A DNA stretch of 64,000 nt from Natrinema sp. DC36. Its GTDB lineage: Archaea; Halobacteriota; Halobacteria; Halobacteriales; Natrialbaceae. The translations under genes and the position numbers were made by a program. Location: assembly GCF_020405225.1 (NCBI RefSeq), contig NZ_CP084472.1:1426001-1490000 (forward strand). The letters are read 5' to 3'. Below the pieces are notes generated by a model. It was not told the DNA's origin. It searched no databases and saw nothing but the letters and a program-made list of their open reading frames with translations. This document shows, one piece after another, positions 1 through 64,000 of the stretch (position 1 is its first letter; each line of letters begins with the position of its first letter).

Positions 1-469
1 GCCACACCGTTAGAAGCAGTGACGTGAACAGGGCGGCCGAACCGGCGAGCAGGAACGCGCGATTGATCCGGCCGTTCTTTGATTTGAACCAGTCGAGCGT
101 GACGTGAACCCGCCAGACGGGGGCGAACGGACTGATTCCCATCGGCGTCACGACGTCACCGGCGAGGTGGGCGAGGATACCGCCGGTGCCGACGACGAAC
201 CCGAACGCGAACGCGTCCGGCGTCGAGGGGACCGCGATGGCGGTCCCGACGCCGGCGATCAGCCCGACGAGGACGGCGAACCAGACAGTGTGCGTCGGCC
301 CGCGGTGTCGGAGCCACGGCAGCGGCTCATCCATATCCGGGAGGTTGGCCACGCCGACGGCCACGAGCGCCCCGACCAGCGCTAGCTCGAGCGACCAGAC
401 GCGGCTCACCAGGGGCAGAAACGGCGCGTACAGCAGGGCGTTGAATCCGGCGTGTCCGTCTCGGTACAT
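1..469 (-). CDS. DUF457 (YdjM-like) integral membrane protein, 3' end cut by window
   Basis: The gene runs off the left edge, so 156 codons are visible. The family is multi-pass, often annotated 'metal-dependent hydrolase', with no proven reaction. The diagnostic charged motifs sit between hydrophobic segments: HAGFN (residues 6-10), NLPDMDE (42-48), HRGPTHT (55-61) and HLAGD (101-105). I chose ATG at 469; an in-frame ATG at 490 would add seven residues. A TATA-like TTAATTT lies around 496-502, about 27 bases before 472, which fits a nearly leaderless transcript starting at 469. It is followed upstream by the membrane protein at 572-1591 on the same strand, so the two may share surface or lipid functions. 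The family assignment is firm; the function is unknown. Confidence 0.85.
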   Translation of the reverse strand, partial: MYRDGHAGFNALLYAPFLPLVSRVWSLELALVGALVAVGVANLPDMDEPLPWLRHRGPTHTVWFAVLVGLIAGVGTAIAVPSTPDAFAFGFVVGTGGILAHLAGDVVTPMGISPFAPVWRVHVTLDWFKSKNGRINRAFLLAGSAALFTSLLLTVW

Positions 470-571
470 ACCGACCGACCGACCGTTCATCGGAGCCGGA
501 CGGAAATTAACTGCTCGGTCGCTCCGGCGGGCAGGGAGTCGCTACAACGTCCGATCGTCCGCTGTTCGGAG

Positions 572-1591
572 TCACCGCACCGCCCGGACGCCGAACGCCG
601 ACACGGCCAGGCCGCCGATCAGGATCGGCATCCAGTAGATCGCACCGCGGAAGATGAGGACGGCCGCGGTGATGACCGATGCCTGGATTCCGGTCGTCGG
701 AACGAGCAGCGTGACGAACGCGGCCTCGATCCCGCCGAGTCCCCCCGGAAGGGGCGCAGCGCCGGCGAGGTTCGCCAGCGGGATGACGAAGAGCAGGACG
801 TACGGCGGGACGGGGGAGCCCAGCGCGGCGAACGCGGCCATGAGCGCGGCGACCTGAAAGAGCCAGCCACAGAGCGACAGTCCGATGACGGCGGACAGTC
901 GCCACCGGTCCGTCGCCACGCGTTCGATGTTCTCGAAGAATCGCCCCAGTCGGTCGGCGATGTCCTCCTCGAGCGTCTCGGACTCGAAGCGCTCGAGCCC
1001 CAGCCGGTTGAGTCGGGGGGCGACGATCCCGGGGAGCCGGTCGACGATCGCCTGGTGGTACCGCCAGACGAGCCCCATGCCGATGACGATTCCCGCGATC
1101 AGCACGACCGCCGACCCGACCGCCGTCACGAGGCGATCGCCGAGCGCGGCGGTGGTCGCGTAGTAGCCGACGCCGACGAGGATGAGCGAGACCGAGGGAA
1201 CGACGTTGAGGACGTCGACGCTCGCGATGCCGACGAGGCTGGTCTCGTAGCGGGCGTCGGAGGTTTTCGAGATGAGCAGCGCCGCGACCGGTTCGCCGCC
1301 GGCCTGTCCGAACGGGGTGACGTTGTTGGCGAAGACGGCACCGGCGTAGATGAAAAACGACTTCCCGACCGGGATTCCGATGCCGAGCGCGGCGAGGACG
1401 GTCCGGAGCATCAGGCTCCAGGCGGCCAGCCAGCAGAGCGCGAGCGCGAACGTCGCGGCGACCAGCGACGGCTCGGCCGACAGCAACGAATCGAGGATGT
1501 CGCGCGCGCCGACGACGAAAAAGAGGACGGCAAAGACCGCGATCGTGCCGATGGCCCCGATGATGAACGCCCGCCGATTTCGCTCGTCCAT
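572..1591 (-). CDS. Lysylphosphatidylglycerol synthase-like transmembrane protein (flippase-like/UPF0104)
   Basis: A 339-residue membrane protein with about eight hydrophobic segments. The near-C-terminal signature PLPGGLGGIEAAFV (about residues 275-288) is the hallmark of the LPG-synthase transmembrane family, to which the C-terminal half of haloarchaeal AglD also belongs. There is no soluble lysyltransferase domain and no glycosyltransferase domain, so aminoacylation of lipids cannot be claimed; members are commonly thought to act in lipid-linked sugar or lipid translocation. It is divergent from the sulfatase/glycosyltransferase block at 1716-6470, and the shared 125-bp intergenic region makes a role in the same envelope pathway plausible (inference). 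Confidence 0.85.
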   Translation of the reverse strand: MDERNRRAFIIGAIGTIAVFAVLFFVVGARDILDSLLSAEPSLVAATFALALCWLAAWSLMLRTVLAALGIGIPVGKSFFIYAGAVFANNVTPFGQAGGEPVAALLISKTSDARYETSLVGIASVDVLNVVPSVSLILVGVGYYATTAALGDRLVTAVGSAVVLIAGIVIGMGLVWRYHQAIVDRLPGIVAPRLNRLGLERFESETLEEDIADRLGRFFENIERVATDRWRLSAVIGLSLCGWLFQVAALMAAFAALGSPVPPYVLLFVIPLANLAGAAPLPGGLGGIEAAFVTLLVPTTGIQASVITAAVLIFRGAIYWMPILIGGLAVSAFGVRAVR

Positions 1592-1715
1592 GGCTGGTAT
1601 GAATCGTCAGTTACCTTGAAACATCTGATCATCGCTGACCGGAGAGCGCGGCCGTGACGGGTGGCCGTTCGTCCCTTCAATCGTTTTATTGGCATGGAGA
1701 AAAGTGAGGCCAGTA

Positions 1716-3296
1716 ATGGATAGGACACCGCAATCGAACGTCCTCTTCGTCGTTCTGGATACGGTCCGGAAGGATCGTCTCGAGCCCTACGGGTACGAGC
1801 GGGAGACCACGCCCGAGCTGTCCCGGTTCGCCGAGGAGGCGACCGTCTTCGAATCGGCGGTCGCGCCCGCACCGTGGACGCTTCCGGTTCACGCCTCGCT
1901 GTTTACCGGTCGGTATCCGAGCCAGCACGGGGCCGACCAGGGGAGTCCGTATCTCGACGACGAGACGACCCTCGCGTCGATCCTCTCGACGGCCGGCTAC
2001 GACACGGCCTGTTACTCCTCCAACGCCTGGATCACCCCCTACACCGGCCTCACCGACGGGTTCGACGATCAGGACTCGTTCTTCGAGGTTCTCCCCGGCG
2101 ACGTGCTCTCCGGGCCGCTGGCCAGCGTGTGGCAGACCGTCAACGACAACGACTACCTCCGCGATCTGGCGTCGAAGCTCGTCCACGTCGGCGCGATGGC
2201 TCACTCCAAACTCGCCAGCGGCGAGGGGGCGGACTCGAAGACGCCGACGGTGATCGATCGGACCAGGTCCTTCATCGACGACAGCGAGAGCGACGACGGC
2301 TGGTTCACCTTCGTCAATCTAATGGACGCCCACCTGCCGTACTACCCGCCCGAGGAGTACCGCGAGGAGTTCGCGCCCGGCGTCGACCCCGACGATGTCT
2401 GCCAGAACTCCAAGGAGTACAACTCCGGCGCGCGGGAGATCGACGACGACGAATGGGAGGACATTCGCGGCCTCTACGACGCCGAAATCGCCCACATGGA
2501 CGCCGAACTCGGCCGCCTGTTCGACTGGCTCCGCGAGACCGGCCAGTGGGAGGAGACGACCGTCGTCGTTGCGGCCGACCACGGCGAACTCCACGGCGAA
2601 CACGACCTCTACGGCCACGAGTTCGCCCTCTACGACCAGCTCATCAACGTCCCGCTGCTGGTCAAACATCCCGATCTCGAGGCCGACCGGCGCGACGACC
2701 TCGTCGAGTTGCTCGATTGTTATCACACGGTGCTCGACGTACTGGACGTCGATCCCGATGCAATCGGACGGACGGACGGTGACGGCCACTCCGACCGCGT
2801 CGTCGCTCGCGACTCGACGCGCTCGTTGCTCTCGAGGGAGTATCGCGCGTTCGACGGGGTTGCGGATCCCGACGCCGGCCAGCGCGCCGTCCTCGAGGGC
2901 GAGGGGGACGACTACGCGTTCGTCGAGTACGCCCAGCCGGTCATCGAACTGCATCACTTGGAGGAGAAAGCGAGCGAGGCCGGCATCGACCTGCCGGACG
3001 ATCACCGCGCCTACTCGCGGTTGCGCGCCGCCCGGAGCACGGACGCGAAGTACGTCCGCGCGGACCGCATCCCCGACGAAGGGTACCGGCTCGACGAGGA
3101 TCCCGCGGAGCGAACGTCGGTCGATCCGGCCGACGACGATATCGTCGCTGCGACCGAACGGGCGCTGGCTCGCTTCGAGGGGGAAGTCGGCGGCGCGTGG
3201 GACGACCCGACGGAGACCGACGACGCGGCCGACGCTCTCGACGAGGCCGACGAGGAGACCCGCGATCGGCTGCGGGAGCTCGGCTATCTCGAGTAA
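1716..3296 (+). CDS. Alkaline-phosphatase-superfamily sulfatase-like hydrolase/transferase
   Basis: A 526-residue sulfatase-fold protein with no signal peptide. Metal-binding signatures are visible: LDTVRKD near residue 15, an NLMDAH segment near 207, and ADHGE near 287 followed by a later GHE. The nucleophile position, Cys or Ser in true sulfatases (CxPSR), reads T-L-P-V-H at residues 55-59, so formylglycine cannot form. Thr nucleophiles are typical of phosphoethanolamine or phosphoglycerol transferases, and a phospho-transfer or phospho-hydrolysis role is at least as likely as sulfatase activity (inference). The start at 1716 is preferred over 1689 because a TTTTATT promoter-like box lies at 1684-1690. 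It heads a co-directional run with a second sulfatase-like gene and two GT4 enzymes. Confidence 0.88.
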   Translation: MDRTPQSNVLFVVLDTVRKDRLEPYGYERETTPELSRFAEEATVFESAVAPAPWTLPVHASLFTGRYPSQHGADQGSPYLDDETTLASILSTAGYDTACYSSNAWITPYTGLTDGFDDQDSFFEVLPGDVLSGPLASVWQTVNDNDYLRDLASKLVHVGAMAHSKLASGEGADSKTPTVIDRTRSFIDDSESDDGWFTFVNLMDAHLPYYPPEEYREEFAPGVDPDDVCQNSKEYNSGAREIDDDEWEDIRGLYDAEIAHMDAELGRLFDWLRETGQWEETTVVVAADHGELHGEHDLYGHEFALYDQLINVPLLVKHPDLEADRRDDLVELLDCYHTVLDVLDVDPDAIGRTDGDGHSDRVVARDSTRSLLSREYRAFDGVADPDAGQRAVLEGEGDDYAFVEYAQPVIELHHLEEKASEAGIDLPDDHRAYSRLRAARSTDAKYVRADRIPDEGYRLDEDPAERTSVDPADDDIVAATERALARFEGEVGGAWDDPTETDDAADALDEADEETRDRLRELGYLE

Positions 3297-3431
3297 CGCC
3301 TCGGCTCGACGAGCGCGCGGATCGACACGGCGGAACGAAACCGGTGTGTACCGGGAGAATAGGGCCGGTTTCGGTGACTTTCCGGGAACCAATAAGAATA
3401 CGTAGGTCGACTCAAAAGGTAGCGCCAACTA

Positions 3432-4292
3432 ATGCAGGACCAGCACTTCCTCGAGTCGGATTGGGATTACTGTCTGGTGCTGGATGCGTGCCGGTACGAC
3501 GTGTTCAGCGACGTATACGACGAGTACCTCGACGGGACGTTGGAGAAGCGCTGGAGCACCGGCTCGTCGACTCCGGAGTGGGCCTATCGGACATTTACCG
3601 ACGAACACGATATCGCGTACTTCTCGGGGAACCCCTTCATCAACAACCTGGGGATTCCGCTGAACGAACTGAAGTGGGGGGCCAGTTGCGACTACGAGTG
3701 GACCGCCTCGGACCACATCAGCGACGTCTTCGACGTGTGGAAGTCCGGCTGGGACGACGACCTCGGGACGGTCCCCCCGGACAGTCTGGCGGAGGCGTAC
3801 TACGACAATCAGGACGCGGTCGAGACGACGGATCGGACGGTACTCCACTACATGCAGCCACACGCGCCATACCTCTCCCGCGGGAAGGGTCAGAAGCTCA
3901 AACAGATCCAGAAGGGAATCCGGAAACAGGAGGAAGCCGAAACGGAACCCGACGGCGGTGGCGGTGCCCTCTCATCGCTCGGCGATACGATCCGCCCGAA
4001 GGTGGAGAACACACTCGAGGGCAGCGAACTCGCCCAGAAGGCGGGCCTCTGGCTCGAACTCGACCCAGCCGACCTCGTCAAGAACGGCACTCGGGAGGCC
4101 GCCATGGAACTCTACGAGGAGAACCTGCGGATCGCCCTCGAGTCCGTCGCCGACGTGGCTTCGGAGCTGGACGGCAATGTCGTCGTGACCGCGGACCACG
4201 GGGAAGCCTTCGGCGAGGAGGGCATCTGGGAACACCACATCGAGACGCACATCCCGGCGCTCATGGAGGTGCCGTGGCTCGAAGTCGAGTAA
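3432..4292 (+). CDS. Short sulfatase-like protein (alkaline phosphatase superfamily)
   Basis: 286 residues, about half the usual sulfatase length, but the core motifs are kept: VLDACRYD (16-23), a Ser/Thr-rich STPEW (46-50) at the place of the nucleophile, MQPHAPY near residue 140, and TADHGEAFGEEG near 253-264 with a following EHH. The family is common next to glycosyltransferases in haloarchaea. It lacks a signal peptide, so it probably works on cytosolic or membrane-surface glycan or lipid intermediates. It sits 135 bp after the longer sulfatase-like gene and 96 bp before the first GT4 gene, all on the plus strand. The substrate is unknown. Confidence 0.85.
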   Translation: MQDQHFLESDWDYCLVLDACRYDVFSDVYDEYLDGTLEKRWSTGSSTPEWAYRTFTDEHDIAYFSGNPFINNLGIPLNELKWGASCDYEWTASDHISDVFDVWKSGWDDDLGTVPPDSLAEAYYDNQDAVETTDRTVLHYMQPHAPYLSRGKGQKLKQIQKGIRKQEEAETEPDGGGGALSSLGDTIRPKVENTLEGSELAQKAGLWLELDPADLVKNGTREAAMELYEENLRIALESVADVASELDGNVVVTADHGEAFGEEGIWEHHIETHIPALMEVPWLEVE

Positions 4293-4388
4293 CGCCGCGC
4301 TCGGACGGCGACGAGGACACCGCTCGCCGGTTCGCGGCGACGGTCTCGAGGGGTCGACTGTAACCGCACCGATCAGGGGGAATCCGGT

Positions 4389-5372
4389 ATGAAGATCAGC
4401 CACTACTTCGAACTCGAAGCGCACGTCACCGGCGGCATTCACGAGTCCGTCGTCCACCAGCGGAAGATGCTGGACCGACTGGACCTCACGTACACGACCG
4501 AGCCGACGCTCGAGGCCGACGTCTTTCACTGCAACCTCATGGGACCGCGCTCGGTCTGGTACGCGACGCGAGCGCGGCGACGAAACGTCCCCGTCATCGC
4601 ACACACGCACGTAACCGCCGAGGATTTCGGGGAGAGCTTTCGGTTCACGAACGCCCTCGCCAAGCCGCTCAAGCCGTATCTCGAGCGGGCCTACGGACTG
4701 GCCGACGCGCTCGTCTGTCCGTCGGAGTACAACCGGCGGCTGCTCGAGACGTACACCGACGCGCCGACGACGGTCATCTCGAACGGCGTCGACCGCGAGA
4801 AACTCGCGGGGTTCGAATCGCTCGAGGCCGAGTACCGCGAGCGCTACGACCTCGAGTCGCCGACCGTCTTTCTCGTCGGCCACGTCATCAAGCGCAAGGG
4901 CCTCGAGACGTTCGTCGAACTGGCCCGCCGGCTGCCCGAACTGGATTTCGCGTGGTTCGGCCCGCTGGACCTCTCCCTGAAGGGTCGGGAGACGACGCGG
5001 TTGATCGAGGAGTCCCCGGCGAACTGTACGTTCACCGGCTACGTCGACGACATCCGCGGCGCGTTCGCGGCGGGCGACATTTTCTGTTTCCCCACGCACG
5101 AAGAAAACGAGGGGATCGCGTTGCTCGAGGCGATGGCCGCCGGGAAACCGGTGCTCGTCCGCGACATCGAGACGTTCTCGTGGCTCGTGGACGGCGAAGA
5201 CTGCCTGAAGGTCTCGGGGGCGGGCGTAGACGCCTTCGAGGCGGCCCTCGAGCGGCTCAAAGACGCCGAACTCCGAGATCGGCTCGGATCGAACGCGGCC
5301 GGACGGAGCGAGGAGTTCTCGCTCGAGACGGTCGCGACGCAATACCAGTCGCTGTACCAGGAGGTGGCCTGA
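4389..5372 (+). CDS. Glycosyltransferase family 4 (GT-B fold)
   Basis: A 327-residue GT-B enzyme. It starts with a short MKISHYFEL strand and GGI turn (acceptor domain); the C-terminal donor-sugar domain shows the family pattern: VISNGVDREKL near 130-140, VGHVIKRKG near 160, a conserved FPTHEENEGIALLEAMAAG stretch near 235-253 with the E-x7-E nucleotide-sugar motif, and GKPVL after it. It is expected to transfer a hexose from a nucleotide sugar to a lipid or glycan on the cytosolic face. Its stop codon directly abuts the ATG of the next glycosyltransferase at 5373, so the pair is translated as a unit and probably adds successive sugars. Confidence 0.92.
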   Translation: MKISHYFELEAHVTGGIHESVVHQRKMLDRLDLTYTTEPTLEADVFHCNLMGPRSVWYATRARRRNVPVIAHTHVTAEDFGESFRFTNALAKPLKPYLERAYGLADALVCPSEYNRRLLETYTDAPTTVISNGVDREKLAGFESLEAEYRERYDLESPTVFLVGHVIKRKGLETFVELARRLPELDFAWFGPLDLSLKGRETTRLIEESPANCTFTGYVDDIRGAFAAGDIFCFPTHEENEGIALLEAMAAGKPVLVRDIETFSWLVDGEDCLKVSGAGVDAFEAALERLKDAELRDRLGSNAAGRSEEFSLETVATQYQSLYQEVA

Positions 5373-6470
5373 ATGAAAATCGGATTCTTCACGGACAGTT
5401 ATTTCCCCGAGATCGACGGCGTAACGTACACGATCAAGCTCTGGCGCGAGGAGTTAGAACGAAAGGGCCACGAGGTGTACGTCGTCTACCCCGACGGCGA
5501 CTACGAGCCCGGGGATCGGGAGGTCCCGGTCAGATCGTTGCCGAACCCGTTTTACGCCGGGTATCGGATCCCGCTCACTCGGCGGCCGTCGACGCTCCCC
5601 GAACTCGACGTCGTTCACTGCCACGGCCCCGCACCGATCGGCGTCCTCGGACGGTACTACGCCTGGAAACACGACCTCCCGACGATCTACACGCACCATA
5701 CCCCGCTCGAGGAGTACTTCCACCAGAACGTCAAACTCGAGTCGGTCGCGGGATTGCTCTCGAAACTGTACGTTCCCGTCGAGAACGCGTTCCTCGAGAG
5801 CTTCGACGTGGTGACCGCTTCGACCGAACGGATCGATCGAGACGTCGAACACGTCCAGCTCCCCGTGGGTATCGACATGGAGTTCTTCCAGCCGACCGTC
5901 GAAGAGTGGTACGCCGACCGAACGGTGATCGGCTACAGCGGCCGGCTCAGCATGGAGAAGAACGTCAGCGAGATCCTGCGTGCCGCCGAGGAGCTACCGG
6001 AGTACGACTTCGTCATCGTCGGTGAGGGGCCCTACCGCGACTGTCTCGAGCGAGACGCGCCGGAAAACGTCGAGATCCAGGGGTTCCTCCCCCGCGAGGA
6101 GCTGCCCACTTTCTACTCCTCGATCGATACCTTCCTGACCGCCTCGACCGCGGACACGCTCGGTCTCTCGACGCTCGAGGCCAACGCCTGCGGGACGCCC
6201 GTCGCCGCCGCCGACGTTCCGCCGTTCGATCACACGATCGGGTCCGACAACGGCGAGCGGTTCGAATACGGCGACCTCGAGTCGATGGTCGACGCCATCG
6301 AGACCTGTCTGGCGACCGACCGCGAGACCAGAGCGGGCGTCGAACGCTACGCGGTCGAGTACACGATGGATCACCTCGAGCAGCTCTACCACAACGTCCC
6401 GCTCTCGAAGGACGAGGCCGCGACGGACGTCGAGAGCCCGTGGCGGTTATCCGAGGAAGAGCGGAGCTAA
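5373..6470 (+). CDS. Glycosyltransferase family 4, diglycosyl-lipid-synthase-like
   Basis: A 365-residue GT-B enzyme with the classical GT4 N-terminus (GFFTDSYFPEIDGVT, residues 4-18) seen in glycolipid and phosphatidylinositol mannosyltransferases. Further landmarks are HCHGP near 75, YTHHTPLEEY near 107-116, a GIDMEFF segment near 167, IGYSGRLSMEKN near 188-199, and a C-terminal TADTLGLSTLEANACGTPV with the catalytic Glu pair. Substrate class by homology is a membrane lipid or lipid-linked sugar. It is translationally coupled to the upstream GT4 gene, which supports stepwise assembly of a two-sugar headgroup or side chain. The specific sugar cannot be read from sequence. Confidence 0.92.
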   Translation: MKIGFFTDSYFPEIDGVTYTIKLWREELERKGHEVYVVYPDGDYEPGDREVPVRSLPNPFYAGYRIPLTRRPSTLPELDVVHCHGPAPIGVLGRYYAWKHDLPTIYTHHTPLEEYFHQNVKLESVAGLLSKLYVPVENAFLESFDVVTASTERIDRDVEHVQLPVGIDMEFFQPTVEEWYADRTVIGYSGRLSMEKNVSEILRAAEELPEYDFVIVGEGPYRDCLERDAPENVEIQGFLPREELPTFYSSIDTFLTASTADTLGLSTLEANACGTPVAAADVPPFDHTIGSDNGERFEYGDLESMVDAIETCLATDRETRAGVERYAVEYTMDHLEQLYHNVPLSKDEAATDVESPWRLSEEERS

Positions 6471-6664
6471 AGCGGTCGCTTCCAGCTCGGTTTTGCCAGT
6501 TTGTACGGTTCTGTCGATCAGTCTGAAACCGTGAATTTCATCGATAGCGCCACTGACGAGGCGGACGAGAAGAACTATATGCGAAACGGACAGGGTGGCA
6601 CGTAACGCAACGGACGGGACCGAACCCGTCGCTCGCTCCGATGTCAACTCGAACACGTACCGAC

Positions 6665-6672
6665 GGAGGTGA
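6665..6672 (+). promoter_or_regulatory. Strong Shine-Dalgarno sequence ahead of an ATC codon
   Basis: GGAGGTGA is a full match to the archaeal anti-SD. It ends six bases before an ATC triplet at 6679 that opens a hydrophobic N-terminus. A TATA-like AACTATAT lies at 6573-6580, so the transcript would have a leader of roughly 70 bases. No ATG, GTG or TTG exists in frame between the SD and the membrane segment except GTG at 6730, which would cut the segment. Confidence 0.6.
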
Positions 6673-6678
6673 CCGGCC

Positions 6679-7941
6679 ATCGATCGACGGACGCTGATCG
6701 CGCTGGGAGCGTTAGCCCTCGTACTCGTCGTGCTCGTCCTCGGATCGGCCGCGACCTCGCCCTCGAGCGACACCGCGGTCGACCGACAGGAGCAGTTGGT
6801 GACGGTGGACGAGGAGTCCTCGCTGTGGCCGTACACGAGCAGCGCGACGACGTTCGAGGAGCGGACGCTCGCGATCAACGTGGTGGTCGCCGGCGACCCG
6901 GCGGAGACGCGTCGGCATCTCGAGGAGCGAAGCCGCGGCGGCTGGAACGAAACGGCATCCGAACAGGAAGACGTCGGCGCCACGGCGGCCGAAGATGTCG
7001 TCGGAACGGAGACGGCCTGGGGGAGCGCCGACGGTTCGACGCGGTACGCTTACGTTGCCACGAGTGACGATCCGACCGGCGGCACGTGGCTCGACGAGAG
7101 CTACCAGTTACACGACGGCGAGTATCTCGGCTCGCGCCATCATATTCGGGCCTATGCGTCCCCCGACGACGAGTGGACGGCGATACAGGCCCATCGGGAA
7201 CACTGGGACTGGTTTCGACTCAGCCACACGGTCACCAGCGCGGAGGATTCACAGCGATACGTCGAACGCGAGTTCATGGGCCGTCGATACGTTTCGGACG
7301 TTTCACGCGACTACCTTGGAAACGATCGCGGCTTCGATTCCGACGGCTGGGTGACGAGTATCGAGCTGGATAGCGGCGACGATAGCGACCACGGAGACGA
7401 GGACGGTCCGCCAACTCATCTCGCGATGCTCGGGCTCCTTCCGGGCGCAATGCTCGTGGGTCGCGTCGCATCGCGGACCGCACCTCGAGCGCTGGTTTCC
7501 GCGCGCGTTCGACACGCGTTCGTGCTGGCCGGCGCGCTGATCGGGCTCTACCTCTTCGTCCGGTTCGGCGCGATCGCCGTCGAAGCACGGCTCGGTGATC
7601 TCGATCCGCGGGTCGTCGCGGGCGCGTTCTACCCGCTGCTCGTGGTCGGATTACCAGTCTGTACGTACTACTTCGCCCGCCCGCTCGATCGGCCGACGGC
7701 CTTCGCCGCCGGGTCGGTCGGCTTCGCGACGGCGATCCTGCTCGATTACACCGCCCTGGGCGTGGCTCGATTGCCGGTCACCGTCTTCGTCCACCGGTTC
7801 TCGACGGCGATCGCGCTCGGCTTCATCGCCGTCGGCGCGTCGCACGCGGAACGAATCGATCCGGAAGATCACGGCTTCCTGCGAATGGGGGCGCTCCTCT
7901 GGGGCGTCACGCTACTCGTGCCGCTGCTCCGATTCCTGTAG
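6679..7941 (+). CDS. Haloarchaeal membrane protein with large exported domain; apparent ATC start
   Basis: No characterised family recognised. If translation starts at the ATC at 6679, the product has 420 residues. It would have a charged DRRTL stub and a strongly hydrophobic LALVLVVLVLG segment (signal peptide or anchor), about 220 extracytoplasmic acidic residues, then roughly five transmembrane helices in the last 170 residues. Starting at the only legal codon, GTG at 6730, deletes most of the N-terminal hydrophobic segment. The SD spacing favours 6679, so either ATC is used, or an ATG has mutated, or the base is a sequencing error. The 3' end overlaps the convergent gene at 7912-8268 by 30 bp. 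It may belong to the envelope block upstream, by position only. Confidence 0.7.
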   Translation: MDRRTLIALGALALVLVVLVLGSAATSPSSDTAVDRQEQLVTVDEESSLWPYTSSATTFEERTLAINVVVAGDPAETRRHLEERSRGGWNETASEQEDVGATAAEDVVGTETAWGSADGSTRYAYVATSDDPTGGTWLDESYQLHDGEYLGSRHHIRAYASPDDEWTAIQAHREHWDWFRLSHTVTSAEDSQRYVEREFMGRRYVSDVSRDYLGNDRGFDSDGWVTSIELDSGDDSDHGDEDGPPTHLAMLGLLPGAMLVGRVASRTAPRALVSARVRHAFVLAGALIGLYLFVRFGAIAVEARLGDLDPRVVAGAFYPLLVVGLPVCTYYFARPLDRPTAFAAGSVGFATAILLDYTALGVARLPVTVFVHRFSTAIALGFIAVGASHAERIDPEDHGFLRMGALLWGVTLLVPLLRFL

Positions 7942-8268
7942 CGGTCGCCCGTCCGCGGACTGCCCCCCGAAACCGTCGGGGCTCACGTACGGGCGCGTCC
8001 ACGAGGTCGTCGCCTGCGTGTAGCCGACGACACCCACGAAGGTAACGACGTAACACAGCCAGCGCGGCAGGCCGAACCTTTGTATCCAGGTCGTCATCAC
8101 GAGCGCCCAGGCCACGAGTACGGCCGTATCGCGACAGATCCGTTCCCCGTTGTGTCGGCAGTACGCGATCAATCGGCGGCGTCGTGACTCGAGGAGCGGT
8201 CGCTCCTCCCGGCCGGATTCAGCGACGTTGCGGTCCGATTCGTCGGAATCGAGTCCCGTTCGAGTCAC
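7912..8268 (-). CDS. Small two-helix membrane protein, hypothetical
   Basis: 118 residues with an Arg-rich N-terminal half (ESRRRRLIAYCRH) followed by two hydrophobic stretches around residues 50-65 and 70-85. I recognise no function. The frame is open back to 8394, but the GTG at 8268 is the better start: a TATA-like CATAAA (complement of 8303-8308) lies about 35 bases upstream, and the residues before 8268 look non-coding. It ends 30 bp inside the 3' end of the convergent membrane-protein gene. It is probably a conserved haloarchaeal orphan; confidence rests on composition and the promoter only. Confidence 0.6.
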   Translation of the reverse strand: MTRTGLDSDESDRNVAESGREERPLLESRRRRLIAYCRHNGERICRDTAVLVAWALVMTTWIQRFGLPRWLCYVVTFVGVVGYTQATTSWTRPYVSPDGFGGQSADGRPLQESEQRHE

Positions 8269-8418
8269 CGTTGCTCGGGGGTTCGGGAGCAGTGAAATAC
8301 GCTTTATGGTTCGTCCACTGTCGCTCCCCGGCGCGAACGGAGCGCGGGTCGGATTCGCCGACCTCGAGCCGATGACCGACGATATTCGGGCCATCTCGAG
8401 GAGCGATGCGAACGCGGC

Positions 8419-8943
8419 CTACGGCGTCCAACCGACGAACGCCGTTTCGGGTTCGACGTCGACGGCGTCCAGCGTTCGCGCCGTCGCGACGTAGTGGCTG
8501 ACGAGCATGGCGACGCCGACGACGGTCCCGACGTCGTAGTGCGCCCGAAGCCGGTCGTGATCCGCATCGCGGGGATCACCCAGTGCGACGCCGCGGGCGT
8601 AGGCGACAAGTGCGCCGTCCCGGTCGTCGAGGGCCGCGAGATCGTCGTCGGTAATGGCAGTGATCTCCGCATCGGTGACGCCCGCCTCGCGGCCGAGTCG
8701 AACGTGCTGGTGCCACTCGTAGGCGTGCTCGAGGGCACGAGCGGTTGCGAGGATGACGAACTCTCGCTCCCGCTCGGGAAGCACGTCCCAGAGGCGCGTC
8801 GAGTAGCGCATGTACCACTGCATGAGTTCGGGCGCGTTCGCCATCGCCCGAAAGATGTGGGCGTCGCCCACGTCGTTCTCGGTGAACAGGTACCGGTACT
8901 CCTCGGGCAGGTCCGCGGCCTCGAGGAGCGGAACGCGAGCCAT
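8419..8943 (-). CDS. Carboxymuconolactone decarboxylase (CMD/AhpD-like) family protein
   Basis: A 174-residue all-alpha protein matching the CMD family by its central helix pair: ILATARALEHAYEWHQHVRLGREAGVT (about residues 65-91). The peroxidase-type CxxC of AhpD is absent (the E-H-x3-H pattern occupies that place), so a thiol peroxidase role is unlikely and a decarboxylase/lactonase-like or unknown role is more probable. It lies six bases after the MaoC-family gene on the same strand, so they form an operon, and acyl-CoA or aromatic-acid metabolism is the natural guess. Substrate unknown. Confidence 0.85.
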   Translation of the reverse strand: MARVPLLEAADLPEEYRYLFTENDVGDAHIFRAMANAPELMQWYMRYSTRLWDVLPEREREFVILATARALEHAYEWHQHVRLGREAGVTDAEITAITDDDLAALDDRDGALVAYARGVALGDPRDADHDRLRAHYDVGTVVGVAMLVSHYVATARTLDAVDVEPETAFVGWTP

Positions 8944-8949
8944 GGGGAC

Positions 8950-9402
8950 TCAGTCGTCCCCCGGGTTCCGACGCGCGATCATGCCGAGTCCGATCCAGGA
9001 GATAACGACGTCGCCATCCTGATTGACTCCCTCGAGGAGGCTATCGACGTAGCCTCGTTCGGGAGCGCTCTCCGAGACGCGCTTGTCCACGATTTCGGTC
9101 CGGATCGAGAGCGTGTCACCGGGCCTGACGGGCTGCTTCCACCGGAGTTCGTCCACGCCGCGAGCGCCCATGCTGGCGCGGTCCTGTATCGGACCATCGA
9201 CGAGCATTCGCATACAGATCGCCGCGGTGTGCCATCCGGAGGCGACCAGTTCGCCGAAGGCCGAGTCCTCGGCGGCGTCCTCGTCGGTGTGGAACGGCTG
9301 GGGGTCGTACCGCTCGGCGAACTCGAGAATCTCCGCTTTCGTAACCTGATACTCGCCGAACTCCTCGGTGTCGCCGATCTCGATGTCCTCGTAGTAACGC
9401 AT
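8950..9402 (-). CDS. MaoC-family (R)-enoyl-CoA hydratase-like protein
   Basis: 150 residues with a single hot-dog domain. The hydratase-2 core is visible: AERYDPQPFHTDEDAA (about 29-44) carries the Asp-x4-His catalytic dyad, followed by GELVASGWHTAAI, the conserved dimer-interface stretch. Family members hydrate trans-2-enoyl-CoA to (R)-3-hydroxyacyl-CoA, which can feed polyhydroxyalkanoate synthesis or beta-oxidation. It is first gene of a two-gene operon with the CMD-family protein. No PHA synthase genes are in the window, so its pathway cannot be fixed from context. Confidence 0.9.
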   Translation of the reverse strand: MRYYEDIEIGDTEEFGEYQVTKAEILEFAERYDPQPFHTDEDAAEDSAFGELVASGWHTAAICMRMLVDGPIQDRASMGARGVDELRWKQPVRPGDTLSIRTEIVDKRVSESAPERGYVDSLLEGVNQDGDVVISWIGLGMIARRNPGDD

Positions 9403-9602
9403 TGCCCTGTCATGTGTTACGTATCGGCAAGAACCTGTGGAACGAGGCAGTGTGGACGGCGAGGCGGCATCGATCGAACGTGCGAGGCCGAACTCGAACG
9501 ATCCCTCCCTTTGCTCGTGAGGGTCATACGGACTGCTGTCAGTCGGTTTCGGCGCGATCGAGACGATCGCAGTTTATCGAGAAATCGGGACTGCAATCCG
9601 TC

Positions 9603-10925
9603 TCATCCCGTCGACCGTTCCACGTCAGCGTCCGACTCGAGGGAGTGCTCGTCTCGCGTCCGGAGGGACAGCACGACGGCACAGGTCGCGGCGAGCAGGC
9701 CGGCGGCTGCGGCGATGGTAAACGCTACGCGATAGCCGAATTCCGTGTAGACGCGAGCGCCGTTGACCGTCTCGCCGGTCCAGTACGCATCGAGTGCGGC
9801 ACCGAGAACGACCGGGAAAACGGCCGCCCCGATCCATCCCATCGTGTTGATCAGGCCGATCACGGTCCCGCTCGCCTCCTCGGGGTGGCGCTCCTTGATG
9901 ACGGTAAACGCGAGCGGGATCCCGCCGCGCAGGATTCGGGAGAAGAGGAAGATCGCGCCGACGAGCAACAGCGGAATGGTGCCGAAGGCGGCGAAGATGC
10001 CCCAGGTCAGCCCGAAGACGACGGTCGAGAGGACGATGAGCCCGGTCCGGTTCCCCGACCGGTCCGAGAGCCAGCCGAACAGCGTCGGGCCGATCATCCC
10101 GCCGACGTTTCCGACGAGGAGGTAGACCGACGCTTCCGTCACGGAAATGTCGTGGGTCTGGACGAGATAGGGGATCCCCCACAGACCGAAGATCGTGATC
10201 CCGATGCCGGTCATGAAAAAGAGCATGACGCCCAACAGCCAGGTCTCGGGCTCTCGGATCGCATCGGAGACGTATCGCTTCAGCGCCGCCGCCGAGGTCA
10301 CGTCCGGTCTGTCGGGAACGTCGTCGATCGGCGGGAGGCCGGCGTCGGACGGCGAGTCGTGCGAGAAGAGGCCGATACCGACCGCGACCGCGATCCCGAA
10401 CGCCCCCAGGCCGAGCATTGAGGCGCGCCACCCGACGCTCGAGGCGGCGATCGCCAGGGGCGTCGTCGCCGCCAGCCCGCCGAGAATGCCGACGCTGAAG
10501 GTCACGCCCGTCATCGTCCCGAACTCGTCGGGACGGAACCAGTTCGCACAGAACCGCAACGCCGCGACGAACAGGACGCTCGCCCCGAGCCCGACCAGCA
10601 GCCGGCCGACGAACGCCAGCGCGTACGTCGGCGCCAGCCCGAACGCGAGCGCTCCGAGGCTCATCGCTGCGGTTCCCGCCGTGGCGATCGCGCGAACGCC
10701 GTACCGGTCCGTCAGCAGGCCGGCCGGAATCTGGAACACCGCGTAGAGGTAGAAAAACGACGAGTGGAGCAATCCGAGACTCGTTCCCGTCGTCTCGAAC
10801 GAGCGCATCAACTGTTCCGAAAGGACCGCGGTCGACGATCGGTGGAGACTGACGAGAAAGAACCCCGAGACGAGTACACACCAGCCGAGCCATCGGCGAT
10901 GATACGGATTCGAGAGCGGATTCAC
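9603..10925 (-). CDS. Major facilitator superfamily transporter
   Basis: A 440-residue polytopic protein with twelve predicted helices. The MFS motif A (GLLTDRYGVRAI, about 69-80) follows helix 2, and its weaker repeat GWLSDRSGNRTG follows helix 8. The central cytosolic loop (about 195-235) is acidic, as usual in haloarchaea. Early residues HRSSTAVLSEQL resemble organic-anion/glycerol-phosphate-type (ACS) carriers, but substrate assignment is not justified. It is divergent from the epimerase gene at 11051 and has no metabolic partner on the same strand. Confidence 0.88.
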   Translation of the reverse strand: MNPLSNPYHRRWLGWCVLVSGFFLVSLHRSSTAVLSEQLMRSFETTGTSLGLLHSSFFYLYAVFQIPAGLLTDRYGVRAIATAGTAAMSLGALAFGLAPTYALAFVGRLLVGLGASVLFVAALRFCANWFRPDEFGTMTGVTFSVGILGGLAATTPLAIAASSVGWRASMLGLGAFGIAVAVGIGLFSHDSPSDAGLPPIDDVPDRPDVTSAAALKRYVSDAIREPETWLLGVMLFFMTGIGITIFGLWGIPYLVQTHDISVTEASVYLLVGNVGGMIGPTLFGWLSDRSGNRTGLIVLSTVVFGLTWGIFAAFGTIPLLLVGAIFLFSRILRGGIPLAFTVIKERHPEEASGTVIGLINTMGWIGAAVFPVVLGAALDAYWTGETVNGARVYTEFGYRVAFTIAAAAGLLAATCAVVLSLRTRDEHSLESDADVERSTG

Positions 10926-11050
10926 CTGCTGGGATTTGTGATGTGGTCACATTAACCCACCGGCGGAGTACTCCGTCGAGGACGAGAAGCGACGCCGAGA
11001 ATACCCGCCCTCATCGGTACGGAAACTTCCAAACACCTTTGCGTCACCGA

Positions 11051-11995
11051 ATGGGCTGTTTCGGTATGAACCTCGAGGAACAAACCGTCCTCGTCACCGG
11101 CGGTGCGGGATTTATCGGATCGAACCTGGCGAATCACCTCGCCGAGCCGAACGACGTGACCGTCGTCGACGACTGTTATCTGGGAACGCCCGAAAACCTG
11201 TCCGGTGACGTCGAATTCGTCGACGCGAGCGTCCTCGATGACGATCTGCCGACGGACGTCGACGTCGTCTTTCACCTCGCGGCGCTGTCGTCGTACGCGA
11301 TGCACGAGGAGGACCCCACGACGGGTGCCAGAGTCAACGTCGAAGGCTTCGTCAACGTGGTCGAACAGGCCAGGCGGGACGGCTGCGAGACGGTGGTCTA
11401 CGCCTCGACGTCGTCGATCTACGGCAGTCGGACGGAGCCGTCGCCCGAGGACATGCCGGTGAGCGTCAACACCGGCTACGAGGCCTCGAAGCTCGCGCGG
11501 GAACGCTACGGCGAGTACTTCTCGAATCACTACGACATGTCTGCGGCCGGCATGCGCTTTTTCTCGGTGTATCAGGGCTACGGCGGTGCTGAGGAACACA
11601 AGGGCGAGTACGCCAACGTGATCGCCCAGTTCGCCGACGACATCGCCGACGGCGAGTCACCCGTTCTCTACGGCGACGGCACCCAGACGCGGGACTTCAC
11701 GCACGTCTCCGATATCGTTCGCGGCCTCGAGCAGGCCGCAGTCCACGAACTCGACGGAATCTACAACCTGGGGACCGGAGAGGCGTACGATTTCGAGACC
11801 GTCGTCGAGATGATCAACGACGAACTCGGTACCGACGTGGAAGCGGAGTACGTCGAGAACCCGATTCCCGACTCGGTCTACGTTCACGACACCTGTGCCG
11901 ACGCGTCGAAGATCCGAGCGGAGACCGGCTGGGAACCGCGGATCGACTTCGAGGAGGGCATTCGGCGCGTCTGTGCGCAGTACACGGACCGGTAG
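11051..11995 (+). CDS. NAD-dependent nucleotide-sugar epimerase/dehydratase (extended SDR)
   Basis: 314 residues from ATG 11051, or 309 from ATG 11066; the earlier open frame back to 10943 reads as non-coding. The Rossmann motif VTGGAGFIGSNLA begins near residue 13, DVVFHLAA near 71 is the NAD-binding strand, and the catalytic Tyr-x3-Lys is YEASK near 142 with Ser upstream (ASTSSIYG). The C-terminal RDFTHVSDIVRG segment is typical of UDP-glucose 4-epimerase-like enzymes. It likely makes a UDP-sugar for surface glycans, in line with the glycosyltransferases at 4389-6470. The exact sugar is not readable. Confidence 0.9.
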   Translation: MGCFGMNLEEQTVLVTGGAGFIGSNLANHLAEPNDVTVVDDCYLGTPENLSGDVEFVDASVLDDDLPTDVDVVFHLAALSSYAMHEEDPTTGARVNVEGFVNVVEQARRDGCETVVYASTSSIYGSRTEPSPEDMPVSVNTGYEASKLARERYGEYFSNHYDMSAAGMRFFSVYQGYGGAEEHKGEYANVIAQFADDIADGESPVLYGDGTQTRDFTHVSDIVRGLEQAAVHELDGIYNLGTGEAYDFETVVEMINDELGTDVEAEYVENPIPDSVYVHDTCADASKIRAETGWEPRIDFEEGIRRVCAQYTDR

Positions 11996-12129
11996 CGCTA
12001 TTCCGCGTCGACGCTCACGGAGCGGAGTAGCGGCGATTTTTCGAATCCGGGTCCGAGAACCGAACGGAGCGCGAGCGCCGTCGATGTACTACCACGATCC
12101 GGACAGATGATACTCCGGTCGATAGCGCT

Positions 12130-12210
12130 GATAGCCGGCCCAGTGTTGCAGATAGCTGGGCCGGTGTCGTAGATAGCCGGCCCAGTGTCGTAGATAGCCG
12201 GGCCGATACC
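12130..12210. repeat. Four tandem copies of a 21-bp unit
   Basis: Units at 12130-12150, 12151-12171, 12172-12192 and a partial 12193-12210 share the pattern GATAGCYGGSCCRGTGTCGTA. The core GGCCCAG/CTGGGCC is locally self-complementary between neighbouring units. Because 21 is a multiple of three, the minus strand reads a repeated heptapeptide G-P-A-I-Y-D-T inside a frame open from 12336 to 11998. That frame has otherwise uninformative sequence and I do not call it a gene. There are no spacers, so it is not CRISPR. The whole 11996-12566 interval is AT-richer than its neighbours and has no other convincing gene. Confidence 0.8.
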
Positions 12211-12566
12211 GCCGGCTCGAGCCCGGGTTGAGCCCACATCGGAATTTCGGGATACTATCGACTTCCGTGCGAGCGAACTTTCAGTGAGATAATCGAGGGT
12301 CGCAAACTGCCACCGTTCGAAATTGAATGCCGCCACCGCGAGTATATCTCGCCCCCTCTCCGAACAAATTAGATATTATTTACAATCGTAGTGATTTTCA
12401 CTTCGGTAGTGTCGATACTGCTAGTCGACGGACTGCTGTGCGGACAGATCGACAGCGCTCGTCCAACGGTCGACTACCGGCTCCGGTAACTATCACGGAA
12501 AACGATGTATAAGCGGATCAGCGTACCTGCAAGGGGTTTTTACCACGGCACGCACATCCACACGAT

Positions 12567-15257
12567 ATGCGACTTCACAACAGGGACGTCAGACAAGACG
12601 TCCGCGAACTCGGCGCGTTGCTCGGAGACGTCCTCGAGGACCAGACGTCCCGCAGGTCGTTCGAAACGGTCGAATCGTGTCGGCGGGCAGCCATCGACTA
12701 CCGGTCCGGAGAGCTCGAGTCCCGCGAGCCGCTCGTGACGGAACTCGAGAACTTGTCGCCCCACCAGCAACGGATCGTCGCCCGCGCGTTCACAACCTAC
12801 TTCGAGTTGATCAACCTCGCCGAGGAGCGCGAGCGGGTCCGGACGATCCGCACGGCCTCCCAGGAGGGAACCCTCGACGACAGCCTCGAGACCGCGGCCG
12901 AAGAACTCGGTGAGGCGGACGTCGAGACCGTCAGACAGATCCTGGACGACGTGTTGATCGAACCGACGTTCACCGCCCATCCGACCGAAGCTCGGCGCAA
13001 GACCGTCAAATCCAAACTGCGAGAGATATCGACGTACCTCGAGACGCTGGACGAACGACTGTTGACCGACAAGGAAACGGGACAGGTCTGGCGGGATATC
13101 GACGCCGAGGTGACGAGCCTCTGGCAGACCCCGCAGGTACGCAATCGCCAGCCCGAACCCGAGGACGAGGCGCGTAACGTCCAGTGGTACCTCGAGAACA
13201 CGCTGTTCGACGTGGTCGGCGAGGTGTACGACGAACTCGATGACGCGATCGACGAGGAGGTCCCCGGGAACCTCGAGATCCCGAAGCTCTTCGAGTTCCG
13301 TTCCTGGGCGGGTAGCGACCGCGACGGCAACCCGTACGTGACCCCCGAGGTGACCGCGAACACCTTAGAGCGCCAGCGATCGGTCGTTCTCGAGCAGTAT
13401 CGCGAGCAGCTCAAACGGCTCTCGGGCGTTCTGAGTCAGGACGGGAGTCGGATCGACGCCGGCTCGGAGTTCCAGGCCACCCTCGAGCGCGATCGCGAAC
13501 GGCTCCCCGGTAGCGCCCGTACCGCCGAGGAACGCTACCCCGGCGAACCCTACCGCCAGAAGCTCAAGCTCATGCGCGAGCGACTCCGCCGCGTCGGCGA
13601 CGTTCGACCGGGCGGCTACGACGAGGTCGACGACCTTCTCGACGATCTCGCGGTCATCTCAAAGAGCCTGCGCAACAACGGGGCCGAGAGCGTCGTCGAC
13701 GCGCACGTCGACCCGATCCGCCGACAGGTCGCCACCTTCGGCTTCTCGCTCGCGAGTCTCGACCTCAGGGAACACCAGCAGAAACACACCGACGCCATCG
13801 CCGAGGCGCTCGAGGCCGAGGGGATCGACTACCACGAGCTCTCGGAAGCCGAGCGCGTCGAGTTCCTGACCGACGCCGTCCTGCAGGACGAGCCGGTGAT
13901 CGACCTCGGCGATACCGCGGAACTCTCGGACGATTCGGCGCGCGTCCTCGAGTTATTCGACAGCCTCGCCGACTGGCAGACCGAGTACGGCAGCCACGCC
14001 ATCGACACCTACGCCATCTCGATGACCGAGGAGCCCAGCCACGTCCTCGAAGTGCTCTTCCTGGCCGATCAGGCCGACGTCATCGCCCTGCCCGAACACG
14101 CCGGGATCGACATCGTGCCGCTGCTCGAGACCGAGTACGCCCTCTCGGGTGCCCGGCGGATCATGGGCTCGCTGTTCGAGAACGACGCGTATTCGCAGGT
14201 CCTCGAGGCGCGGGGCCAGACCCAGGAGATCATGCTCGGCTACTCGGACTCGAACAAGGAGAACGGCTTCCTCGCCGCGAACTGGTCGCTGTACAAGAAC
14301 CAGCGCCGGCTCGGCGAGATTTGCGACGACCACGACGTGACGATGCGGCTGTTCCACGGCCGCGGCGGCTCGATTTCCCGGGGCGGCGGCCCGATGAACG
14401 AAGCGCTGCTCGCTTTGCCGAATTCGACCGTGACGGGCCAGGTCAAGTTCACGGAACAGGGCGAGGCCATCGCCGAGAAGTACGCCAACCCGCGCATCGC
14501 CGAGCGCAACATCGAGCAGATGCTCAACGCCCAGCTCCGGGCGCGCAAGGGGGCGTTGGATCAACCGGAGGAGGAAGTTCGCGACGAGTGGGTCAACGCG
14601 ATGGAGACGATGGCGGACGCCGCTCGACGCGAGTACCGCGACCTCCTCGAGAGCGAGGGGTTCGTCCAGTACTTCGAGCAGGCGACGCCGATCACGGTCA
14701 TCGAGGATCTCGATCTGGGCTCCCGTCCGGCCTCTCGATCGGGCGAGCGTACCGTCGAGGACCTGCGCGCGATCCCGTGGGTGTTCTCGTGGACCCAGTC
14801 GCGGTGTATCCTGCCCGGCTGGTACGCGATCGCGAGCGGCGTCGAGGCCTATCTCGACGACGGCGGATCGATGGAAACCCTCCAGACGATGTACGAGGAG
14901 TGGCCGTTCTTCCGAACGACGCTCGACAACGCGGCGCTCTCGCTGTCCCGAACCGAACTCGAGATCGCCGAGCGCTACGCCGAGATGGCCGAACCGGACC
15001 TTCGCGATCGGTTCTTCCCGCGCGTGACCGACGAGTACGAGCAGACCGCCGACCTCGTTACGGAAATCGGGCAGCGCGATCAGCTACACACCCGCGACTG
15101 GCTCGGCGAGAACCTCGAGCGTCGAAACCCCTACGTGGATCCGCTGAACATGCTGCAGGTTTACTTGCTCAACCGGACCCATCGAACGGACATCGAGGAA
15201 CGGACGCTGCGGCTGACGGTCAAGGGGATCGCGGCCGGAATGAAGAACACTGGCTGA
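12567..15257 (+). CDS. ppc: Phosphoenolpyruvate carboxylase (bacterial-type)
   Basis: 896 residues, the usual size of the bacterial-type enzyme, which carboxylates PEP with bicarbonate to oxaloacetate to refill the TCA cycle. Catalytic landmarks are all present: TAHPTEARRKT (about 136-146) with the essential His, GSDRDGNPYVT (about 250), GYSDSNKENGF (about 558), FHGRGGSISRGGGP (about 594) and the C-terminal MKNTG (QNTG in most homologues). The start at 12567 gives the conserved N-terminal DVRELGALLGDVLEDQ. It is a stand-alone gene, followed 156 bp later by a tRNA. Confidence 0.97.
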   Translation: MRLHNRDVRQDVRELGALLGDVLEDQTSRRSFETVESCRRAAIDYRSGELESREPLVTELENLSPHQQRIVARAFTTYFELINLAEERERVRTIRTASQEGTLDDSLETAAEELGEADVETVRQILDDVLIEPTFTAHPTEARRKTVKSKLREISTYLETLDERLLTDKETGQVWRDIDAEVTSLWQTPQVRNRQPEPEDEARNVQWYLENTLFDVVGEVYDELDDAIDEEVPGNLEIPKLFEFRSWAGSDRDGNPYVTPEVTANTLERQRSVVLEQYREQLKRLSGVLSQDGSRIDAGSEFQATLERDRERLPGSARTAEERYPGEPYRQKLKLMRERLRRVGDVRPGGYDEVDDLLDDLAVISKSLRNNGAESVVDAHVDPIRRQVATFGFSLASLDLREHQQKHTDAIAEALEAEGIDYHELSEAERVEFLTDAVLQDEPVIDLGDTAELSDDSARVLELFDSLADWQTEYGSHAIDTYAISMTEEPSHVLEVLFLADQADVIALPEHAGIDIVPLLETEYALSGARRIMGSLFENDAYSQVLEARGQTQEIMLGYSDSNKENGFLAANWSLYKNQRRLGEICDDHDVTMRLFHGRGGSISRGGGPMNEALLALPNSTVTGQVKFTEQGEAIAEKYANPRIAERNIEQMLNAQLRARKGALDQPEEEVRDEWVNAMETMADAARREYRDLLESEGFVQYFEQATPITVIEDLDLGSRPASRSGERTVEDLRAIPWVFSWTQSRCILPGWYAIASGVEAYLDDGGSMETLQTMYEEWPFFRTTLDNAALSLSRTELEIAERYAEMAEPDLRDRFFPRVTDEYEQTADLVTEIGQRDQLHTRDWLGENLERRNPYVDPLNMLQVYLLNRTHRTDIEERTLRLTVKGIAAGMKNTG

Positions 15258-15413
15258 TCGAGACGGAGGGATCGAGCGTGACGCCAGCGGGTACCGGTCC
15301 GTGTTCGGCCGCTCGAGTCGATCGATTCCGTCGTGTTTCTCGGACGTGAATCGATCACAGGGAGCGCCACGGATCGAAACGGGTAAAAACGTCTCTCGAG
15401 TAGGGAGTAGTGA

Positions 15414-15498
15414 GCCGAGATAGCCTAGCCCGGCCAAGGCGGTAGATTCGAAATCTACTGTCCTCACGGACTCGGGAGTTCAAATCTCCCTCTCGGCG
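15414..15498 (+). tRNA. tRNA-Ser (anticodon CGA)
   Basis: An 85-nt class II tRNA. Acceptor GCCGAGA pairs with TCTCGGC, followed by discriminator G73 (typical of Ser). The D-stem is GCC/GGC, the anticodon stem GTAGA/TCTAC encloses loop TTCGAAA with anticodon CGA (reads UCG). The long variable arm has a GTCC/GGAC stem, and the T-arm is GGGAG-TTCAAAT-CTCCC. CCA is not encoded and no intron is seen. The 3' end of this gene is copied downstream, the usual sign of integrase use of a tRNA attachment site. Confidence 0.97.
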
Positions 15499-15525
15499 TT
15501 TTCACGACGACAACGACGGTGAGCG
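15478..15525 (+). repeat. tRNA-Ser 3' end plus downstream hairpin arm, copy 1
   Basis: This stretch covers the T-loop to the 3' end of the tRNA and the following TTTTCACGACGACAACGACGG. It recurs almost unchanged at 15764-15812 (I see two mismatches over 48 bp). The sequence after the tRNA also pairs with 15534-15551 (CCGTC..CATCGTGAAAC), forming a stem that could act as a 3' processing or termination structure. Confidence 0.85.
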
Positions 15526-15598
15526 GAGCGAACCGTCCGTCATCGTGAAACCCATACGGAGATTTGAATCAGGGAGTGAAGCGACGCGGAACGACCGT

Positions 15599-15620
15599 GG
15601 TTCAAATCTCCCTCTCGGCG
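15599..15620 (+). repeat. tRNA-Ser 3' end, copy 2
   Basis: The 20 bases from 15601 match the tRNA 3' end exactly (TTCAAATCTCCCTCTCGGCG). It is again followed by a hairpin (CTTTTGCAGCAACA with TGTTACTGCAAAG at 15673-15685) of different sequence from that after copy 1. No upstream tRNA half is present, so it is an att-like fragment and not a gene. Confidence 0.85.
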
Positions 15621-15763
15621 CTTTTGCAGCAACAAACTGGTGAGCGCCGCGTAGCGGCGCGAATCAACTTCTGTTACTGCAAAGTGGTAAACGGGTGATT
15701 TGAACGAGACAAGTCGCAGCTCGCACAGCGACCAACGGGAGCGAGCAAGAACGTCTTGGCGTT

Positions 15764-15812
15764 GTTCAACTCTCCCTCTCGGCGTTTTCGCGACGACAAC
15801 GACGGTGAGCGG
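15764..15812 (+). repeat. tRNA-Ser 3' end plus downstream segment, copy 3
   Basis: Near-identical to 15478-15525, with TTCAACT for TTCAAAT and CGCGACG for CACGACG, so the duplication includes sequence beyond the tRNA. Inverted fragments of the T-loop region also lie in between (GGAGATTTGAA at 15558-15568; GATTTGAAC at 15697-15705). No integrase gene survives nearby. Confidence 0.85.
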
Positions 15813-16083
15813 TGCGTGTATGAATCCGATTATCCTCGAGCAGAACCGCCTCGAGACGCGTGAGTGACCGGTCATCGGGTTCGATGCACCGGTGATCGGA
15901 AATCGGTGCGGAGCTGCGATTGCGGTGCGTTGTAGTCGCTCGATGGCTTCCTGACACGTCAAACCGACCGAAACCCCATCACTCGCAAGGAGGACCACTA
16001 TGCAAATTCTGGTCGTATATTCAATGTCACAAGTCACCAATGTACGCAACCATAGCGCAGGCCGTTCCGACGAGGTGGGTGCG

Positions 16084-17757
16084 ATGAGTTCCGACGAACC
16101 GACCGATGAGACTGCCGCGAGCGACGAGACGTTTCATCCACTCGGCGAGACGTGGCAGGACGACCTCGAGGACGTGCTCGACGACACCGAGTACGACACG
16201 GAACTCGGGATGGAGATGGGACGAGACGCGATGCGGGTCACGAAAGGGGAACTCTCCGAAGAGGAGTTCCACGAGCGGTATCACGATGACGTCATGGAGG
16301 AGTTCGGCGAGGACGGGCGCACGATCGCCAGCCCGGACGACGCCGACGACGAGGGGTCGGGATCGCTACTCTCGTCGCTTGCCGGCGACGAGTCCCGTCG
16401 CGAGGTACTCAAGAAGGGGGCTGCCGGTGCAGGGTTCGCCACTCTCGGGTGGGGTGCGGTCGACCAGCAGGAGCCGGAGGAGCCACAGGAGGCCGTCGAA
16501 GAACCGGGGGAAGTACACCCCGACGAGGACGCGACGCAGTGGGGGATGACGATCGACCTCGAGCACTGTGACGGCTGTCTCTCCTGCGTGACCGCCTGTA
16601 ACGCGGAACACCAGTGGGACGAAGGGGCGAACTGGATGTACGTCCTCGCCTTCGAGGACGGCAACGTCGAGTCGCCCGAACCCGACAATTACGAGAGCGT
16701 CCACGATTTCAACTTCCTCGTCCGGCCGTGTCAACACTGTACCGACGCGCCCTGCGAGAAGGTGTGTCCGACGACGGCACGTCACACGCGCGACAGGGGT
16801 GGTCTCGTGTTGACCGACTACGAGGTCTGCATCGGCTGTCGGTACTGTCAGGTCGCCTGTCCGTACGGCGTCAACTACTTCCAGTGGGGGGAACCGGACG
16901 TGGAACGGGAGGAACTCAGCGAGGAGGGTGTCTACGATTATCGCGACCGACCCGTTAGCCGGCGCGCTCCCCGGGGCGTCATGTCGAAGTGCGTCTTCGA
17001 TCCGGCCCGGCAGGACGGCAATCACGGCGAGGAACTGGTCGGGACGACCGCGTGCGAGACGGCCTGTCCGCCGAGCGTCATTCAGTTCGGCGACAAGAAC
17101 AATCCGAATAGCGATCCGGAGCGCTACAAGGACAATCCCGCCAGAGCACGGACCCTGATCCGGCTGAGCACGGGGCTGCCGTCGCCGGACGAACTCCCGT
17201 CGATGCTCGAGGGGGTCGACTCGACCCTGGACGCGGTCACGAGTGCCGTTGACGGTCTCACGGAGGCGTCGATCGCGCTCGCGGTGGCGGTCCAGCTCAC
17301 GAACGTGGAGTACGAGGAAGAGGCTCCGCCGGGCGATACGCTCGTGGAACAGGAGCAAACGATTCTCGACGTCGTCTCGATCCTCCAGAATCACGGGCTC
17401 GCTCTCACCAGTCAGGAGGTGCTCGCTCGGCTCGGTCTCACGGTAGACCAGTTCGATGCACCGACGGGAGACGTCGATGTCTCCGATCGGGAGGACGTTG
17501 CTCAGGAACGGTTCGAGGACTACATCGATGCGCCCGAGGAGGAGTTCGAACTCCTCGCGGACGTCGGAACGAACCCGAACGTCACCTATCTCGGAAAACA
17601 GCCCGGACCGAACGCCCATCAGGTCCCCGGACCGACGTCCTACGAGGAGGTCGGCATGCTCAACGTGCGACAGAAGGCCCTCGCCGACGAAACCGTCAGC
17701 ATCTTCGACCGAGACGTAGACTTAGGCGTGGGCGAGGAGTCGAATTCGTCCCACTAA
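16084..17757 (+). CDS. Orphan 4x[4Fe-4S] electron-transfer subunit of CISM type with internal Tat motif
   Basis: 557 residues from ATG 16084, chosen for the SD GAGGTG at 16072-16078; the frame is open to 16000. Domains: an acidic helical N-terminus (1-100), a twin-arginine motif SRREVLKKGAAGAGF (about 104-118), then a DmsB/NrfC/PsrB-like ferredoxin module with CDGCLSCVTAC (162-172), CQHCTDAPCEKVC (216-228), CIGCRYCQVAC (249-259) and a fourth Cys set ending TACETAC. A 180-residue C-terminal extension follows. Such proteins relay electrons between a molybdopterin subunit and a membrane NrfD/PsrC anchor, but neither partner is nearby. The Tat motif sits unusually far from the N-terminus, so export may depend on processing or partners. 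Its place beside tRNA-Ser att copies suggests acquisition with an island. Confidence 0.85.
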   Translation: MSSDEPTDETAASDETFHPLGETWQDDLEDVLDDTEYDTELGMEMGRDAMRVTKGELSEEEFHERYHDDVMEEFGEDGRTIASPDDADDEGSGSLLSSLAGDESRREVLKKGAAGAGFATLGWGAVDQQEPEEPQEAVEEPGEVHPDEDATQWGMTIDLEHCDGCLSCVTACNAEHQWDEGANWMYVLAFEDGNVESPEPDNYESVHDFNFLVRPCQHCTDAPCEKVCPTTARHTRDRGGLVLTDYEVCIGCRYCQVACPYGVNYFQWGEPDVEREELSEEGVYDYRDRPVSRRAPRGVMSKCVFDPARQDGNHGEELVGTTACETACPPSVIQFGDKNNPNSDPERYKDNPARARTLIRLSTGLPSPDELPSMLEGVDSTLDAVTSAVDGLTEASIALAVAVQLTNVEYEEEAPPGDTLVEQEQTILDVVSILQNHGLALTSQEVLARLGLTVDQFDAPTGDVDVSDREDVAQERFEDYIDAPEEEFELLADVGTNPNVTYLGKQPGPNAHQVPGPTSYEEVGMLNVRQKALADETVSIFDRDVDLGVGEESNSSH

Positions 17758-17824
17758 CGCCGTGGGCACGACCCCGTCCTCACGGAGCGAACGACGCGTA
17801 CCGTAAGCGAGTCAAACGAGTTGA

Positions 17825-19489
17825 CTACACGTCGAAGCCGAAGTTGAAGTCGCCCTGCCACTCCGCTCGTTCCCCGGCGAAGTTGGTTTCACCGTAGTGC
17901 CGATTGCCGACCCACAGTACCGACGAGAGCGTCGTCTCGGGGTCGCTCATCACGAGTCCCTCGAAGAACGAGCTTTCGACGGTGTGGTCCGCACCGCTCT
18001 CGGCGAATCGGAGGCTCGCGCCGTCGGCTTCGACCGTACAGCTATCGAGCTCGAGTCGGTTGATGTCCTCACCGCCGTTCGTGACGAAGACGCCGTGTCG
18101 ATCAGTCGAGGACTGCGGTCCGATGTCGAACTCGCAGTCGTTGAACGTGACGTTCGACGATCGGACGTAGACCGCGTAATCGGAAATCGTCGGACTCGAG
18201 CGGTCGGTTATCGTACAGCCCTCGAAAAGGGTCGGTGCGTGGTCGTTGTCGTTGATCCGGATCGCTCGGCCGTCGGTTCCCTCGTCCCCGATGTGTACGT
18301 CGGTTAGTCTGGCGGGTCCGTCCTGGGTCAGACGAATGATTTCGGTGTCTTTCTTGATCTGGTTGTTCACCAGCAACTGGGAGACCAGCTGACCGCCGCC
18401 GCTCTCGATCCAGAGACCGGACCACGGGAAGCCGGGGTGTTCGGTCATCGTGATCTGGCAGTCCTGTACGTAGTCGTTGGGGCCGATTCGGATGCCCGCA
18501 CCGGCACAGTTGCGGACGTGACAACCGGTAATGATATTTCGGCCGTCGTCTCCCGAGACGTAGATTCCGTTATCGATGTAGCCCGACACCTGACAACCCT
18601 CCCAGAAGTTCGTACCGTGATTGTAAACGTCCGAACTGAAGGGGATCGCGTGGCCGACGTGAGTCGATCGGTCGGACGCCGTATCACCGTTACCGAGGTG
18701 GCAGCCGCTGATGACGTTGGTCGTCGAGGACCGAACCCCGTCGACCAGGATCGTGTGTCGGTCGCCGCCGTACTCGAGATTGAGCCTGTCACGCGTCCCC
18801 CGCATCGAGACGTTCTCCATGTGCCCGTACCGGTAGGTGAACCAGCGAGCGATACCGGCGTCGTACTCGCCCCGAATGTCGACCTGTAGGTCTCGCATGA
18901 CGGTCCGCTGGGCGTGCGGGAGCGACGCGTCCAGCGATCCGACGGTCATCAGGCGGTCGACGTCCTGATCGGTCACTCTCAAGACTGCGAACGGATCGCC
19001 GACGATGCCCAGGTACTCGTGGGCGTCGAAGTGGATGTTGTCGGTCTCGACGTGCCACGTCCCGGCGGGTATCTCGTATCGGTGGTTTCGCTCCGTCGGT
19101 TTGAACGAGGTGTAGTGGTCCTCGATCGCGGCCCAGAGGTCATCTCCCTCGGGTTCCACCCCGAGATCGTCGCGAACGTCGACGATGTTCGGGTTCGTAT
19201 CCCCACGAACGCTAACGGTGTTCGGAGCGGATTGGGTCGCCGAGAGCGAGCCGTCGAAATTCAACTGCGACACGGTATCGGCGATCGTCGTTCCCGAGTC
19301 GGTCACAGTTATCCCGCGTGCGGACGCATCAGTTTGTGCTGCAGCGACGCCGGTGCCCTGCGATCCTGATGCGGCCGTGCCGGTAACGACACTGCCGAGC
19401 CCTATCGCGGCGAGCGATCGGATGTACGAACGACGTGTCGTGTCTCCAGTAGTGCCAGTCGATCCGTCATGCTGATGGTCGGTTTCCAT
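17825..19489 (-). CDS. Tat-exported right-handed parallel beta-helix protein
   Basis: 554 residues from ATG 19489; an upstream in-frame start at 19531 is less likely because it places extra residues before the signal. The Tat signal is TTRRSYIRSLAAIGLGS (about 17-33) with an AAA/AQT-type cleavage region near 55. The rest shows repeating short beta-strand turns (GCHLGN, GCQVSG, GCHVRN, DCQI, GCTI, DCEF, SCTV), the pattern of pectate-lyase-like beta-helices. The family includes polysaccharide lyases, depolymerases and adhesins; no catalytic residues can be assigned. It is convergent to the Fe-S gene, in the accessory region between tRNA-Ser and the IS element. Confidence 0.85.
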   Translation of the reverse strand: METDHQHDGSTGTTGDTTRRSYIRSLAAIGLGSVVTGTAASGSQGTGVAAAQTDASARGITVTDSGTTIADTVSQLNFDGSLSATQSAPNTVSVRGDTNPNIVDVRDDLGVEPEGDDLWAAIEDHYTSFKPTERNHRYEIPAGTWHVETDNIHFDAHEYLGIVGDPFAVLRVTDQDVDRLMTVGSLDASLPHAQRTVMRDLQVDIRGEYDAGIARWFTYRYGHMENVSMRGTRDRLNLEYGGDRHTILVDGVRSSTTNVISGCHLGNGDTASDRSTHVGHAIPFSSDVYNHGTNFWEGCQVSGYIDNGIYVSGDDGRNIITGCHVRNCAGAGIRIGPNDYVQDCQITMTEHPGFPWSGLWIESGGGQLVSQLLVNNQIKKDTEIIRLTQDGPARLTDVHIGDEGTDGRAIRINDNDHAPTLFEGCTITDRSSPTISDYAVYVRSSNVTFNDCEFDIGPQSSTDRHGVFVTNGGEDINRLELDSCTVEADGASLRFAESGADHTVESSFFEGLVMSDPETTLSSVLWVGNRHYGETNFAGERAEWQGDFNFGFDV

Positions 19490-19771
19490 CACGAATTCAC
19501 AGTCACGAATTCCCGAATTTGTTATACCCAATCTACTGATAATTTCACAACTGCAAGCGGCCGCGGATCAGTTTTCTTCCTGCAATCGTCCCGGAGACGA
19601 TCAGTAGGCCCACGCATATCGCGGGCGATCAATCACGACGCCGTCCCCGGGAAACTACTGACTATAATCGATCCTAATCGTGATCCGCCTACGCCAGATC
19701 GGAAGTGGCCTTCCCGTCGAGACCTGTCCGAAACCACATGTATTCAAGCGACTCGAGTCGAAGTATCGATT

Positions 19772-19972
19772 ATGGACCGTCGGAAGCGGCTGATCGTCGG
19801 GTGTCTCTGGGTCGGGGTCGCAGCGGTAATGGCGACGACCCTCGACCTCGGGGTCCCGTCGTCGGTGGGCGAGATCGCACGGCTGTTCGTCATCATCGTC
19901 GCCCTCTTCCTGGCGAGCGTCTATCTGCTCGATCCGTGGGATCTCGTTAGCGATCCCTTCCGCCAGGAGTGA
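19772..19972 (+). CDS. Small membrane protein (66 aa), hypothetical
   Basis: 66 residues: a basic MDRRKR start, one hydrophobic helix at about 7-25 and a second at 36-54, then an acidic DPWDLVSDPFRQE tail. The start at 19772 is taken because the positively charged N-terminus followed by a helix is a natural membrane-insertion pattern, while the upstream open frame to 19469 reads as non-coding. The stop lies one base before the convergent stop of the TnpB gene, so the IS element inserted right at its 3' end or carries it. Function unknown. Confidence 0.6.
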   Translation: MDRRKRLIVGCLWVGVAAVMATTLDLGVPSSVGEIARLFVIIVALFLASVYLLDPWDLVSDPFRQE

Positions 19973-19973
19973 A

Positions 19974-21205
19974 CTACCCCGCCCTGTTCGGCCTGACGGC
20001 CTCGCTGAGGACGGGGCTTCCTGTTTCTAAGACGCGCTTTGCAGGAACCGAATCGATTCCCGTAGGGAGCGCAGTCTCCGCAGGCATTGAATCGGGGTGA
20101 ACCACCCCTACTTCGGTGAGTCCGCGAGAAAGGATGTTGTAGGCGGCGTTGAGGTCGCGGTCCGCCTCGAATCCGCATGAAGGGCACGAGTGTTCGCGTA
20201 CCCACAGCGGTTTGTCGGTCGCAACGCCACAGTTGGAACACTCTTTGGTCGTTCCAGCCGGTTCGACGGCCACGAAGTGCGTCCCTTCGCGGTCGCACTT
20301 GTATTCGAGCATCCGAAGGAACGTTCCCCACGCCGCTCCGGCGCGGTTGCGGCTGTTCGAGGGGAGTTCCATCAACCCCTTCGCGTCGAGGTCTTCGACC
20401 GCTACGAGGTCGTATTCCCGAGCGTAGTAGTTCGAGAGCTTGTGCAGGAAGTCCCGACGCTTCCGCTTCAGGTCGGCGTGGCGTCGGGCGACGATGCGCT
20501 GTTGCGTGCGGTAGTTCGCCGAGCCGTGTTCCTTCCGCGAGAGCTTGCGTTGTTCGCGTTCTAACCGCTCGCGTTCGTCGGTTAGGTCGGGGCCTTCGAC
20601 GGCGGTCCCGTTGCTGTCGTGAGCGTACTTCAGGATACCCACGTCGATTCCGATGCATTTCTCGGGATTCTCGGGCTTCGGTGGCGCGTCGTTCTCGGTT
20701 TCGATTCCGAGGACGGCGAACCACTCGCCGGTCGGTTCCTGCTTGACGACGACCTCCTTGATCGTGGCGTCGTCCGGGACCTCGCGGTGATAGACCATCG
20801 GAACGTCGCCGATCTTGGAAAGAGAGAGAGTACAGGCCGACCGCTCGTGTTGTTGAGCTTGAAGCCGGTTTGACTGTACTTGATCGAACGGTATTCCTGC
20901 GGGGCTTTCCACCGAAGCTCTCCGACGCGGTAGCCGTTGTCCTTCCGCCCCTTCAGTGTCGAAAGGTTGTCGTACAGACGTTGTACGACTTTCTGAAGCA
21001 CCTTCGAGTGAACGTCCTGCAGGTCTGTCCACTCGCATTTGAGGTCCGGGAGGAGCTTCTGCTCGGAGTAGGCGGAGGTTCCGTCCACTCTGTTGAGTCG
21101 GTGAAGGAAGTGGTTATAGACCTGCCGGCAGGTATCGACGGTCCACGCTAACCGCTCGTGGAGTTCGTCGGTCGGTTTGAGCCTGTACCGGTAGTTGTAG
21201 CGCAT
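19974..21205 (-). pseudogene. tnpB: RNA-guided endonuclease TnpB, frameshifted in a (CT)5 tract
   Basis: The N-terminal part (MRYNYRYRLKPT..., from 21205) and the C-terminal part lie in two frames that switch at a (CT)5 run, seen as (AG)5 at 20821-20830 on the plus strand. Removing one CT gives a continuous protein of about 410 residues reading VLSLSKIGDV across the join. The RuvC-like residues are all intact in the downstream frame: Asp in GIDVGILKYAH, Glu in VAVEDLDA and Asp in DRDLNAAYNI. The zinc ribbon CSNCG...CPSCG is intact too. The break is therefore a single recent slippage event, a sequencing error, or a recoding or phase-variable site. Intact TnpB is a nuclease guided by an RNA from the element's right end. 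Confidence 0.88.
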
Positions 21206-21208
21206 GGT

Positions 21209-21352
21209 CTACTCGTCGGATGGATCGGTGACGCGGACGACTTTGACGGTCGCGCCGGCCCACGTTTTCGGCACGTAAACATGCGCTCCGTTGCCGGATC
21301 GTTTGGCTTGTGCTTCGAGAACTTCGTGTCCTTCGACCTCGTACCGATCCAT
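21209..21352 (-). CDS. DUF2080 family transposon-associated protein (47 aa)
   Basis: 47 residues starting MDRYEVEGHEVLEAQAK, with the family core SGNGAHVYVPKTWAG and ending VTDPSDE. It reads like a small AbrB-like DNA-binding or accessory protein. In haloarchaea it is found directly ahead of tnpB in IS1341-type elements, exactly the arrangement here: its TAG is three bases before the tnpB ATG. The role is unproven; it may regulate tnpB or protect element transcripts. Identity is secure from the sequence and position. Confidence 0.85.
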   Translation of the reverse strand: MDRYEVEGHEVLEAQAKRSGNGAHVYVPKTWAGATVKVVRVTDPSDE

Positions 21353-21440
21353 TGAGCGTATATACGAGGTAGATACGCATAACGCTACCGATAGCGTGGG
21401 CCTGCGGGCCAGCAGTATCGTATTGATGAAAGATGATGAC

Positions 21441-21503
21441 GGCGCTGTATCCCCTCCCTACTCGCTCCCTCCGGTCGCTCGTTGAGGAAGGGGCCTTAGC
21501 GCC
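21441..21503. repeat. Long hairpin beyond the left side of the TnpB element
   Basis: GGCGCT (21441-21446) pairs with AGCGCC (21498-21503), and inside it CCCCTCC (21451-21457) pairs with GGAAGGGG (21486-21493), around the loop region CGCTCCCTCCGGTCGCTCG. It resembles the structured right-end/omega-RNA type stem of TnpB elements and could mark this element's left end or the remnant of another element. The rest of 21353-21672 shows no gene. Confidence 0.55.
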
Positions 21504-21672
21504 TGCGGTTAGGTAATCGTCGGCGGTGGGATCGAGATGACGACAGTCACACCGTTATTCAGCGCCCCGAAAATCGGTCGCGTCTCTGGCTCGTACGACT
21601 GTCGTCAATCAGTTCCGGAGCTACTGCGATCCGTCATGCGGTCGCTCCTGTGCGTCGGGACGGCAGATCGTC

Positions 21673-23205
21673 TCAGTCGTCGGCCGGCGCGAGCGGCTGT
21701 TGATCGGCCGCGAGCAGTCGATCCAGCGCGTCGACCATCGCTTCTACGCTCGCGCGGGTGATGTCGGCTTCGCTTCGGGCGACCGTCACCGAGCGATCGT
21801 TGCGCGCCATCGTCACCTCGACGGTAACGACGGCGTCGGTGCCGCCCGTGACCGCGTCGACGTGATAGGACTCGAGTTCGGCGTCGGCCATCGAGCCCAG
21901 CGCCTCGCGGACGGCGGAGACGGCGGCGTCGACGGGGCCGGACCCGGTGCCGCTGGCGACGCGTTCCTCGCCGTCGACGTCGAGTCGGATGCTGGCGGTC
22001 GGGACCGCTCCGCCGCTGGTGGCGGTGAGATCGAGCAGGTCGACGACGCGCTCGCGATCCTCGCCGGTGACATCCTCGGCGATGGCCAGCAGGTCGGCGT
22101 CCGTCACTCGGCGACCGCGATCGCCGAGTTCTGTGACGCGGGTCGCGATTTCCGCGACCTCGTCGTCGTCGGCCTCGACGCCGTGTTCCTCGAGCGTCGC
22201 CGCGACACCTGCGCGACCGGTATGCTTGCCGAGTGCGAGCCGACGCTCGCGGCCGACGGTTTCGGGCGCGTAGGGCTCGTACATCTTGTCGTCTTTGAGC
22301 GTGCCGTCGGTGTGGATCCCACTCTCGTGGGTAAAGGCGTTCTCGCCGATGACGGCCTTGTTCGGCGGGAGCTGAACGCCCGTCGCCCGAGAGACGATCT
22401 GTGCGAGGTCGTACAGCTCCTCGAGGTCGAGCGTCTCGACGTCGTAGACGTGATCGAGCGCGATCGCGACCTCCTCGAGGGCGACGTTGCCGGCGCGTTC
22501 GCCGAGCCCGTCGACTGTACAGTGGACGAGGTCGGCCCCCGCCGAGACGGCCGCGAGCGCGTTGGTCACGCCTAGGCCGAGGTCGTCGTGCGTGTGAGCG
22601 CTGACGGGCCCGAGTTCGGCGAGCCGAGAGACGGCCTCGTGGGTGTGTTCCGGCCCGGTGTGACCGACGGTATCCGCGAAGCAAAAGCGATCCGCGCCCG
22701 CCTCGAGGGACGTTTCCGCCAGTTCCTCGAGGTAGTCGAGATCGGCTCGGGAGCCGTCCTCGCCGATGACCTCGACCCAGAGGCCGTGGTCTTTCGCGTA
22801 GGCGACAAGTTCGGCGGTCTTCTCGAGGTTGTCCGCGCGAGAAGTACCGACCTTGCCCTCGACGTGGCGGTCGCTGGCGGGAACGACGATGTGGACGCCG
22901 TCGACGTCGCACTCGAGCGCGAGGTCGATGTCGTTCGTGATCCCGCGACAGAAGCTGGTGACGCGGGCGTCCAGATCGAGGTCGGTTACCCGCGAAATCG
23001 CCTGTCGCTCACCCGCACCGGTACAGGCGCTGCCGGCTTCGATCACGGAGACGCCGGCGCGCTCGAGAGAGCGAGCGATCTCGACTTTCTCGTCGGGCGA
23101 GAGCGAGACGCCCGGGGCTTGCTCGCCGTCGCGAAGCGTCGTGTCGAGAAGGCGCACTGTACGGTCCGATTCTACCGTCTGTTCGGGGGAGTGAGTTACA
23201 GGCAA
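21673..23205 (-). CDS. (R)-citramalate synthase / 2-isopropylmalate synthase family
   Basis: 510 residues. The catalytic TIM barrel opens with LLDTTLRDGEQAPGVS (about 19-34), the signature of the DRE-TIM metallolyase family, and contains the metal-binding HTHDDLGLG (about 203-211) and GERAGNVALEE. A linker follows (ESGIHTDG near 305), and a C-terminal regulatory LeuA-dimer domain (about 395-510). The enzyme condenses acetyl-CoA with pyruvate (citramalate, isoleucine route) or with 2-oxoisovalerate (leucine route). In haloarchaea the leucine enzyme usually sits in an ilv-leu operon; this gene is alone, which favours CimA, but I leave the symbol blank. IlvD at 52264 serves the same pathway. Confidence 0.9.
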   Translation of the reverse strand: MPVTHSPEQTVESDRTVRLLDTTLRDGEQAPGVSLSPDEKVEIARSLERAGVSVIEAGSACTGAGERQAISRVTDLDLDARVTSFCRGITNDIDLALECDVDGVHIVVPASDRHVEGKVGTSRADNLEKTAELVAYAKDHGLWVEVIGEDGSRADLDYLEELAETSLEAGADRFCFADTVGHTGPEHTHEAVSRLAELGPVSAHTHDDLGLGVTNALAAVSAGADLVHCTVDGLGERAGNVALEEVAIALDHVYDVETLDLEELYDLAQIVSRATGVQLPPNKAVIGENAFTHESGIHTDGTLKDDKMYEPYAPETVGRERRLALGKHTGRAGVAATLEEHGVEADDDEVAEIATRVTELGDRGRRVTDADLLAIAEDVTGEDRERVVDLLDLTATSGGAVPTASIRLDVDGEERVASGTGSGPVDAAVSAVREALGSMADAELESYHVDAVTGGTDAVVTVEVTMARNDRSVTVARSEADITRASVEAMVDALDRLLAADQQPLAPADD

Positions 23206-23389
23206 GAGTGGTGAGTTGCGAGTACTGCGGTTACGTTCGTCGGAGAATTTCGCATCCAGCCGGGTCGCCCCGACTTCCTCTATCCTCGGAATGCGGCGTT
23301 GAGACGGAATCTCGTGCCATTGTACTGTGTGCTATCGTATCATGCCGACTTAAATCCGCCGGTCGCGGCTCGATCGGTCGCTCTCGGTT

Positions 23390-23872
23390 CTACTCGGCCT
23401 CGAGAACCAGCCGATCGCCGGGCTCGACGTCGGCCGCAGCGCCGGCTGGGAGTTCGACGATCAGATTGGCCTCTTCGCGAGCGAAGCCCCGCCACGGCCG
23501 CAGGGTCTCGACGCGTTGGACGACGCCGTCGACGATCCAGACGGCGTCGATCGGGAAGAGGACGAACAGCATGTGGAGGTCGCGGGTTTTGGTCGAACCG
23601 AACTGAAAGGCCAGCGCGTAGTCGTCCGGAATCGATCGGCGAAACATGAGCCCGCGGGTCTGGCTGACGATCGAATCCGCGAGATCGACCGTCGTCGCCA
23701 GGATCTCGCGGTCGGTCCCGTCGTCGGACGGACTATCGGTAACCGGATCGTGGACGAGTCGCACGCCCTCGAGTGCGAAGCCGGACGCAAAAAGTGTTCT
23801 CGCCGCGTCGCTTTTCGAGTCGATACCGGCCACCCGGCCCGTCGACTCGAGCACGCGCGCCAGAGCATTCAA
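23390..23872 (-). CDS. DUF192 (UPF0127) family protein
   Basis: 160 residues. The family core is clear: the QTRGLMFRR segment (about 71-79), then LHMLFVLFPIDAVWI (about 97-111) and a C-terminal VEPGDRL strand. The N-terminal 60 residues are less conserved and carry no signal peptide, unlike many DUF192 proteins, which are exported. Biochemical function is unknown. It is divergent from the HNH-like gene at 23905 with only 32 bp between starts, so the two share a promoter region. Confidence 0.88.
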   Translation of the reverse strand: MNALARVLESTGRVAGIDSKSDAARTLFASGFALEGVRLVHDPVTDSPSDDGTDREILATTVDLADSIVSQTRGLMFRRSIPDDYALAFQFGSTKTRDLHMLFVLFPIDAVWIVDGVVQRVETLRPWRGFAREEANLIVELPAGAAADVEPGDRLVLEAE

Positions 23873-23904
23873 ATCGGCTCGCGCGTAACCCGCCGTACGC
23901 GCAC

Positions 23905-24438
23905 ATGGAGAAAACCCCGCAGGGAACCTCGGTCGGCGTCGACGACCCCTACGAGTTCGCGGGCGTCTGCGACCACCTCACCGGCGAGGGACAGTGCCGG
24001 TACGCCTTCGACCACTACGAGCACGACCCCGAGTTCGCTCGCGAGCGCGCGGACGAGGACTACGAGTGTCCCGTCGTGAACCCCGAATCGGACTGGTCGT
24101 GGGCCGACTGCCCCCACTTCCGGTCGCGCAACCGCGACCGCGAGTGCGTCCGCTGCGGGCTCGAGGAAAAACGAATCGCACACGACGACGAGCGGCCGCT
24201 GCTCGAGGAACACCACCTCTCGTACGCTCGCGACGGCGAGACCCTCTCCCACGAGATCACGATCTACCTCTGTCGGTGGTGTCACGCCAAAGTTCACAAC
24301 TCCTGGGCGCGGATCACGGACGACGCCGCGCTCGATCCCGAGGCGATCGCGGCGCTCGAGGAGCGCCGGGGTCGCGAGCAATCGGAACTGGGATTCGAGT
24401 CGGCCGCAGAGCGCTACGACGATAACGAGAAGCGATAG
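23905..24438 (+). CDS. Haloarchaeal protein with HNH-like zinc site
   Basis: 177 residues from ATG 23905 (frame open to 23773, but that region belongs to the divergent promoter and neighbour gene). Cys residues are frequent: CDHLTGEGQCRY near 24-35, CPVV and CPHF, then an HNH-like core: CVRCGLEEK (about 90), EEHHLSY (about 109-115) and YLCRWCHAKVHNSW (about 128-141). That arrangement, two CxxC pairs plus His-His and a KVH ending, matches HNH endonuclease folds, but homologues in haloarchaea are uncharacterised and a structural zinc domain is equally possible. Confidence 0.75.
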   Translation: MEKTPQGTSVGVDDPYEFAGVCDHLTGEGQCRYAFDHYEHDPEFARERADEDYECPVVNPESDWSWADCPHFRSRNRDRECVRCGLEEKRIAHDDERPLLEEHHLSYARDGETLSHEITIYLCRWCHAKVHNSWARITDDAALDPEAIAALEERRGREQSELGFESAAERYDDNEKR

Positions 24439-24497
24439 GCTCTGTCTCGAAAATCGGGCACCTCGAGGATCGATTTCGCTCGATGCGAGCACCGAGC

Positions 24498-25436
24498 CTA
24501 CGCGAGTTTTCGCAGGAGACCGTACACCGCATCGCGCAGCCGATCCGGCAGATAGCGAGCGTAGAGTCCGTACTGCGCCAGCGGGCCGACCGGGTACCGC
24601 GCCGGCGGGTCAGGGCTGGTCGCCGACTCGAGGATCGCTTCCGCCACGTCCTCGGGATCGGAGGCGAAGGGGCCGCCGCTCCCGCCGCCGATTAGCTGCG
24701 CGTCGTCGTACAGTTCGTACAGCGACTCGTAGGCCGGCGTCCGCTCGTCTTCCGGGAGTTCGTCGTCGACCCGGTCGGAGAAGTTCGTCTCGACCGGCCC
24801 GGGTTCGATCACGACGACGTCGATCCCGAACTCGTCGACTTCCCCGCGCAGGGCGTCGCTCATCGCCTCGAGCGCGTGTTTCGAGCCGGCGTAGGCACCC
24901 GCGCCGGGCATCGAGATCCGGCCGATGACGCTCGAAACGTTGACGATACACCCCTCTCCCTGGGCGCGCATGTGCGGCAGGGCGGCGCGAGTGAGTCGAT
25001 GAGGGCCGTAGACGTTGACGTCGAACTGCCGGTGGAGGTCGACCGTGGCGACGTCCTCGAGGGGCCCCATCTGGGCGTAGCCGGCGTTGTTGACGACGCA
25101 GTCGATCGATCCCGCGATGTCGACGGTTTCCTCGACGACGGATGCGACTTGCTCGGGGTCGGTGACGTCGAGCGCGAGCGTCTCGCAGCCCGCCTCCTCG
25201 AGGTCGTCGATGTCGTCGACGTTGCGCGCCGTCGCGAAGACCTGCCAGTCCTCGGCGAGGAAGGCTCGAGCGGTCGCCCGGCCGATCCCCGAGGAGCAGC
25301 CGGTGATGAGGACCGATTTCTTGCGTGTATAGCGGTCCTCGTCGGTCGTCGCGGTCTCGCGACCGCGGTCGTCCTCGACGACGGTCCCGGCCGGCTCGTC
25401 GTCGTCTGTCCCTTCGACGTCCTCAGCGGTAGCCAT
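24498..25436 (-). CDS. Short-chain dehydrogenase/reductase (classical SDR)
   Basis: 312 residues with an acidic 40-residue N-terminal extension before the Rossmann fold. Landmarks: VLITGCSSGIGRATA (about 42-56) for cofactor binding, DVTD near 90, NNAGYAQ near 116 (NNAG), Ser in NVSSVIGR near 165 and the catalytic Tyr-x3-Lys YAGSK near 180-184, followed by HALEAMSDALRGEVD. It resembles the oxidoreductases annotated as retinol- or steroid-dehydrogenase-like, substrate unknown. Third gene downstream of rhomboid and EndoV on the same strand, but 181 bp after EndoV, so co-transcription is uncertain. Confidence 0.9.
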   Translation of the reverse strand: MATAEDVEGTDDDEPAGTVVEDDRGRETATTDEDRYTRKKSVLITGCSSGIGRATARAFLAEDWQVFATARNVDDIDDLEEAGCETLALDVTDPEQVASVVEETVDIAGSIDCVVNNAGYAQMGPLEDVATVDLHRQFDVNVYGPHRLTRAALPHMRAQGEGCIVNVSSVIGRISMPGAGAYAGSKHALEAMSDALRGEVDEFGIDVVVIEPGPVETNFSDRVDDELPEDERTPAYESLYELYDDAQLIGGGSGGPFASDPEDVAEAILESATSPDPPARYPVGPLAQYGLYARYLPDRLRDAVYGLLRKLA

Positions 25437-25617
25437 ACGTGACCGGTTCGAGAGACGATACCTAAGTATCGACGGTTTGTCGCGCTCATCGTAATTTTCA
25501 GGTTCGGACGAGTTTCGATCGACTCGACCGATCGTTCCGAGATATCAAACAGCACGAAAGTCCCACCTCCCGCTGGCGGTTGAACGGCCGTCTGTAGCCG
25601 GTGGACGGTGACGAGGT

Positions 25618-26409
25618 CTACTCGAGGAGCGATTTCTTCGCTTCGTCCGCGTACTTGTCCGCGAGTCGGACCGGCTCGGGGAGTTTGTACGACGAGGCGA
25701 GCTCGAGGACGATTTCGGCCGCCGTTTCGGGGCCGACGCGGTGGCCGGAGCTGACGTACAGCGGATTGATGTACTGGTTCGGGGAGTCGTACTGGCGCGT
25801 TTGGACGGCGTAGCCGATCAGCGTTCCGTCGGGCGCGTCGACTCTCGAGTTCGATTCGATGGCGACCGTCGATCCCTCGGGAAGGTCGTCGGTGTCCGCT
25901 CGCGGCGTGCCACAGAGCAGGCTCTTCGCGACCCCGATGCTCGGCACGTCCCGGACGACGCCCATGTGCGTCGCGATCCCGGCCTGTCGGAAGTGAATCC
26001 GGCCGCTGCCGTCGAACAGCAAGAGATCGGGGTCGACTGATAGCTCTTCGAGCGCCGCGAGAATCGGCCCGCCCTCGCGAAAGGAGAGGAGGCCGGGGAT
26101 GTAGGGGATCTCGAGAGGCGTCACCGCGTGGACGCGCTCGACGACCTCGCCCCCGCGCATCGCGACGACGGCGCTCAGGGCGCGGTCCTGGTCGCCGTCC
26201 TCGTTCGTAAGGAACGACTGATCGACGCCGACGACGACCGGCGGGTCGCCGGCGCTCGCGGTCGTCGCGAGCGGATTCGAGACCGCGGCGGGATCGAACG
26301 CGAACTCGTCGTCGAAAACGGCGACGGACGCGATTTCGCGCTGGAGGGCCTCCATCTCCTCGCGCGAGAGACCGGAGCCGGGTGCGAGATCGGGGCGGGG
26401 ATTGCTCAT
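25618..26409 (-). CDS. nfi: Endonuclease V (deoxyinosine 3' endonuclease)
   Basis: 263 residues. Cuts DNA one nucleotide 3' of deoxyinosine to start repair of deaminated adenine. Active-site elements are all visible: VVGVDQSF (about 59-66, Asp), YIPGLLSFREG (about 105-115, Glu), LLLFDGSGRIHFRQAGIATHMG (about 130-151, Asp and His) and IGVAKSLLCG (about 160-169, Lys). The usual DGHG is DGSG here. It follows the rhomboid gene by 69 bp on the same strand, so the two are probably co-transcribed. Confidence 0.95.
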   Translation of the reverse strand: MSNPRPDLAPGSGLSREEMEALQREIASVAVFDDEFAFDPAAVSNPLATTASAGDPPVVVGVDQSFLTNEDGDQDRALSAVVAMRGGEVVERVHAVTPLEIPYIPGLLSFREGGPILAALEELSVDPDLLLFDGSGRIHFRQAGIATHMGVVRDVPSIGVAKSLLCGTPRADTDDLPEGSTVAIESNSRVDAPDGTLIGYAVQTRQYDSPNQYINPLYVSSGHRVGPETAAEIVLELASSYKLPEPVRLADKYADEAKKSLLE

Positions 26410-26478
26410 CGGTGTCGCGGTGATAGACGGCGGACGAAAATCAGTTGCGGGGGTTGCGAGAGACCGTCGGCGATGTGA

Positions 26479-27420
26479 TCAGAACCGGCCGCGTCCGGGG
26501 CCGCCGGGACCGCCCGGCCCGCCGGGTCCACCGGGGCCGCCACCGCCGAACTCGAGACTGTTCGGTGCGCTGACGTTCCGGTTTTGCTTGAGATACTGGC
26601 CGTAGGCGAGGCCGATCACGAGGCCGATGAGATGAGCCCCGTGGGCGATACCACCGCCACCGCCGACGACACCGGAGAGGAAAGTGATGCTAAGCACGGC
26701 GTAGCCGGCGGTGAGCAGCCAGATCGGGACGGGGAGGATGAAGTAGAGGTACACCTTGAGGCCGGGGTTGAGAACCGTCAGGACGCCCATGATGGCGAGT
26801 GCGGCCCCGCTGGCTCCGAGGACGGCAGTTGGGGCCCCCTGCGCGATCGAAATCGCGACCTGACCCAGCCCGGCGAGCGCGCCGCTGACGAGGAACAGGA
26901 TCGCGAACTTCCTCGAGCCGACGTACCGCTCGACGAGGGGTCCGAAGAAGAAAATCACGATGCTGTTCCCGACGATGTGCATGAAGTTGCCCGTGCTGTG
27001 GGCGAAGATCGAGGTGAACCACGTCCAGACGTACTCGACGTTCCACGACGTCAGCATGAACAGTGACTCGTAGAGAACTCGGCCGCCGAACGATCCAACG
27101 ACCAGTTGTGCGAGGAATGTGATCCACATCAGCGCGAGGAACGTGTAGGTCGCGTTCCCGCGGAAGTACGCCAGCGGCCCACCAGTGCCCGTATTAATCG
27201 GAATCTTGTCCGCGAGACTCGAGGCACGAGATGAACTCCCGCCCGAATTGACGTTGTCGTCGAAGCCGCTGTCGAAGACGCCCTTCGGGTCGTTCCAGTT
27301 CTCGAGTCCCGTGCAGTTGTGATTCTCGGGGAGCCGATGGTCGCCACAGTACGTGCCACCGCAGTGCCGACAGTTGTACGGCATGTTTTCGTCTTTCCCA
27401 CACACGTCGCACTTGGCCAT
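26479..27420 (-). CDS. Rhomboid intramembrane serine protease with N-terminal AN1-type zinc finger
   Basis: 313 residues. Residues 1-40 are a zinc finger of AN1 type (CDVCG, CRHCGGTYCGDHRLPENHNC). Six transmembrane helices follow. The rhomboid catalytic parts are present: HIVGNSIVIFFFG (about 143-155), the nucleophile motif GASGA (about 198-202) and the general-base His in AHGAHLIGLVIG (about 259-270). The C-terminus is a low-complexity PGGPGGPGG tail. It should cleave transmembrane segments of substrate proteins in the cell membrane; the zinc finger may recruit partners from the cytosol. First gene of the operon with endonuclease V. Confidence 0.93.
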   Translation of the reverse strand: MAKCDVCGKDENMPYNCRHCGGTYCGDHRLPENHNCTGLENWNDPKGVFDSGFDDNVNSGGSSSRASSLADKIPINTGTGGPLAYFRGNATYTFLALMWITFLAQLVVGSFGGRVLYESLFMLTSWNVEYVWTWFTSIFAHSTGNFMHIVGNSIVIFFFGPLVERYVGSRKFAILFLVSGALAGLGQVAISIAQGAPTAVLGASGAALAIMGVLTVLNPGLKVYLYFILPVPIWLLTAGYAVLSITFLSGVVGGGGGIAHGAHLIGLVIGLAYGQYLKQNRNVSAPNSLEFGGGGPGGPGGPGGPGGPGRGRF

Positions 27421-27622
27421 TAACCGGGGGTATGTGCGGAGTCGCTAAGGGATTTGGGGTTTTCGCCGGATTATTTCGGCGCGGTCGACCCGATCAGTAG
27501 GCACCGTGTACGGTTCGTTTCTCCCTCCCTACCGGCCGATTGAAGTTCACGAAACGGGCTGGTTCCGTAAAAACGGACAGCGTGGACTGTACATTTTTGG
27601 CTCCCCGCCCCCATATCCGACT

Positions 27623-28063
27623 GTGCAAGAGTACGAGCGCAAGCAACTGCTCGAGCGCGTCGAGCGCGAGGGCGCGACCGTCGGCGCGGACATTCCGGAG
27701 ACGATCGAGATACAGGGGGAGGAGATCGACCTCCGGACGTTCGTCTTCGAGATCAAGCGCCGCGAGACGGTCCCGTCCGGCGAACGCGATCGCGTCGAGC
27801 AGGCCAAGAAGAACCTGCGACGCGAGCGGCTCGAGCGACTCGAGCGGATCGAGGAGGGCGATATCACGTGGGGCGAGGGCGAGGAACTCGCCGGCAGCAT
27901 CATCGGGATCGACCGGGCACTGAACGCCCTCGAGAGCCTGGGGCCGACGGATCTCGAGCGCGAGCAGAAAGTTCAGCAAGCGCAGGATCGCAAACGCTGG
28001 ATGTCGTTCCTGAAGAAGGCGCTGGGACAGGAGGACGACGCCAGCGCGCGGAGGGGCCGATGA
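27623..28063 (+). CDS. DUF5788 family protein, charged coiled-coil
   Basis: 146 residues from GTG 27623, preferred over ATG 27506 because a TATA-like ACATTTTT at about 27588-27595 lies some 30 bases upstream, and because homologues start with an EYERKQLLERVEREGATVG-type sequence. The middle (about 55-100) is a run of Arg/Glu-rich helices (RRERLERLERIEEG), and the end is basic (KRWMSFLKKALG). Function unknown. Its TGA overlaps the ATG of the PolX gene (ATGA), so the two are translationally coupled; a role with DNA repair is possible from position only. Confidence 0.75.
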   Translation: MQEYERKQLLERVEREGATVGADIPETIEIQGEEIDLRTFVFEIKRRETVPSGERDRVEQAKKNLRRERLERLERIEEGDITWGEGEELAGSIIGIDRALNALESLGPTDLEREQKVQQAQDRKRWMSFLKKALGQEDDASARRGR

Positions 28064-29811
28064 CGACCAACGCGGAACTCGCCGCTCGCTTCGAGGAGTT
28101 CGCGGACCTGCTCGAGGCCGACGACGTCGAGTACAAACCCCGCGCCTACCGCCGGGCGGCCGAGAACATTCGCGCCCATCCGTCGCCGATCGCCGATCGA
28201 GTCGAGTCCGGCGATCACGAGGCTGTCGAGAACATCGAGGGCGTCGGCGACGCCATCTCCTCGAAGATCATCGAGTACGTCGAAACCGGTGAGATCGACG
28301 AACTCGAGGCGCTCCGGGAGGAACTCCCGATCGATATCGCCGACATCACCCGTATCGAGGGGGTCGGCCCCAAGACCGCGGGAACGCTCTATCGCGAACT
28401 CGGGATTCAAACGCTGGACGACCTCGAGGAGGCGGCAGAAGCCGAGGAGATACAGTCCGTGAAGGGATTCGGGCCGAAAACGGAGCAAAATATCCTCGAG
28501 AACGTGGAGTTCGCCCGGACCATCGGTCAGCGCCAGCTCCTCGGCGAGGCGCGACCGCTCGCCGACGACGTGCTCGCCTTCCTCGAGTCGATCGCCGCGG
28601 TCGAGCGCTGCGAAGTGGCGGGCTCGATCCGCCGGTGGCGCGAGACGATCGGCGACGTGGACGTTCTCGCGGCGACCGAGGCGAACGAGGCCGTGATCGA
28701 ACGCTTCGTGGAGTGGGAGTCGGCCGACGACGAGATCGAATCCGGCCCGGAGAAGGCGAGCATCCGCGTCGGGGAAATCCGCGTGGATTTACGCGTCGTC
28801 GTTCCCGCGGAGTTCGGCTCCGCGCTCCAGTACTTCACCGGGAGCAAGGACCACAACGTCAGCCTGCGCAACTACGCGATCGACCGCGAGATGAAGTTAA
28901 ACGAGTACGGTGCCTTCGACGTGAGCGAGGTCCCGGACGCGGAAGACGGGCAGCGAGTCGGCGACCGCGTCGCCGGCGAAACCGAAGCGGGAATGTACGA
29001 AGCGCTCGGACTGCCGTGGATTCCGCCGGAGCTCAGGACGGATCGGGGCGAAATCGCCGCCGCGGAAAACGGGGAGCTACCGGAACTCATCACGCGCGAC
29101 GACATCCGCGGCGACCTGCACACCCACACCGAGTGGTCCGACGGTGCCACGCCCATCTCAGCGATGATCGAGGCCGCCGCCGAGCGAGGGTACGACTACT
29201 TCGGAATCGCCGACCACGCAGAGGGCCCCGGAATCGTCGGCGGCATGGGACTCTCCGATACCGAGATCCTCGAGCAGGTCGAGGAGATCCGCGCGGTCGG
29301 CGACGAGGCCGATATCGAGGTCTTCGCGGGAATCGAAGCGAACGTCGACGCCGACGGCGAGATCGACCTCTCCGAGGCGGTGATCGAGGCCCTGGACGTG
29401 ATCGTCGCCTCGCCGCACAGTGCACTCGGACAAGACGCCGAGACCGCCACGAAGCGGCTCGTTCACGCCCTCGAGAATCCGGCGATCGACGTGCTCGGCC
29501 ACCCCAGCGGTCGGCTGATCAACGAGCGCTCCGGCCTCGAGTTCGACGCGACCGCGCTCGGACGGGCCGCTGCCGAACACGATACCGCCCTCGAGGTCAA
29601 CAGCAATCCTCGTCGGCTGGATCTCTGGGGCAGCGCCGTCCAGGCCGCTCTCGAGGAGGGGGCAGCCATCGCGATCAACACGGACTCCCATCGACCGTCT
29701 ACACTCGAGTACATGCGCTGGGGCGTCCACACCGCGCGCCGCGGCTGGGCCGAACCGGCCGACGTGATTAACACGTGGGAGCTCGCGGCCCTCCGCGAGT
29801 TCCTCCACTGA
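28060..29811 (+). CDS. polX: Family X DNA polymerase with PHP domain
   Basis: 583 residues. N-terminal 8-kDa-like helices with helix-hairpin-helix motifs (IEGVGDAISSKI near 63, IEGVGPKTAGTLY near 98, VKGFGPKTEQN near 138). The nucleotidyltransferase core has GSIRRWRETIGDVDVLA (about 188-204) with two metal Asp and IRVDLRVV supplying the third. The C-terminal PHP phosphoesterase starts DLHTHTEWSDG (about 350) with further His sites (ADHAE, HSALG, HPSG, DSHRP). PolX proteins fill short gaps and have 3'-5' exonuclease or AP-endonuclease activity, in base-excision repair. Coupled to the DUF5788 gene and followed by Mut7-C. Confidence 0.95.
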   Translation: MTTNAELAARFEEFADLLEADDVEYKPRAYRRAAENIRAHPSPIADRVESGDHEAVENIEGVGDAISSKIIEYVETGEIDELEALREELPIDIADITRIEGVGPKTAGTLYRELGIQTLDDLEEAAEAEEIQSVKGFGPKTEQNILENVEFARTIGQRQLLGEARPLADDVLAFLESIAAVERCEVAGSIRRWRETIGDVDVLAATEANEAVIERFVEWESADDEIESGPEKASIRVGEIRVDLRVVVPAEFGSALQYFTGSKDHNVSLRNYAIDREMKLNEYGAFDVSEVPDAEDGQRVGDRVAGETEAGMYEALGLPWIPPELRTDRGEIAAAENGELPELITRDDIRGDLHTHTEWSDGATPISAMIEAAAERGYDYFGIADHAEGPGIVGGMGLSDTEILEQVEEIRAVGDEADIEVFAGIEANVDADGEIDLSEAVIEALDVIVASPHSALGQDAETATKRLVHALENPAIDVLGHPSGRLINERSGLEFDATALGRAAAEHDTALEVNSNPRRLDLWGSAVQAALEEGAAIAINTDSHRPSTLEYMRWGVHTARRGWAEPADVINTWELAALREFLH

Positions 29812-29833
29812 CGAACGGCACCGACTTCCTCTC

Positions 29834-30298
29834 ATGCGCTTGCTCGTCGACGTCATGTGTGGCGGAATTATCCCCTATCTACGAATGTGCAATCACGACA
29901 CCGCGTACGCCGGCGACCGCGGACTCGAGGCCGACGACGCCCTCCTCGCCGCCGCTCGGGACGAAAAGCGGACGGTCGTCACTCGAGACGTCGAACTGGC
30001 GGGGCGGGCCGACGAGTCGATCCTGCTCGAGTCCCGCGACGTTGAGGCCCAGCTCGCGGCACTCGACGCTGCCGGAATCGAGCTGACGCTCGCGGACGAG
30101 CCCCGGTTCTGCGGGCGGTGTAACGGCCCGCTCGAGCCCGTCGGTTCGACGGCGTCGACGCCGGCGTACGCGCCCGATCCGACCGAGTTCGCGACGTGGA
30201 TCTGTCGGGACTGCGGTCAGCACTTCTGGCGCGGGAGCCACTGGGACCGGGTCGCGGAGACGCTGTCTCGAGTCCGCGAATCAGCCGAAGAAGAGTAG
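29834..30298 (+). CDS. Mut7-C RNase-domain (PIN-like) zinc-ribbon protein
   Basis: 154 residues. The PIN-like part begins with LLVDVMCGGIIPYLRMCNHDT (acidic residue D6) and contains DDALLAAARDEKRTVVTRDVEL (about 33-54) with the conserved acidic pair. The C-terminal zinc ribbon is CGRCNGPLEP (about 92) and CRDCGQHFWRGSHW (about 122). The family is predicted to be a ribonuclease by homology with the C-terminus of exonuclease mut-7. It starts 22 bp after polX on the same strand, so it is probably in that operon. Confidence 0.9.
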   Translation: MRLLVDVMCGGIIPYLRMCNHDTAYAGDRGLEADDALLAAARDEKRTVVTRDVELAGRADESILLESRDVEAQLAALDAAGIELTLADEPRFCGRCNGPLEPVGSTASTPAYAPDPTEFATWICRDCGQHFWRGSHWDRVAETLSRVRESAEEE

Positions 30299-30648
30299 TA
30301 TACGTTCTCTACTCGGCACGGGTCGAAACTGAGTCGAGCAGATCGGTAAGTACAGATGCAGAAGTACCGTTTTCCGCCTCGGGTTCGCTCGCAGCGCTCG
30401 CTCACCGCTCTCTGCTCGCGGGCCGAAGGCCCGCTCGCACGGCTCGAGGGACGCGAAGCGTCCCTCGTTGGGCGCAAAAATCTACGCTAAAAAGGCCGCT
30501 CACTCGCTTCGCTCGTTCGCGGGTGCTACGATTGCGATCCGACCGCAGCGGTAACTCCTTGGGCTGTACTGAACACGAGTTTCACATCACACTTTGACTG
30601 AAGAAATCGTAGTACCAACTACTGACAGAAACCGAGGCTGCGTGTGTC
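30299..30648. other. Intergenic region with GC-rich hairpins, no gene seen
   Basis: Contains short perfect stems such as GCGGGCC-GAAG-GCCCGC (about 30418-30434) and GAGGGACGC-GAAG-CGTCCCTC (30447-30467), separated by CGCTCGC-rich sequence, then CACTCGCTTCGCTCGTTCG. These resemble the scattered hairpin-rich spacers found between convergent haloarchaeal genes, here between Mut7-C and the dehydratase. No open frame has credible composition. Confidence 0.6.
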
Positions 30649-31872
30649 TCAGTCGAAACCGTCGGTCCCGGGCAGTACGTGTTCCTCGACGACCGCTTCG
30701 TCCAGTTCGATGCCCAGGCCCGGCTCGGTCGGCACGTCGATGAAACCGTCCGCGATGAGCGGCTCGTCGCGCACGAGCAGGTCGTCCCACCAGTCGACCG
30801 CGAGCGCGTGATACTCGAGCACGTCGGCGTTGGGGACGGCCGCACAGAGATGGACGCAGGCCATCGTCCCAACGGGGCTACAGACGTTGTGCGGTGAGAA
30901 CGGAATATAGCGTTCCTCGGCGCGTTCGGCGATCCGCTTGGACTCGGCGAGCCCGCCGCAGGTCGTCGGATCGGGCGTGATCACGTCGACCGCGTAGTCG
31001 TCGATCAGGTCGCTCAGTTCGTGAATGCGGAACCGATTCTCGCCGGTCGCGAGCGGCGTCGCCGTCCGCCGGGCGACCTCGCGCTGGGCGGCCGTCTCCT
31101 CCGGCGGGACGACGTCCTCGAGCCACATCAGATCGTACGGCTCGAGTTTGCGCGCCAGGCGGCTTGCGCTCTCGACCGTGTAGTCCCAGTGGCAGTCGAA
31201 GGCGAGATCGATCTCGTCGCCGACGGCATTCCGGACGGCCTCGACGACCGCGACCTTGTGGTTTAAGGCGGCGTTGGTCAGGCGACCGTTGTACGGATCC
31301 GGATCGGTATCCCGCGGCGTGTCGAGGTCGAACTTGATCGCGTCGAATCCCATGTCGACGACGCGCTCGGCCTCGGCGGCGTACGCCTCGGGCATATACG
31401 CGTCCACGTCGGCGTACTCCGTGGCTCCGCCGTCGTCGACTGCGTACGCCTCGCCGGCGTGACAGTCGCAATAGATCCGGACCCGGTCGCGGTAGCGCGA
31501 TCCGAGCAGTTGGTAGACCGGCAGGTCCAGAATTTTGCCGGCGGCGTCCCACAGCGCGATTTCGATCCCGGAGGCGGCGGTGACGACCTTCCCCGTCGTG
31601 CCGCCGTGGCCCGACATCTCCTGAACGAGGCGCCGGAACAGCCGCTCGACATCGAGCGGATTCTCGCCGACAAGAAATCGGTTCGCGTACTCGACCAGTT
31701 CGGGAACGCCACCGCCACGGTAGGCCTCCCCGATTCCCGTTACGCCCGCATCCGTGTGGACTCTCACGAGATTCCATTCGAAGTTTCCCTCGACGACCGC
31801 CGCTTCGATCCCGGTGATTTCGACATCGTGGCCCGCGGGTCGATCGGACGCGTGGTTCGAAAAATCCCTCAT
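30649..31872 (-). CDS. Enolase-superfamily sugar-acid dehydratase (mandelate racemase/GnaD-like)
   Basis: 407 residues, homologous along its length to the protein at 37401-38639. The capping domain ends near 130, then the barrel carries the Lys region IKFDLD (about 183-188) and three metal acids: Asp in LAFDCHWDY (about 228), Glu in WLEDVVPPE (about 254) and Glu in TGENRFR (about 281), followed by the His in SPHNVCSPVG. Such enzymes dehydrate aldonic acids (gluconate, galactonate, xylonate) to 2-keto-3-deoxy acids in the cytosol. Separation from the kdgA operon by several genes suggests a different substrate from its paralogue. Start 31872 keeps the NHASDRPAGHDVEITGI lead. Confidence 0.9.
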   Translation of the reverse strand: MRDFSNHASDRPAGHDVEITGIEAAVVEGNFEWNLVRVHTDAGVTGIGEAYRGGGVPELVEYANRFLVGENPLDVERLFRRLVQEMSGHGGTTGKVVTAASGIEIALWDAAGKILDLPVYQLLGSRYRDRVRIYCDCHAGEAYAVDDGGATEYADVDAYMPEAYAAEAERVVDMGFDAIKFDLDTPRDTDPDPYNGRLTNAALNHKVAVVEAVRNAVGDEIDLAFDCHWDYTVESASRLARKLEPYDLMWLEDVVPPEETAAQREVARRTATPLATGENRFRIHELSDLIDDYAVDVITPDPTTCGGLAESKRIAERAEERYIPFSPHNVCSPVGTMACVHLCAAVPNADVLEYHALAVDWWDDLLVRDEPLIADGFIDVPTEPGLGIELDEAVVEEHVLPGTDGFD

Positions 31873-32019
31873 CGACGATCGACTCCGGAGACGGCGGCTG
31901 CTCTTCGATCAAACGGGTTCGAGGACAGACGGTTCGAGCGCATTGATACTCGTAGTGGTATGCGTTGGCACGTATAGCTATCGTCTCGGTAGGTGGGGCA
32001 GCGTTCAGCCGGAGTGTCC

Positions 32020-32772
32020 CTAATAGACGGACACGTCGTCGAATCGACCGTCGTACGCGATATGGGTGGGATGGGTCGGTTCGGTTCCCGACAGGAAGAG
32101 TCGATCGACCTTCTTCCAGGTGTTTTCGTAGACGAGGTGTGCGAGTTCCGACGCCGTCGTCGTCAACCGATCGAGGCCGTTGTCGTAGACGACCCGGCGT
32201 GCGATCCCGTCCCTGAGCGCAGTAACCAGATCCGCCTCGCGCTCGATGGCTGCTTCGAAGGCGGTGTAGGCGGTGCCAACCGTTCGCGGGAGGTGGGCGT
32301 ACGAGGAGGTAAACGGCGGGATCGAGAGCGACTCGGCGAGAGTGCGCGCGCGGCGATTGTGCAATCGAAAGTGCTTCGGGTTGAAGATCTCGATCGCGTC
32401 GATCGTCTCCGCATGCGCTTTCAGATCGGCTTCTTCGAAGCTCACGTTTGCGAAGGTCGGATGCGGGACGAGCACCGCCGCGTCCTGTCGATCGAACTCG
32501 GCCATCGCCGTCTCGAGCGGGATATAATCCGGAACGGGATCCTCGAGACCGATGGCGAGGACGTGTCGGCGCTGTCGCCACGACCCGGTAAACACCTCGC
32601 GGGCGGGGATCACCAGCAGCTCGTCGTCGGCGTACTCCGCCGCGTGCTCGCGGATCTCCGGGAGGCGGGTGAAGTGAGGCGCGTAGACGATCGCGTCGAG
32701 GCCGGCTCGCTTCGCCCGTTCGACCACGCGGTCGTTAAGCACCTTCACGTGGCAGTCGACTCGGAACGTCAT
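32020..32772 (-). CDS. PHP-domain phosphoesterase-like protein
   Basis: 250 residues. The PHP pattern is recognisable but reduced: VDCHVK (5-10) replaces the usual DxHxH, followed by YAPHFTRLPE (about 30-39), IPAREVFTG (about 55), LVPHPTFAN (about 101-109) and NPKHFRLHN (about 131-139). One His of the first motif is missing, which may change or remove a metal site. Family members are phosphoesterases related to polymerase PHP domains and histidinol phosphatase. It lies 36 bp after the gene at 32809-33237 on the same strand, which suggests an operon. Substrate unknown. Confidence 0.8.
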   Translation of the reverse strand: MTFRVDCHVKVLNDRVVERAKRAGLDAIVYAPHFTRLPEIREHAAEYADDELLVIPAREVFTGSWRQRRHVLAIGLEDPVPDYIPLETAMAEFDRQDAAVLVPHPTFANVSFEEADLKAHAETIDAIEIFNPKHFRLHNRRARTLAESLSIPPFTSSYAHLPRTVGTAYTAFEAAIEREADLVTALRDGIARRVVYDNGLDRLTTTASELAHLVYENTWKKVDRLFLSGTEPTHPTHIAYDGRFDDVSVY

Positions 32773-32808
32773 CCGTCGGTCACGCCGCTCACTTTCGTCA
32801 GCGCCGAG

Positions 32809-33237
32809 TTATGAATTCTGATTTTCCGGCCACTCGACAGTGGCCTTGATCGCGTCGACGATCGGGACGACCGGTTCCGCCGGATCGACCGAGATGAAGA
32901 GACCATCGTCGCCGACGTAGACGCGGAGGATCTTCAGGAAGTCCATCGACGTCGTGATGTACTCCACGCGCTCGGCGTCCGGAAACAACGTGTTTCGGAA
33001 GAGCTTGCTCTGCATGAAGTCCATGTGGACGTTCGTGTGGATCGTCTCGAAGTGCTCGAGCATCGCGTCTCGACTCTCGTACATCGAGACGGTCTCGTCG
33101 CTGAGGTAGAGCGGCCGAAACGACTCCGTGTCGTACTCACAGAACGCGTACAACGGTCCGGAGACCGTCTCCTGAACGACCTGACGGACGCGATCGGCAT
33201 CGAACGCCGACAGCTCCGACCTGTTAGTCGCCGGCAT
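32809..33237 (-). CDS. Conserved haloarchaeal hypothetical protein (142 aa)
   Basis: 142 residues from ATG 33237 (an in-frame ATG at 33282 would add 15 low-complexity residues). Composition is a mixed alpha/beta fold with YAFCEYDTESFRPLYLSDETV and ISVDPAEPVVPIVDAIK segments, resembling the small sensor-like proteins common in haloarchaea. No catalytic motif or membrane segment is visible. It is divergent from the zinc-finger gene at 33348 (110 bp between starts) and sits just ahead of the PHP-domain gene. I do not recognise a function. Confidence 0.75.
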   Translation of the reverse strand: MPATNRSELSAFDADRVRQVVQETVSGPLYAFCEYDTESFRPLYLSDETVSMYESRDAMLEHFETIHTNVHMDFMQSKLFRNTLFPDAERVEYITTSMDFLKILRVYVGDDGLFISVDPAEPVVPIVDAIKATVEWPENQNS

Positions 33238-33347
33238 ACCTCGAGTGGAGGAACTCGACGGCCGAAGGTCTGTCGGGCACATGTTTCTGGCCGATGACCT
33301 CCGCTGCGAAAGGATGATTAGGGCGGCCGTCCGAGTGACCGTATCGA

Positions 33348-33635
33348 ATGGCCTGGAAATGCGGGATCGACGGCTGCGGTTCGGTGTTCGAAGACGTCGA
33401 GTCTGCCGTCGTCCATCAGGCGACGGACCACCAGCGCCGCGAGTGTAAAGTCTGCGGGACCATTATTCCGGACGGCTATCTCGCGATTCGCCACGCCTTC
33501 ACCGAACACAGCCGCGCCGAATACGTCCGCGCCTACGGGGCCAGCTCCGAAGCGGTCCGGGAGCGCGAGGAGTTGCTCGAGGAGATCGAGTCCGTCGCGG
33601 ATATGCAAACGATCGCCACGGAGTTGAAGCGGTAA
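33348..33635 (+). CDS. Small double C2H2-like zinc-finger protein
   Basis: 95 residues. Two finger-like units: CGIDGCGSVFEDVESAVVHQATDH (residues 5-28; C-x4-C and H-x4-H) and CKVCGTIIPDGYLAIRHAFTEH (33-54; C-x2-C and H-x5-H). A charged C-terminal helix (AVREREELLEEIESVADM) follows, which could form a coiled coil. Such small zinc-finger proteins are abundant in haloarchaea and mostly uncharacterised; DNA, RNA or protein binding are all possible. It stands alone and is divergently transcribed from 32809-33237. Confidence 0.82.
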   Translation: MAWKCGIDGCGSVFEDVESAVVHQATDHQRRECKVCGTIIPDGYLAIRHAFTEHSRAEYVRAYGASSEAVREREELLEEIESVADMQTIATELKR

Positions 33636-34096
33636 CGAACGGCGACGATACCCGTTGAAAACCGGCTATATCGGGCCCAGCGGACCGCTGACGCCTAGCG
33701 GCATCGCGTTCCGCTCTCATACGAACTGATCGCACTCTTCTCGGAGAGGTAGAGGCGGTAGCCCTGACAGCGAGGGATCACGTCGATGTTCGCGTCGCTG
33801 GCCGGCGTAGTGTGCTCGGATAATCAGCGACCGCAATCGATCGGAACGCCGTGGGTCGCGCGATACCGTCCGTTCGGAATAGTAGTGGCAGCAACTAGTT
33901 GACACGCGGGTTAGCGCTCGTCACGGTCTGCTCGCGGCCACTTCGTGGGCGTTCATGGGTCACTTCGTTCCCCGTTCACACCGCGGTTCTCGCCCCTTCG
34001 GGGCTCCGAACCGCGCACCGCTCGCATGGTCCGACGAACTATCGTTCGTCGCTATATTCAGCGCGGCCCCGCCGCGCTGACTGCCTGACGAGCGCG
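33636..34096. other. Intergenic region with a copy of the spt5 3' end and hairpins, no gene
   Basis: At 33905-33927 there is a near-copy of the last bases of spt5 (GCGGGTTAGCGCTCGTCACG versus GCGCGTTAGCGCTCGTCACT at 34091-34110). The rest has stems such as CGCGGTTCTCGCCCCTTCGG and CAGCGCGGCCCCGCCGCGCTG (34060-34080). The part around 33800-33895 is AT-richer. No frame has coding character. Confidence 0.55.
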
Positions 34097-34107
34097 TTAG
34101 CGCTCGT
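34086..34107 (-). terminator. Perfect 9-bp hairpin at the spt5 stop codon
   Basis: GACGAGCGC-GTTA-GCGCTCGTC is a perfect stem with a four-base loop that spans the spt5 TAA at 34097-34099. No poly-U tract follows, so intrinsic archaeal termination is uncertain; it may stabilise the 3' end. A GC-rich stem-loop lies just beyond it at 34060-34080. Confidence 0.45.
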
Positions 34108-34534
34108 CACTGTCCAGCACGCGAATCTGGTCGCCACGAACCGTCACCGGAATCGGAACCGTCGCCTCGTACAGTTCGACCGTCACCTGATCCTTCCCCT
34201 CGTCGATGCGCTGGACCTGGGCCTTCTCGCCCTTGAACGGGCCAGCGATGAGTTCGACGATGTCGCCCTCGGCGATTCCCTCGACATCCGGCTTCGGAGA
34301 GAGGAAGTGTTCGACCTCAGAGATGTCGGACTCGCCGGGAACGATGCTCCGCGCGTGCGGGATATCCTCGAGGACCCGGTTGAGGACCGCGTCGCCTTCG
34401 GCCTCGACCATCACGTAGGAGGTCAGCGAGTCGGGGGCGAGCGCGGCGTGAATATCCGGCTCTTCGCGGTTGATGATCATGTCAGCGACGGTTCGCTCCT
34501 GGCTCGCCGTCGTTTTGACAGCGAAGATGCCCAT
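34097..34534 (-). CDS. spt5: Transcription elongation factor Spt5 (NusG homologue)
   Basis: 145 residues: an NGN domain (1-85; starts [20 protein letters not shown]) and a KOW domain near 95-125 ([23 protein letters not shown]). Spt5 with Spt4 binds the RNA polymerase clamp and makes it processive, and in archaea can contact the ribosome. Its ATG overlaps the secE stop (TAATG at 34534), so the two are translationally coupled as in most Euryarchaeota. Acidic linker and C-terminus are normal for halophiles. Confidence 0.97.
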
Positions 34535-34713
34535 TAGAGGCCACCACCGCTGGTCAGGAACACCATGATCGTGCCGATGAGGAATCCGACAAGCCCGATC
34601 AGCAGGACTCCTGCACCGGCAATCTTCGACACCTGGAGGAACTCCTCGGTAGTGGGTGTCGTCGCCATTTTCAACACCCGAACGTACGAGGTGAGGTCGT
34701 ACGGAACGTCCAT
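34534..34713 (-). CDS. secE: Preprotein translocase subunit SecE (Sec61-gamma)
   Basis: 59 residues, the usual archaeal size: an amphipathic helix ([20 protein letters not shown], about 6-25) and one transmembrane helix ([21 protein letters not shown], about 32-52), ending in GGGL. It clamps SecY in the membrane channel. The start at ATG 34713 is the only one that gives the amphipathic helix. It overlaps spt5 by one base and precedes it, the standard archaeal pair; ftsZ1, often found upstream, is not adjacent here. Confidence 0.95.
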
Positions 34714-34869
34714 GTCTGTCTGTTCACAGCGCGGGGTCTTTTATCTGTCTTTCGTGTCCGCCGACGGATCGTGCCCGTTCCGGTGTCGAAATAGCATTCG
34801 ATCGGGTCCAGCGGCGGCGTTGCAGTCGACGGCCCCACGCCCAAACCGTTCGAATACCGATCAGGAAAC

Positions 34870-35070
34870 ATGGCAGAAGACGACACCGACAGAGCGAACG
34901 AGTACGAGGCGGAACGGGAAGCAGAGATCACCGACGAACTCGATCGGATCGACCGCGACCCCGAGGAGGTCGATGAGGGCGACGACCTCGGGACCCAGAA
35001 CGCACCCCGCGAGGAGGCGGACGATCTCGAGGACCTCGAGGGGCGAGAAGAAGCGTCCGACGAACGCTAA
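34870..35070 (+). CDS. Small, very acidic protein (66 aa), hypothetical
   Basis: 66 residues, more than 40 percent Asp plus Glu, with no hydrophobic core, so it is probably disordered. The start is MAEDDTDRANEYEAE and the end EEASDER. Similar short acidic proteins occur across Halobacteria with no assigned role. It is divergent from secE, with 156 bp between the starts. Existence rests on codon bias alone, so confidence is moderate. Confidence 0.55.
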   Translation: MAEDDTDRANEYEAEREAEITDELDRIDRDPEEVDEGDDLGTQNAPREEADDLEDLEGREEASDER

Positions 35071-35169
35071 CGACGCTCGGCAGAACGACGAGCAAACTGG
35101 CTTTCCGCATATTGATGGAGCCGGCCGAACCGATTCGTCCCGAAGCGAACTGTTAGTGGCCGGTATCGG

Positions 35170-36294
35170 TTACGGACCTATCGGGGGTCGTTCGCCCGGT
35201 CTTCCCGGAATCGGTGTCTGTGGTAGCTGGAGTTCCGGCCGCGCTTCCAGCGTCACTTCGACCGATCCCCGTTCACCGTTCCGGATGACCGTGAGTTCGA
35301 CCGTGTCGCCGGGCGACGTCTCGAGCGCGAGATAGGAGAGCAGCTGCGACTGATTCTGGATTTCCTCGCCGTCGATGGCGACGATCACGTCGCCGCTACC
35401 GGGCTGGGTGGGAACCGCCGGCTGGAGAACGCCGTCGGCGGGCGCGTTCGGGACGACTTCCGTGACGAGGACGCCCGTGGCCTCCTCGAGTCCGACCGCC
35501 TCGGCGATGTCCGGTCCCACAGGCTGAACGGCGACGCCCATGAACGGGTGTTCGTACGTGCCGTCCTCGATGAGCGCGGGGATGACCCGATTCGCGAGGC
35601 GCGGGGAGATCGCGAAGCCGATCGTCTGGTCGGCTCCGGCGAAGACGACGCCGAACACCTCCCCCTCGAGGCTCACCAGCGGGCCGCCGCTGTTGCCGGG
35701 ATTGACCGATGCGTCTGTCTGGATCGCGGCCGGAATCGAGAAGCCGGCCGGACTGGGTAGCACTCGATCGACGCCGCTGACGATTCCCTGTGAGATCGAG
35801 GCATCCAGCCCGAGCGGATTGCCGAGAACGAGTACTTCCCGGCCGATAGCGGGCTCTCGATCGACGATCGACAACCCGGTCGCAACGTCCGGCATCTCCT
35901 CGACGCGAAGGACGGCGAGATCGCTGTAGGGATCGGTGCCGACGATCGACGCGGTCCGCCACTCCTCAGTACTGAACTGCAGTTCGACTCCGCCCTCGGC
36001 CGCGCTCTGGATGACGTGGTTGTTAGTTACGACGTGCTGATCGTCGATGACGAACCCCGATCCCAGTCCGCCACTGCCGCGAGGACCGGAGACGGTGACC
36101 AGTACGACTGAGTCGATGGTGTTGCGATACGTCGCCGTATACGGACTGTCGACACCGTCCCCGTTCTGGCCTTCCTGCCCGTCCTGCCCGTTCTGTGCAG
36201 CACTCGAGCCGACCCCGAGGCTGCCGATCGCTACAGTGGTCCCGACCGTGCGCAGGACTCGTCTACGCGTGCGCTGATCTGGAGTCACGCCCAT
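35170..36294 (-). CDS. Tat-exported HtrA/DegP-type serine protease (S1C, trypsin plus PDZ)
   Basis: 374 residues from ATG 36294; the frame is open further upstream but without a signal. The Tat signal is TRRRVLRTVGTTVAIGSLG (about 9-27). The trypsin-fold protease has His in VVTNNHVIQ (about 97), Asp in DPYSDLAVL (about 130) and Ser in VNPGNSGGPL (about 213). A PDZ domain covers about 270-360 (GVAVQPVG..GDVIVAIDGEEI), and the tail is Pro-rich. It should degrade or refold damaged proteins outside the membrane. Monocistronic, convergent with no neighbour; downstream is the kdgA operon on the same strand. Confidence 0.93.
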   Translation of the reverse strand: MGVTPDQRTRRRVLRTVGTTVAIGSLGVGSSAAQNGQDGQEGQNGDGVDSPYTATYRNTIDSVVLVTVSGPRGSGGLGSGFVIDDQHVVTNNHVIQSAAEGGVELQFSTEEWRTASIVGTDPYSDLAVLRVEEMPDVATGLSIVDREPAIGREVLVLGNPLGLDASISQGIVSGVDRVLPSPAGFSIPAAIQTDASVNPGNSGGPLVSLEGEVFGVVFAGADQTIGFAISPRLANRVIPALIEDGTYEHPFMGVAVQPVGPDIAEAVGLEEATGVLVTEVVPNAPADGVLQPAVPTQPGSGDVIVAIDGEEIQNQSQLLSYLALETSPGDTVELTVIRNGERGSVEVTLEARPELQLPQTPIPGRPGERPPIGP

Positions 36295-36394
36295 AGCGAC
36301 CCCGACGAGTGGCATAAAACAGTAACCAGCACACTCAGACGGTCGTACTGCGATCGCCCACGGGACGCGACACGCCGAGAGCGCCACCGTTCGA

Positions 36395-37048
36395 TTACTC
36401 GTCGCGCGCCGCCTGGACCGCGTCGACGAACGACGCCGCCGTCGCTCGAACCCGATCCATGTCGCCGTCGGCGATGGCCGCGTCGTCCACGATCGCGCCG
36501 CCGGCACCGACGGCCACGGCGCCGGCGTCGAAGAAGTCCGCGACGTTGTCGCGCGAGACGCCACCCGTCGGAACGATGTCGACGTCGCCGAGCGGCCCCG
36601 CGAGCGCACCGATGTGGCCCGGGCCGACCGTCGACGCGGGGAACATCTTGAGGAGAGCCGCGCCGGCTTCCATCGCCGTCACGGCCTCGGTGGGAGTCAT
36701 CACACCGGGTGCGACGAGGACGCCGTGTCGGTTGCAGGTTCTGATCACGTCCGCATCGGTGTGGGGCGAGACGACGAACGACGCGCCCGCGTCGATCACC
36801 GACTGTGCGGTCGGCGCGTCGAGGACGGTTCCCGCGCCGACGACCGCGTCGGTATCCGCGAGTTCCCGGTCGACGGCCGCGATCTGTTCGGCCGCGCGCG
36901 TCCCGTCCGCCGTGATCTCGAGCGCGTCGACCCCGGCGTCGTTAATCGCGCGAGCGACCGGGACGATTTGGTTCTCATCGATACCACGAAGGACCGCGAT
37001 GACGCCGCCGTCGACGATCCGTTCCCTGACGACCCGTTTCTCGGTCAT
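36395..37048 (-). CDS. kdgA: 2-keto-3-deoxy-6-phosphogluconate (KDPG/KHG) aldolase
   Basis: 217 residues from ATG 37048; an SD-like GGGAGG lies about 11 bases upstream and the longer open frame to 37144 is not supported. Class I KDPG aldolase landmarks: GVIAVLRGI (about 13-21), VGAGTVLD (about 71-78), FVVSPHTD (about 88) and the Schiff-base Lys in ALLKMFPAS (about 131-139), then PTGGVS (about 160). It splits KDPG to pyruvate and glyceraldehyde 3-phosphate. It is the last gene of the run dehydratase - 52-aa protein - kdgA, matching the semi-phosphorylative Entner-Doudoroff route for gluconate. Confidence 0.93.
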   Translation of the reverse strand: MTEKRVVRERIVDGGVIAVLRGIDENQIVPVARAINDAGVDALEITADGTRAAEQIAAVDRELADTDAVVGAGTVLDAPTAQSVIDAGASFVVSPHTDADVIRTCNRHGVLVAPGVMTPTEAVTAMEAGAALLKMFPASTVGPGHIGALAGPLGDVDIVPTGGVSRDNVADFFDAGAVAVGAGGAIVDDAAIADGDMDRVRATAASFVDAVQAARDE

Positions 37049-37187
37049 CCGTGCAACCCTCCCGCAGTCGCCGTTCGATCCCCGGTCGCGATCCCGCCGC
37101 TGCTGAGACGATCCGTCATGGATGAGCGTTCGCCCCTGGAACACATAAATTCACTCATAATCGGAATAATCTGAATCGCGGCATCGA

Positions 37188-37346
37188 TCACTCCTCCAGC
37201 GGGCGAATCGTGACGGACGCCGCCTCGTAGTCCTCGAGGAACGCGCCCGTGCTGCCGGTGGTGTACCGGTCGCCGTCGACCTCGAGTTCGAACGCGATCG
37301 GTTCTCGGTCGCTCACACTGTCAGCCGTGCTGAAATGCTGCTCCAT
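37188..37346 (-). CDS. Small conserved-looking protein (52 aa) in the gluconate operon
   Basis: 52 residues: MEQHFSTADSVSDREP, then a beta-rich IAFELEVDGDRYTTGSTGAF stretch and an acidic end IRPLEE. No family recognised. The sequence has haloarchaeal codon bias and a clean ATG. It lies 54 bp after the gluconate-dehydratase-like gene and 139 bp before kdgA on the same strand, so it is probably co-transcribed and could be a small regulator or binding protein of the pathway (position only). Confidence 0.55.
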   Translation of the reverse strand: MEQHFSTADSVSDREPIAFELEVDGDRYTTGSTGAFLEDYEAASVTIRPLEE

Positions 37347-37400
37347 CGATCCGCACCTCGCCGAACGACGTAAATCGGAGAGTTGCTGGCTCGACGCGGC

Positions 37401-38639
37401 TTACGCTTCGTCGAACAACTCCTCACCCTCGATCATGTGCGCCTCGACGGCGTCCATGTCGAGCGTGACGCCCAGACCGGGTTCCTCCGGAATCTCGATG
37501 TAGCCGTCCTCGATGACGTCCTCCTCGACGAGGTCCGACCACCAACCGAGTTCGTAGGAGTGGTACTCCACCGCGAGCGAGTTCGGGATGGCCGCGCCGA
37601 CGTGTGCGCTGGCGACCGTCGCGACCGGCGAGGAGACGTTGTGCATCGCGACCGGGACGTAGTACATGTCCGCGAGATCGGCGATCTTCCGCGTCTCGCG
37701 CATCCCGCCGACCTTGGGCATGTCCGGCGCGATAATGTCGACAGCCTGCTCCTCGAGCAGGCGGCGCTGACCGTGTTTCCGGTAGACGTTCTCGCCGACC
37801 GTGATCGGCGTCGACGTCGACTGCGTGACCTCCCGCTGGACGTCGTGGTTCTCCGGCGGGACGGGGTCCTCGAGCCACCAGATATCGTACTCCTCGAGAC
37901 GCTTCGCGAGTCGCTTCGCGCTGCCGCCGGAGAAGGTCCAGTGACAGTCGAAGGCGACGTCGGCTCGGGAGCCGACGCGCTCCGTGACCTTCTCGACGAT
38001 TTCGGCCTTGTGTTCGATCTCGGGGTCGCGGAGGTGCCGGTTCGCGCGGTCTTTCTCGTGACCGCTGGGAACGTCGAGATCGAACTTGAGGGCGTCGTAC
38101 CCCAGTTCCTCGACGACGCGCTCGGCTTCGTCGGCGCAGGCGTCGGGATCGGCTTCCTCCTCGGTGTGACAATCGCAGTAGACCCGAACCTCGTCTCGGT
38201 ACTTGCCGCCCAGCAGCTGATAGGCCGGGACGTCGAGGATTTTTCCGGCGAGGTCGTGCAACGCGACCTCGATCCCCGAGATCGCGGTGACCGTGACGCC
38301 GCCGATCGAGCCCTCGCCGGACATCTTCTGGACGAGGTGCTCGGTCAGCCGGTCGATGTCCAGCGGGTTCTCGCCCTGCAGGAAGGGCGTCATCCGCTCG
38401 ATCAGTTCCGGCACGCCGGCTCCCCAATAGGCCTCACCGGTGCCGGTAATCCCCTCGTCGGTGTAGATTCGGACGAGGGTCCACGGGAAGTTGCCGTCGA
38501 TCATCGTCGTCTGGATATCGGTGATCTCGACGTCCCGGCCGCCGCCGCGTTCGCGGGTGACCCCCATCGTCTCGCTCGAGAGGTCACGCATCGTATACTC
38601 GGCGTTCGGATCGTGCAGCTGTGAGTAATCGATTCCCAT
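37401..38639 (-). CDS. gnaD: D-gluconate dehydratase (enolase superfamily)
   Basis: 412 residues from ATG 38639 (open frame to 38786 not supported; promoter-like AACTATTACTAT lies about 30 bases upstream). The N-terminus YSQLHDPNAEYTMRDLSSETMG is, as I recall it, that of the haloarchaeal GnaD family. Active-site acids are visible: KFDLDVPSGHEKDRAN (about 186-201), AFDCHWTF (about 230), WLEDPVPPENHD (about 256) and VGENVYRK (about 283), with a final MHNVSSP His near 336. It dehydrates gluconate to 2-keto-3-deoxygluconate. The neighbouring kdgA on the same strand supports this over galactonate or xylonate; substrate is inferred. Confidence 0.87.
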   Translation of the reverse strand: MGIDYSQLHDPNAEYTMRDLSSETMGVTRERGGGRDVEITDIQTTMIDGNFPWTLVRIYTDEGITGTGEAYWGAGVPELIERMTPFLQGENPLDIDRLTEHLVQKMSGEGSIGGVTVTAISGIEVALHDLAGKILDVPAYQLLGGKYRDEVRVYCDCHTEEEADPDACADEAERVVEELGYDALKFDLDVPSGHEKDRANRHLRDPEIEHKAEIVEKVTERVGSRADVAFDCHWTFSGGSAKRLAKRLEEYDIWWLEDPVPPENHDVQREVTQSTSTPITVGENVYRKHGQRRLLEEQAVDIIAPDMPKVGGMRETRKIADLADMYYVPVAMHNVSSPVATVASAHVGAAIPNSLAVEYHSYELGWWSDLVEEDVIEDGYIEIPEEPGLGVTLDMDAVEAHMIEGEELFDEA

Positions 38640-38798
38640 AGAGATGATTTTCACTCCAATGATAGTAATAGTTTCTACCTTCCGTGATCGAGGGTCGGCG
38701 CGCGCGTAGCCAATGACTCGGAACCGAGAATAAAGAACCCGCTGCTTGCAACAAGTACTATTGCGCGCCCGAGCGAGAATTACCAATCGCCGTCACCC

Positions 38799-39668
38799 TT
38801 ACGCGCGCTCGAGTTCGTCGCTCACGTCCTCGAGGTCGACATCCAGTGCCGCGGTCGCAGCGAAGGCGGCCCGCTTCTCGGCCGTTCGACGATCGATCGC
38901 CCGCGGACCGACGGCGAACTCGATCCGGCAGATATCTTCCGACGGACTCGAGTGACCCAACACGGTGACGGGGCCGACCTCGCGGGTGTTCCGGACGTGG
39001 GTCCCGCCGCAGGCCGTCACGTCCCACGGATTCGTCGGACCGGTTATCCCGGAGAGCCGATTCCCGCTTCGGTTGTCGTTCTCGTCCTCGATCGTGACCA
39101 CTCGAACCCGGCCCTTCTCGACGGCACCCGCGTCGGACTCGGCGTTGAACGCAAGCGTATCGCGCTCGCGCGCCTCCGAGATCGGGACGTCGTCCCACGA
39201 CACCGGCCGTGACTCCCAGATGACGCGGTTGACCGTCTCGTCCAGTTCGATCAGCGTCTCGTCGTCGATGGTCGCGTTCGTTTCGAGGTCGACTCGGACG
39301 GTCTCCGGGCCGATATCCAGGTCGACGTAGGAACCCTCCTCGAGCAGGCGCCGCGCGGCCCCCGCGAGGATGTGGCTGGCGGTGTGGGCCCGCATGCAGT
39401 ACATCCGGAACGACCAGTCGACCGAACACAGCACGCGGTGGCCCGGCCGAAACGATGGCTCCTCGGCCAGCACGTGAACCTGCTCGCCGTCGACCAGTTC
39501 GACGTCGGTCACGGCGATATCGCCGATAGTCCCGCGATCGGCCGGCTGGCCGCCGCTCGCGCCGTAGAAGTGACTCCGCTCGAGCCAGACCCGCCGCCCG
39601 TCGATCGACGTCACTTCGGTCTCGAACCGCGTGGCGTACGGCTCCGCCGCCGCCCGTTGCCCGGTCAT
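38799..39668 (-). CDS. AlaX-type alanyl-tRNA editing protein
   Basis: 289 residues from ATG 39668; an in-frame extension to 40289 is only the shadow of aMBF1. Editing domain of AlaRS type: an N-terminal beta domain (SHFYGASGGQPADRG, about 32-46, the standard GGQPxDxG) and the zinc site made of HTASH (about 94-98) and CGGTHV (about 215-220). It hydrolyses Ser- or Gly-mischarged tRNA-Ala in trans. The C-terminal part lacks a catalytic AlaRS domain, so this is the free-standing form. It follows aMBF1 by 71 bp on the same strand. Confidence 0.92.
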   Translation of the reverse strand: MTGQRAAAEPYATRFETEVTSIDGRRVWLERSHFYGASGGQPADRGTIGDIAVTDVELVDGEQVHVLAEEPSFRPGHRVLCSVDWSFRMYCMRAHTASHILAGAARRLLEEGSYVDLDIGPETVRVDLETNATIDDETLIELDETVNRVIWESRPVSWDDVPISEARERDTLAFNAESDAGAVEKGRVRVVTIEDENDNRSGNRLSGITGPTNPWDVTACGGTHVRNTREVGPVTVLGHSSPSEDICRIEFAVGPRAIDRRTAEKRAAFAATAALDVDLEDVSDELERA

Positions 39669-39739
39669 CGGTTGGAGTCTGTCGTCCGCCACTAAAAGTC
39701 TGCTCGCCGAGACGGTCGCCGAATTCGAAGCGTGATCGA

Positions 39740-40282
39740 TTACTCTGCGAGCGTCACGTCCAGTCGCTCCTCGAGGGCCTCGATCAGGCCGCCGCCGACG
39801 CCGGCCTGCGTGGCGCGTCCCTGTTCGACGGCGAGAAGGTCCTTCTCCGGTGCGCCGAGTTCGTCGGCGAGTTCCTCGCGCTGGAGACCGGCGTCCCGTC
39901 GGGCCTCGACGAGCGTCTCGCCGTAGTCCGAGACGAGATACGGCAGCTGATCGTCGTCGTAGTTGGCTCCCTCGCTCTCCCAGTGTTCGGAGTCGCCGTC
40001 CCAGACCGGGTTCGCCTTCGCGACGTTCTGGGCCGCTTTCTGTTTGCGGCTGGGTCCGCCGCTGGAACCGCCGCCGCTCGAGCCGCTCCCGCTCGAGTTT
40101 CCGCCGCCTCGGTTCCGATCCCGGCCGTGGGTCTGCGAATCGTCGTGTGGCGCGCAGTCCGGACAGACCTCGAGTTCGGCCCCGGCGACCGACGCGAGCC
40201 TGAGCGAGTTGCTCTCGGCACCACAGAGTTCGCAGTTCGTCCCGCCACCGCCGCCGGACGAACCGGTCGAGTATTTGGCCAT
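39740..40282 (-). CDS. Archaeal multiprotein bridging factor 1 (aMBF1)
   Basis: 180 residues from ATG 40282. An N-terminal zinc ribbon (CELCGAES near 17, CPDCAPHD near 40), a Gly/Ser-rich linker (GGGNSSGSGSSGGGSSGG, about 58-75), and a C-terminal Cro-type HTH: YGETLVEARRDAGLQREELADELGAPEKDLLAVEQGRA (about 119-156). Archaeal MBF1 is linked to the ribosome and basal transcription rather than to a single operator. It precedes alaX. Confident assignment from the ribbon plus HTH architecture. Confidence 0.92.
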   Translation of the reverse strand: MAKYSTGSSGGGGGTNCELCGAESNSLRLASVAGAELEVCPDCAPHDDSQTHGRDRNRGGGNSSGSGSSGGGSSGGPSRKQKAAQNVAKANPVWDGDSEHWESEGANYDDDQLPYLVSDYGETLVEARRDAGLQREELADELGAPEKDLLAVEQGRATQAGVGGGLIEALEERLDVTLAE

Positions 40283-40387
40283 GCGACACATTGGCTACTG
40301 GCGCATTTTAACCGTTCGGTACGGGGGATGGCGGACGGTACCGGCTCGAGGGGGATTCGTTCGAAGAAATTCGTTCGGGGCCTGAAC

Positions 40388-41752
40388 TCACCGGCCGAAG
40401 TGTTTCCGGACGGTCGTCCGCAGGGGTAGCGCCAGTCCGCCGAGCAGCGGCAAGATCACGAACGCGGCGAGATCGACGGGAAGCGTGGCAGCACCGGCCA
40501 CCGCAGCGCCGAAGCCGGCGACCGGCGCGAGCACGGGAACCACGTACAGATACGACGGTGCCCAGCCGGGCAAGCGCTTCGTGTGGCGGATGATCACGGC
40601 GAACAGGAGCGGCATGAGCACCGCCCCCGCGAGCAGGGGACCGCCGATTAGCGTCGTCGTGGCTGCTACCGCGAGGGCGACGACGATCGTCTCGTTGATC
40701 GTCACTGCCCCCCACGTCTCCTCCCGGCGGACGGCGCGAGTCACCAGCAGGGCACTCAGCGCGAGCGCGACGACACCGGCCAGCGCGCCGTACCACAGCG
40801 TCGGCTCGAGCGGCGGAGTCACGAACTCGACGCCCCCGACGAACGTCGTCACCGTCTCGATTCCGTGGCGGCTCTCCGAAAGCAGTGACCAGATCCCCGA
40901 CGGATCCGCGCCCGTGGCGCGGACGTCGGCCCAGAGCGATTCGAGTGGCTCGCCGTTCTCGAGAGCGAAGTGTCCGAGACCGACGGTGTAGACGATCACT
41001 GACAGCCAGATCAACGGCAGCGAGAAGTTCTGTCGCCGCCACCAGCGAACGAGCGGATTGGGAGCCGTCGGTTCCGATCGAGAGCCGGACGCAGTCCCGG
41101 TTCCGCTCGACTGACCGGTTCCGCTCGACTGACCGGTTCCGCTCGACTGACCGGTTCCGTGAGCCGTTCCACCGGCTCCACCCGTCGTCTCCGAAGCGCT
41201 CCCGCCGGGAGTTCCCGCACCCGTTCCGGCCCCGGTGCCGGTTCCCGTCGCACTGCCGGCCCCGGTCGCGCTCGAGGCGCTTCCGGCGGTCCCAGCCGAG
41301 GCCGTGCCGGCCGTCGACGTCGCCCCGGTAGCACCCGCTGTTGCCGAGGACCGACTCGAGCCCGTCCCGCTCGAACCGGCCGTCTCGGAGCCGGCCGTCG
41401 CCGACGACGCGGTCGACGCGGATGCGGATTCCGTCTCCGATTCCGAATAGTTCAGCTCCGTCCCGTCTGCCGTCTCGTCGTCCTCGTCGCTCTGCCAGAC
41501 GTCGGGCGAGGGGAGGCCGCTAGTCCGTTTCGCGACGTAGTCCTTGTGACCGAGTCGATCGTAGGCCTGGCGCTCGACCGGATCGCCGAGAATGTCGTAG
41601 GCCGTCTTGACCGCGGTGAACTGGGCCTGCGCGCGGTCGTCGTCGTTCAGGTCGGGGTGGTAGACCCGGACCTGTTCGCGGTACGCGTCCTTGATCTCGT
41701 CCTTGGAGGCGTCGGGGGAGATCTCGAGAAGGTCGTAAAAGTCATCTGTCAT
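40388..41752 (-). CDS. Membrane-anchored DnaJ-domain protein
   Basis: 454 residues. An N-terminal J-domain (1-70) with the HPD tripeptide in YHPDLND (about 31-37) that stimulates DnaK ATPase. Then a long acidic, Ser/Thr/Gly-rich linker (about 95-240) holds four copies of a GTGQSSG-type unit, and the last 200 residues contain several hydrophobic helices. It lacks the DnaJ zinc domain, so it is not the DnaK co-chaperone proper. It may place DnaK at the membrane. The linker is encoded partly by 18-bp tandem repeats. Confidence 0.88.
   Translation of the reverse strand: MTDDFYDLLEISPDASKDEIKDAYREQVRVYHPDLNDDDRAQAQFTAVKTAYDILGDPVERQAYDRLGHKDYVAKRTSGLPSPDVWQSDEDDETADGTELNYSESETESASASTASSATAGSETAGSSGTGSSRSSATAGATGATSTAGTASAGTAGSASSATGAGSATGTGTGAGTGAGTPGGSASETTGGAGGTAHGTGQSSGTGQSSGTGQSSGTGTASGSRSEPTAPNPLVRWWRRQNFSLPLIWLSVIVYTVGLGHFALENGEPLESLWADVRATGADPSGIWSLLSESRHGIETVTTFVGGVEFVTPPLEPTLWYGALAGVVALALSALLVTRAVRREETWGAVTINETIVVALAVAATTTLIGGPLLAGAVLMPLLFAVIIRHTKRLPGWAPSYLYVVPVLAPVAGFGAAVAGAATLPVDLAAFVILPLLGGLALPLRTTVRKHFGR
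41105..41158. repeat. 18-bp tandem repeat in the DnaJ-protein linker
   Basis: Three perfect copies of GCTCGACTGACCGGTTCC. On the coding strand they encode G-T-G-Q-S-S. Eighteen is a multiple of three, so copy-number change preserves the reading frame and only alters linker length. Confidence 0.85.
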
Positions 41753-41888
41753 GTGAGCGTGGAGATGGTATCGTCTGTGAGTGGGATTGTGGGGGAGGGG
41801 TTATAATTTCAGTGTTCTTTCCGGTTTCCGTCCGAATCTTCCTCGCTCGAGTACCGTGGGTATTTCGGCCGTCACCACGAGAGACGGC

Positions 41889-43178
41889 TCACGAGAAATC
41901 CGCGAGCGACGACTGACCGGACGCTCGCTCGTCGCCGGCTGGCTCCGGTTCCGAGTCCGGTTCCGCGTCGGATAACTCGTCGCTCGCGTCGGTCTCGGAA
42001 CCGTCCTCGCTCCGCTCCCAGCTCTCGAGGCTAGCCTGATCGGCGGCGACGAACTCGAGGTTGGCCACCCGGACGCCGAGTTTGCGCACGGGGTCGGACT
42101 CGAACTCGGTGAACAGGTCTCGAGCGATGCGGTCGACGAGTTCCGGGTCGTCGATCGGCCCGGAAAGGGAGCGTTCGCGCGTGTTGACGTCGTACGGCGG
42201 CGTGACGGCTTTGACGCCGATGGTCCGGTACAGCGCCCCTTCCCGCTGTGCGCGATCCGCGACGGCAGCCGCGAGGGTGTCGATCAGTTCGTACTTCGGA
42301 TCGGGCGCTTCGACGGGCTCGGCGAACGCGGATTCCCGAGAGAAGCTCTTGGGGTCGCCTTTCGGCTCGACACGGCGGTCGTCCTCCCCGCGGGCACGAT
42401 CGTACAGTTCCTGACCGCGCTCGCCGAATCGTTCGACCAGCGGCTCCGGATCGGTCGCGGCGACGTCGCCCGCGGTCTCGAGACCCATCTCCCGAAGCTC
42501 GCGCGCGGTCACGGGGCCGACGCCGTGGAGCAGATCGACCTCGAGCGGTGCGAGAAACTCCCGGATTTCGCCGGGTTCGACGACCGTGAGCCCGTCTGGC
42601 TTGTCGAAATCGCTGGCGATCTTGGCGGTGCTCATCGTCGGTGCGACGCCGACGCTGACGGTGACGCCGATCTCCCGGCGGATGCGGTCTCGGATGTGGC
42701 GAGCGAAGCCGTCCGCAACCTCCCAGGCGGTCCGCTCGGTCACGTCGAGGTAGGCCTCGTCGATGCTGACCTCGCGGACCGTGTCGGCGCAATCGTGGAG
42801 GATCTCCCGGACCTCGCTTGCGACCGACTCGTAGTAGTCCATGTCGACGGGCCGGTAGTAGCCGGTCTCCTCGCGCTCGACGTCGTCGTCCGTTTCGCCG
42901 GCCTCGTATGCCGTGCGTCTGGGGAGACGCTCGAGGGCCGTCGAGATGGCCTGGGCGCTCTCGACGCCGAACTCGCGGGCCTCGTAGCTCGCGGTGGCGA
43001 CCGCGCCGATGGTGTCGCCCGCCTCGTAGCCCATCCCGACGACGAGGGGCTCGCCGCGGAGCTCGGGCTCGCGCAGTCGCTCGCAGGAGGCGTAGAAGCA
43101 GTCGGCGTCGACGTGGCAGACGATCCGATCCTCGTCGTCCTCGCCGTCGACGCCCGGTAGCCGCGGCCCGTCGGACAT
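41889..43178 (-). CDS. dinB: DNA polymerase IV (Y-family, DinB) with C-terminal PIP box
   Basis: 429 residues. Catalytic acids: the first Asp pair in HVDADCFYASCE (about 22-33) and SIDEAYLD (about 138-145). The thumb HhH region is GVGPVTARELREMG (about 219-232) and the little-finger domain extends to about 385. A 60-residue acidic tail ends in GQSSLADFS, a PCNA-interacting (QxxLxxF) motif, so the enzyme should be tethered to the sliding clamp for translesion synthesis. Start 43178 gives the normal N-terminus. Monocistronic, downstream of nothing on its strand. Confidence 0.96.
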   Translation of the reverse strand: MSDGPRLPGVDGEDDEDRIVCHVDADCFYASCERLREPELRGEPLVVGMGYEAGDTIGAVATASYEAREFGVESAQAISTALERLPRRTAYEAGETDDDVEREETGYYRPVDMDYYESVASEVREILHDCADTVREVSIDEAYLDVTERTAWEVADGFARHIRDRIRREIGVTVSVGVAPTMSTAKIASDFDKPDGLTVVEPGEIREFLAPLEVDLLHGVGPVTARELREMGLETAGDVAATDPEPLVERFGERGQELYDRARGEDDRRVEPKGDPKSFSRESAFAEPVEAPDPKYELIDTLAAAVADRAQREGALYRTIGVKAVTPPYDVNTRERSLSGPIDDPELVDRIARDLFTEFESDPVRKLGVRVANLEFVAADQASLESWERSEDGSETDASDELSDAEPDSEPEPAGDERASGQSSLADFS

Positions 43179-43559
43179 TCGTCTATCGATCGATTCGTCC
43201 GAACCGATGTGAACGTTGCGCCCCGCTTCGGCGGTCGGCCGACGCCCCGCACCGGTAGCGGTTACAGCTCGTAGGCCATCATCACCTGGTCGACACCCCG
43301 GAAAACGCCACCAGATAGGGAGCGATCTGCCGGTGTTTCCGGCTCCCTGTGACCGGGTCGGGACTGTCGTCCCGTACGAGTCGAGGATCGGATCCGCCTT
43401 CGTATGACCGGCAACGTCGTTCGAATCGTCGAACTATCGCTCGAGTACCCAGTTACGAGGGAGTCTATCGGTGACGAGAGATACATAGCCGTATAGTTTC
43501 CTATTAGAAACGTCTTTACCTCGTTCCGGGGTAGCCACATCTGAACGCCAGTACTAGAC
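43179..43559. other. Intergenic region, no gene seen
   Basis: Between the dinB start and the inverted-repeat element. A minus-strand frame at 43262-43540 exists (92 codons), but its composition is not coding-like: no hydrophobic core and many Arg/Ser runs from GC-rich codons. AT-rich stretches around 43480-43520 may hold promoter elements of dinB or the phosphatase. Confidence 0.55.
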
Positions 43560-43636
43560 TAGCCACCGAACGTCAATACACGCCTGATCGTACAGCCGCC
43601 GTGCGATCGGTGTGTGAATTGTTTCGGGTGTTACTA
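43560..43636. repeat. Inverted-repeat element, short form (77 bp)
   Basis: Left arm TAGCCACCGAACGTCAATAC.. (43560-43597) and right arm ..GTGTGTGAATTGTTTCGGGT..TACTA (43598-43636) are imperfect inverted copies; the right arm read in reverse complement is TAGTAACACCCGAAACAATT.., followed by CACACACCGATCGCACG. Both arms match the arms of the element at 44445-44634. It lies 35 bp before the phosphatase start codon and could form a hairpin in the leader or promoter. Confidence 0.7.
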
Positions 43637-43671
43637 TCGCTCGAGGAGAGCGGAATTCCAAAACCTAGTGT

Positions 43672-44358
43672 ATGAATACGACCCCCCAGTTCAGCGACGA
43701 TATCGAAGCACGCCACGAACGGATCGACGTCGATGACTACGGTGAGGTGTACGTCGTCGGTGACGTCCACGGAAGCCGGGCCACTCTCGAGGCGCTCCTC
43801 GCTGACCTCGAGCTAACCGACGACGACCTCGTCGTCTTCGTCGGTGATCTCGTGCGAAAGGGACCGGACAGTCCCGGCGTCATCGACCGTGTCCGCGACG
43901 ACGACCGCCTCGTCAGTGTCCGTGGGAACAACGAGCAAAAAATCGTTCGCGGCGACAAGGACCCCGATTGGCTCCGCGACGGGGACCGTGCATATTTCGA
44001 GTCGCTTCCCGTCGCGATCTCCTTCGGAGACGCGCTCGTCGTCCACGGTGGCGTCGATCCCGAGCGAGCGCTCGAGAACCACACCGTCGAAGAGCTATTG
44101 ACGATGCGTGCACCACACGGTGATGGGTACGACGGTCCGTTCTGGTACGACGAGTACGACGGTCCGTACCGCGTATTCTTCGGTCACACCGTTCACGACT
44201 CTCCGGTCGAACGGAAACACGCCGTCGGCCTCGCCACCGGCTGTGTCTACGGCGGAACGCTCACCGCTTACGACTACCGGCGCGACGAATTTGTTACCGT
44301 CGACCAGACAACGACCCATCAGGATCGCGACGATTCGAAAATCGTTACTCCGATCTGA
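43672..44358 (+). CDS. PPP-type metallophosphoesterase (serine/threonine phosphatase-like)
   Basis: 228 residues. Motifs of the calcineurin-like PPP fold in order: VVGDVHGSRATLE (about 28-40), VVFVGDLVRKGPDSPGV (about 53-69), SVRGNNEQKI (about 81-90) and VVHGGVDPER (about 122), then FFGHTVHD (about 169). GNNE replaces the GNHE of protein phosphatases. It acts in the cytosol; bis(5'-nucleosyl)-tetraphosphatase (ApaH-like) or phosphoprotein substrates are both possible. It is convergent with polyphosphate kinase, and both its ends are flanked by related inverted-repeat elements. Confidence 0.9.
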   Translation: MNTTPQFSDDIEARHERIDVDDYGEVYVVGDVHGSRATLEALLADLELTDDDLVVFVGDLVRKGPDSPGVIDRVRDDDRLVSVRGNNEQKIVRGDKDPDWLRDGDRAYFESLPVAISFGDALVVHGGVDPERALENHTVEELLTMRAPHGDGYDGPFWYDEYDGPYRVFFGHTVHDSPVERKHAVGLATGCVYGGTLTAYDYRRDEFVTVDQTTTHQDRDDSKIVTPI

Positions 44359-44444
44359 AGCGAGACCCGTCGCTCGATTTCGGCGCTCGTCGAGTCCGGC
44401 GCTGCAAAGTCCCTCGTGATCGCCGGTGCCCCGAGTGAGTATTG

Positions 44445-44634
44445 TAGCCACTGAAAGTCAACGCATATCCGATCGCACGACGAGAGCGCGGTTCGGAGCG
44501 AACGCAGTGAGCGAGAACCGCGGGGATGCGAACGGTGAGCGTAGCGAGCCGTGAGCGAGAACCGCAGGGATGCGAGCCGTGAGCGAGCACCGCGGACTGT
44601 GCGATCGGTGTGTAAACCGTTTCAGTTGGGACTA
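44445..44634. repeat. Inverted-repeat element, long form (190 bp) with internal repeats
   Basis: Left arm TAGCCACTGAAAGTCAACGC.. and right arm ..GTGTAAACCGTTTCAGTTGG..ACTA (44599-44634; reverse complement TAGTCCCAACTGAAACGGTT..) form terminal inverted repeats of about 35 bp. Between them are three imperfect copies of GTGAGCGAGAACCGC.GGGATGCGA (starting near 44507, 44550 and 44579). It begins 86 bp after the phosphatase stop and ends 32 bp before the ppk stop. It is the long form of 43560-43636. It encodes nothing. Confidence 0.72.
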
Positions 44635-44666
44635 TCGCGAGGAATCGGAAAGGAGTCGAAGACGGT

Positions 44667-47045
44667 TCACTCGTACTCCGATCGAAGGCGATCACGCGCT
44701 CCGTCGCGCGTCTTGAAGTATCTGCGCTCGCCGTCAGTCGTTCGAACTGCCCAGTCGTACGTCCCGCTGTCAGGACGGTACCAGTGCTCGGAATATGAGT
44801 CGAACACGGACATATCCCCGCCGTTCGAATAGGTCAGTTCGACGGTATCGGCGTCCGCAGCGCCGTCCGACGCCTCGCACCCGTCGTCCGTGCCGTTCTT
44901 CGCAACGTCTTCGACGAGGAGGTCTCCCTCGATGAGATCGGTATCGACCACCATCCCCGGCCCGTAGCCGCGCTCGAGGGCTGCCTCCGTGGCTGCCATC
45001 AGTAGCTCCTGGATATCCCGGACGGGCTCGTCACCCGGGACTCGCTCGTAGCTTCCGTCGCGTTGCATCACCCACCGACGACGGGTATCCGTCAGCGATG
45101 CCTCCAGGATGAACCGGAGCTGTTCGCGCAGTTGTGTGGCCTCGACGGGCGTGACGGCCTCGACCCGATAGTCGAGGTTCCGCGTCATCCAGTCAGCCGA
45201 TCCGATGTACCACTCGGGTTTGCCGCCGTTCTCGAAGTAGAAGATTCGAGCGTGTTCGAGAAACCGGCCGACGATCGAATGCACCGTGATGTTCTCGCTC
45301 ACCCCCTCGATACCGGGGCGGAGTCGGCAGATGTCCCGGACGATCAGATCGATCTCGACCCCGGCCATCGAGGCACGGTACAGCTCCTCGACCATCGACG
45401 GGTCTTCGAGCCCATTCACCTTCACGATGATCCGCCCACTGCGACCGGCACGGGCGTGCTCAGCCTCTCGTCTGACCATCTCCGTGAATCGCTCGCGCAT
45501 CGTCACGGGTGCGATGAGGAGCTTCCGGAAACGGTCGTCGAGCGTCGGCCCCGTAAAGAAGTTGAATACCTTCGTGAGGTCGTGGCCGATATCCCGATCG
45601 GCGGTCAACAGTCCCAGATCGGAGTATCCCTTCGCTGTCCCCGAATGATAATTTCCCGTCCCGACGTGTGAGTAGAGTTGAACGCCGTCATCCTCTTGGC
45701 GGACGACGAGCGCCGTCTTGGTGTGCGTTTTCAGGCCGACGGTCCCGTAGGCGACGTGGATCCCCTCCTCCTCGAGCTGACGAGTCCACTCGAGGTTGTT
45801 CTTCTCGTCGAATCGGGCCTTGAGTTCGACCATCACGGCCACCTGTTTGCCGTTGTCGGCGGCGTCGATGAGGCTCTGAATTACCTTCGAGTCGCTCGCC
45901 GTCCGATAGATCGCCGCTTTCACCGCGAGCACGTCAGGGTCGTTCGCCGCCGCGTCGAGGAACCGTTGTACCGTCCCCTCGAAGGAGTGGTAGGGATGGT
46001 GTGCGAGGATGTCTCCCTCCCGAATCTCGTCGAATATATCCGTCGCCCCGTCTTTCGTGTCATCGGTCACCGGTCCCAATCGCGGGTGGACGCGGGGCGT
46101 CCACGAGGACGGTTTGAGGTCGGGACGCTCGAGCTCGATAAGTTCGAAGAAGTCCTCGAAATCGATCGGCCCCTCCCGATAGAACACTTCCCGCTCGTGC
46201 AAGTCGAGTTGCTCTCTCAGGATCGAGACCGACTCGTCGGGCATGTCGGCGTCGACTTCGAGTCGGACGACCGTCGCGAAGCGGCGCTGTTCGAGAACGT
46301 CTTCGACCATATCGGTGAGGTCCTCGGCGACTTCTTCGTCGCGCCGTACCTCGGCGTTCCGGGTGACTTTGAACTTCGACACGTCGCGAATGTCGAGATC
46401 CGGAAGCAGTAGATCGAGGTTGGCCTCGATGAGATCTTCGATGAGGACGTACTGGTCCGTCCCGCCGGCGACCGCTATCAGTCGGGGCTGATTCGAGGGC
46501 ACTTTGATACGAGTGAACGTCGGCTCGTCGGTCCCGTTCGACGAAAGCACGGCGAGGGAAAGCGAGAGGTTCGAAATGAACGGGAACGGGTGGGCCGGAT
46601 CGAAGGCGAGCGGCGTCAGGGTCGGGAGTATCGACTCCTCGAAGTACGTCCGTAACGTCTCGCGCTCGTCCGCCGGTAGCTCGTCGGGGCGACGGATCTC
46701 GATGCCCGCATCCGCAAGCGTCGGCTCGAGCGTCGTTTGCCAGTATTCGGACTGCCGGCGAAAGAGAGGGCGTGCGGTATCGAGCACGTCGCGCCACTGT
46801 TGTTTCGGCGTCCGACCGTCCGGCGTCGTCTCGGTCACGTCGGCGTCGATCTGTTGTTTGAGCCCGCCGACGCGCTTCATGAAGAACTCGTCGGTGTTCT
46901 TCGTGAAGAACGCGAGAAACCGGAGCCGCTCGAGCGGTGGATTTCGGTCGTCCATCCCCTCCCGAAGAACGCGCTCTTGAAACGCGAGCTCCGACAGTTC
47001 CCGGTTCAGGTAGTACTCGGGGTCCGTCAGGTCGCTGTCGCTCAC
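44667..47045 (-). CDS. ppk1: Polyphosphate kinase 1
   Basis: 792 residues, somewhat longer than the usual 690-720. All PPK1 domains are visible: N (NRELSELAFQERVL, about 14-27), H (FDPAHPFPFISNLSLSLAV, about 147), C1 with the autophosphorylated His in YSHVGTGNYHSGT (about 455) and the second His in the C2 VKVNGLEDPSMVEELYRAS and TVHSIVGRFLEHARI region. The last 80 residues (after DLLVEDVAKNG) are an extra acidic/aromatic tail (YSEHWYRPD, DGERRYFKT). It makes polyphosphate from ATP at the membrane. Convergent with the PPP phosphatase. Confidence 0.95.
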   Translation of the reverse strand: MSDSDLTDPEYYLNRELSELAFQERVLREGMDDRNPPLERLRFLAFFTKNTDEFFMKRVGGLKQQIDADVTETTPDGRTPKQQWRDVLDTARPLFRRQSEYWQTTLEPTLADAGIEIRRPDELPADERETLRTYFEESILPTLTPLAFDPAHPFPFISNLSLSLAVLSSNGTDEPTFTRIKVPSNQPRLIAVAGGTDQYVLIEDLIEANLDLLLPDLDIRDVSKFKVTRNAEVRRDEEVAEDLTDMVEDVLEQRRFATVVRLEVDADMPDESVSILREQLDLHEREVFYREGPIDFEDFFELIELERPDLKPSSWTPRVHPRLGPVTDDTKDGATDIFDEIREGDILAHHPYHSFEGTVQRFLDAAANDPDVLAVKAAIYRTASDSKVIQSLIDAADNGKQVAVMVELKARFDEKNNLEWTRQLEEEGIHVAYGTVGLKTHTKTALVVRQEDDGVQLYSHVGTGNYHSGTAKGYSDLGLLTADRDIGHDLTKVFNFFTGPTLDDRFRKLLIAPVTMRERFTEMVRREAEHARAGRSGRIIVKVNGLEDPSMVEELYRASMAGVEIDLIVRDICRLRPGIEGVSENITVHSIVGRFLEHARIFYFENGGKPEWYIGSADWMTRNLDYRVEAVTPVEATQLREQLRFILEASLTDTRRRWVMQRDGSYERVPGDEPVRDIQELLMAATEAALERGYGPGMVVDTDLIEGDLLVEDVAKNGTDDGCEASDGAADADTVELTYSNGGDMSVFDSYSEHWYRPDSGTYDWAVRTTDGERRYFKTRDGARDRLRSEYE

Positions 47046-47394
47046 AGAATCACCTCACACCGGATCGCTGTGTTCCCCTCGAACCACCGGACCGAACTTC
47101 CGTCGGGACGGTGACTACGCGGGTAGACAGTAGCGGCCGGTTGTCGCTTCCCGTTCGAGCAGTCGTCGCCGTTACCTCCGAAAGCGCGACCGGAGTGACG
47201 GACCGGAAACCGAAAAAGACCGGCTCGTGACATAATCGATACCGAGCAGGAGAAATACAAGTACTCCGCTAATAGTGCTATTGTTTAGTATATATTCATC
47301 ATAGTCTGTCGGATCCGACGGATACCGACACGTCGGCCGACGGGGAGTTCGTGGTATCGACCCGACTACGGCTCGTATTCCACGTTCGTCCCGT
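47046..47394. other. Intergenic region, no gene seen
   Basis: Holds the ppk1 promoter region and the space after TFS. Around 47260-47310 there is an AT-rich patch (CTAATAGTGCTATTGTTTAG) that may carry promoter or regulatory elements. Open frames in it lack coding composition. Confidence 0.5.
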
Positions 47395-47724
47395 CTAATT
47401 ATACTCCCGCCATCGATTCCCGCATTCCGTACACTTGAAAAAGCGCGTCGGCGGCTCGTCGGCCGAGGCGGTCTGCTTGAGCGTGTACCACGCTTCCTCG
47501 GCACCGCACTCGTCGCAGATGACGTCAGTCGCTTTCGGTTTCCCCTCGAAGTTGGCCTCTTCGCTGGATTCGATCACGTCGCCGTCGGTCTGTGATTCCG
47601 TCGTGACGAATGCGTCTTCCTGCTCGCGGTCCCGTTCGCTCGAGGCCCCGCAGTCGTCGTTCGTACAGACCATGCGGTCGTCGCGGGCTTTCATCATCGA
47701 ACCGCAATCGTCGCAAAACTGCAT
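47395..47724 (-). CDS. tfs: Transcription factor S (TFS; RNA polymerase cleavage factor)
   Basis: 109 residues with two zinc ribbons: CDDCGSMM..CTNDDC (about 4-25) and CDECGAEEAWYTLKQTASADEPPTRFFKCTECGNRWREY (about 70-108). The second is the TFIIS-like ribbon; the acidic catalytic pair (D-E in TASADEPPT) that reaches the RNA polymerase active site is present. It rescues stalled RNA polymerase by stimulating transcript cleavage. Alone on the minus strand, 60 bp before a large palindrome. Confidence 0.94.
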   Translation of the reverse strand: MQFCDDCGSMMKARDDRMVCTNDDCGASSERDREQEDAFVTTESQTDGDVIESSEEANFEGKPKATDVICDECGAEEAWYTLKQTASADEPPTRFFKCTECGNRWREYN

Positions 47725-47783
47725 ATCAGTCGGCTACGAACTCGGCACGCAAAAAGACACCACTTCGCTCGATCCGCGTCGTC

Positions 47784-47865
47784 ATACGGTTTGCTGTAAC
47801 GATTTACCGGCGCGACCGCGATCCGGCCTGCGGTCGCGCCGGAAATGACTTACAGCAGACCGTAT
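47784..47865. repeat. 82-bp imperfect palindrome (REP/MITE-like)
   Basis: Arms ATACGGTTTGCTGTAA.. (from 47784) and ..TTACAGCAGACCGTAT (to 47865) are inverted copies, continued inside by CCGGCGCGACCGC / GCGGTCGCGCCGG around the loop GATCCGGCCT. A half-arm-like TGACTTACAGCCAACAGTAT lies at 61064-61083. The right end carries the first base of the TCA stop of 47865-48443, so the hairpin is in the 3' end of that transcript. Confidence 0.8.
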
Positions 47866-48443
47866 CAGTGCCGGTTCTCGAGCGCTTCGTCCTCGAGGAC
47901 GAACGGACAGTCCGCGACCCGGAACGTCCCCATCGTCGTGACGGCGAGGATAGCAGTTCCGTCGCGAGTGCAGTCGACGTCGGGCGGCTCGGTGAAGTGC
48001 TCGCACCCCTGGCAGTACGAGCGTTTCTCGACCTCCCGTATTTCCCGGTCAGCCAGCCGGAGCGCACCGCCCGACTCGGCCGAGTCGGACGGCTCGCCCG
48101 TCCCGCTCGACACCTCCGCACGATCGGCCTCGAGTCGCTCCCAGAGGCGGTCGCCGTCGATATCGGCGGCGTCGTGTCGATCGAACAGGTCGTCGAAATC
48201 GGGCGTACTCGAGCGCTCGCGGTCGTCGTCGGAGACCGTCGCGGCGAGATCCTCGAGCGGATCCGATCGGCCGTTCGCGTCCTCGCCGTCGTCGTCCGAC
48301 TGGTCGCCCTCTTCGCCGGCATCGACCGTTCGAGACCCGTCGTCATCGGCGTCGATCGTCGGCTCTCCGTTCTCGTCGTGGGTAAATTCCGTTCCGGTCG
48401 CGTCGTCGCCGTCTCCCTCGTCACGACTCGCGTCGTCGGTCAT
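47865..48443 (-). CDS. Acidic Cys-rich haloarchaeal protein, hypothetical
   Basis: 192 residues. The first 110 are strongly acidic and low-complexity. The C-terminal third is folded: CQGCEHF (about 145), DCTRDGTAILAVTTMGTFRVADCPF (about 158-182), a likely single-zinc site of four Cys. Function unknown. The ATG overlaps the TGA of the upstream gene (ATGA at 48440-48443), so it is translationally coupled to the RHH/coiled-coil/zinc-ribbon protein. The stop lies on the edge of the palindrome. Confidence 0.72.
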   Translation of the reverse strand: MTDDASRDEGDGDDATGTEFTHDENGEPTIDADDDGSRTVDAGEEGDQSDDDGEDANGRSDPLEDLAATVSDDDRERSSTPDFDDLFDRHDAADIDGDRLWERLEADRAEVSSGTGEPSDSAESGGALRLADREIREVEKRSYCQGCEHFTEPPDVDCTRDGTAILAVTTMGTFRVADCPFVLEDEALENRH

Positions 48444-49315
48444 CGATCGGTCGCTCCGGAGTCGGTCTCGGTCATATCGGTCCCGTCTCCGTCGTCACGG
48501 TTCCTCATTTCGGATTCCGCCTCCGACTCGAGCGCCTCGAAGACTGCGTCAGTCGTCGAGTCCACCAGCCCCTCGCTACGGCCCTCGAGCGCCGGCGGCT
48601 CATCGGTCTCGAGCCGGTGGGAGCCGAAGATCGACGAGCGTTTCACGACGTCCGAAAACAGGCATTTACAGTGCGGACACGCGGGGGCGGTCAATAGCGC
48701 GAGGTCGACGCTCGAGCCACAGTCGGCGCAGGTCGCCGTTCGAACTCCCAGCTGGTTCGCCGTACGCTGGAGTCGCTCGGTCGCCGCTCGCTGCCGCCGT
48801 TCGTCCGCGATCGCATCCCGCTGCTCCCGAAGTTCGATCACCGCCCGCGCGAGCAGCGTCGATCTGTCCTCGAGTTCGTCGGCGTCTTCGAAGAGCCCCT
48901 CGAGAATCGCCTCGTAGTTATCGAACCCGCGATCGACGGTTTCCTCGAGCGCGGCGAGATCCTCGCGAATCGCCGCGAGATCGTCAGCAGTCGCGGCGGT
49001 GGGGTGATCGTGATCGATCGGTGCCTTTCCGTCGGCCTCCCGTTTGACCTGAATCACGCGGGAGCGGACGTCCTCGAGGAGGTCCGTGAACTCCTCGCGC
49101 TGGGTCTCGAGTCGGCTCCGGACGGCCGACAGCTCGTCGGGGTCGGCCACCTCCAAGTTGTCATCCGTCGCGGCGGTGTGCGCTGCGGTCAGCAGCCGGC
49201 GACAGACCTCGTCTCGGCTCTCGTCGCGTCGAGCCGCCTCAGTGGTTAGCCAGTCGTCGACGTCGGGGGGCAGCGGAAACGAGAAACCGCCCTCGTCGTG
49301 GTCCTGGCTCGACAT
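48440..49315 (-). CDS. Ribbon-helix-helix/coiled-coil/zinc-ribbon protein, uncharacterised
   Basis: 291 residues. The N-terminus resembles a CopG-type RHH (FSFPLPPDVDDWLTTEAARRDESRDEVCRRLLTAA, about 11-45). A long coiled coil follows (about 60-185; RLETQREEFTDLLEDV, LAALEETVDRGFDN, RAVIELREQRDAIADERRQRAATERLQRT). Then a zinc ribbon with CADCGSSVD..CPHCKCLFSDVVKRSSIFG (about 196-228), and an acidic tail. DNA binding is suggested by the RHH-like part but unproven. It sits between a RecA-fold protein (67 bp upstream) and the acidic Cys-rich protein (overlapping), the middle gene of a three-gene operon. Confidence 0.75.
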   Translation of the reverse strand: MSSQDHDEGGFSFPLPPDVDDWLTTEAARRDESRDEVCRRLLTAAHTAATDDNLEVADPDELSAVRSRLETQREEFTDLLEDVRSRVIQVKREADGKAPIDHDHPTAATADDLAAIREDLAALEETVDRGFDNYEAILEGLFEDADELEDRSTLLARAVIELREQRDAIADERRQRAATERLQRTANQLGVRTATCADCGSSVDLALLTAPACPHCKCLFSDVVKRSSIFGSHRLETDEPPALEGRSEGLVDSTTDAVFEALESEAESEMRNRDDGDGTDMTETDSGATDR

Positions 49316-49382
49316 CTGCTCGTAGTAGGGCCATCAGTCGGATAAGCGTTGGTTCGAACTCAGTTGCTGAGCCGGTCGACCG

Positions 49383-50219
49383 CTACCGAATCTTCCTGAC
49401 GTTGCTGATATCGAACCCGCCGTCGTGGATCTCGGTCTCGAACCGGACGATGTCCTCGTCCTCGAGCCGGGAGAGCACGCCGCGGAACTGCTCGACGACG
49501 AGCGTGCGAGCCCGCTCCGAGCCGCCGCTCTCCCACTCGAACAGCAGCGTGCCGTCGGTGGCCTCCTTGATTCGGCCGAGCTCCGTGGGCTCGAGGAGGT
49601 CCGAGTTGATGAGCAACAGAATCACGCCGCCCCAGCGGTGTGACGCCCGTTTGAGTCCCTTCAGTAGGACGGTCAGGTCCGACAGCCCGAATCGGTCGTC
49701 GGCCACCGCGACCAGGTCGGTCAGCGAGTCGATCACGACGAGGTTTCCCGTCGCGTGCTCGGTCAGGTACTCGCCCAGCGCCTCGAGGACGTCGGTTCGC
49801 TCGTTGTGCGACCCGAGTTCGGTGATGTCGGCCATCCCCTCGGCGTACCAGGCGGTCGGTACCGGCGTCAGCTGGAAGTACTCCTCGGCGAGTTCGACGA
49901 ACGAGACGTCGTCCGTCCCCGCCCGGACGAGTTCGTCGTCCATGACGAACTCCATCTCGCTGACGATGGCGCTTCGCTCGTCCGTAAACGAGACGTAGTG
50001 AACGGCCTCGGGGACCGTCGTCTCCGGCTCGAGGTCGCCGTAGTAGAGGTCGAACAGTTCGGGATCGGCGTCGACGAGCCCGTTCATCGCGGCGCTCGTG
50101 TAACAGAACTCCCGCGCCCCGGCACCGGATTCGCCGGCCAGGAGGACGACGCTCCCGGTCGGCGCACCGCCGCCGATCGTTCGGTCGAGCCGTGAGATTC
50201 CGAGCGGCATCCGCTCCAT
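49383..50219 (-). CDS. RecA/RadA-superfamily KaiC-like protein with a degenerate Walker A
   Basis: 278 residues with the KaiC/Rad55 layout: GISRLDRTIGGGAPTGSVVLLAG (about 7-29) leads into a P-loop-like GESGAGAREF (29-38) in which the Lys and Ser/Thr of GxxxxGK[ST] are missing. The Walker-B-like hhhhD is NLVVIDSLTDL (about 159-169). Other family features (TERSDVLE-like helix, GGVILLLINSD) are present. ATP binding is therefore doubtful; a regulatory role is more likely. In haloarchaea such proteins are annotated HTR-like or RAD55 family. First gene of the operon 50219-47865. Confidence 0.82.
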   Translation of the reverse strand: MERMPLGISRLDRTIGGGAPTGSVVLLAGESGAGAREFCYTSAAMNGLVDADPELFDLYYGDLEPETTVPEAVHYVSFTDERSAIVSEMEFVMDDELVRAGTDDVSFVELAEEYFQLTPVPTAWYAEGMADITELGSHNERTDVLEALGEYLTEHATGNLVVIDSLTDLVAVADDRFGLSDLTVLLKGLKRASHRWGGVILLLINSDLLEPTELGRIKEATDGTLLFEWESGGSERARTLVVEQFRGVLSRLEDEDIVRFETEIHDGGFDISNVRKIR

Positions 50220-50269
50220 ACCTGTCCGTTCTGACCGAGGGGCTTACGTATTGTGGGCCATCCTCCCGC

Positions 50270-51256
50270 CTACCGGTCGTCGTCGTCCACTCGAACTCGA
50301 GCCCCACCCTCCGCCGGCTCCGCGAGGATAACCCGGCCTTCGAGCCCGCGATCGGCGAGCGCGTCCTCGGCCGCGGCTTCGGCCTCGTCGGCGTGTCCGG
50401 TATCGGTCACGCCGTAGACGACCGGTCCCCACGACGACTGGCCGACGCCGGAGAGGACCTGACACTCCTCGAGGGCTTCGACGAGTTCGCCCGCGGGTGG
50501 CCGGAAGACGCCGCCCTGCGCGTCGGCGTACCAGGCACCGTTTTTCCGGCCGATTTCGGCGACGGCCTCGCCGAACGGCTCGAGTCGACCCGCGGCCGCG
50601 GCCGGCAGCAATTTGCGGGTGACGACGCCGGCGATCTCGTCGGCGATAGCGGGATCGGCCCGCTCGACGACCGCGCGCATGCTCGCGTCCTCGTCGTCGC
50701 CGCTGCGGCCGGGATCCGCGTCGGGGACGACGACGAGAAACCGCCAGTTCGCGGGCAGGTCGTGGCGGGCGACGACCGGCGGCACCGTCCAGTCGCCTTC
50801 CGCCGGCGGCTCGGTCGTAAAGCGGTTCGTCGGGTGGCCGGCGTCGACGGCGAACCCGCCGCGCTCGAAAGTCGCGACGCCGACGCCGCTGCGACCACCC
50901 CGGCCCATCGCCGGCGCGCGGGTCCGAACTCGAGGCTCGAGGCCGTGGGCCCGCGCGGTCGCCGCGAGCACGGCCAGTGCGATCTGGGTCCCGCTGCCGA
51001 GGCCGACGTGGCGCGGCAGGGACTCCTCGGCGTCGACCGCGACGCCGGGGACATCGAGAACGTCGGCGGCGCGGCTCGCGTACGTCCGGACGAGCGAATC
51101 GTCGGCCCGGACGGTCGGGGCCGGCTCGGCCGTGACGGTGACTCGAGGGGTCGCGAGCCCGACGCCGATGCCGCCGTAGAGCCGCTCGCGAGCGAGCGAG
51201 AGGTTCTGAAAGCCGACGTGGAGTCGCGCACCCGCGCTGACGGTCGCGGTCGCCAT
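50270..51256 (-). CDS. GHMP-kinase-fold protein, beta-RFAP-synthase-like
   Basis: 328 residues from ATG 51256 (upstream extension to 51397 lacks support). The N-terminal VSAGARLHVGFQNLS and the family glycine motif PRHVGLGSGTQIALAVL (about 82-98) mark the GHMP superfamily. The branch is that of beta-ribofuranosylaminobenzene 5'-phosphate synthase, an enzyme of methanopterin biosynthesis, seen also in AGRGGRSGVGV and WGPVVYGVTD. Haloarchaea do not make methane, so the true product here (a pterin cofactor or other ribosylated compound) is open. Divergent from GT2 at 51403. Confidence 0.85.
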   Translation of the reverse strand: MATATVSAGARLHVGFQNLSLARERLYGGIGVGLATPRVTVTAEPAPTVRADDSLVRTYASRAADVLDVPGVAVDAEESLPRHVGLGSGTQIALAVLAATARAHGLEPRVRTRAPAMGRGGRSGVGVATFERGGFAVDAGHPTNRFTTEPPAEGDWTVPPVVARHDLPANWRFLVVVPDADPGRSGDDEDASMRAVVERADPAIADEIAGVVTRKLLPAAAAGRLEPFGEAVAEIGRKNGAWYADAQGGVFRPPAGELVEALEECQVLSGVGQSSWGPVVYGVTDTGHADEAEAAAEDALADRGLEGRVILAEPAEGGARVRVDDDDR

Positions 51257-51402
51257 GATGATATCCATCGCTACGAAAGCCCCCGGGAAGGGGGTTTCGA
51301 CGGTGGCAACGACTGGGACCGTCGCGACAGTGTCACCGCTGCCCACGCGATCGGGTCGACGGGGCACAGCGGTTATGTCGTTGCCGCCGACAGTCACCGA
51401 CG

Positions 51403-52110
51403 ATGCGGACAGTCGACGCCTCGGTCGTCGTCCCCGCCCGCGACGAAGGGGAGCGGCTCGAGCGAACCCTGGACTCGCTCGCCGCCCAACGGTTCGACGG
51501 CGATCTCGAGGTGATAACCGTCGCGAGCGGTGCGGAGACGCTTCGGGTCGCTCGAGCCCATTCGGTCGTCGATCGGGTGCTCGCCGACGACCGCAGGGAG
51601 GGGCCCGGGGCGGCCAGAAATCGAGGTGCAGCCGTCGCTGGTGGCGATATCCTCCTGTTCACCGATGCCGATACGGTCGTCCCGCCGTCGTGGGTTCGCC
51701 GCCACTACCGACACTACGCCACCCCCATTGTCGTCGGCGTCGGCGGACCGCTCCGGCCGCTCGAGGCCGGACTCCGACACCGAGCGTGCTTTCGACTCCT
51801 CTCGGACTGGTGGTATCGCGCGTGTTGGCCGGTCGGCTTCGTCCAGCAGCCCGGCTGTAACTGTAGCGTTCGGCGGACGACGTTCGGGTCGGTCGGCGGC
51901 TTCGACGACTCCCTGGAATTTCTCGAGGACACGGACCTCTCGCTGCGATTGCGCCGCGAGGGGACCGTCGCGTACGACCACACCTGTCCCGTCGACACGT
52001 CGACTCGCCGGCAGGGGCGAGTCGGCTACGCGCGGCTCTGCTGGACGTATCTCGTCGGCTACCTGAAGTACGTGGTACCCGGCCAGTCGCCGACGCGGGA
52101 GTACTTCTGA
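51403..52110 (+). CDS. Glycosyltransferase family 2
   Basis: 235 residues. GT-A fold: SVVVPARDEGERLERTLDSL (about 7-26), then GPGAARNRGAAVAGGDILLFTDADT (about 68-92) with the DxD-type metal-binding acid pair, and the acceptor-side GGFDDSLEFLEDTDLSLRL (about 165-183). It has a C-terminal hydrophobic stretch (RLCWTYLVGYLKYVV) that may bind the membrane. It transfers a sugar from a nucleotide donor, probably to a lipid-linked or membrane acceptor. Divergent from the GHMP gene; 153 bp before ilvD. Confidence 0.9.
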   Translation: MRTVDASVVVPARDEGERLERTLDSLAAQRFDGDLEVITVASGAETLRVARAHSVVDRVLADDRREGPGAARNRGAAVAGGDILLFTDADTVVPPSWVRRHYRHYATPIVVGVGGPLRPLEAGLRHRACFRLLSDWWYRACWPVGFVQQPGCNCSVRRTTFGSVGGFDDSLEFLEDTDLSLRLRREGTVAYDHTCPVDTSTRRQGRVGYARLCWTYLVGYLKYVVPGQSPTREYF

Positions 52111-52263
52111 CCTCGGGCGAGGGGGAACGCTGCCGCGCGGCGTGGACTCCATCTCGGGTCGACTATCGGCGTTCGTCGGCGAATATGTTCGCACGGCGCG
52201 GGCTCGGACGAACGATTGACCGAGAAAGGACGACTTATACGGGTTCCGAGTCAAGGGACGGGC

Positions 52264-53991
52264 ATGAGCAGCGACGATCGGTTCGACTACGGGAAAGACG
52301 AGCAGTTGCGGAGTCGGGAAGTGACGGAGGGACCGGACAAGGCCCCACACCGCGCGATGTTCCGGGCCATGGGGTTCGACGACGAGGACTTCGGCGCGCC
52401 GATGATCGGCGTCCCGAATCCGGCGGCCGACATCACGCCGTGTAACGTCCACCTGGACGACGTCGCCGGTGCGGCGCTCGAGGGCGTCGACGAGGCCGGC
52501 GGGATGCCCATCGAGTTCGGGACGATCACCATCTCCGACGCCATCTCGATGGGGACCGAGGGGATGAAGGCATCCCTGATCTCCCGGGAACTCATCGCCG
52601 ACTCCGTCGAACTCGTCTCCTTCGGCGAGCGCATGGACGGGCTGGTCACCATCGGCGGCTGTGACAAGAACATGCCCGGAATGATGATGGCCTCGATCCG
52701 GACGGATCTGCCCTCCGTCTTCCTGTACGGCGGCTCTATCATGCCCGGCGAGCACGAGGGCCGAGAGATCACCGTCCAGAACCTCTTCGAGGGCGTCGGT
52801 GCCGTGGCGGACGGCGAGATGGAAAGCGAGGAACTCGACGAGATGGAGCGCAACGCCTGTCCCGGCGCCGGCTCCTGTGGCGGGATGTTCACCGCCAACA
52901 CGATGGCCTCAATCTCCGAGGCGATCGGGTTCGCGCCGCTGGGTAGTGCCGGTCCGCTCGCCGAGGACGACGCGCGCTACGAGGTCGCCCGCGAGGCCGG
53001 CGAACTCGCCGTCGAAGTCGTCGACGCACAGCGCAAACCCTCCGACTTCCTCAGCAAGGAGTCGTTCGAAAACGCTATCGCGCTGCAGGTCGCCATCGGC
53101 GGCTCGACCAACGCCGTCCTCCACCTGCTGGCGATGGCCGCCGAAGCCGGCGTCGACCTCTCCATCGAGGAATTCGACGAGGTTAGCCGGCGGACACCGA
53201 AGATCGCAAACCTACAGCCCGGCGGCACGCGGGTCATGCAGGACCTCCACGAGGTCGGCGGCATCCCGGTCGTCCTGAACGCTCTCTACGAGGCGGACCT
53301 GCTCCACGGCGACGCGCTGACGGTCACGGGGAACACGATCGGCGAGGAACTCGAGCGGATCGACCCGCCGGCGATCGAGGACCTCGACGCCGACTTCCTC
53401 TACACCGTCGACGAGCCGAAGAACGAGCAGGGTGCCATTCGGATCCTGACGGGGAACCTCGCGCCCGGCGGCTCGGTCCTCAAGGTCACCGGCGACGACG
53501 AACTCCACCACGAGGGACCGGTCCGCGTCTTCGAGGACGAGGAAAACGCCATGGCGTACGTCCAGGAGGGACGCGTCGAGAGCGGCGACGTGATCGTCAT
53601 CCGCAACGAGGGGCCACAGGGCGGGCCCGGCATGCGCGAGATGCTGGGCGTCACGAGCGCGGTCGCCGGTCAGGGCCACGCCGAAGACGTCGCGCTCATC
53701 ACCGACGGTCGCTTCTCCGGCGCGACGCGCGGATTCTCGATCGGCCACGTCGCCCCCGAAGCGTTCGCCGGCGGCCCCATCGGTCTCATCGAGGACGGCG
53801 ACGTGATCACCATCGACATCGCGGATCGCACCCTCGCGGTCGACGTCAGCGACGAGGAACTCGAGGCGCGCCGCGAGGAGTGGGAGCAGCCCGAACCCAA
53901 CTACGAGACCGGCGTCCTGGCGAAGTTCGGCCGTGACTTCGGGTCGGCCGCCAACGGTGCCGTGACCAACCCCGGCGTCAAAGAGGACTGA
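52264..53991 (+). CDS. ilvD: Dihydroxy-acid dehydratase
   Basis: 575 residues from ATG 52264 (an in-frame ATG at 52216 is unlikely). Catalyses the fourth step of valine, isoleucine and leucine synthesis, dehydrating 2,3-dihydroxy acids. The Fe-S ligands and metal-site motifs are clear: the CDKNMPG stretch (about 137-143), CPGAGSCGGMFTANTM (about 199-214), and the C-terminal DGRFSGATRGFSIGHVAPEA (about 482-501). The N-terminal MSSDDRFDYGKDEQLRSREVT is a haloarchaeal extension. It works with the citramalate synthase at 21673. Confidence 0.96.
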   Translation: MSSDDRFDYGKDEQLRSREVTEGPDKAPHRAMFRAMGFDDEDFGAPMIGVPNPAADITPCNVHLDDVAGAALEGVDEAGGMPIEFGTITISDAISMGTEGMKASLISRELIADSVELVSFGERMDGLVTIGGCDKNMPGMMMASIRTDLPSVFLYGGSIMPGEHEGREITVQNLFEGVGAVADGEMESEELDEMERNACPGAGSCGGMFTANTMASISEAIGFAPLGSAGPLAEDDARYEVAREAGELAVEVVDAQRKPSDFLSKESFENAIALQVAIGGSTNAVLHLLAMAAEAGVDLSIEEFDEVSRRTPKIANLQPGGTRVMQDLHEVGGIPVVLNALYEADLLHGDALTVTGNTIGEELERIDPPAIEDLDADFLYTVDEPKNEQGAIRILTGNLAPGGSVLKVTGDDELHHEGPVRVFEDEENAMAYVQEGRVESGDVIVIRNEGPQGGPGMREMLGVTSAVAGQGHAEDVALITDGRFSGATRGFSIGHVAPEAFAGGPIGLIEDGDVITIDIADRTLAVDVSDEELEARREEWEQPEPNYETGVLAKFGRDFGSAANGAVTNPGVKED

Positions 53992-54118
53992 TCGGGGGAC
54001 GTGCCCGGCCGGCCGCATCGGCTCACCCGCCCGGGTGACGGGTTCGCGACACCACTCCCTTCGCTTTCCTGCACGAGTCTTTCCCGCCTTTGTGATCGAT
54101 TACCAGCTAGACCGACTA

Positions 54119-54274
54119 ATGAGTAAGTACTGTCTCGAGTGCGACTGGCAGATCAGCACCGCCGACGGCTACACGGAAGCGGAGGTCTCGGAAAAGGCGA
54201 TCGAACACTTCGTGGAGACGGGACACACGGTCGATTCGCTCCGTCTCCCGCCGCCGATCATCCTCGAAAACTGA
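54119..54274 (+). CDS. Small single zinc-finger protein (51 aa)
   Basis: 51 residues from ATG 54119: KYCLECDWQIS (C4, C7) and EHFVETGHTVDS (two His about 14 residues later), a single C2H2-like finger, then a short Pro-rich end. Many such proteins exist in haloarchaea. It stands 127 bp after ilvD on the same strand; the longer open frame to 54035 is less likely because the finger starts at 4 residues from this ATG. Function unknown. Confidence 0.75.
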   Translation: MSKYCLECDWQISTADGYTEAEVSEKAIEHFVETGHTVDSLRLPPPIILEN

Positions 54275-54352
54275 ACGGGATCGGCGCACAGGCGGCGACT
54301 CGAGACGGCCGTCCCCGTTCGATCGGACGACCGATTCCGCTCGAGCGACCGC

Positions 54353-54784
54353 TTACGTGCGTCGTTCGAGAATCCGATCGATGATCAGCCGAGTCGAGAG
54401 CAGTTGCTCGTCGTCGTTCGGTTCCAGCGCACTCGCCCGGCGGACCGAACAGTCGATCCCGCGGCGCTCGAGTTCGGCCGCGATGGCCTCGTCGTCGTGG
54501 TGCTGGTCGTGGCCGAGCGCGATCACGTCGGGATCGATCTCCTCGATCGGGACGAAGATGTCCTCCTCGTGGCCGAGTATCGCTTCGTCGACGGCCTCGA
54601 GCGCACCGACGACGTCACGCCGTTGCGTCGCGGGGCAGATCGGCGCCTCCTTGTGATCGACGTTCGTCTTGCGGGCGACGATGACGTACAGCTCGTCGCC
54701 CATCTCGGCGGCCGCCTCGAGATAGTGGACGTGGCCGGGATGGAGGATGTCGAACGTTCCCTGGGCGATGACCGTCCGCGTCAT
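54353..54784 (-). CDS. ribL: Archaeal FAD synthetase (RibL-type cytidylyltransferase-like)
   Basis: 143 residues. The nucleotidyltransferase signature is [24 protein letters not shown] (about 9-32) with the HxGH motif, and the second conserved region is ISTRL-like [12 protein letters not shown] at the end. It adenylylates FMN to FAD. The size and the Cys pattern fit the archaeal RibL group, which differs from bacterial RibF. It lies 100 bp after the JAMM protease gene on the same strand; I recall the same neighbour in Haloferax. Confidence 0.92.
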
Positions 54785-54884
54785 CGGTCCAGCGCCCCCC
54801 GTTCGGCGGCGGACGCCTTCCGTGTCGATCCCGTCGTAATCGGTGCGGTAGTCACTGATTGCATCGTCTCGAGTATAGCGAGTC

Positions 54885-55382
54885 TCATCGTCGAAGTTCC
54901 TCGTCGATATCCGCCTGCGTGAAATCGAAGAAGTCCTCGGTCTCGGGGAGGTCGACGTCGATCACCGTGAGCTGCGTCGGCTTGCCCTGTGAGTCGAACG
55001 CCTTCCAGTCCGTTCGGCGGTAGGGCGCCCCGATGATGACGTGGACGCTCCCGCGACCGAACGTGTCCAGATCCGCGTTGCTCGGGCTGATCACGCCGTT
55101 CGGGTGGGAGTGGATGCTCCCCAGCGCCTTCACGTCATTGGGGATCTGGCTCGTCTTGACGGTCGCACTGACGCTGTTGGACTCGGTGCCGGGCACCACG
55201 AGGATATCCGTGATGACCAGGCCTTCCCGGTCCAGATCCAGACGCTCGGCCTCGGTCCCCCGGAGAAACCCCATATACTCGTTCGGGTGGGACGCCTCCG
55301 AGGACTCGAGGGCGAACTCGAGGGTCTCCTCGGCGATACCGAGAATCTCGCTCGAGCGGAACAGCGCGTCGAACAGCCCCAT
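54885..55382 (-). CDS. JAMM/MPN metalloprotease, desampylase-like (HvJAMM2 type)
   Basis: 165 residues from ATG 55382. The JAMM motif is complete: Glu in PNEYMGFL (about 33-40) and [20 protein letters not shown] (about 88-107), the H-x-H-P-x6-S-x2-D zinc site. Haloarchaeal JAMM proteins remove ubiquitin-like SAMP modifiers from targets; HvJAMM1 is proven, and by position next to ribL this gene matches HvJAMM2 as I recall it. Its exact substrate is unproven. It is soluble, without a signal peptide. Expect co-transcription with ribL. Confidence 0.88.
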
Positions 55383-55647
55383 ACACCCACCTGCGGCCTT
55401 GCGGTTGCTAAACGTTCCGATGCACCGGTTCGCCTCGAGCCTCCAGTACACCCCCATTCGCCGGCCGAAATCGCATCTATCGGAATGCGGCCGTCGATCT
55501 CGGCTCGCATGACGACCGCACCGCCCTCGTTCTCACAGATCGCTGCACTCCCCACGTCGTCGGAGCCGTCGCGCTCGGTTACCGACTCGAGTCGACATCC
55601 CTTCTTGACAAGGGTTATACGCGACCACCCCCAAACTGCGACTCAAG

Positions 55648-57552
55648 ATGACGCGTGACTCCGCCGGGGAACCCGGCGCAGACGACGGGGATTCCGTCGT
55701 TTACGATCTCGCTCCCGATTGTACCGCCGAAGACGTTGAGACCGGCCGCTCCTATCTCGCCGAGATCAACGGTATCGTCGACTACGGCGTCTTCGTCGAT
55801 CTCTCTGACTCAGTCTCCGGACTCGTCCACGAATCGGTTCTCGAGGGCACCTACGGCGTCGGCGATGAACTCGTCGTTACCCTCGAAAGCGTCCGCGAGA
55901 ACGGTGACCTCGCCTTCGAGCCGGCCGACATCGACGACTACGCTCTCGAGACGGTCTCTCACGACTACTCCCTGACCGGAACCGACCGTCTCGAGGCGAC
56001 CGTGGGCGAACAGATCCACCTCGAGGGCGTGGTGACGCAGGTCAAACAGACCGGCGGACCGACGATTTTCCACGTCGCCGACGAGAACGGCGTCGTTCCC
56101 TGCGCCGCCTTCGAGGAGGCCGGCGTCCGCGCCTATCCCACCATCGAAGTCGGCGACGTCGTCCGCGTAACGGGAACGCCGGAACACCGCGACGGCTCGG
56201 TCCAGATCGAGGTCGACGGCCTCTCGAAACTCGAGGGCGAGGACGCCGCCGAGGCTCGCGACCGCCTCGAGGTCGCCCTCGAAACCCGCGCCGAACCCCA
56301 CGACGTCGAACCGCTGATCGACTGGCCGGCGTTCGAGAAACTCCGGCCCGACCTCGAGGAAGTCGCCCGGCTGCTCCGCCGGACGGTGCTCGAGGGGCGT
56401 CCGATCCGCGTGCGCCACCACGCCGACGGCGACGGGATGTGCGCCGCCGTCCCCGTCCAGATCGCGCTCCAGCGGTTCATCGCCGAGGTTCACGAGGACG
56501 AGAACGCGCCGCGCCACCTCATCAAGCGCCTCCCCGCGAAGGCTCCCTTCTACGAGATGGAAGACGCCACGCGGGACCTGAACTTCGCGCTCGAGGACCG
56601 CGAGAAACACGGCCAGCAACTGCCGCTTCTCCTCATGCTGGACAACGGCTCGACGGCCGAGGACGTCCCGGCCTACGAGACGCTTGCCCACTACGACATC
56701 CCGATCGTCACGGTCGACCACCACCACCCCGATCCGGACGCGGTCGAGGACCTGCTCGACGCCCACGTCAATCCGTACCTCCACGACGAGGACTATCGGA
56801 TCACGACGGGAATGCTCTGCGTCGAACTCGCGCGGATGATCTACCCGGACCTGGGCGACGAACTCCGCCACGTCCCCGCCGTCGCCGGCCTCTCCGACCG
56901 ATCGAAGGCCGACGCGATGGACGACTACATCGAGCTTGCCGGCGAGGAAGGCTACGACGAGGACCGCCTCCAGGACGTCAGCGAGGCACTCGACTACGCC
57001 GCCTTCTGGCTGCGCTACAACTCCGGCGACCAGCTGATCCAGAACCTGCTACAGGTCGACAGCGACGACGAACAGCGTCACCGCGACCTCGTCGATTTCT
57101 TCGCCGACCGCGGCCGCGAGGAAGTCGACGAACAACTCGACGCCGCGATGCCCCATCTCGAGCACGAAACGCTCGCGAACGGAGCCCACCTCTACCGGAT
57201 CGACGTCGAGAACTACGCCCACCGCTTTACCTACCCTGCACCGGGGAAGACCACGGGCGAGATCCACGACCGCAAGATCGAGGAGACCGGCGACCCGGTC
57301 ATTACGGTCGGCTACGGCCCGGACTTCGCCGTCCTGCGCTCCGATGGGGTTCGACTGGACATTCCGAACATGGTCTCCGAACTCGAGGCCGAAATCGCGG
57401 GCGGCGGCGTCTCCGGCGGCGGCCACCTCGTCGTCGGCTCGATCAAGTTCGTCACCGGGAAGCGCGAGGAAGTGATCGACGCTCTGGTCGAGAAGATGGC
57501 CGAGGCCGACATCGACGAAGCGCTCTCGAGTGCGGCCCCGATCGACGACTGA
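55648..57552 (+). CDS. RecJ-like DHH phosphoesterase with S1 and OB-fold domains
   Basis: 634 residues. Layout: an S1-like domain (about 28-85; YLAEINGIVDYGVFVDLSDSVSGLVHESVL), an OB-fold (about 125-185; VTQVKQTGGPTIFHVADENG), then the DHH domain. The DHH active site is RHHADGDGMCAAV (about 254-266) and TVDHHHPDPDAV (about 353-364); the DHHA1 part with RIDVENYAHRFTYPAPGKTTGE follows, ending in GGVSGGGHLVVGSIKF. RecJ homologues in archaea join GINS and replication or act as 5'-3' exonucleases. This gene has the S1-OB-DHH arrangement of one of several haloarchaeal RecJ paralogues; strand preference is unknown. Divergent from the JAMM gene. Confidence 0.9.
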   Translation: MTRDSAGEPGADDGDSVVYDLAPDCTAEDVETGRSYLAEINGIVDYGVFVDLSDSVSGLVHESVLEGTYGVGDELVVTLESVRENGDLAFEPADIDDYALETVSHDYSLTGTDRLEATVGEQIHLEGVVTQVKQTGGPTIFHVADENGVVPCAAFEEAGVRAYPTIEVGDVVRVTGTPEHRDGSVQIEVDGLSKLEGEDAAEARDRLEVALETRAEPHDVEPLIDWPAFEKLRPDLEEVARLLRRTVLEGRPIRVRHHADGDGMCAAVPVQIALQRFIAEVHEDENAPRHLIKRLPAKAPFYEMEDATRDLNFALEDREKHGQQLPLLLMLDNGSTAEDVPAYETLAHYDIPIVTVDHHHPDPDAVEDLLDAHVNPYLHDEDYRITTGMLCVELARMIYPDLGDELRHVPAVAGLSDRSKADAMDDYIELAGEEGYDEDRLQDVSEALDYAAFWLRYNSGDQLIQNLLQVDSDDEQRHRDLVDFFADRGREEVDEQLDAAMPHLEHETLANGAHLYRIDVENYAHRFTYPAPGKTTGEIHDRKIEETGDPVITVGYGPDFAVLRSDGVRLDIPNMVSELEAEIAGGGVSGGGHLVVGSIKFVTGKREEVIDALVEKMAEADIDEALSSAAPIDD

Positions 57553-57987
57553 CGAATCGCGATAGCAAGCGCCTGTATTCGGTCCAGTATAACTCGCGAT
57601 AAGCACAGGCGGAGACGTGTACACTCACCGCGAGCGAACCGAGTGAGCGAGCGGGCCGACGACCGACCCGTAGGGGAGGGTGGAGTGTTTTTAATCAACA
57701 TTTTGCTCTGCGCTCCCTCGCTAGCGCTCGGTCGCTCGGCAAAATGTTGGCATGTCTCCTGAACAGCTAGTTCGCTCGCAATTATGTCTGAAAAAGTAGA
57801 TGTCAATAGAGTCTCTCGAGATAGTCCAGTAGCTATTGGCGGTCCGCTCCATGTGAGGTTTATGTAGGCGCCGGTAGCAGAAATTCTGAAACTCGCCCTC
57901 ACGCGATTCGACACTTTCCGCTAATTGGCATGTATACCGGCGTTTCAGGCCTAACGTTGAAGGATACGTCGATGATAGCAATGCAGA
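57553..57987. other. AT-richer intergenic region with a hairpin, no gene seen
   Basis: A perfect 11-bp stem, CAACATTTTGC (57696-57706) with GCAAAATGTTG (57739-57749), encloses GCGCTCC/CTCGCTAGCGCTCGGTCGCTCG. Just before it is GTTTTTAAT. This resembles the subterminal hairpin of TnpB-type or MITE elements. From 57750 to about 58330 GC content falls. A minus-strand frame at 57721-57999 has atypical composition and is not supported as a gene. Confidence 0.6.
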
Positions 57988-59178
57988 ATGCTCCGACAAG
58001 AGACGAGGACTAACAACCGACGGGGGAACGAACGAGGCCGAAGCGCCAGCCAGCTGCGGAAGGGCTTACCTCTCGCAGCTGCGTTCATCGCGGGCTATCT
58101 GCTCCGGCGGCGACTCGACAATGCCGGGGAAGCTGAGAAGTCGGACATCGATCACGGCGGACTGGCCGAAATCGTGTCGCAGGTACGCCAAAGGAAAGCG
58201 TTTATTCGCAGTGAAGTAGCTGCTACTACGGTGCCAATCGACGGAATAGTGTCCACGGAAAGCACCCCGGACGAGTCAGAGGCAGACTCTTCCCAGGCCA
58301 TAAATCCAGCTGATGTTGGGATCGCCGACATTGAGCAGGCAATTACTTCCCTTTCCGCGCCGACAGCTCGTGGAATGCCGATGCTCGGCGTCGGTACCCA
58401 CTACCACGCGTCGTACGACGAGTGCCGCGAGAACGTCCGACAGGCGCTTCGGACGGGCTACCGCCACATCGACACGACCGTCCGGCGCGAAGCCTATCAC
58501 AACGAGTCCGCCGTCGGCGACGCCGTCGCCGCGGCCGAGGTCGACCGCGAGGACCTCTTCGTGGCAACGAAAGTCGACCCCGCCGACCTGGACGCCAGGC
58601 GCATCCGGATCAGCGTCGAGGAGAGTCTCGACCGACTCGGAATGGAGTACGTCGACATACTGTACCCCCGCTGGCCGACCGAGGAGTACGAGGCCGCCGA
58701 GACGCTGGCGGCCTTCGGGACCCTCCACGAAGAGGGACTCGTCGAACGGATCGGCGTGAGTAACTTCACCGTCGACCTCCTCGAGGAAGCCCTCGAGGTG
58801 TCCGAAAAACCGATCTTCGCCAACCAAGTCGAGATGCATCCCCTGTTCCCGCAGGAGGAACTCCAGGCGTTCTGTGCTCGAGACGACATCGACGTGGAGC
58901 TCGTCGCGTACTCGCCGCTCGCCCGCGGCGCCATCGAGGACGTAGACGAGATCCGAGAAGTGGCTGCCAAGCACGGGGCGAGCCCCGAACAGGTCAGTCT
59001 CGCGTGGCTCCGCGAGAAGGGGGTAAGCGCCGTTCCGAGGGCTACGAGCACGGCGCACCTCCGGGAGAACTGGCTCAGTCTCGGCGTGGACCTCGACGAC
59101 GAAGACGTGGCGACACTGGACGCCATCGAGGAGCGCCGACGCATCGTCGATCCCGCCGATGCGCCGTGGAACCGCTGA
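57988..59178 (+). CDS. Aldo/keto reductase with membrane-like N-terminal extension
   Basis: 396 residues. The AKR barrel is the C-terminal 270 residues: GVGTHYHASYDECRENVRQALRTGYRHIDTT (about 134-164), Tyr in EAYHNESAVG (about 168), Lys in FVATKVDP (about 190), GVSNF near 256, and a C-terminal NADPH-type WLREKGV..PRA. The catalytic His of the LIHWP motif is replaced: YVDILYPRWP (about 221-230). The first 125 residues are unrelated to AKRs and contain a short hydrophobic helix LPLAAAFIAGYLLRRR (about 27-42), like the one in 59418-59885. The gene's 5' third is AT-richer than its 3' part, so it may be a composite. Substrate unknown. Confidence 0.78.
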   Translation: MLRQETRTNNRRGNERGRSASQLRKGLPLAAAFIAGYLLRRRLDNAGEAEKSDIDHGGLAEIVSQVRQRKAFIRSEVAATTVPIDGIVSTESTPDESEADSSQAINPADVGIADIEQAITSLSAPTARGMPMLGVGTHYHASYDECRENVRQALRTGYRHIDTTVRREAYHNESAVGDAVAAAEVDREDLFVATKVDPADLDARRIRISVEESLDRLGMEYVDILYPRWPTEEYEAAETLAAFGTLHEEGLVERIGVSNFTVDLLEEALEVSEKPIFANQVEMHPLFPQEELQAFCARDDIDVELVAYSPLARGAIEDVDEIREVAAKHGASPEQVSLAWLREKGVSAVPRATSTAHLRENWLSLGVDLDDEDVATLDAIEERRRIVDPADAPWNR

Positions 59179-59417
59179 CGCGCGAAACAGCACTCGATAT
59201 CCAGTGTCGCTCGGAGGAGACACGATGTCTACCGCGATCACGCACCGCCGTCGTGCGATCGGCTGTGGATCGCCTCTCGATAGCGCCGACATTCGGCAGG
59301 ATTCCGTCGGATGTCGGTTGGCGTGAACGGACTGTCTCTCTTCTGGAAGCGTTCCCCTGCCCGCAAACGCCGGTAGAACTGTTTTTGACAGCGAGGTTCT
59401 AGGTACATCCGGACATA

Positions 59418-59885
59418 ATGAAACGCTCACTTCTCAGCGGCTCGCTCGGGTCCTCGGAGACCGACATAGACGAACAGGTTCAGGAGGCGGTGGTCGATAC
59501 GATCAGGGAATCGAACGACAAGACCGTCGAGATCAAGCCGGCGAACGAGTCGAGCGGTCGAAAGATGCTCCCGCTACTGGTGCTCATCGGCGGCGCGTTC
59601 GCGGCCGGCTACTGGCTCCGTAAGTCGCAGAAAGCGACACAGAAGCTCCAGAGCGTGGCGAGTGAGACCGCTGACCGGACCAAGCAGATGACCGAACAGG
59701 CCGCCGATACGATTCAAGAGGGCGGCGAGACGATGGCCGATCGCGTCGAGGAGGGGTCGCAGAAAGCCGGCGAGCAGGTCCAGCAGACGGGCGAGAGCGC
59801 GGCCGAAAAAACCGAACAGGCCGGCGAGAAGGCGGCCGAGAAAGCGGACGAGAGCGGCTCGGCCGGCAGTTCGTCAAGCAGTTAG
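59418..59885 (+). CDS. LEA/apolipoprotein-like membrane-anchored coiled-coil protein
   Basis: 155 residues. A charged start (MKRSLLSGS), one hydrophobic helix (LPLLVLIGGAFAAGYWLRKS, about 51-70) and then an 11-residue-period amphipathic repeat of A/E/K/Q (KQMTEQAADTIQEGGETMADRVEEGSQKAGEQVQQ.., about 85-140) with a Ser-rich tail. The pattern resembles late-embryogenesis and apolipoprotein-like helices. The core AGYWLRKS is like AGYLLRRR in the N-terminal extension of the upstream AKR, so the two are probably related parts of one module. Function unknown. Confidence 0.72.
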   Translation: MKRSLLSGSLGSSETDIDEQVQEAVVDTIRESNDKTVEIKPANESSGRKMLPLLVLIGGAFAAGYWLRKSQKATQKLQSVASETADRTKQMTEQAADTIQEGGETMADRVEEGSQKAGEQVQQTGESAAEKTEQAGEKAAEKADESGSAGSSSSS

Positions 59886-59995
59886 GATGACGGCGGGGAC
59901 GCATCGCTTGAATTCATATTTTTCATCGAGAGCCGATAGAACGTGAAAAGCGGGCGCTCGATCGTCGATTCGACTGCGACACTATGACAGCCAGA

Positions 59996-60124
59996 TCAGT
60001 CGGCACCGTGGCGCGGCATGTAGCCGCAGTCGTTACAGACAAGCGATTCGTACCGGGCCGCGAGCGTTCCTGAACAATCGGGGCACTGATAGTCAGTTTC
60101 GAGCGAACGTTGGGTTACTGCCAT
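59996..60124 (-). CDS. Small zinc-ribbon protein (42 aa)
   Basis: 42 residues: MAVTQRSLETDYQCPDCSGTLAARYES, then LVCNDCGYMPRHGAD. Two CxxC pairs make a compact zinc ribbon. Micro-proteins of this type are common in Haloferax and relatives, with a few shown to affect motility or biofilms. It is short, so presence rests on the two Cys pairs and a clean ATG at 60124. Nothing else is encoded from 59886 to 59995. Confidence 0.75.
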   Translation of the reverse strand: MAVTQRSLETDYQCPDCSGTLAARYESLVCNDCGYMPRHGAD

Positions 60125-60247
60125 ACTCGAGGCGAAGATCTGGACGAATATAAGCTCGCCTATTATGACGGTAGAACAATGCAGTGGTACTAGAACACGT
60201 ACTAGGATCGCTGGTGGGTCCGTACCTAGTGAGACGGCCGTGGACCG

Positions 60248-60571
60248 TCAGAACTGATAGCGGCGCTCGTCGTCCATCGAGGGATACTGATCCGCACCCG
60301 TCATCTCCTCGAACGTCATGCCCGAGAGGTACTCGTCGTAGGTCACGTCGTAGGCCGACCGCAGCTGGAAGTCGAGTTTACCGGTGTCGACGGTCGACTG
60401 AAAGAGCATGTGGATCGCCCGGCGGACCAGTTCGTCCGTCTCTTCGGGCTCTAAGGCGGTCTCGAGCAGTGCGAGTTCGTTGCGCGTTTCGCGATCGAGC
60501 GAGACGGTGAGGTCGTCGCCGATATCCGTATAGGAGTCCGTGACTTCGTCGGTGAGGTCGTCGAGGCTCAT
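60248..60571 (-). CDS. Conserved haloarchaeal hypothetical (107 aa), MetJ/Arc-like or regulatory
   Basis: 107 residues from ATG 60571 (the longer frame from 60655 is part of the preceding gene's end). Content is helical: MSLDDLTDEVTDSYTDIGDDLTVSLDRETRNELALLETALEPEETDELVRRAIHMLFQ reads like a ribbon-helix-helix with a long linker; DVTYDEYLSGMTFEEMTG follows. This suggests a regulator, but I do not recognise the family. It follows the 89-aa zinc protein on the same strand after 84 bp. Confidence 0.7.
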   Translation of the reverse strand: MSLDDLTDEVTDSYTDIGDDLTVSLDRETRNELALLETALEPEETDELVRRAIHMLFQSTVDTGKLDFQLRSAYDVTYDEYLSGMTFEEMTGADQYPSMDDERRYQF

Positions 60572-60655
60572 ACGGGAGGGGACTCGAGCGCGTCGGATAG
60601 ACCTTTCGTGGTCGCTTCGACTCGGAAACTGGCACTCCGAATCCGCTCCGTTCAC

Positions 60656-60925
60656 TCAGCGGACGGCTCCGCAGTGGTCACAGGCGTCAGCGTCGGCATC
60701 GATTCGCGCACCGCAATCGACGCAGTTCGTCCGCTCGAGATGGGCGCCATCGTCGTACCCGGGAGCGGCACGCAGAGAGACCGCGATCCCGATCACGATG
60801 AGCGACCCACCGACGATCACCCATCCGGCGGGGCCGATCGCCAGAAAGAACAGGACGACGAACGGAACGACGATCACTGCGAACCCGACACCGATCAGTG
60901 TGGGGCCGAGCGACTCCGAATTCAT
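60656..60925 (-). CDS. Membrane protein with C-terminal zinc ribbon (89 aa)
   Basis: 89 residues: two hydrophobic helices (GVGFAVIVVPFVVLFFLAI, about 12-30; GWVIVGGSLIVIGIAVSL, about 34-51), then a charged loop and the zinc ribbon CVDCGARIDADADACDHCG (about 68-86). Such zinc-ribbon membrane proteins are common in haloarchaea with unknown roles. It precedes the 107-aa gene on the minus strand and is divergent from MutY. Confidence 0.8.
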   Translation of the reverse strand: MNSESLGPTLIGVGFAVIVVPFVVLFFLAIGPAGWVIVGGSLIVIGIAVSLRAAPGYDDGAHLERTNCVDCGARIDADADACDHCGAVR

Positions 60926-61094
60926 GATTGCGAACTATCGTCTCTCCGGAGAAAAATATGCGGGTAATTTCGGCTTTGCCTCTCGTCGATACTCCATCGC
61001 TTCCCGCGACCGTCGACTGTGACTGGTTGTGGATCCGTCGAGAGCGTCGGTGAATTGCGACACTGACTTACAGCCAACAGTATAACCCCCGTCG

Positions 61095-62018
61095 ATGACA
61101 GCAGAGGCCCAGGAGTGGGCGTTGCCCGACGATCCAGCGGCCGTTCGCGAGGCGCTGATCGGGTGGTACGAGGACGACTACCGCGACTTCCCGTGGCGGC
61201 GGACCGACGATCCCTACGAAATCCTCGTCAGCGAGGTGATGAGTCAGCAGACCCAACTGGGCCGCGTCGTCGAGGCCTGGGAGGAGTTCCTCGAGCGCTG
61301 GCCGACGACCGCCGAGTTGGTGGACGCCGATCGCGCCGAAGTCGTGGGCTTCTGGACGGACCACAGTCTCGGGTACAACAACCGGGCGAAGTACCTGCAC
61401 GAGGCTGCCGGTCAGATTCAAGAAGAGTACGACGGCGACTTTCCCGAGACTCCCGAGGAACTGCAGGAACTGATGGGCGTCGGTCCGTACACCGCCAATG
61501 CGGTCGCGAGCTTCGCGTTCAATACCGGCGACGCGGTCGTCGACACGAACGTCAAACGCGTCCTCTATCGGGCCTTCGACGTCCCGGACGACGACGCGGC
61601 CTTCGAGGAGGCCGCGAGCGAACTCATGCCCGACGGCAAGTCTCGAGTCTGGAACAACGCGATCATGGAACTCGGCGGCGTCGCTTGCGAGCAGACACCC
61701 CGCTGTGACGAGGCGGGCTGTCCGTGGCGCGAGTGGTGTGGGGCCTACGCGAGCGGCGACTTCACCGCTCCGGACGTCCCCACCCAGCCGAGTTTCGAGG
61801 GGAGCCGCCGGCAGTTCCGCGGCCGCGTGATCGCCACTCTCCGAGAGTACGACGAACTCGAGGTGGATACCCTCGGTCACCGCATCCGCGTCGACTACAC
61901 CCCCGACGGCGAGTACGGACGGGAGTGGCTCGAGGGGATAGTAACCGATCTCGAGTCGGACGGACTGGTCGAGTTCGATCGCGACGGTGGCACTCCTATC
62001 GCACGGCTTCGGCGGTAG
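61095..62018 (+). CDS. mutY: A/G-specific adenine glycosylase
   Basis: 307 residues. Removes A mispaired with 8-oxoG. HhH-GPD domain: the catalytic Glu in SEVMSQQTQLGRV (about 46-58), helix-hairpin-helix LMGVGPYTANAVASFAF (about 126-142) and the Asp in VVDTNVKRVLYRAF (about 147-160). The [4Fe-4S] ligands are CEQTPRCDEAGCPWREWC (about 199-216), with spacing C-x5-C-x4-C-x5-C rather than the usual C-x6-C-x2-C-x5-C. A short C-terminal wHTH-like region (FRGRVIATLREYDEL onward) replaces the MutT-like domain, as in haloarchaea. The 5' region includes a half palindrome like 47784-47865. Confidence 0.94.
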   Translation: MTAEAQEWALPDDPAAVREALIGWYEDDYRDFPWRRTDDPYEILVSEVMSQQTQLGRVVEAWEEFLERWPTTAELVDADRAEVVGFWTDHSLGYNNRAKYLHEAAGQIQEEYDGDFPETPEELQELMGVGPYTANAVASFAFNTGDAVVDTNVKRVLYRAFDVPDDDAAFEEAASELMPDGKSRVWNNAIMELGGVACEQTPRCDEAGCPWREWCGAYASGDFTAPDVPTQPSFEGSRRQFRGRVIATLREYDELEVDTLGHRIRVDYTPDGEYGREWLEGIVTDLESDGLVEFDRDGGTPIARLRR

Positions 62019-62397
62019 AGCGCGCCTCACGTGGAGAATAATGCCGGACAGCCTGCATTCCCTGTCGGCCAGCGTTTCCCGTTGGCCGGGTGAAACGACG
62101 GTGCTATGATACTTGTAGCTATCCGGGAATTACAGGAACTGAGAATCCTCTCGGAATCCGCCTCGATCCCGTTGGACCGTTTCATCGGTCCGAAAATTCG
62201 GCACCGAGGCGGTAGTCCTCGTCTCGTGAATCGGGCGTGACGGTTGTGAAATCGACTGATTACACGCGCATTCCCCGCAACAACAACTAATTAGTTGGCT
62301 AGAGAGTCCGACAGAATTGACAGTCATCGGAAATGGGTGGCGGGAAAGGCTACCGGAAACCAAACCCGTCTATACGTCTTCGTGGTGGACTTCGGTG
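62019..62397. other. Intergenic region, no gene seen
   Basis: Lies between mutY and the HTH regulator. It holds CCCTGTCGGCCAGCG..TTGGCCGGG-like stems near 62060-62095, and an AT-rich run AACAACAACTAATTAGTTGGC at 62280-62300 that may be part of the regulator's promoter. Open frames here look non-coding. Confidence 0.5.
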
Positions 62398-63096
62398 ATG
62401 ACCACAGTCGTCGAACTCGAGATTCCGGCTGCGCGACTCGGCTTCGCCCGGACGTTCGATCGAGTGTCGACGTTCGAGTTTCAGGTCGGCGGGATGATCG
62501 GTGGCTCGTCGCCGCTCGTCTGGACGAACGGCCCGGACCGCGAGACGGTCAAGCAGGCGCTCGAGGCGGATCCGTCGGTCGAAGTGATCGCGAGCATCGC
62601 CGACGACGCTGATGAGTCCTCGGCGGACGACGGAGTGACGGCCCGTCAGAACGATCGCTGGTTGTTCCGACTCGAATTCGGAGACGGCGTGAAACTGCTC
62701 GAACAGATCGTCACCGAGACCGACGGCGCGATCCTGACGGCTCGAGGAGCGAACGGGCGTTGGATGCTGAAGTTGCTGTTCGACGATCGGGAGTCGGTGT
62801 CGGCGTGTCACGAGTTGTTCGAGCAATACGAGTACCAGGCCGCCGTCACCCGAATCAGCGGTATCGACGATCTCGCGAGCGCGCAAACACCCCTGACCGA
62901 AACGCAGTACGAGACGATCTGCAAGGCGCACGAACTCGGCTACTTCGACGTCCCGAGGGGGGTGACGCTCAAGGAGTTGGCCGCGGAACTCGACGTCTCA
63001 CACCAGGCGCTCTCCGAACGGCTCCGGCGGAGTCACGCCGCCCTCGTCAGCGCTGAACTGTCCGAGCGAACTGCACCGATGGAGATCGATCCCTGA
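62398..63096 (+). CDS. Bacterio-opsin-activator-type HTH regulator
   Basis: 232 residues from ATG 62398 (frame open to 62317). The N-terminal 150 residues are the Bat-type sensor domain seen in many haloarchaeal regulators (VVELEIPAARLGFARTFDRVSTFEFQVGG). The C-terminal HTH is in the last 60: LTETQYETICKAHELGYFDVPRGVTLKELAAELDVSHQALSERLRRSHAAL (about 170-220), the HTH_10 domain. It lacks PAS or GAF modules, so it is the short form. It should bind promoters; the regulon is unknown. Its gene stands alone. Confidence 0.9.
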   Translation: MTTVVELEIPAARLGFARTFDRVSTFEFQVGGMIGGSSPLVWTNGPDRETVKQALEADPSVEVIASIADDADESSADDGVTARQNDRWLFRLEFGDGVKLLEQIVTETDGAILTARGANGRWMLKLLFDDRESVSACHELFEQYEYQAAVTRISGIDDLASAQTPLTETQYETICKAHELGYFDVPRGVTLKELAAELDVSHQALSERLRRSHAALVSAELSERTAPMEIDP

Positions 63097-63506
63097 TCGG
63101 TTCGCCCGTTGCTCGAGTACACGACTGCGGTGAATTCATCGCCCCACATTGATACTATTGTCTTTCTATCCAAATACCGGGGATATTTCTCATAATCTTC
63201 TTTTCCCGACCCGGATATCGGCGTATTTGTCCCAATAGATAGCTTTAATATTGGACAGTGAAACAATAGGGTGTCGGCGTGATGCCGACCGGCCGAAACA
63301 CCGAGAAGCGCTGTGACGCCGGTAAACCACCCGTGCTCAATCAAGACGCGCGGTCATTCGTGGCTGTGTGACCGCGCTGGTACCGGATCCGTGACGGGTC
63401 GTCTCACGACCCACACACCGTTTTCATCGCCGAACGACTGATCCTGCAGGTCAATGAGTGCGTAGTTTTATCTGTCGAACGATAATACTGTCAGTCGTGA
63501 ATTCGA
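63097..63506. other. Intergenic region, no gene seen
   Basis: AT-richer around 63145-63265 (TTGATACTATTGTCTTTC, GATAGCTTTAATATTGG), with two or three possible TATA boxes, and a GC-rich part at 63270-63440. A minus-strand frame at 63033-63344 overlaps the regulator's end and is not supported. AGTTTTAT at 63464-63471 is probably the promoter of the next gene. Confidence 0.5.
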
Positions 63507-64000
63507 GTGATCGAACGCAGCCAGGCGGATGCCGTCGGTGAATCACCGCACGTATCTGACACCATCGACAGTCCGGCTGATCTGTCACTCGACGATATTT
63601 ACCACCTCTTGCAGACGAAGCGCCGTCGGGACGTGCTCCGGTACCTCCACCACGAGGGCGGACGGGTCCGGTTACGAGACCTCGCCGAACAGGTCGCCGC
63701 CTGGGAGCAAGAGACAGCCATCGAGAACCTGAGTTCCAGCGAGCGACAGCGGGTCTATATTTCGCTGTATCAATCTCACTTGCCGAAACTCGACAATCAC
63801 GGGATCGTCACGTACGACAAAGACCGCGGTTGGGTTGAGCCGACGCCACTCGTGGCACGGCTGTATCCCTATCTCGAGCCCCCGCATCGGACCCCGTCAT
63901 CCGAACGGTGGCCGCGACGGTACGCGGCGACAATCGCCCTCTGTGGGCTACTTCTCGGGACCATCGCGGCGGGGATCGTTCCGGTTTCCGGACTCGTCGG
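63507..64000 (+). CDS. DUF7344-type protein with C-terminal membrane helices, cut by window
   Basis: About 164 residues are visible from GTG 63507, after an in-frame TGA at 63498; a promoter-like AGTTTTAT lies about 40 bases upstream. The haloarchaeal DUF7344 winged-helix-like pattern is LSLDDIYHLLQTKRRRDVLRYL (about 28-49), RVRLRDLAEQVA (about 55-66) and ERQRVYISLYQSHLPKLDNHGIVTYD (about 81-106). Then hydrophobic segments begin (ALCGLLLGTIAAGIVP). Such proteins are predicted transcription regulators or membrane sensors; the 3' end is outside the window. Confidence 0.8.
   Translation, partial: MIERSQADAVGESPHVSDTIDSPADLSLDDIYHLLQTKRRRDVLRYLHHEGGRVRLRDLAEQVAAWEQETAIENLSSSERQRVYISLYQSHLPKLDNHGIVTYDKDRGWVEPTPLVARLYPYLEPPHRTPSSERWPRRYAATIALCGLLLGTIAAGIVPVSGLV

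Follow-up and report, generated by a model that had tools for sequence, protein, structure and literature searches.

Tail copies behind tRNA-Ser(CGA) belong to an order-wide class of tRNA-anchored repeat and hairpin arrays in Halobacteriales

In archaea, a repeat of the tRNA tail downstream of an intact tRNA gene is known from the attL and attR sites of integrated elements, including those of SNJ2, SSV and pNOB8-type integrases and of the HF2-like prophage at the Haloquadratum tRNA-His. The arrays described here share that feature but hold neither cargo nor integrase; their repeat is a uniform 20 bp, they stand behind about half of the tRNAs and their spacers are hairpins of a common kind. Casposon and CRISPR adaptation resemble them in the tRNA T-loop target, the duplicated target and the order in which leader-proximal units are newest, and the casposase of A. 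boonei, which produces 14-15-bp duplications, targets TCAAATC within the tRNA-Pro T loop (PMC6614799). Unlike those systems, the arrays occur in several carriers in which no Cas1 was detected, show no matching terminal inverted repeats to the eye, and have spacers that form one related hairpin family. With REP/BIME and PATE/MITE elements they have in common short non-coding palindromic repeats in mosaic arrays, but their hairpins are not dispersed (46 of 50 lie directly downstream of a tRNA in three genomes, positions compared by eye) and have outer arms that reproduce the T arm of that very tRNA. In Haloquadratum walsbyi, deletion between short direct repeats, partial tRNA duplications included, collapses them to one (PMC3119063); this documented haloarchaeal process accounts for loss and size change of arrays but not for the origin of their units.

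The window analysed here is a stretch of 64 kb on the main contig of a 5.1-Mb genome (G000) whose closest named relatives are Natrinema and Haloterrigena. Its tRNA-Ser(CGA) gene (15414-15498, plus strand, as are all array features below; ARAGORN) ends in the 20-nt array repeat TTCAAATCTCCCTCTCGGCG (15479-15498, T-loop T54 to discriminator G73). As the preliminary description had claimed, this tail recurs exactly at 15601-15620 (0 mismatches) and with one change at 15765-15784 (1 mismatch, beginning TTCAACTC); no further copy with <5 mismatches was found in the 64-kb window, and shuffled flanks gave a copy with <=2 mismatches in 0 of 1,000 trials. Spacer 1 begins with a T-run and a terminator-like hairpin, H1 (15499-15550; fold -24.6 kcal/mol, z -3.8), and continues with an inverted T arm (GGAGATTTGAA, 15558-15568) and a hairpin interior of type A (TCAGGGAG...CGACCGTGG, 15569-15600), a form that occurs across families of Halobacteriales. 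The inverted arm is the 5' arm of a T-arm hairpin (15558-15611, z -2.9) in which it pairs with the exact tail copy, and the whole spacer is orthologous in the close relatives G018 and G021 (95-96% over the spacer). Spacer 2 comprises a T-run and a hairpin unrelated to H1, H2 (15621-15685; -29.4 kcal/mol, z -4.0), a second inverted T arm (GGTGATTTGAA, 15694-15704) that pairs imperfectly with the second tail copy (z -1.4), and an interior of type B (AAGTCGCAG...CGTCTT, 15705-15764). The two T-arm pieces are the inverted T-loop fragments that had been noticed between the copies. Behind the second copy stands a truncated duplicate of the 5' half of H1 (15785-15816), which belongs to a 53-nt repeat (15478-15530 and 15764-15816, 94% identity) extending 32 nt past the tRNA end, not the roughly 27 bases first given; one relative (L010) has other sequence in its place. 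A hairpin had been proposed after every copy: counting the tRNA as the first, different ones do follow copies 1 and 2, whereas the sequence from 15785 on has no stable fold (z +1.7). Matches to contigs C2-C4 of the same genome were considered as plasmid att sites and rejected, as they cover only 15723-15747, inside the second interior.

The order PEPC, tRNA-Ser(CGA), 4Fe-4S ferredoxin-type gene (PF16947, PF13247; 16000-17757, plus strand, outside the array) is common to many relatives, such as the annotated Natrinema thermotolerans A29. The array thus sits between two conserved neighbours and therefore opens no accessory region, contrary to the preliminary description, which had placed the left edge of one here; its remark that no integrase remains agrees with the ORFs examined between 16000 and 21205. 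Beside the ferredoxin-type gene, a gene on the minus strand (17825-19531) encodes a secreted right-handed beta-helix protein (PF13229) and is possibly the region's true accessory part. Further along, an IS1341/IS605-type TnpB lies in two frames (19974-21205, minus strand) and is probably frameshifted, with the N-terminal HTH_OrfB_IS605 domain in 20630-21205 and OrfB and TNB in 19974-21038.

Among 30 relatives within the genus and family, the number of extra tail copies at this site is 0, 1 or 2 under the cut-off used, with Natrinema gari (L039) as an example of an empty site, and the spacers contain no genes in about 30 relatives. The comparison with related genomes that had been suggested thus yielded empty, one-copy and two-copy states, but no intact element between copies. 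Since copy number varies at one syntenic site, where the same three copies might have been found in fixed positions throughout, the Ser-CGA array is not one fixed ancient array. The H2 unit, which here follows the first extra copy, lies directly behind tRNA-Ser in four relatives (L020, L033, L035 and L036; flank similarity 0.80-0.94 against a background 99th percentile of 0.64), which argues for gain and loss of complete units immediately downstream of the tRNA. These four contrast with L009, L010 and L012 as empty and filled states of one position, in which deletion and gain are not always separable.

The Ser-CGA locus is not a local scar but belongs to a class of tRNA-anchored arrays that spans the order Halobacteriales. 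Every tRNA gene identified in G000, and in G182 and G058 from two other families of the order, was examined on its 3' side; a sequence within 350 nt was counted as a tail copy if it differed from the last 20 nt of that gene at no more than 4 positions. Copies of the gene's own tail followed 21 of 43 tRNAs in G000 and 22 of 43 in both G182 and G058, mostly 70-230 nt downstream, against 0.8, 1.6 and 1.2 expected, respectively, from the tails of other tRNAs (permutation, 0 of 20,000 in each genome). Specificity for the own tRNA held for the inverted 11-nt T arm as well (again 0 of 20,000 in each of the three). The hairpin pattern GATTYGAAN{20,50}TTCRAATC is present in 375 of 392 Halobacteriales genomes; in a phylum-wide draw it was found in 42 of 43 members of the order (1-24 per genome) versus 20 of 204 others (0-2 each), whose matches are at chance level and share no interiors among those listed. 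Some families tend to have units behind the same isoacceptors (correlation with P = 0.003, in one pair of three), which may reflect selection or merely a permissive context.

The anatomy of the unit is uniform at both edges. First copies, 81 in all, were compared from five genomes, of which three are closely related, so that not all copies are independent. Own-specific identity was 0.89-1.00 at tRNA positions 57-73, with positions 54-56 universal; it equalled the control upstream of 52 and lay close to it past 73. These sharp, shared edges mean that the repeat runs from the T loop (about 54) to discriminator 73 in all tRNAs, a target-like block of 20 bp. The spacers of five genomes are 69-189 nt long (5-95% range; median 101) and contain no genes, and 139 of 147 carry an inverted T arm. 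Units are ordered as a T-rich start (46% T and 11% A over the first 8 nt), a hairpin, and then inverted T arm, interior and T-arm copy; inspected by eye, spacers have a T-rich start and a variable end in GG, with the inverted T arm internal. Three interior types, A (TCAGGGAG..GACCGTGG), B (AAGTCGCAG..CGTCTT) and C (GACCGAGGTTC..GGTTCTCGGGCG), are found again at different tRNAs and in different families; similarity is 92-98% between close species for units at the same tRNA and reaches 88% over about 70 nt for units of different tRNAs within one genome. The inverted arm tends to fit its own tRNA (mean 4.4 of 7 versus 3.2 permuted), the match declining from 0.93 to 0.62 over positions 61-64 and reaching chance by 67. 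This complementarity to the own T stem is unexplained by plain insertion with target duplication; palindrome-directed correction or selection could be its source.

Several loci depart from or add to this plan. An intron-bearing, tRNA-Trp-like gene (L151, G000:C1:1407296) that was missed by ARAGORN and RF00005 has a type-A unit and a partial tail copy behind it. A further, nested hairpin family (GAAGACGCGAAGCGTCTTCC..) occurs within the loops of several units (L003, Arg-GCG; L170, Val-TAC; L314, Phe). At Leu-GAG of G000 (L192), a different and longer duplication of about 200 bp comprises the tRNA 3' end and flank and is without a T-arm hairpin.

Copy number differs at many tRNAs among G000, G018 and G021, and empty and filled states are paired at Pro-GGG (G021 versus G018) and Pro-TGG (G018 versus G000), although loss and gain are not always separable. 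Unit order is swapped between the compared genomes at Leu-TAG, and in G182 a tandem array of near-identical 111-bp units stands behind Gly-TCC. The interior of the Met-CAT hairpin in G000 is the reverse complement of that in G018 and G021 (L009, L010 and L011 compared with the G000 locus L178, and with L324 and L355); it is the single inversion seen, as pattern searches among 147 units found no inverted copies of types A-C, and inverted interiors were rejected as a common state. At loci with several copies, the last was more degenerate than the first in 17 cases, less so in 3 and tied in 13 (P = 0.003). Where the tail differs between species, copies follow their own tRNA at 321 of 347 unit positions, the other species' tRNA at 13 and neither at 13; in the Ser-CGA array of G018, tRNA and copy have both changed from TTCAAATC to TTCGAATC in a unit that is otherwise orthologous and whose inverted arm kept its sequence. 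Such tracking of the own tRNA, and such joint change of tRNA and copy, is concerted evolution at the DNA level. In the compared genomes, filled and empty pairs, swapped order, inversion, decay and concerted change show the arrays turning over as DNA. Random slippage was rejected as sole origin because adjacent units behind a given tRNA mostly bear no relation to each other in hairpin or interior and the edges are fixed, and a reverse-transcription stop at modified T-loop bases was not supported as the cause of the left edge because position 57 is copied too.

The direct repeat of a tRNA 3' end at Ser-CGA is what a scar of integration would leave: viruses or integrative plasmids would have entered at the tRNA 3' end through a tyrosine recombinase and lost their cargo, with the copies as attL and attR remnants. 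The repeat coincides with the typical archaeal att region, from T loop to 3' end (PMC8371274), and real islands do occur at some of these tRNAs. At Thr-GGT (L372, G000:C1:3690049-3697700), a second copy sharing about 34 nt lies 7.6 kb away and is preceded by a PF00589 integrase gene; at Lys-CTT (L375, G000:C1:777973-793600), the copy stands at 15.5 kb beside a PF00589 integrase and shares 14 nt. Both islands lack a T-arm hairpin, however, and their att blocks differ from the array repeat. At Lys-CTT the place of the G000 island is taken in G018 by a hairpin unit, and both abut the same distal flank, which points to two different kinds of insertion at one site. Neither integrase nor element genes lie between the repeats at this or related loci. 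Moreover, the type-A pattern, the one type scanned, is absent from viral contigs, no haloviral match to the units was found in the phage collection, and the sole plasmid match is this tRNA-Ser locus on a 987-kb replicon. The scar model would also require that, at each of around 20 tRNAs in a genome, cargo was lost precisely until some 100 bp with related interiors were left, and above all the same architecture behind about half of the tRNAs across the order is not what local histories of virus integration predict. Scars of viruses or plasmids are thus unlikely, and we give this explanation little credence. The preliminary description had left open integration and loss of elements or serial tandem duplication of the 3' end with its terminator; repeated gain and loss and tandem duplication with a terminator-like hairpin stand, and the virus-integration scar is improbable. 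A far tail copy at Pro-TGG in G018 (7.3 kb) was considered as an island and is rather an empty site, because the flank behind the tRNA matches the flank behind the copy in G000. At His-GTG of G000 (L181), an AT-rich region with an AAA-ATPase-like frame directly follows an extra tail copy, with no second copy within 40 kb.

Insertion of short hairpin DNA behind the tRNA by a Cas1-family integrase, with duplication of the 20-bp target and the newest unit closest to the tRNA, would account for the repeat-spacer layout, the target-duplication logic, the least decayed state of proximal copies and own-tail copies whatever the origin of the spacer, and a T-loop target is precedented by the tRNA-Pro site of the A. 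boonei casposase (PMC6614799). Yet Cas1 (PF01867) had no match in G000, G021, G182 or G398, all carriers of T-arm hairpins; inverted repeats like those of casposons are not apparent by eye at the outermost ends of the spacers; the repeat measures 20 bp, not 14-15; the inverted arms fit their own tRNA; and the units form one structural family instead of random captured DNA, all of which makes this the least probable of the explanations considered. A functional RNA trailer, with units transcribed behind the tRNA for termination, 3' processing or as decoy T arms and kept by selection on RNA structure, is somewhat better placed, although we still regard it as improbable. Units are always sense-oriented behind tRNAs and are found order-wide, their T-rich starts fit archaeal U-tract termination, and the hairpins are more stable than shuffled sequence (median z -4.8 and -2.4) and, beyond what composition explains, fold more stably in the sense of the tRNA than in reverse complement (P about 1e-7), a bias that leaves room for an RNA role of the hairpins. 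In the helix of inverted arm and T arm, however, G.T (39) and A.C (45) mismatches are equally common, with no wobble signature, so RNA pairing is apparently not what is kept there, and antisense folds of the H hairpins hold more G-U pairs than sense folds (157 versus 79). Same-genus species lack units at the same tRNA and retain the tRNA, copies of the acceptor strand have no pairing partner in the hairpin, and of the Rfam models the tRNA itself alone scored above threshold, so that no family matches the units.

The explanation that we consider best, and probably correct, is a lineage-wide, tRNA-anchored array of repeat and hairpin cassettes that undergoes unit-wise gain, loss and gene conversion. 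Genome comparison documents its architecture, specificity for the own tRNA, fixed edges, unit-wise presence and absence, change and amplification of copy number, conversion and decay. On this model, the last 20 bp of the tRNA gene would serve as the repeat and non-coding spacers of about 70-190 bp, each with a T-rich start, a hairpin and a T-arm hairpin, would enter and leave as complete blocks immediately downstream of the tRNA. Gain would be site-specific, with the exchange located in the T loop and with a recombinase that acts in trans on the non-coding units as its most likely driver, and virus or plasmid cargo would never have been involved in most of these units. The direct repeats would then delete, amplify and homogenise the array through repeat-mediated recombination and gene conversion at the DNA level, and distal copies would decay; we infer that loss and size change proceed by such recombination, which is known in haloarchaea for repeats of this size (PMC3119063). 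Against the model stands that the analysis turned up no enzyme that performs gain; the fit of the inverted arms to their own tRNA, the greater stability of the hairpins on the sense strand and the isoacceptors shared between some families also weigh against it. The T-loop edge and the single inversion would suit a tyrosine recombinase, and the target duplication a casposase-like enzyme, yet Cas1 was undetected in the four carriers named above. More tentatively, and with appreciable doubt, the units may be minimal non-coding mobile cassettes of about 100-130 bp that use the tRNA T loop as recombination site and are moved by a putative host recombinase with the folded T-arm hairpin as substrate, in a CRISPR- or integron-like manner across the order.

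No description of such arrays was found in the open-licence literature of PubMed Central; subscription journals lie outside this scope, and a prior description is possible. We call the arrays new in kind because they fail the defining tests of att scars, of casposon or CRISPR insertion and of REP-type palindromes, and we put forward the mechanism of gain as a proposal. We caution against reading a duplicated tRNA tail in these genomes, alone, as evidence of a past virus or island; since the duplication does not by itself indicate an island, att-based island calls, and the spurious ORF annotation at such sites, need revision. If this interpretation is true, rapidly changing repeat arrays for which the host's own tRNA genes serve as template are present in a whole archaeal order; the responsible enzyme could then be sought, as could a function in protecting tRNA genes, in termination or in the defence of att sites.
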